Origin: a bacterium
GTDB taxonomy: Bacteria > CSSED10-310 > JAJRTK01
Direction: 5' to 3'
NCBI GenBank assembly: GCA_024278345.1
Contig: JAJRTK010000160.1
Coordinates: 1 to 17,547 of the forward strand
DNA length: 17,547 bases
Shown here: one piece after another, positions 1 to 17,547 of the stretch
How the letters are laid out: every line of letters begins with the position of its first letter
How positions within the stretch are numbered: position 1 is the stretch's first letter
Notes under the pieces: generated by a model
What the model saw: the letters and a program-made list of their open reading frames with translations, nothing else
Database searches by the model: none
Told to the model about the DNA's origin: nothing
Program-made: the position numbers and the translations under genes

Positions 1-84
1 CTGGCGTGGGTCTGGGAGCGGCGCTCCCAGCGGAGGTCCGGAGGCGGAGCCTCCGCCGGGTTCCAGGGCTGGAAGCCCCGGGGC
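1..84. repeat. Hairpin-array repeat, left copy (cut by window start)
   Basis: A run of short perfect hairpins. CTGGGAGC-GGC-GCTCCCAG is at 12-30, GGAGGC-GGA-GCCTCC at 40-54, GGGCT-GGA-AGCCC at 66-78, and the palindrome GCCCCGGGGC at 75-84. Bases 1-64 recur as a direct copy at 17484-17547 with one difference (G46 versus A17529). That difference falls in the 3-base loop of the second hairpin, so the stem is preserved. The left part of the array lies outside the window. No gene is supported here, although one minus-strand frame is open across it. Confidence 0.9.
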
Positions 85-103
85 GGCGTCTGAAATCTGA
101 ACC

Positions 104-127
104 GTGGCCGGTACCATGACCGAGGCC
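104..127 (+). repeat. 24-bp inverted repeat, right-end copy of hairpin element
   Basis: These 24 bases, including GGTACCATGACCGAGGCC, occur again in exact reverse complement at 17410-17433. The match stops abruptly on both sides. Here the repeat lies downstream of the hairpin array; at the other end of the window its inverted copy lies upstream of the array. I infer that it is the terminal inverted repeat of the element carrying the array. It contains a KpnI-type GGTACC and an outer dyad, CGTGGCC...GGCCACG, at 103-130. Confidence 0.75.
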
Positions 128-130
128 ACG

Positions 131-640
131 ACCGATGATCGATGCTGGCTTGATCAATTGGGGATGAGAGTTGAGTTTTTCTGGGTTTTGCGGTATAAAG
201 ATTTCCTTTGGCTCAATCCCCTCGTGCCGTAAATAAACCCATTATTTTCAAGGTAGTACCCCAGTTTTTCACGTTTGTTAGGAAAGGTGTTTAAATAAAC
301 GACAAAAACAAGCCAGGGGTGGTGGTTTTTTACCTATTAAATCAATTTATTCCCGAGCGCCTCCCCATTGTCGTGAAGTTGTTGAGAAAATATAGACATC
401 TTGCCTCTTTCTCTTTTTCAGCAGATTCGTGTTGGGCGGATGTGGATAGTTGAAACTAGCTGTCCCGGCTTTTGGTCTACCTTGGTGTCTCTGGAAGACC
501 GGGATTCTCGCCATCGATGCGGATAAAGAATTTATGCACAGCAAAAACCCTTTAGATACTGACAATTTCCTTGGTTACCCACAGTACAACACCCACTAGT
601 CCTACAACAATCATTCCATCTCTATGAAGGAAGTCCTTTC
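131..640. other. Putative oriC / dnaN leader region, no gene
   Basis: A 510-base stretch with no convincing gene. It is richer in A+T than its surroundings, notably at about 225-305 and 325-420. DnaA-box-like 9-mers are TTATGCACA at 532-540 (fits TTWTNCACA exactly), TTACCCACA at 575-583, CTATCCACA on the minus strand at 441-449, and TTTTTCACG at 265-273 (the last three each one base off a consensus). TAAATAAAC is repeated directly at 230-238 and 292-300 within an AT-rich part that could serve as an unwinding region. Its place immediately before dnaN-recF-gyrBA supports an origin. However, dnaA is absent and the boxes are few, so it may only be a DnaA-regulated dnaN promoter region. I could not identify a clean -35/-10 pair. 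Confidence 0.5.
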
Positions 641-1789
641 ATGGAACTGACAGTTGATCGAGCAAACTTCCTCAACGTGGTTTCGCTGGTCCAGTCCATT
701 GTTGATCGGCGCAATACCATGCCGGCCTTAACAAACTTGCATCTTGAAGCAATGGGGGACGAGCTTTGTCTCCGGGCAATGGATCTTCAGATTGCCATGG
801 AAGCTCGCTGTCCGGCCAAAGTGGTAACGCCGGGGAAAACGACGGTGAGTGCTCGTAAGTTGTTTAGCATTCTCAAAGAGCTTCCCGTGTTGCCTGTAGC
901 TTTCCGAGCCGATCAAGAAGACTGGATCAGCCTTTCCTGTGGAAATGCGGATTTCAAGCTTGCAGGGCTGCCGGCGGATCGTTATCCGGCTTTCCCTGAA
1001 ATGGATTATGGGGATGTCGCGAATGCGGAAGGTGCAGTTGTCCGGGAGTACAAGCCTCTTCGCATTGAATCATCAACATTGCATAGCATGCTGAAAAAGA
1101 CCGTGTTCGTTGCTTCGAAGGAAGAGGGTCGTGCGGCTTTTTCAGGCGTTTATTGGATTTTGACGTCAGGGACGTTGCAACTTGTGACCACCGACGGCCA
1201 CCGTCTGGCGCACATCCGGCGTCCCATGGAGTCTCTGGAGATCGCGGAGAAGCAGACGCTTCTTCTTCCCCGTCGGGCCATGGCCGAGTTGGAGCGGATC
1301 ATTGACACCCACAAGGATGCCAAGTCGGTAGAAATGTTCCAGAATGGGCAGCAGGTCGTTTTTCGTCTGAATTCGGTGGTTCTTTCTTGCTCGTTGCTAG
1401 AAGGGAGGTTTCCGAACTACGAGATGGTCATTCCCAAGGACAACGACAAGTCCGTCCAAGTATCTCGGGACGCACTACGGCAGGCGATTCGACGAACATC
1501 GTTGCTGGCCGACGACCAGTTCCGAGGGATCCAGCTTGCGCTTTTGAAGGATAAGATCCTTTTGACGTGTCGAAACAAGGAGCTTGGGCATGCTCGGGAG
1601 GAGATTGCCATCAACTTCCAGGGGCCAGAGATCGAAGTGGTCTTCAACTCAAGCTATGTGTTGGAGTTTTTGTCGAGCTTGGAAGGCGAGGAAATCGAGC
1701 TCAGCTTCAAGACGCCGACCTCCGCGTCGCTGCTCAAGGATCTCGAGGATGACGGCTATCAGTGTATCTTGATGCCCATGAAAATCTAG
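641..1789 (+). CDS. dnaN: DNA polymerase III subunit beta (sliding clamp)
   Basis: This is the ring-shaped homodimeric clamp that encircles DNA and tethers polymerase III and repair proteins. At 382 residues it is close to the family length (366 in E. coli, 378 in B. subtilis). It shows the three-fold clamp layout, roughly residues 1-120, 130-255 and 256-382. The N terminus (MELTVDRANFLNVVSLVQSI) and the C-terminal end (YQCILMPMKI) match the family; the end packs near the client-binding pocket. The ATG is preceded by AAGGAAG at 627-633 with a 7-base gap, a good ribosome-binding site. It is first in a dnaN-recF-gyrB-gyrA series. Expression probably depends on the 131-640 region with its DnaA-box-like sites. 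Confidence 0.97.
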   Translation: MELTVDRANFLNVVSLVQSIVDRRNTMPALTNLHLEAMGDELCLRAMDLQIAMEARCPAKVVTPGKTTVSARKLFSILKELPVLPVAFRADQEDWISLSCGNADFKLAGLPADRYPAFPEMDYGDVANAEGAVVREYKPLRIESSTLHSMLKKTVFVASKEEGRAAFSGVYWILTSGTLQLVTTDGHRLAHIRRPMESLEIAEKQTLLLPRRAMAELERIIDTHKDAKSVEMFQNGQQVVFRLNSVVLSCSLLEGRFPNYEMVIPKDNDKSVQVSRDALRQAIRRTSLLADDQFRGIQLALLKDKILLTCRNKELGHAREEIAINFQGPEIEVVFNSSYVLEFLSSLEGEEIELSFKTPTSASLLKDLEDDGYQCILMPMKI

Positions 1790-1823
1790 TGCTTTTCGCC
1801 CCGGAAAGGTGTTGGAGTTTTCC

Positions 1824-2936
1824 GTGTGGATCAGGACCATTGAAGTGGACGGACTGCGCAATCTCCGGAGCCAGGACTTGGAGTGTTCCAGGGGGATGAA
1901 CATTCTGATAGGGGAGAATGCCCAGGGAAAGAGCAATTTCCTTGAGGCGATTAGCTTGGCTTGTCAGGCTCGCTCTTTTCGGCAAAGCACGAATGAGGAG
2001 ATCCTTCAATTTGGCCGGGAACATGGATCGGTAACCGCCTCTTTTGAGGAGGGCGGTTCTGGCGGAAGCATCACTTGCCGTATCGCTTTGGATGAGCGGC
2101 ACAAATATGCTTTCGTCGATGGAAGGCAGGTGACGCAAATAACGGATTTCTTGGAGAGAACTCCGCCGATGGTCGTTTTTAGGAGTGAGAGCTTGGCCAT
2201 TGGCCGTGGATCTCCGGAGGTGCGGCGAAGGTTTTTAGATGGGCTTTTGGTGGGACTCGCGCCCTCGTTTGCCAGAGTTCTTCGGCGGTATCGCCGGGCC
2301 CTGATGCAGCGGAATACCGCGTTGAAGAAGGGGTGGGGCGTCCCCGAGCTTGCGGGCTTCGATGACGAGCTTGTGGTGGCAGGCGTGGTGCTTTTGGAAC
2401 GGCGGCGGGCTTTGGTGGAGGACCTGGGAAAGATCGCGGCTCGTTTCCAAATGGAGTTTGGCGAGGAGCTTGGGCTTTCCTATCGTGCCACGATTCCGTT
2501 ATCCTATGGGGATGGACAAACGCTTGAAGACAAGAGGGCCGAATACCGCAGTTTTCTGAAGCGAGGCCTTCACCGGGATCGGCAACAGGGAACGACGACG
2601 AAAGGGCCTCACCGCGACGACTTGTCGATTTCTCTCCAGGGGCGATCACTGAAGCGGTTTGGTTCCCAGGGTCAAGTGAGGAGCGTGGTCATTTCCCTCA
2701 AAATTGCTGAGATCGAGCTCTTGAGCCAGGCAAGAGGGAGACCGCCGATTCTTTTGCTTGACGATGTGGGCGCGGAGCTGGATCATCGGCGTCGCGAGCG
2801 TCTTTTCGACGCGGTTTCCAAGGGTCGCCAAGTTTTCATCACCACGACGAAACTCGAGGTCTTGGGATTGGATTTTGAGGATTGCCGCCTTTTTAAGGTG
2901 GAGCAGGGGGAAGTCGGGAACAAGGTGGCAAATTGA
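1824..2936 (+). CDS. recF: DNA replication and repair protein RecF
   Basis: An SMC/ABC-like ATPase that with RecO and RecR loads RecA at single-strand gaps. Walker A is GENAQGKS (about residues 30-37, with Ser in place of the commoner Thr). The ABC signature is FGSQGQ, preceded by TTTKGPHRDDL. Walker B with D-loop is PPILLLDDVGAELD, followed by VFITTT. I chose GTG at 1824 (product MWIRTIEVDGLRNL) because it matches the usual short RecF N terminus and has GGAG at 1814-1817 with a 6-base gap. An in-frame GTG at 1809 would add five residues but has no properly spaced site. The length of 370 residues is normal. It follows dnaN by 34 bases and is probably co-transcribed with it. Confidence 0.95.
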   Translation: MWIRTIEVDGLRNLRSQDLECSRGMNILIGENAQGKSNFLEAISLACQARSFRQSTNEEILQFGREHGSVTASFEEGGSGGSITCRIALDERHKYAFVDGRQVTQITDFLERTPPMVVFRSESLAIGRGSPEVRRRFLDGLLVGLAPSFARVLRRYRRALMQRNTALKKGWGVPELAGFDDELVVAGVVLLERRRALVEDLGKIAARFQMEFGEELGLSYRATIPLSYGDGQTLEDKRAEYRSFLKRGLHRDRQQGTTTKGPHRDDLSISLQGRSLKRFGSQGQVRSVVISLKIAEIELLSQARGRPPILLLDDVGAELDHRRRERLFDAVSKGRQVFITTTKLEVLGLDFEDCRLFKVEQGEVGNKVAN

Positions 2937-2964
2937 TTTCCAAGGGCCGCCAAAGGACCAAGGC

Positions 2965-3118
2965 GGGACCTATCAGATCCGGTTGACAACATCACCGCTG
3001 GGGCAGGCCTCCTTCCCAGCTCCGTGCAGCCCGGAGGGCGCTACACAGGCAAGATGCCGGTGCCACCGTTTCGGCGAAGAAAATTGTAAAGCAAAAACAC
3101 GACAATTTGATAGGTCCC
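2965..3118. mobile_element. MITE-like insertion with 8-bp target duplication
   Basis: The ends are perfect 11-bp inverted repeats, GGGACCTATCA at 2965-2975 and TGATAGGTCCC at 3108-3118 (13 of 14 if extended). They are flanked directly by ACCAAGGC at 2957-2964 and again at 3119-3126, an exact 8-bp direct repeat as expected for a target-site duplication. The 154-bp body has no transposase reading frame, so the element must be non-autonomous. Inside are short hairpins with 3-base loops: GCCC-GGA-GGGC, GGCA-AGA-TGCC and GGT-GCC-ACC. Several insertion-sequence families make 8-bp duplications and I cannot assign the parent. It separates recF from gyrB and probably changes how gyrB is expressed. Confidence 0.8.
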
Positions 3119-3153
3119 ACCAAGGCTGAGGTTCCGGTGAAGGGTGTTAGAGA

Positions 3154-3180
3154 GGCGAGCAGCGGGAGCGGCCGCGACCG
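3154..3180 (+). repeat. 27-bp GC-rich repeat upstream of gyrB
   Basis: Contains the 15-base core CGGGAGCGGCCGCGA (3163-3177), which includes a NotI-type GCGGCCGC palindrome. The reverse complement of 5764-5790, just after gyrB, matches this site at 23 of 27 positions. The site lies 155 bases before the gyrB start. It may be a protein-binding site or part of a dispersed repeat; the sequence does not say which. Confidence 0.55.
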
Positions 3181-3284
3181 ATGGGAGCGGAAGACAACAA
3201 AAAAACAAAAGCGTTTTATTAAGATCGTGCCCTGCGGGGTGACAACCGACTGTCCGAATCAGTGCTCTTGTTGGCTTTGCTTAG

Positions 3285-5750
<2,466 letters not shown>

Positions 5751-5763
5751 GGTCCGTTCACGC

Positions 5764-5790
5764 CGCTCGCGGCCGCTCCCGTCGCTCACC
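5764..5790 (-). repeat. 27-bp GC-rich repeat downstream of gyrB (inverted copy)
   Basis: Reverse-complement partner of 3154-3180, with 23 of 27 bases identical and an unbroken 15-base core at 5767-5781. It lies in the 136-base gyrB-gyrA spacer, 13 bases after the gyrB stop. It could act in RNA or DNA as a processing or binding site between the two gyrase genes. No T-run follows, so it is not an intrinsic terminator. Confidence 0.55.
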
Positions 5791-5886
5791 AATCAACCCG
5801 CTCTAAGGGTCTCCATACCGCGCTTCCAGGCCAGTGCATAAAAACGGGGGGACGACCCAAATGCATTCCGATTGCAAGGAGCTTCC

Positions 5887-8412
5887 ATGACCGCCATTTC
5901 AATTCCTCCAGTCGATGACGATCGCATTGATGTCTATATCGAGGATGAGCTGAAATCCTCGTTTCTCGATTACGCCATGAGTGTCATCGTCTCCCGAGCC
6001 TTGCCCGATGTGAGAGATGGCCTCAAGCCAGTCCACCGTCGAATCCTGTACGGGATGAGTGACCTTGGCCTCGCATCGAACCGACCGTACAAGAAGTGCG
6101 CTCGCGTTGTCGGGGAAGTCCTGGGCAAGTACCATCCTCATGGCGAAGGAGCCGTTTACGATTCGTTGGTCCGGCTGGCCCAGGATTTTTCCTTGCGCTA
6201 TCCGCTGGTGGACGGCCAGGGAAACTTTGGGTCCATCGACGGCGACTCCGCCGCGGCCATGCGGTATACGGAAGCCCGGATGGCTCGCACGGCGGAACAG
6301 ATGCTGAGCGACATCGATAAGGACACGGTGGACTATCGGTCGAACTTTGATGAATCCCAGCTCGAGCCCGTCGTCTTGCCCACTCGTCTTCCCAATTTGC
6401 TCATCAACGGGGCATCCGGAATTGCCGTGGGGATGGCGACGAACATTCCGCCCCACAACATTGGCGAAGTGCTCGACGCGCTGGTTCGGCTCATCGAAAA
6501 CCCAGACTTGACCACTCTTGAGCTCATGGAGAGCATTCCGGGACCCGATTTTCCTACCGGGGGCTTCATCGTAGGCCGGGGAGGCGTACGCCAGGCCTAC
6601 GAGACGGGACGCGGGAAGATTTACGTTCGAGGCAAGACAGAGATCGAGACCGACAAGCAGGGCAGGGAAGCGATTATCATTACCGAAATTCCCTACATGG
6701 TGAACAAGGTCAAGCTCATCGAGCGGATGGTTGCTCTGGTCAAGGATAAAGTGATTCTGGGGATCCGGGACATTCGAGACGAGTCTGATCGCTCCGGGAT
6801 GCGGTTGGTGGTGGAAATCAAACGCGACCACGTCGCGGAAATCATTCTCAACCAGCTCTTGCGTCACACTCCGCTGCAGACGACTTTCGGCGCAAATATG
6901 CTTGCCCTTGTGGGGAACCGGCCACAGGTGCTCCCCCTCAAGGATATGCTCATTCACTTCCTCAACCATCGTCGCGAGGTGGTGCGCCGGCGAACACAGC
7001 ACGACTTGAAAAAGGCCCAGGCCCGAGCCCACATCGTACAAGGCTATCTCAAAGCGCTGGACTTCATCGACGAAGTCATCGCCATCATCCGCTCCAGCGC
7101 GAACACGGAGATCGCCAGGAATGGGCTGATGGAGCGCTTCGAGTTGTCAGAGCGCCAGGCCAAGGCGATTCTTGAAATGCGCCTTGCTCGTTTGACTGCT
7201 TTGGAGCGAGAAAAGCTCGAACAGGAGTACGCCGAGCTCCAAGCCGCAATATCGACGTACCAGGAAATCCTTGGCTCCGAAGCCGTCCTGATGCAGGTGA
7301 TACGAGACGAGATTCGGGAGATCCGAGAGGCTTTCAGCGATGAACGCCGCACACAGTTCCTTGACGGAATTATCGATCTTGACGATGAAGATCTCATTGC
7401 CGAGGAAGACATGGTTGTGCTCCTCACACACCAAGGCTATATCAAGCGGACGGCCCTTGGGGAGTTCAATACCCAGAAACGCCGTGGGCAGGGAGTTCGA
7501 GGGATCATAGCCAAGGAAGAGGATTTCGTCGAACATCTCTACGTCGCTTCCACTCACGACTACTTGATGATCTTCACCAACTTGGGCCAGGTCCACTGGA
7601 TCAAAGTCTACAAGATCCCAGAAACCGACCGTAGCTCCAGGGGCAAACCCTTGGTGCGCCTGCTCAATCTGGCCAAGGAAGAGAAAGTTACGGCGATCTT
7701 GCCCATCCGTTCCTTCAGTGAGCCGGAACGCTATGTCCTCATGGCCACGAAGAATGGCTGGGTGAAGAAAACGCCGCTTCACGACTACCGTGCCCGAGGC
7801 TTTAGCATCATCGCCGTTGCCCTCCAGGAGGGAGACGAGCTCATTGATGTCGAGGTCGTCGGGCCAGGAGATGATGTCTTTTTGGCGACTCGGTGTGGCA
7901 AAGCGATCCGCTTCGGCCAGGGAGATGTCCGATCCACGAGCCGCAACAGCCGCGGCGTGATTGGAGTCCGCCTCGAAGGTGAAGGGAATCGCGTCATCAG
8001 CATGTGTGTCATCGATCCTTCCCAACAAGAGGAGACCGCCGTGCTGACGGTAAGCGAACGGGGATATGGGAAGAGAACACCGCTGGTGGAGTATCCTCGC
8101 CAGGGTCGGAGCGGGAAGGGCCGCATCAATATCAACGTGAACAAGAAGATAGGGTTCGCTGTCTCTTCCGCCCTGGTGCGAGGTGACGAGCAACTCATGC
8201 TCATCACTTCGGCAGGGAAAATCATTCGGATACGCATGGAGGGAATCCGGATTTGTGGGCGCAACACTCAGGGGGTCAAGCTCCAAGATCTGAAAAAGGG
8301 CGAGATCATCGCCGCCGTAGAGCCTTTCGTTGTCGATGACGAGGAAGAGGAAACCCAACAAGCGAAAGATTCTCCAATGGCACTGTCCGAAGAAGAGTCA
8401 TCGCCGAGTTAG
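5887..8412 (+). CDS. gyrA: DNA gyrase subunit A
   Basis: The DNA-cleaving and DNA-wrapping subunit of gyrase. The winged-helix domain has the catalytic tyrosine in [10 protein letters not shown] (Y127, preceded by R126). The tower and coiled-coil region runs to about residue 490, followed by a six-bladed pinwheel C-terminal domain and an acidic tail ([11 protein letters not shown]). The length of 841 residues is normal. ATG 5887 has AAGGAG at 5876-5881 five bases before it; an in-frame TTG at 5872 lacks a site. Odd points: the quinolone-region motif reads [10 protein letters not shown] (G88 at the E. coli Ser83 position, E87 at Asp82, D92 at Asp87). The GyrA box reads QKRRGQG (530-536) instead of QRRGGKG. 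The rest ([17 protein letters not shown]) is clearly gyrase-like rather than ParC-like. Confidence 0.96.
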
Positions 8413-8425
8413 ACGTGGGCAGCTA

Positions 8426-8620
8426 ATGCAAGATCGGACAATTATTTACAAAGTTGTGGAAATTCAGGTTGTTACGGACGAAGAGATGGAGAAGGCCCTC
8501 AACGAGTGGACACGCCGGGGATGGCAGTTCGATAGCATCCAGTTCGTGGTTCGAGAGAATTCTCGGCGACCATCCATGGCTTTTCTTCTCTTTGTCCAAA
8601 GTTCCGTGGCAGGGGACTGA
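8426..8620 (+). CDS. Small DUF4177-like protein
   Basis: A 64-residue protein starting MQDRTIIYKVVEIQ, with EMEKALNEWTRRGWQFDSI in the middle and RPSMAFLLF near the end. The pattern YKVVE, then a helix of acidic and hydrophobic residues, then GW plus a beta strand, and a final hydrophobic strand matches the small DUF4177 family, whose function is unknown. It begins 13 bases after the gyrA stop and ends 15 bases before the epimerase gene, so it is probably in the same transcript. The ribosome-binding site before ATG 8426 is weak (GTGGG), suggesting translational coupling to gyrA. There is no signal peptide or membrane segment. An upstream in-frame ATG inside the end of gyrA is possible but unlikely. 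Confidence 0.65.
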   Translation: MQDRTIIYKVVEIQVVTDEEMEKALNEWTRRGWQFDSIQFVVRENSRRPSMAFLLFVQSSVAGD

Positions 8621-8635
8621 GTCGCAGAGGGCGCC

Positions 8636-9577
8636 GTGGTGAACGAGCTTGAGCCAAAAAAAATTCTTGTGACCGGCGGTGCTGGGTTTATCGGTGCCAA
8701 CCTTGTTAGAATGCTCCTGAGAAGTGGCTATAAGGTCGTCGTTCTGGACAACCTTAGTACCGGAAACAAGGAGGCTCTTGAAGGATTGCCCATTCGGTTT
8801 GTCTTGGGGGACATCCTGGAGCGGGAGCGCGTCGATGAGGCCCTTGTCGGTTGTGATGGAGTCGTTCACCTGGCCGCTCAGTCCACAGTCCCGGCTTCGC
8901 TGCTGGATCCGGAGATGGATTGCCGGATCAACGTGCTCGGGACCTTGAATCTCTTGGAAGCCGCGAAGAAAGCCTCGGAGGCTCGGAACGAGGGTTTGCG
9001 CTTTGTTTTTGCTTCTTCAAATGCTCCGCTTGGCCGCCAACCGCCTCCAGCGACAGAGGAGAAGGCTCCCCTTCCCATTTCCCCTTACGGTGCCAGCAAG
9101 TTGGCCGGGGAAGGTTATTGCCATGCCTACCACGGATCCTGGGGACTGGGGACGGTAATCCTGAGATTCGCCAATGTATACGGTCCTTTTTCCGCCCACA
9201 GCGAAGGTGTGATCCCGAAGTTCTTCCGAAGTTTCCTTGCGGGGCGGGAGATCACCATTGATGGCGATGGGATGCAAACGCGAGACTTCGTCTATGTGGG
9301 TGACTTATGCCGAGCGATTGTCATGGCGTTGGAAAGCTCGATTGGTGGGGAGACGTTCCAGATCGCTACGGGCCAGGAAACGAGTATTCTCGAGCTTGTT
9401 CGGACCATGGAATCGGTTCTTGGCAAGGGTTTTCGGAAGAGGCACGGGCCAATACGACTGGGTGATATTCGAAAAAACTACTCTTGTGTGAGCAAGATCG
9501 AAAAGATGTTAGGTTGGCAACCTCTCGTGGATCTGGTGAGTGGTCTTCGAGAAACAAGCCTTTATTATGAGCTCTGA
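8636..9577 (+). CDS. NAD-dependent sugar-nucleotide epimerase/dehydratase
   Basis: An extended short-chain dehydrogenase acting on nucleoside-diphosphate sugars, of the UDP-glucose/UDP-GlcNAc 4-epimerase type. The dinucleotide motif is TGGAGFIG (13-20), D38 in VLDNLSTG would bind the NAD ribose, and HLAAQ follows. The catalytic set is S128, Y151 and K155 (YGASK). LRFANVYGP and DGMQTRDFVYVGD are typical of this group. The usual VYG after the catalytic serine is PLG here (SSNAPLG), a small departure. At 313 residues it is normal in length. The GTG start has GAGG at 8627-8630 five bases before it; a second GTG follows immediately. It lies directly before a sugar-1-phosphate transferase, so it probably supplies an envelope or exopolysaccharide pathway. 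The substrate cannot be read from sequence. Confidence 0.9.
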   Translation: MVNELEPKKILVTGGAGFIGANLVRMLLRSGYKVVVLDNLSTGNKEALEGLPIRFVLGDILERERVDEALVGCDGVVHLAAQSTVPASLLDPEMDCRINVLGTLNLLEAAKKASEARNEGLRFVFASSNAPLGRQPPPATEEKAPLPISPYGASKLAGEGYCHAYHGSWGLGTVILRFANVYGPFSAHSEGVIPKFFRSFLAGREITIDGDGMQTRDFVYVGDLCRAIVMALESSIGGETFQIATGQETSILELVRTMESVLGKGFRKRHGPIRLGDIRKNYSCVSKIEKMLGWQPLVDLVSGLRETSLYYEL

Positions 9578-9583
9578 GAGCCG

Positions 9584-10930
9584 ATGCAAACAAGCCGTCA
9601 GATCGAATGGACCTTTTTGCTCATGGATCTTTTGGTCTTAATGGCTTCCCTTCCATTGGCTCATGAGCTTCGCGAATTTCTGACGCCTTGGATTCCGGCG
9701 CTGCGAAGCCCCGTCCCCTTCCCCTCTTACGGCCACTTGGTAGCCCTGTTTCTGCCCACCTGGCTGTACTGCGCGGCCCATTTCCGGCTCCATCGGGTTT
9801 CAACTTTGCTCGGCTCCTACCTGGCTTTGTTGCGGTCCCTCTTGGCGACCCAGCTTTGGGGGCTGGCGTTCATTGCTTTCTTACTGGTGAGTTTGCAGAT
9901 TGCGATGAATCGATCTCTGATCCTTGCTTTTTTTGGGGTTTCCACTTTGCTTTTGCTGCTGGTAGCCCGAATCCAACGTTCTATCCTTTTTGCGCGTCGC
10001 CAACAGGATCTGGCTTTGGTGGTGGGAAAGGACCCCGACGAACGGCGGATCGATGAGGTGAAATGGTTTCGTGGCCGGACGGTGGAGATCTTGGAAGGAG
10101 GCGGTTCTGAAGCATTGCGTCGCCGCTTGAAAGAAGGGAGTATCCAGGAAGTTATCCTTTTGCCAGGTTGGTCCAAAACCGAGATCCACGCTCTTGTGAG
10201 GACGGCGGAAGAAGTAGGGGTTCCAGCACTAGTCGGCGTCGAAGAGCTGGACTTGGAGCTCGCCCGGCCCAGGGCAATTACCATCGGCGCGACCCTCTAT
10301 CACGCCTACGAGACAGTACGCCACGACCAATTGGCTCTGTTCGCCAAGGCGATCCTTGATCGGGTTTTCGCCCTCGTTGCATGTGTGCTGCTTTCTCCAC
10401 TCTTCGCCATCACTGCCTTGGTGATTCGGCTGGACTCCAAGGGGCCGGTTTTTTTCAAGCAGATTCGGGGAGGATTGCACGGGCGGCCTTTTTTGATGCT
10501 CAAGTTCCGGACGATGAGAACCGGGGCCGAAACGGAAAGGGAACGACTCTTGGAGCAGAACGAGATGGACGGACCGGTGTTCAAGATTCGGTCTGATCCG
10601 AGAATCACCAGGATTGGCCGCTTTTTGCGCAGAACGAGCCTCGATGAGCTTCCTCAGCTCGTCAACGTGCTTTTGGGACAGATGAGCTTGGTGGGACCTC
10701 GGCCATTGCCCATGATCGAAACATCCTGGCTAAAGGGCGCACAGCGCCGGCGCATGAGTATGTTGCCAGGTTTGACCTGTTTGTGGCAGGTTTCGGGCCG
10801 GAGCGAGATCGGCTTCGAGCAGTGGATGGCGTTGGATCTTGAATACATCGATCGGTGGTCGTTGTGGTTGGATTTCCTGATTTTACTGAGGACCATTCCC
10901 ACGGTGTTGATGGGCCGGGGAGCTGTTTGA
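9584..10930 (+). CDS. Polyprenyl-phosphate sugar-1-phosphate transferase (exopolysaccharide initiation)
   Basis: An inner-membrane enzyme that loads the first sugar phosphate onto undecaprenyl phosphate (WcaJ/WbaP-type polyprenyl glycosylphosphotransferase). The N-terminal half has four hydrophobic segments within about residues 8-130. A soluble nucleotide-binding-like domain follows, starting ALVVGKDPDERR; its glycine motif is degenerate. The catalytic domain (about 250-448) has one membrane segment, then KFRTM, TSLDELPQLVNVLLGQMSLVGPRP and PGLTCLWQVSGRS, all diagnostic. At 448 residues it is near the usual length. It begins 6 bases after the epimerase stop and its stop codon overlaps the next gene. 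The epimerase and transferase together indicate a surface-glycan pathway. Confidence 0.93.
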   Translation: MQTSRQIEWTFLLMDLLVLMASLPLAHELREFLTPWIPALRSPVPFPSYGHLVALFLPTWLYCAAHFRLHRVSTLLGSYLALLRSLLATQLWGLAFIAFLLVSLQIAMNRSLILAFFGVSTLLLLLVARIQRSILFARRQQDLALVVGKDPDERRIDEVKWFRGRTVEILEGGGSEALRRRLKEGSIQEVILLPGWSKTEIHALVRTAEEVGVPALVGVEELDLELARPRAITIGATLYHAYETVRHDQLALFAKAILDRVFALVACVLLSPLFAITALVIRLDSKGPVFFKQIRGGLHGRPFLMLKFRTMRTGAETERERLLEQNEMDGPVFKIRSDPRITRIGRFLRRTSLDELPQLVNVLLGQMSLVGPRPLPMIETSWLKGAQRRRMSMLPGLTCLWQVSGRSEIGFEQWMALDLEYIDRWSLWLDFLILLRTIPTVLMGRGAV

Positions 10931-12669
10931 CCCGCCGGATTGTTGAGGTCCTGTCTCTTCCCGAGCACCGGACGACCGGAATTTGGATTCTTTGTGGTCT
11001 GACCCTGTTGGTGGCCGTCGCGGCGAGGTTCTTTCAGTTTTTGGAGCTTTCGGAGCACCTTCTTATCACCCATCCCCAGCTAGATGCCCAGTACTACCAT
11101 CGACTGGCTCGGGATGGCGTGAAAGGTCTGGATCTGGGGACCAGGGTTTTGTGGTCGGCTCCCGGATACCCGGTTTTTTTGCGGCTAGTCTACGGAGTTT
11201 TCGGCATTCAAGTGAAAGCCGCAGTAGTCGTACAGCAATTGATCGGCGCCTTGATGGCGGTCTTGTTGGTCCGAACAATGGCTCGAGAGTCCATGTTCTT
11301 GGGTATTTTAACAGCTTTTTGGTCGATCTATCCGGTCAAGCTGTACTATGAATGTCTTTTGCTGCCGACCTCCGTCATCGTGGATTTGAATGCTTTTTGC
11401 TTTTGTCTACTCCGGAGTCGCCGGTGGAGGGAATGTACAACATTTAATTTTGCTATGGGGGTCGCGTGGGCAAGCTTGTGTAGCTTCAAGGAAACCTATC
11501 TTTATTTTTCGATTGTCGTTCTCATATTCCTAATTCGAGGAGCGCGAGCGAGATTTGCCTTTATCGTGGGGATTCTCTTGGTCATTGGTCCCACGAGTTT
11601 TCGGAATTATCAATTGACAGGGGAGCTCATCCCGCTTTCAGCCCACGGAGGAGAAGTCCTCTACATGGCCAACAACCCCAAGACCGATGGTCTTTTCAAC
11701 CCCATGCAATTTGGGCACGATAAGATTCGTGGGCATGAAAGAAAAAAAAGGGAAGCATCCCTCATGGTCGGTCGATCATTGACGTATGGGGAGTCGAACC
11801 GCTATTGGATATCTCGCTTCGTAAAATTCGTGGTGGCGCGACCAGGGCGATTTTTGGGGTTGGTTTTCAATAGAGCCCGATTCGTGGCCCAACAAACGGA
11901 GCTTCCGAACAACTATGATTACCGCTATTTCCGGTCCCAATCCTTCTTGCTGAGAACCAATCCGCTCCACTTTGGTGTCATTCTTCCCCTGGGAGTCATG
12001 GGTCTTTTTTTGGCATGGCCGTTTCGGCGGCGATTCCGGGTGCTTTATTGGATGTTCTTGAGCAATTTGTTGCCTCTGGCGATCTTGTTCCCGACTTCCC
12101 GGTTTCGAATGCCGTTGGCATTGTTCGTTTTTTTGGCCGCGGGCGTGGGGTTGTGGATTTTTTTCGCAAGAATTCGTGGCCAAAGAAGATCTCGTTGGAG
12201 CCTTTTTGTTGTCTTGGGAGTCACTTTGGCCGTGGCCTGGTGGGCGAACCGTCCCCGGCCGCGGCTCGATTCCGGCACCGACTGGAGCCTGAGACAAATG
12301 GGCCAGATCGCTCTTGGTGAGGGCAAGTCAGCGGATGCGGTTCGGTATTTTGAGGAAGCCTTGAAGATTGAGCGCGGGAACAGCGAGAGTTTGTTCGGGC
12401 TTGCCAAGGCCTGGGCTGCGGCGGGGGATCCTGCTGGAGCCTACCGTCTGCTTCGTAGGTTGGATCGGAAGGCGCCCGGAAAGCGGAGGATTCAAAAGGA
12501 ACTTGTTCGTTTGTTGATTCTTATGAAGCAATGTAGTTTAGCCGAGTTGTACATCGAGGCTCTTCCGTCGCAAGCTGGCACCGATTCCTATTTTGTGGCC
12601 GCTAAAGACTTTTGCGAGCAAGAGCGTCGTCACGCCCAGCGAATCGAGGAAGAAAGGCATAGGAACTAA
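10927..12669 (+). CDS. GT39-like polytopic glycosyltransferase with C-terminal TPR tail
   Basis: A multi-spanning membrane protein of the ArnT/PMT type (GT-C fold), whose members use polyprenyl-phosphate sugars. After the first membrane segment comes LDAQYYHRLA with D53, then SAPGYPVFLRLVYGVFG; these are the acidic residue and the PxYP-type loop typical of the fold. About ten hydrophobic segments follow. From about residue 452 there is a soluble tail with TPR-type helices (LGEGKSADAVRYFEEALKIE, then SLFGLAKAWAAAGDPAGAYRLLRRL). I chose TTG 10927, which overlaps the preceding TGA in a TTGA arrangement and has GGGGAG at 10917-10922. Earlier in-frame starts lie inside the transferase gene. The product is 580 residues. 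The donor and acceptor are unknown. Confidence 0.75.
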   Translation: MTRRIVEVLSLPEHRTTGIWILCGLTLLVAVAARFFQFLELSEHLLITHPQLDAQYYHRLARDGVKGLDLGTRVLWSAPGYPVFLRLVYGVFGIQVKAAVVVQQLIGALMAVLLVRTMARESMFLGILTAFWSIYPVKLYYECLLLPTSVIVDLNAFCFCLLRSRRWRECTTFNFAMGVAWASLCSFKETYLYFSIVVLIFLIRGARARFAFIVGILLVIGPTSFRNYQLTGELIPLSAHGGEVLYMANNPKTDGLFNPMQFGHDKIRGHERKKREASLMVGRSLTYGESNRYWISRFVKFVVARPGRFLGLVFNRARFVAQQTELPNNYDYRYFRSQSFLLRTNPLHFGVILPLGVMGLFLAWPFRRRFRVLYWMFLSNLLPLAILFPTSRFRMPLALFVFLAAGVGLWIFFARIRGQRRSRWSLFVVLGVTLAVAWWANRPRPRLDSGTDWSLRQMGQIALGEGKSADAVRYFEEALKIERGNSESLFGLAKAWAAAGDPAGAYRLLRRLDRKAPGKRRIQKELVRLLILMKQCSLAELYIEALPSQAGTDSYFVAAKDFCEQERRHAQRIEEERHRN

Positions 12670-14069
12670 TGATCAGTCGTCATATTGTTGTGGCTGGGAT
12701 GTTGCTTTCGGTTGCCACCGCGACTGTGGTGGAAGCAAGCTCCCTGAAGAACTGGTACAAGTCCGAGGTCCAGTACCTTTTGGAGAAGAAGGAGGTCAAG
12801 AAATACAAAAAGATCAAGAAAGATTCGGAGCGCCAGAAGTACATTGACGACTTTTGGAAGAGCCTGGATCCGACGCCAGAGACCGCCGAAAACGAAGCCC
12901 AAGAAATCTTCGCAAAGCGTGTGAAAATGGCGGAAAAAAACTTTGGCAAGGATGGCTGGAAAACCCACACCGGTAGAGTGCTTCTCATTCTTGGGCCCCC
13001 CTCCGACTCGAAGATGGAACAGGGCGACATGGCTGGTGGCACGGCGCGGCACACGACGATGAGCTGGACCTACCCAGACGGCACAACCGGTGTCCCCGAT
13101 GGTCAGGCAGTCGTGTTTTCAGGAATCTTGCCAAAGCTATCGCTCAAAACGAAAGAAATCGATCTGTCAAAGAAAAGTTTTATCGCTTCTTTGAAGGTCA
13201 AGAAGCCCTCTCCGGCGAAACCGACTCCGCCTCCCGTGGCGGCTCAGGCTCCCCAAAGTCCACAAGATCCGACCGTTCAGGAGATCATCCAAGCCATTAC
13301 GGAAAAGAAGTTTTCTGCGGCCATTGGCTTGGAAATAGAGCCCTATTTCATTCCCTCGCCCGACGGGAACATCTTCATGCCCATGGCTATCCAGGTTGAT
13401 TTTTCGGGCGCGCCAGCGCCACAAGGTGCCGAAAAACGAGCCTGCCACATTTTTGGTGCTTTCTACCAGGGAGACAAGATGGTCAAGAACTTCGTTTTGT
13501 CTCACGAGGTGGGGGCTGAGCCTTCCAAGGTTCTGGTCTTCAAGTCGGAGGTACTAGCGCCCGGCAGCTACAATGTTCTTATTGGCGCGAGAGATGATTC
13601 CAGCGGCGTTTATGGTCTCAAGGAATTCAAGGTTGATACACCGGATTTCCATGGACTGGGAACGACCACGATCCTTCTGGCGAAGTCGATCGACCAACAG
13701 ACAGCTCCCAGGAGTGATCTCCTTACGGTACTGACCGACGCCATATACCTCGGTCCCATGAAGATGATGCCCTACTTCGGTCGTAAGCTCCAAAAGGAGG
13801 ACCCCATCAATGTCTTCTATGCACTGGTCGGTGCTTCTCAGGATCCGGTGACCAGCCAGCTCAAGGTCAAAGTAACCTACGAGCTGACGCAGAATGGCAA
13901 GTCGATCAAGAAGTTTGCCCTTCCAGAGATCACGGGACCCATCGTCATGCACCCCATGAGCTTCAAAGAGTATTCTGTCAAGAAGGGCCCTTGTGAGCTC
14001 AAGCTCAAGATCGAAGATTTGGTGGGTGGAACGACATTGAACAAGACGCTCGAGCTTGAAATCGAGTGA
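12669..14069 (+). CDS. Secreted GWxTD-domain protein
   Basis: A 466-residue exported protein. A hydrophobic signal sequence covers about residues 1-24, with likely cleavage after VEA or VEAS. The domain shows NWYKSEVQYLL, then ER..YIDDFWKSLDPTPETAENEAQEIFAKRV, then GWKTHTGRVLLILGPPSD (GW at 96-97). This is the GWxTD domain, whose function is unknown and which is common in Acidobacteriota and Ignavibacteria. The domain's namesake aspartate is His100 here. A proline-rich linker (about 178-195) leads to a C-terminal half rich in beta strands. The ATG shares its A with the stop of the upstream gene (TAATG), implying translational coupling. With the next gene it may form an exported pair; a role in envelope assembly is only inferred. 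Confidence 0.85.
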   Translation: MISRHIVVAGMLLSVATATVVEASSLKNWYKSEVQYLLEKKEVKKYKKIKKDSERQKYIDDFWKSLDPTPETAENEAQEIFAKRVKMAEKNFGKDGWKTHTGRVLLILGPPSDSKMEQGDMAGGTARHTTMSWTYPDGTTGVPDGQAVVFSGILPKLSLKTKEIDLSKKSFIASLKVKKPSPAKPTPPPVAAQAPQSPQDPTVQEIIQAITEKKFSAAIGLEIEPYFIPSPDGNIFMPMAIQVDFSGAPAPQGAEKRACHIFGAFYQGDKMVKNFVLSHEVGAEPSKVLVFKSEVLAPGSYNVLIGARDDSSGVYGLKEFKVDTPDFHGLGTTTILLAKSIDQQTAPRSDLLTVLTDAIYLGPMKMMPYFGRKLQKEDPINVFYALVGASQDPVTSQLKVKVTYELTQNGKSIKKFALPEITGPIVMHPMSFKEYSVKKGPCELKLKIEDLVGGTTLNKTLELEIE

Positions 14070-14105
14070 TTTTGCACTTTTTGATTCACGGAGGTTTTCG
14101 AAACT

Positions 14106-15062
14106 ATGAAGAGAATGGGTCGAATTCTTAGCTTGGTTATCCCGATGCTTCTTTTGCTAGGACACTCTTCTCTCGAAGCTCGGACTCGCAGGGTTTCGGG
14201 GGTTGTCACCGATCTTGAAGGCAAGCCCATCAAGGGGGCCAAGGTGACGATCTCAGCAAAAGACCGCGCACTGGATTGGTCTGGAAAAACCAATAAGAAA
14301 GGCAAGTGGGCCATTTGGGACACCAGGGGCGATGTTTTGACTTTCACGGTGGAAGCCGAAGGGTTCCAGACCTATACGGAAGAGAAGGGCTACGAAGATC
14401 TGGGCCGGAAGAAGACGATCAACTTCAAGCTTGCTCCCGAAGGCATTCCCACGACTCCTCAAGGTGTGCCCATGGTCCCTACTGGGGAAGAAGCTCCTCC
14501 TGCCCTCGATCTAGCCGATCTCAAGCTGGGGAACGAGCTTTTCGATCAGGGCAAGTATCCTGAGGCGATTGCCGCGTACAATATAGCCCAGGAAAAGAAC
14601 CCTGATATCTATAAGATCAACCTTAGAATCGCCCAGGCAAATATCCGACTGGACAACCTGGACGGGGCAAAGGTCGCGTATGAAAAGGCCCTGGAGTTTG
14701 AGGCAGACAATGATATCGCCCTGAGCGGTCTCGCCTACATCTACCTCAAGCAGAAAAACCAGGATAAGGGCGTCGAGATGCTCAAGAAGCTCCTTGAGAA
14801 AGACCCCACCAACGACTACGCGAATTTCCAGGTGGGCCAAATCTTGTTTGGCCAGGGCAAGGCGAAAGAGGCAAAGCCCTACTTCGATGCCGTAGTCGCT
14901 GCCAAACCCGACAAGGCGGATGCCCATTTGCAGCTTGGGTATGTGAACATGAATCTCGGAAATTCTGAAGATGCAGTTGCATGTTTCCAGAAGTACCTTG
15001 AACTCAAACCCGATGCTTCCGATGCTCAGATGATTCAGGAGACCATCGACATGCTCAAGTAA
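14106..15062 (+). CDS. Secreted protein with carboxypeptidase-regulatory-like domain and TPR repeats
   Basis: A 318-residue exported protein. The signal sequence covers residues 1 to about 25 (MKRMGRILSLVIPMLLLLGH..LEA). A carboxypeptidase-regulatory-like beta-sandwich spans about 28-108 (VSGVVTDLEGKPIKGAKVTIS...GKTNKKGKWAI...TVEAEGFQTY). A proline-rich linker is followed by about five TPR units at 137-166, 170-201, 204-235, 238-269 and 272-303, with the alanine, tyrosine and proline positions typical of TPRs. Such proteins act as periplasmic or surface scaffolds. GGAGG at 14090-14094 is 11 bases before the ATG, a long gap. It follows the GWxTD gene by 36 bases and is the last gene before a strong hairpin. 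No enzymatic residues are visible. Confidence 0.85.
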   Translation: MKRMGRILSLVIPMLLLLGHSSLEARTRRVSGVVTDLEGKPIKGAKVTISAKDRALDWSGKTNKKGKWAIWDTRGDVLTFTVEAEGFQTYTEEKGYEDLGRKKTINFKLAPEGIPTTPQGVPMVPTGEEAPPALDLADLKLGNELFDQGKYPEAIAAYNIAQEKNPDIYKINLRIAQANIRLDNLDGAKVAYEKALEFEADNDIALSGLAYIYLKQKNQDKGVEMLKKLLEKDPTNDYANFQVGQILFGQGKAKEAKPYFDAVVAAKPDKADAHLQLGYVNMNLGNSEDAVACFQKYLELKPDASDAQMIQETIDMLK

Positions 15063-15087
15063 CGAGAGACTGGTTTCTCAAATAGCT

Positions 15088-15115
15088 AGTAGGGCACGGA
15101 GCGCCGTGCCCTACT
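15088..15115. terminator. 12-bp perfect hairpin after the TPR gene (terminator or REP-like)
   Basis: AGTAGGGCACGG pairs perfectly with CCGTGCCCTACT across an AGCG loop, 25 bases after the stop codon. It is well placed to end the gyrA-to-TPR transcript, but the sequence after it (TCTCC) is not a true T-run, so intrinsic termination would be weak. The GTAG at the foot of the stem also resembles REP sequences recognised by REP-associated tyrosine transposases. I cannot decide between the two from one copy. Confidence 0.6.
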
Positions 15116-15192
15116 TCTCCACCCCGTTTGGCAACGAGTTCAGCGAACGGTCCGCCGACTCCGGGGGTACTGACTTTGAATAGGTTTTGGCC

Positions 15193-16179
15193 GTGGCTGC
15201 CAATCTGAGCCCGGAATATCGCGAAGCGGAAGAGAGGCTTCGCAAAGCATCCACCGCCCATGAGAAACAGGCGGCGTTGACGGAAATGCTCCGATCCATC
15301 CCCAAACACAAGGGGACGGAGAAGATGCAGGCCGCCATCAAGCGGCGCATTGCCAGGCTTCGGAATGAGGAGGCTCGAAGCGGAAAAGGGGGCAAACGGG
15401 CGAACCCCTTTTTGATCCAGCCTGAAGGCGATGCACAGATTCTGCTTCTTGGCCCGCCCAACAGCGGAAAGTCGAGCCTGGTTGCTACTCTGACCAATGC
15501 CCGCCCAGAAGTCGCCGACTACCCGTTTACGACCCGCATGCCGCAGCCCGGCATGTTTCTCCACCAAGATGTCTATTTCCAGCTCGTCGATCTTCCCCCG
15601 ATAATGACGAGCCACTTCGACCCCTGGATCGCCGATCTGGCTCGCGGGGCCGACTTGGCCATGATCTTTGCTGACCTGGCCTCGAATGATCTTTTGGAAG
15701 GCGTCGAAGCGGTTCTCGAACAGATGGCAAAACGGCATCTGCACCTCTCTAGAAAAAGTAGCAGCCATGGGCTAAGCGACCAGCAAGTCGTTCTTCAGAC
15801 CCTCATGCTCGCAAGCCGTGCCGACGGAGAGCATCTGGAAAACCTCCCTTTACTCCAAGATCTCTACGGCGAACGCTTCGAGATTCTTCCCGTTTCCATT
15901 CACCGCCAAGAAACGCTCCAAGCTTTGGGGCAAAGGCTCCGGGAGACTTTGTCTCTGATTCGCGTTTACACGAAAACTCCCGGCAAAGAGGCCGACCTGC
16001 AAAGGCCTTTCGTCCTACCTTCCGGAAGCACCATTGTTGACGTGGCTCGAGTGATCCACAAGGATTTTGTCAAGGATCTCAAGTTCGCCAAAGTTTGGGG
16101 GTCTTCCCAATTCGGCGGTCAGCGGGTTCAGCGCGACTTTGTGGTCCAAGACAAAGATATCGTGGAACTTCACCTCTAG
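15193..16179 (+). CDS. DRG/Obg-type GTPase with C-terminal TGS domain
   Basis: A 328-residue cytoplasmic GTP-binding protein related to the DRG branch of Obg GTPases; ribosome association is inferred from family. An N-terminal helical part has the DRG-like phrase SIPKHKGTEKMQAAIKRR (35-52). G1 is GPPNSGKSS (87-95). G2 lies in YPFTTRMPQPG (110-120). G3 is LVDLPPI (D133), where most relatives have DxPG. G4 is degenerate, ASRAD at 207-211 in place of NKxD. A G5-like segment is ILPVSI (231-236). The TGS domain spans about 271-328 (RPFVLPSGSTIVDVARVIHKD). I chose GTG 15193 because AATAGG (15179-15184) is 8 bases before it; TTG 15187 is the alternative. It follows the hairpin and probably has its own promoter. 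It converges with the minus-strand gene. Confidence 0.88.
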   Translation: MAANLSPEYREAEERLRKASTAHEKQAALTEMLRSIPKHKGTEKMQAAIKRRIARLRNEEARSGKGGKRANPFLIQPEGDAQILLLGPPNSGKSSLVATLTNARPEVADYPFTTRMPQPGMFLHQDVYFQLVDLPPIMTSHFDPWIADLARGADLAMIFADLASNDLLEGVEAVLEQMAKRHLHLSRKSSSHGLSDQQVVLQTLMLASRADGEHLENLPLLQDLYGERFEILPVSIHRQETLQALGQRLRETLSLIRVYTKTPGKEADLQRPFVLPSGSTIVDVARVIHKDFVKDLKFAKVWGSSQFGGQRVQRDFVVQDKDIVELHL

Positions 16180-16246
16180 CCGGTGCATCACCGACGGCGC
16201 GGTTCGTGCCACTTCCACGAGGTGTTCCACCATCGGAGTTCCAGGT

Positions 16247-17455
16247 TCAAAGGTTTTTCCGCAGATAGAGCTTTTGTGGCCGCGTCCGATAGCCGCTCTT
16301 AGGCCAGAATCCCTTGGGGAAGTCTGAAAGGAGATCCGTGGATTGAAGGAAGTAATTCTTTTCCAGAACCCCTTGAAATCGTCGTTGGAACCATTCGGTA
16401 CCGGTGTCTAGGATGATGGCATCATAATCTTGCCGTCGGATCGAGCTCCGGAGCTTCATCAGGAGTTTTCGGCCCTCTGGCCGTTGGGGGCCTCCGAAAT
16501 CACCCAAAAGCTCTCCCAATGCCATGGGATGAGCGATGCAGCCTTTCCCGGCTGACCGGCACAGGTAACCGTGAGCTGGAACCAAGACCGGTCCGGGAGA
16601 TCCACGGAGGGTCTCTTCCATGACCTTTCCGGCGCCGAGATCAGCCGCGGTGGGAAAGAGAGAGAAGGGTTCGTAGGCAAGGGCGAGGAACTGGAGCAGA
16701 GCGACCAGAAAAAGGTAGGTCCGTACGGTAGGGGCTTTTCCAGGAGAGGACTGGACCATGAAGAGAGCCTTGTGGAAAGCCAACCCAAAAGCGATGGACA
16801 GGAAGGCGTAAGCTGGGAAGAGGGCATTTTTGTAGGATGCGGCGTTTGCCCTTCCTCCCCAGGAAAGCCCCAGGAGCCCCGCAGCCAGAAGAAGGAACCT
16901 CAAAAAGGGCAGCCTTTTGCCTTCCCAACTGAGGCACAGCCCATAGAACAGGGCCATGGCGCAAGCGATGGAGAGGGGAGCGATGACGTCATGGCTCCAA
17001 AAACCCAGCAAATAGGAAACGTCCAACTCGTGCTGCCGGGGCAGGGAAAAGACATAGTACAAGAACCACCCTTCGTGGAAGAGATCCAGGGCAAGAATCG
17101 CGCTGCCTACGGAAGAAGCAAGGACTCCGCCAAAGGTCAAGGCCGAATTCCGGCCATGGAGCCAGGCAATCAAGAAAAAGAAAGGTGCCAAAAAGAGGGC
17201 GGTTTGCTTGGTCAGAAAGGCCAGACAAAGCCAGAGAGCGGAGGCCGCGAAATCCCTTCTTCCTTTGCCGCCAAGGAGCCTTCTACAAGAGCACAAGACG
17301 AGCGCCAGAAAAAGGGAGTCAATCCGCGCTAGATCGAACCAAGCGCCACCGAGCCAGTAGGTTGCGGCAAGCAAGCATCCCGCGAGCAACCCAGAGAGAT
17401 GGTTTTGTGGGCCTCGGTCATGGTACCGGCCACCCGAAAAAAGCGCGCAGCGCAC
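16247..17455 (-). CDS. GT39-like membrane glycosyltransferase, 5' end displaced by repeat element
   Basis: A polytopic membrane protein with the pattern LGGAWFDLARIDSLFLAL (about 35-52), then AFLTKQTALFLAPFFFLIAW, then further membrane segments and a soluble C-terminal part ending RTRPQKLYLRKNL. This resembles GT39/PMT-type glycosyltransferases, but the usual N-terminal 80-120 residues (first membrane helix, acidic pair, YPP loop) are missing. Residues 8-16 (GGRYHDRGP) are encoded by the 24-bp repeat at 17410-17433, so family-like sequence starts only at about residue 17. The frame stays open through the hairpin repeat to the window end, so GTG 17455 is an arbitrary start. Either the gene was truncated by the element or it carries an in-frame insertion. 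It is likely non-functional if truncated. Confidence 0.6.
   Translation of the reverse strand: MRCALFSGGRYHDRGPQNHLSGLLAGCLLAATYWLGGAWFDLARIDSLFLALVLCSCRRLLGGKGRRDFAASALWLCLAFLTKQTALFLAPFFFLIAWLHGRNSALTFGGVLASSVGSAILALDLFHEGWFLYYVFSLPRQHELDVSYLLGFWSHDVIAPLSIACAMALFYGLCLSWEGKRLPFLRFLLLAAGLLGLSWGGRANAASYKNALFPAYAFLSIAFGLAFHKALFMVQSSPGKAPTVRTYLFLVALLQFLALAYEPFSLFPTAADLGAGKVMEETLRGSPGPVLVPAHGYLCRSAGKGCIAHPMALGELLGDFGGPQRPEGRKLLMKLRSSIRRQDYDAIILDTGTEWFQRRFQGVLEKNYFLQSTDLLSDFPKGFWPKSGYRTRPQKLYLRKNL
17410..17433 (-). repeat. 24-bp inverted repeat, left-end copy of hairpin element
   Basis: Exact reverse complement of 104-127. It lies 34 bases before the hairpin array that starts at 17468 and inside the reading frame of the minus-strand glycosyltransferase. 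Its outer edge (17409/17410) is where the family-like protein sequence gives way to repeat-encoded residues, which supports an insertion boundary there. Confidence 0.75.
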
Positions 17456-17467
17456 AAAGATGTGGGT

Positions 17468-17547
17468 CCAGGGAGCTGGCTCCCTGGCGTGGGTCTGGGA
17501 GCGGCGCTCCCAGCGGAGGTCCGGAGGCAGAGCCTCCGCCGGGTTCC
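17468..17547. repeat. Hairpin-array repeat, right copy (cut by window end)
   Basis: Hairpins in order are CCAGGGAGC-TG-GCTCCCTGG (17468-17487), CTGGGAGC-GGC-GCTCCCAG (17495-17513) and GGAGGC-AGA-GCCTCC (17523-17537). Bases 17484-17547 match 1-64 in the same orientation with one loop substitution. This copy shows the left part of the array that is missing at the window start, while the 5' copy shows the right part. Confidence 0.9.

Follow-up and report, generated by a model that had tools for sequence, protein, structure and literature searches.

The spacer between recF and gyrB holds, as far as we can judge with near certainty, a young copy of a new MITE family, MITEs being a known kind of mobile DNA. 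The window (the whole stretch of DNA that was analysed, 17,547 nucleotides) corresponds to contig C81 in a draft assembly that totals 6.06 Mb and consists of 550 contigs. The element, its terminal inverted repeats (TIRs) and its further parts are located in the window as follows.

2957–2964, no strand: left target-site duplication ACCAAGGC, read directly
2965–3118, plus strand: MITE of 154 bp, subfamily A, from the sequence and copy searches
2965–2975, plus strand: left TIR GGGACCTATCA, near-invariant across 23 aligned copies
2983–2989, plus strand: subterminal motif TTGACAA (TTTACAA in the older subfamily C), with T19, T20, A22 and C23 invariant
3044–3067, minus strand: REP-like hairpin, GTGG + CACCGGC-ATCTT-GCCTGTG on the minus strand, with stem variants among copies
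3084–3093, minus strand: right subterminal motif TTGTAAAGCA (minus strand TGCTTTACAA), with G122, T123, A125, A126, C128 and A129 invariant
3108–3118, minus strand: right TIR TGATAGGTCCC, from the sequence and the alignment
3119–3126, no strand: right target-site duplication ACCAAGGC, read directly

The first 11 bases of the 154-bp element (GGGACCTATCA) are the perfect reverse complement of its last 11, and an exact 8-bp direct repeat encloses these inverted repeats; on re-reading, the letters are as an initial annotation of this DNA had claimed. The gene coordinates agree with its placement of the insertion between recF and gyrB, upstream of the latter. recF occupies positions 1809–2936, the element starts 28 bp past the recF stop, and the likely start of gyrB is the ATG at 3336, which lies behind GGAGGG and 217 bp downstream of the element. 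The element was also described as lacking coding capacity, and this holds: no reading frame is conserved among copies. Frame +0 is fortuitously free of stops over all 154 bp, but length variants of 151, 153, 155 and 158 bp, together with sequence drift between subfamilies, argue against a coding role.

Copies, target-site duplications and empty sites

Other copies with the same ends, the absence of which the initial annotation had named as counter-evidence, are numerous. The 6.06-Mb assembly contains 275 exact copies of GGGACCTATCA but none (n = 0) of the reversed letters, which served as a control; the arrangement, which the initial annotation had called very unlikely by chance, is thus not due to chance. 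A Blast search within the organism's own genome returned at least 40 near-full copies at 95–100% identity, and a sequence profile built from 23 aligned copies gave at least 152 matches. More than 50 of the 152 profile matches listed are incomplete, mostly at contig ends, and the MITE is therefore one cause of the fragmented assembly.

We searched 329 kb of sequence fetched from the same genome for pairs of TIRs at spacings of 40–3000 bp that are flanked by an 8-bp duplication, allowing up to two mismatches in each TIR and one in the duplication. The search yielded 37 complete copies with 8-bp duplications, all of them 151–155 bp long. The duplications are perfect in 32 of the 37 and have one mismatch in the other five. 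The duplicated 8-mers vary from copy to copy, are essentially unrelated and have no obvious consensus; 36 further copies thus show the arrangement seen in the window with other 8-mers.

A comparison with an empty site had been proposed as a check, and when run within the genome it revealed uninterrupted sites for the copy at locus L015. This copy is inserted in another dispersed repeat, of about 85 bp or more, and three other loci run uninterrupted through the site. When the L015 flanks are joined with one 8-mer, they align straight across the junction, at 79–88% identity, to these three element-free loci; L027 versus L028 is a weaker empty-site case. The nearest gyrB in the compared genome collection is only 57% identical. 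The positions of the witness repeat are given below.

L015 1373–1660: repeat that carries the MITE
L007 1292–1374; L183 6267–6349; L014 344–418: element-free repeats

Nineteen of 25 empty sites fall in frames of at least 150 codons, against 94% of control positions, which suggests that MITE insertions are biased to intergenic DNA, in a test that is weak because stop-free frames are long everywhere in G+C-rich DNA.

The family comprises at least three subfamilies. Subfamily A accounts for 29 of the 37 copies, each with one to five changes from the 154-base consensus, a divergence that is overstated because identical copies tend to collapse in short-read assembly. The copy in the window has three changes (positions 41, 54 and 83); other copies also have the one at position 41, and the remaining two are private. 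This low divergence from the consensus, together with the perfect duplication, bears out the reading of a relatively recent, intact insertion. Two subfamilies, B and C, at about 72% and about 80% identity, respectively, are older; both retain the TIRs, the subterminal blocks and the hairpin at the centre. The family must therefore have spread in several waves.

The element thus has the features by which a MITE is recognized: a length of 154 bp (MITEs measure roughly 50–400 bp), TIRs, fixed 8-bp duplications, dispersed copies, empty sites and no coding capacity. For a further such feature, an autonomous insertion sequence that shares the ends, the assembly offers two candidate fragments, described below. 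We consider the MITE explanation, which the initial annotation had put forward, very nearly certain on account of the copy number, the unrelated perfect 8-bp duplications, the empty sites within the genome, the low divergence and the MITEs of like build in a genome of the same phylum, although mobility is read from marks in the sequence. The 11-bp TIRs would be recognized by a transposase that acts in trans and comes from an insertion sequence sharing these ends. Such an enzyme, probably of the DDE type, would make its staggered cuts at a distance of 8 bp, in targets that are nearly random, and the 8-bp duplication would result when the gaps are filled. The autonomous element may have been lost, or it may be unassembled or unbinned.

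Two other repeats were seen in the same DNA. One is dispersed and lies in the same recF-gyrB spacer at window positions 3152–3205, with a core GGCGAGCAGCGGGAGCGGCYGCGACCGATGGGAGCGGAANNCAACA and two GGGAGCGG units; at least 40 places are listed for it (354 first-look candidates), and no TIRs were seen. The other has inverted ends GCCTCGGTCATGGTACCGGCCAC and is found at both ends of the window (1–126 and 17411–17547). About 200 bp long when complete (L160, L163), it is present in many of the fetched loci; in L181 and L036 it lies within or directly next to copies of the MITE.

Relation of the insertion to gyrB

Most likely the element is merely tolerated in the recF-gyrB gap, as a passenger that has no dedicated role there. 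It had been suggested that it may bring a promoter or a terminator to gyrB. No such match was detected in positions 2900–3400, and an effect on gyrB is therefore unsupported. An adopted gyrB regulatory element, acting as a promoter, a terminator or a processed RNA hairpin, would fit the location of the insertion directly behind recF and upstream of gyrB. It would also fit the observation that both strands fold better than shuffled sequences (z −3.5 and −3.1), mainly via the paired TIRs. However, such folding is expected of any element with TIRs, the same sequence is carried at more than 100 unrelated sites, and the search of Rfam gave a sub-threshold nadA match only (E 0.67), with no family above chance. 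We regard adoption for gyrB regulation as improbable.

The interior of the element

Besides the TIRs, the most constant parts of the element are TTGACAA/TTTACAA on the left, TGT(A/C)AAGCA on the right and the central hairpin CACCGGC-AAGAT-GCCGGTG. The left subterminal motif is a possible transposase-binding site, to judge from its position and conservation. The hairpin stem occurs among copies in the variants CACC/GGTG, CACA/TGTG, CAGC/GCTG and CGCC/GGCG, which are compensatory changes; in the window copy a C-to-A change disrupts one pair of the stem. On the minus strand there is a GTGG-tagged imperfect palindrome (GTGGCACCGGCATCTTGCCGGTG). Tandem arrays of the hairpin unit, with about 32–35 bp per unit, were observed in L045 (1501–1737) and L187 (1501–1779), which indicates that the hairpin can multiply locally.

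The GTGG-tagged hairpin looks like the REPs, which carry GTAG or GTGG tags and are mobilized by RAYTs (REP-associated tyrosine transposases) (PMC3733652, PMC2817692). The family might accordingly have spread chiefly via its hairpin, moved by a RAYT on single-stranded DNA, with the TIRs being incidental. The tag, the compensatory changes in the stem that follows it, and the tandem multiplication in L045 and L187 are all consistent with such a route. Unlike RAYT-mobilized REPs, however, the hairpin here is embedded in an element with TIRs and target-site duplications, and in 37 copies the 8-bp duplications lie directly outside the TIRs. Transposition by RAYTs or by IS200/IS605 enzymes is not known to create target-site duplications or to require TIRs. 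In addition, the hairpin was found only in MITE copies or MITE-associated arrays among the loci fetched from the organism's own genome (G000), a sample chosen for MITEs. Spread by a RAYT is in our view very improbable.

The TIRs and the duplication would also be found in a single decayed insertion-sequence remnant, but this reading is refuted by the copy number, with more than 100 copies of near-constant length, and we give it hardly any credence. That the inverted and direct repeats arose by chance or through faulty assembly can be virtually dismissed: the draft assembly does break at these repeats, but assembled-through copies have unrelated flanks and unrelated, mostly perfect duplications, which refutes an artefact, and the TIR count expected by chance is near zero.

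Candidate remains of an autonomous partner

A full insertion sequence with these termini, which the initial annotation had proposed to look for, was not found in the assembly, and two candidate right-end fragments were the only finds. Exact TIRs without adjoining MITE-type sequence were listed exhaustively (three patterns, own assembly), a listing that would not separate a partner with a left end resembling that of the MITE for at least 14 bases. All such TIRs are MITE variants, except the two right-end fragments, on contigs C70 and C521 (loci L160 and L161). C521 and C70 have in common a stretch of 156 bp (97% identity) that terminates in TATGAATTGATAGGTCCC. Their TIR is that of the MITE, their interior is different, and both contain a TTACAA block internal to the end (CTTACAAGT). 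From their sequence, the two fragments may be the right end of an autonomous partner. When L161 is read as a C-terminal protein end of 24 residues (QRLTGCAIHDWLAELGYPPSHLLN), no match is obtained in Pfam, NCBIfam or plasmids; we therefore make no transposase claim for this reading and treat the fragments as a lead only.

Two known types of insertion sequence were rejected as partners. The three ISKra4-like loci (C17, C481 and C464) have no TIR at their ends within two mismatches, and for the ISAs1/IS4 type (PF01609) there is one C-terminal ISAs1-like relic, at C373, with no TIR beside it. Fragments of ISKra4-like transposases were observed in L162 (1–1116), L165 (1501–1761) and L163 (1501–1833); one of them, at the edge of a contig, contains an internal stop.

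Relatives in other genomes

Only one of 59 other genomes was matched, G031 from another phylum, and the match covers 25 bases of the palindrome only. With the profile, one of seven genomes of the same phylum was matched: G003, which belongs to another family, with three matches (best E 5.2e-5). Two of these three are complete elements of 152–153 bp that have a different TIR, GGCGTCGGCCGAAT, and bear perfect 8-bp duplications (CATTCTTG and CAAATTCA). The first 13 bases of the GGCGTCGGCCGAAT end occur 135 times in G003 versus 2 in the control. The G003 stretches, about 370 kb in total, contain recurrent short elements of 43–210 bp with 8-bp duplications, and these short elements were found there without an autonomous element. 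Elements with GGCGTCGGCCGAAT ends and 8-bp duplications were also observed with diverse interiors of 88–208 bp. Examples in G003 are listed below.

L193 1483–1634
L194 1251–1403
L220 1501–1708
L212 1501–1627

In the plasmids and phages searched there was no MITE-like match, and the longer left-end and partner-end patterns gave nothing in viral contigs. The 34 viral matches to a 15-bp end pattern lack a partner end and are attributed to chance.

The G003 MITEs partly share the interior of the family described here: both have a REP-like hairpin, in which compensatory changes are seen, and the subterminal motifs TTTACA and TGT(A/C)AAGCA. Shuffled sequences reach far lower similarity than the two interiors do (z ~7); with the hairpin removed it is weaker (z 2.6–4.2), and the best shuffle equals it in some comparisons. 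Common descent of the interiors of both families is likely on these values, but unproven. We infer that ends may have been exchanged. Tentatively, and as a possibility that we hold to be rather doubtful, an old conserved interior, made up of the subterminal blocks and the hairpin, could have been carried under different TIRs across families of the phylum, which would make these elements modular MITEs. If so, ends would have been exchanged and the hairpin core kept, perhaps because it aids transposition or is itself mobile.

Comparison with known elements

QMITE2 is the closest described relative in build; the two were compared by description, and we claim no membership by sequence. In Coxiella burnetii, QMITE2 is 150–190 bp long, has variable direct repeats of 7–11 bp and an embedded GTAG-tagged REP palindrome, and sits in intergenic regions and 3' ends, and shorter copies, as well as relatives elsewhere, retain the palindrome without the ends (PMC5896051). 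Its ends measure 17–29 bp versus 11 bp here, and its duplications 7–11 bp versus 8 bp throughout. The family described here further differs in its unrelated host, its GTGG tag and its higher copy number.

The ends and target duplications of Correia, ERIC and RUP differ from those found here. Correia elements also carry promoters, whereas none was detected in the present element. All three are high-copy short non-coding elements with TIRs, and ERIC reaches 150–711 copies in some genomes, with 711 in Photorhabdus (PMC10969869). The copy number observed here is high but within the known range. The Chunjie MITE of Geobacter uraniireducens is present in tens of copies with TIRs and direct repeats, which are intergenic, with one operon insertion and many partial copies (PMC10969869). 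Compared by description, it is longer (178–235 bp versus 154 bp).

These results define a new MITE family of high copy number, from a phylum of bacteria that is poorly sampled, with no demonstrated meaning for the regulation of gyrB. The relative with different ends and a partly shared interior provides a concrete case in which to ask what is preserved in a MITE, and the case also bears on how tagged hairpins become embedded in MITEs. Most deserving of a further look is the conserved interior with its hairpin, found as it is under different ends.

Follow-up and report, generated by a model that had tools for sequence, protein, structure and literature searches.

The window, by which we mean the whole 17,547-nt stretch of DNA that was analysed, is a complete contig (C81 of 550) of a draft genome of 6.06 Mb that is 87.9% complete, here called the host. 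It carries dnaN, gyrB and gyrA, and at each of its two ends lies a partial copy of the same short repeated element. The left copy is located about 500 bp upstream of dnaN, while the neighbour of the right copy is an open reading frame on the minus strand (16247-17455) that stays open into the element. The features of the two copies are the following, with the hairpins also given in positions of the element consensus.

17410-17547, plus strand: right partial copy (A end), element positions 1-138, truncated by the contig end
17410-17433, plus strand: 24-bp terminal inverted repeat (TIR) of the A end, from arm comparison, 24-mer count and end alignment
17402-17409, no strand: 8-bp target flank of the right copy, GTTTTGTG, half of a putative duplication
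17444-17456, minus strand: weak terminator-like stem followed by TTTTTT, also found at the same place in a second copy (locus L056)
17468-17487, plus strand: hairpin 1 of the right copy, CCAGGGAGCTGGCTCCCTGG (consensus 59-78)
17495-17513, plus strand: hairpin 2 of the right copy, CTGGGAGCGGCGCTCCCAG (consensus 86-104)
17522-17538, plus strand: hairpin 3 of the right copy, CGGAGGCAGAGCCTCCG, with loop variant A at 17529 (consensus 113-129)
1-127, plus strand: left partial copy (B end), a separate insertion, element positions 75-201, truncated by the contig end
12-30, plus strand: hairpin 2 of the left copy (consensus 86-104)
39-55, plus strand: hairpin 3 of the left copy, with loop variant G at 46 (consensus 113-129)
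63-81, plus strand: hairpin 4 of the left copy, with a stem-breaking C at element position 153 (consensus 137-155)
104-127, minus strand: 24-bp TIR of the B end, from arm comparison, 24-mer count and end alignment
128-135, no strand: 8-bp target flank of the left copy, ACGACCGA, from the sequence

Between the left copy and dnaN, at 441-583, we noted four DnaA-box-like 9-mers with one mismatch each. Judging from these boxes the region is possibly a replication origin; no dnaA gene was found within the window.

A preliminary description of this DNA had joined the two partial copies into one element of about 201 bp (74 + 64 + 63) that is bounded by a 24-mer and holds no transposase. We find that the window arms at 104-127 and 17410-17433 are indeed 24 nt long and 100% complementary, and that the 64 bases shared by the two arrays (1-64 and 17484-17547) match at 63 positions. 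Ten further A-end copies in the host genome match the right copy at 100% identity, and 12 further B-end copies match the left copy equally. The predicted length is confirmed by the full copies assembled in the host DNA examined, as 13 of the 15 are exactly 201 bp, with one of 199 bp and one of 174 bp (one insertion, present with identical flanks on C282 and on C413, was apparently counted twice among the 15). The unit runs from a 24-bp TIR through a spacer holding an A-run to four hairpins, which a further spacer separates from the second 24-bp TIR. When the ends of the copies are aligned, the sequence is conserved within the element and the bases beyond the 24-mer are random, which identifies the 24-mer as the true terminus, and full copies do end there. 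In the host DNA sampled for this count, the 24-mer occurs mostly together with the hairpin array (112 of 129 distinct TIR-like sites at up to 6 mismatches). Neither of the two outcomes that the preliminary description had named as refuting it was thus seen.

The 24-mer is present 233 times in the host genome at up to 3 mismatches (a reversed control pattern gives 0), and because of this count we put the host copy number at about 115. At least 40 right-half matches (134-138 bp, 99-100% identity) and at least 40 left-half matches (122-127 bp, 98-100% identity) were scored in the host genome. Most of the listed copies are located at contig ends, and the repeat is therefore probably a main cause of the fragmentation of the host assembly into 550 contigs. 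An Rfam scan of the window gave no match, a BLAST search of the 201-mer against plasmids gave a single weak match of 47 nt, and the exact 24-mer was absent from the viral contigs searched; two relaxed matches in viral contigs have the same flanks, resemble phage coding sequence and were attributed to chance.

A perfect 8-bp repeat lies directly outside the TIRs in six distinct assembled copies. The target-site duplication (TSD) is missing in half of the assembled host copies, most of which are near contig ends. When the 8-bp flanks of 60 A ends were compared with those of 53 B ends, 16 pairs matched, including the six assembled copies, against about 0.05 expected by chance; shifting the comparison by 1, 2 and 3 bases gave 4, 2 and 0 matches, and 0 from there onward. 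Full copies bounded by the 24-mer with 8-bp direct repeats outside thus bear out the mobile element of about 201 bp that had been proposed. In the window the left flank differs from the right one, so the two copies are separate insertions. A search for their partner flanks found none, and 17402-17409 and 128-135 would each represent one half of a different duplication.

At 15 reconstructed empty sites the median longest spanning ORF is 184 codons, compared with 447 at random sites (p=1e-5), and 5 of the 15 lie within spanning ORFs of at least 335 codons. The element mostly lands or survives outside long genes, yet it also enters them. On contig C499 (locus L118), a single TIR-like site without the array precedes an ECF-sigma-like gene by about 140 bp; a reading of L118 1357-1524 as coding cargo was rejected, as this gene is an ordinary chromosomal neighbour.

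With a length below about 500 bp, perfect 24-bp TIRs, a fixed 8-bp TSD and many copies, the element is, as far as its sequence can tell, a MITE, and it represents a new family. The preliminary description had seen no transposase, and at 201 bp the element is too short to hold one, so it is presumably mobilised in trans.

The consensus contains four hairpins (59-78, 86-104, 113-129 and 137-155), so that the tandem array described earlier stands, with four hairpins where four to five had been given. The sole difference between the two window copies (G at 46, A at 17529) does fall in a loop, at element position 120, but it is a common polymorphism (51 A to 47 G across copies) and not a peculiarity of this pair. 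The suggestion that the stems are under selection or are copied by a structure-dependent mechanism did not hold up in 113 half or full copies, where stem breakage is common and compensation essentially absent. In the young host subfamily, 49 changed stem pairs are broken and a single one is altered on both sides while still pairing. The commonest stem change, at position 153, turns an A-T pair into A-C in 35 of 69 copies. Variation in this subfamily amounts to 1.2% in stems and 2.5% at unpaired positions. Selection on the stems is not supported. An older host subfamily, with TIRs containing CATCGTTTCGG and 8-bp TSDs, has retained the same four hairpins, with hairpin 4 altered on both sides of one pair.

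A second host MITE family has the other TIR type found on DUF6399 elements (described below), GGGTATCCACGCAAGGCGGGACA. It is represented at L105 4011-4179 and 16807-17086, L178 2035-2245, L104 10968-11303 and L122 4526-4744, and 8-bp TSDs flank five of nine assembled pairs. Pieces of the hairpin array are homologous between the two host families in spite of their different TIRs (E down to about 5e-11), and the array thus appears to behave as cargo common to both. Such sharing could be explained by recombination or nested insertion as well as by function. Across lineages, MITE interiors are mostly self-complementary (z mostly -2 to -12 against shuffled sequences, with exceptions of about 0 and -1.6), and their palindromes are unrelated in sequence. 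The hairpins look like cargo, not like a requirement for transposition. Several further repeats were seen in the host. The palindrome GGTGGCACCGGCATCTTGCCGGTG recurs near or beside MITEs on contigs L002, L059, L096 and L110, and another repeat, on three contigs, shares the TIR variant GGCCTTGGTCATAGTACCGGCCAT and has a different interior, ACCCTGTGAGAGAGGGTGGCG... (L110 1501-1740, L111 1501-1620 and L109). Domains of group II introns (Rfam RF00029) directly adjoin MITE ends or are located within MITE sequence at L108 19-153 (C32) and L111 1405-1524 (C206), and the hairpins may serve as landing sites for such introns.

Outside the host, a relaxed TIR pattern scan of genome contigs matched Lamprocystis, Thiodictyon and other Chromatiaceae, Desulfobacteraceae and Desulfoluna, as well as Verrucomicrobia and Chloroflexi records. 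Six of ten genomes checked contain 43-166 TIRs, and the other four about 0-5. Most TIR pairs in the loci fetched enclose short elements, several of them with 8-bp TSDs. The TIR family thus appears to extend over several phyla, where the IS family with these ends would have seeded similar mini-elements.

Longer elements (1.7-2.5 kb), whose TIRs are identical in type or related and which have 8-bp duplications, are found in Lamprocystis, Thiodictyon, a cyanobacterial plasmid and a viral contig, and these encode DUF6399 (PF19936). In a Desulfobacteraceae locus (L163) a TIR pair 1,824 bp apart encloses a single ORF, which matches PF19936, DUF6399, a 'family of unknown function'. Three loci (L196, which is the closed plasmid pTs417 of Ca. 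Thiodictyon syntrophicum, L199 and L213) have a DUF6399 gene or remnant between TIRs starting GGCCTTGATCAT with perfect 8-bp TSDs. A second branch of DUF6399 is represented by a Crinalium plasmid (L198) and an IMG/VR contig (L244), with TIRs reading GGCTACC...GCGGGACA and 8-bp TSDs. The viral contig (IMGVR_UViG_3300002092_000058) holds a complete element at L244 2760-4453 with perfect TIRs and an 8-bp duplication, which makes viruses a possible route of spread; a search for DUF6399 in phage records gave none. No TSD was found around the TIRs of the DUF6399 elements at L163, L200, L204, L208 and L212.

The host itself holds DUF6399 remnants, with matches on four contigs (C188, C387, C507 and, scoring under the curated cut-off, C80). 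At the start of C282 a DUF6399-like C-terminal end continues without interruption into the TIR variant GGCCTTCGTCATAGTACCGGCCAC, C80 is arranged likewise, and the near-identical TIR GGCCTTGGTCATAGTACCGGCCAC is present on some MITE copies. A complete autonomous copy was not assembled in the host draft genome, from which a multi-copy element below 2 kb may easily be lost. DUF6399 and the TIR also co-occur more widely. Among 386 genomes searched for both, DUF6399 is present in three, all three of which have the TIR, and only 4 of the 383 DUF6399-negative genomes have a TIR match, each a single one with 2 mismatches (Fisher p=3.7e-6, or 2e-4 without the host). The ten genomes reached through the TIR, which were selected for having it, contain DUF6399 in 5/6 cases with many TIRs and in 0/4 with few; the exception is Desulfoluna, with 43 TIRs and no DUF6399 match.

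The DUF6399 alignment has a conserved D, a second D 54 residues on, a D-x-x-H and a late E in SSxxEGRNG. Among DDE transposases, those of the IS256/Mutator and hAT groups have a C/D(2)H motif and produce duplications of 8 or 9 bp. The layout of DUF6399 resembles these in the order D, D, D-x-x-H, E, in a helical-looking long insert before the E and in the 8-bp duplications, but it gives no sequence match to their models. None of the NCBIfam transposase models fits DUF6399, which gives no more than weak helix-turn-helix matches that score well under the cut-offs. The N-terminal helix-turn-helix is seen as weak, mostly sub-threshold Pfam matches, and a single-sequence structure model (pLDDT 40) was too poor for a fold search.

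Several other readings of these data have to be weighed. The two partial copies could be one and the same sequence if the window were a circular replicon of about 17.4 kb with a 64-bp overlap at its ends, and the 98% match over these 64 nt would fit this. The overlap has a mismatch, however, the two flanks differ whereas intact copies have matching flanks, the same repeat is present at many other contig ends, and the three genes named above are chromosomal. With the last three points we consider a circular 17-kb replicon ruled out for practical purposes. Still less probable, to the point of being hardly credible, is that the array consists of REP/REPIN-type palindromes and owes its spread to a RAYT-like enzyme. 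The element does resemble REPs in having short palindromes in tandem, in its many copies and in often lying outside long ORFs, but REPs are not expected to have TIRs with target-site duplications, and both are present here. Alternatively, the same MITE could be moved by another family that makes 8-bp duplications (IS256, ISL3, IS6 or IS1595), with the DUF6399 genes as hitch-hikers. Several families do make 8-bp duplications, but we regard this reading as very unlikely, since five elements with perfect TSDs (L196, L199, L213, L198 and L244) have DUF6399 as the conserved gene within their TIRs, no other transposase-like gene was seen in the 1.7-1.9 kb elements, the TIR type switches together with the DUF6399 protein branch, and both the co-occurrence and the lack of a fitting NCBIfam IS model speak against it.

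A further alternative concerns only the interior, namely that the hairpin array is a selected functional cargo (a terminator, an insulator or a protein-binding array) that spreads by means of the MITE ends. The homologous array pieces in two host families with different TIRs, the four hairpins kept by the older subfamily with its two-sided change in hairpin 4, the weak terminator-like site near the A end and the bias of insertions away from long ORFs would all agree with this. On the other hand, about half of the young-subfamily copies have a stem-breaking change with essentially no compensation, the terminator scan found two stems where 0.7 were expected and is thus close to background, recombination or nested insertion would equally share cargo, and a bias away from genes is expected for any element under purifying selection. 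We therefore judge a selected cargo unlikely, though less so than the three readings above.

We favor with high confidence the explanation that the 201-bp element is a MITE mobilised in trans by a transposase of the DUF6399 family. Full-length ISs with the same kind of ends would encode the DDE-type DUF6399 transposase, which would recognise the terminal repeats, mobilise the 201-bp element and insert it at staggered cuts 8 bp apart in the target DNA, giving rise to the 8-bp duplications. What can be read from the sequences are the termini, duplications and copy number of the element, its TIR type in common with DUF6399 elements that have 8-bp duplications of their own, and the co-occurrence; catalysis by DUF6399, its action in trans and recent activity in this host are what we infer.

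Type I bacterial MITEs include Chunjie of Geobacter uraniireducens (235 bp), the Correia element of Neisseria and QMITE2 of Coxiella, the latter with TIRs of 23-29 bp and direct repeats of 7-9 bp (PMC10969869). The 201-bp element is like these in being short and non-coding, in its TIRs, direct repeats, many copies and strong secondary structure, and in its presumed mobilisation in trans by an IS. It differs from them by the four discrete hairpins inside, by ends of the DUF6399 family, by being GC-rich and not AT-rich, and by a TIR type that recurs in several phyla.

We find the assignment of DUF6399 as a likely transposase to be a more interesting outcome than a new MITE family. Full-length DUF6399 genes are enclosed by this type of TIR, flanked in turn by 8-bp duplications, whereas Pfam gives the function as unknown, NCBIfam has no matching model, and annotated plasmid records label the product 'DUF6399 domain-containing protein' and not transposase. 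Because pipelines use this label, the elements are missed. The open-access papers searched contain no mention of DUF6399, and hence none as a transposase, while ISfinder or subscription papers may describe one; literature searches with the TIR motifs returned only unrelated primers and similar sequences. DUF6399 is thus likely to be the transposase of an apparently unnamed IS family found across several phyla, so that a Pfam domain of unknown function gains a testable role, and the MITE families of Chromatiaceae, Desulfobacteraceae, Desulfoluna and the little-sampled phylum of the host would be tied together. That two MITE families share a hairpin cargo although their ends differ furthermore raises the question of whether a MITE interior can be under selection. 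In a broader version, which we consider possible but doubtful, a large, unnamed IS superfamily comprising at least two TIR types would have DUF6399 as its transposase, and its MITEs would carry exchangeable palindrome arrays under two lineages, with hairpins that are possibly functional. If this were true, the same hairpin cargo would have been spread by two transposase lineages within one genome, and the hairpins, if functional, might act in transcriptional insulation or as landing sites for group II introns.
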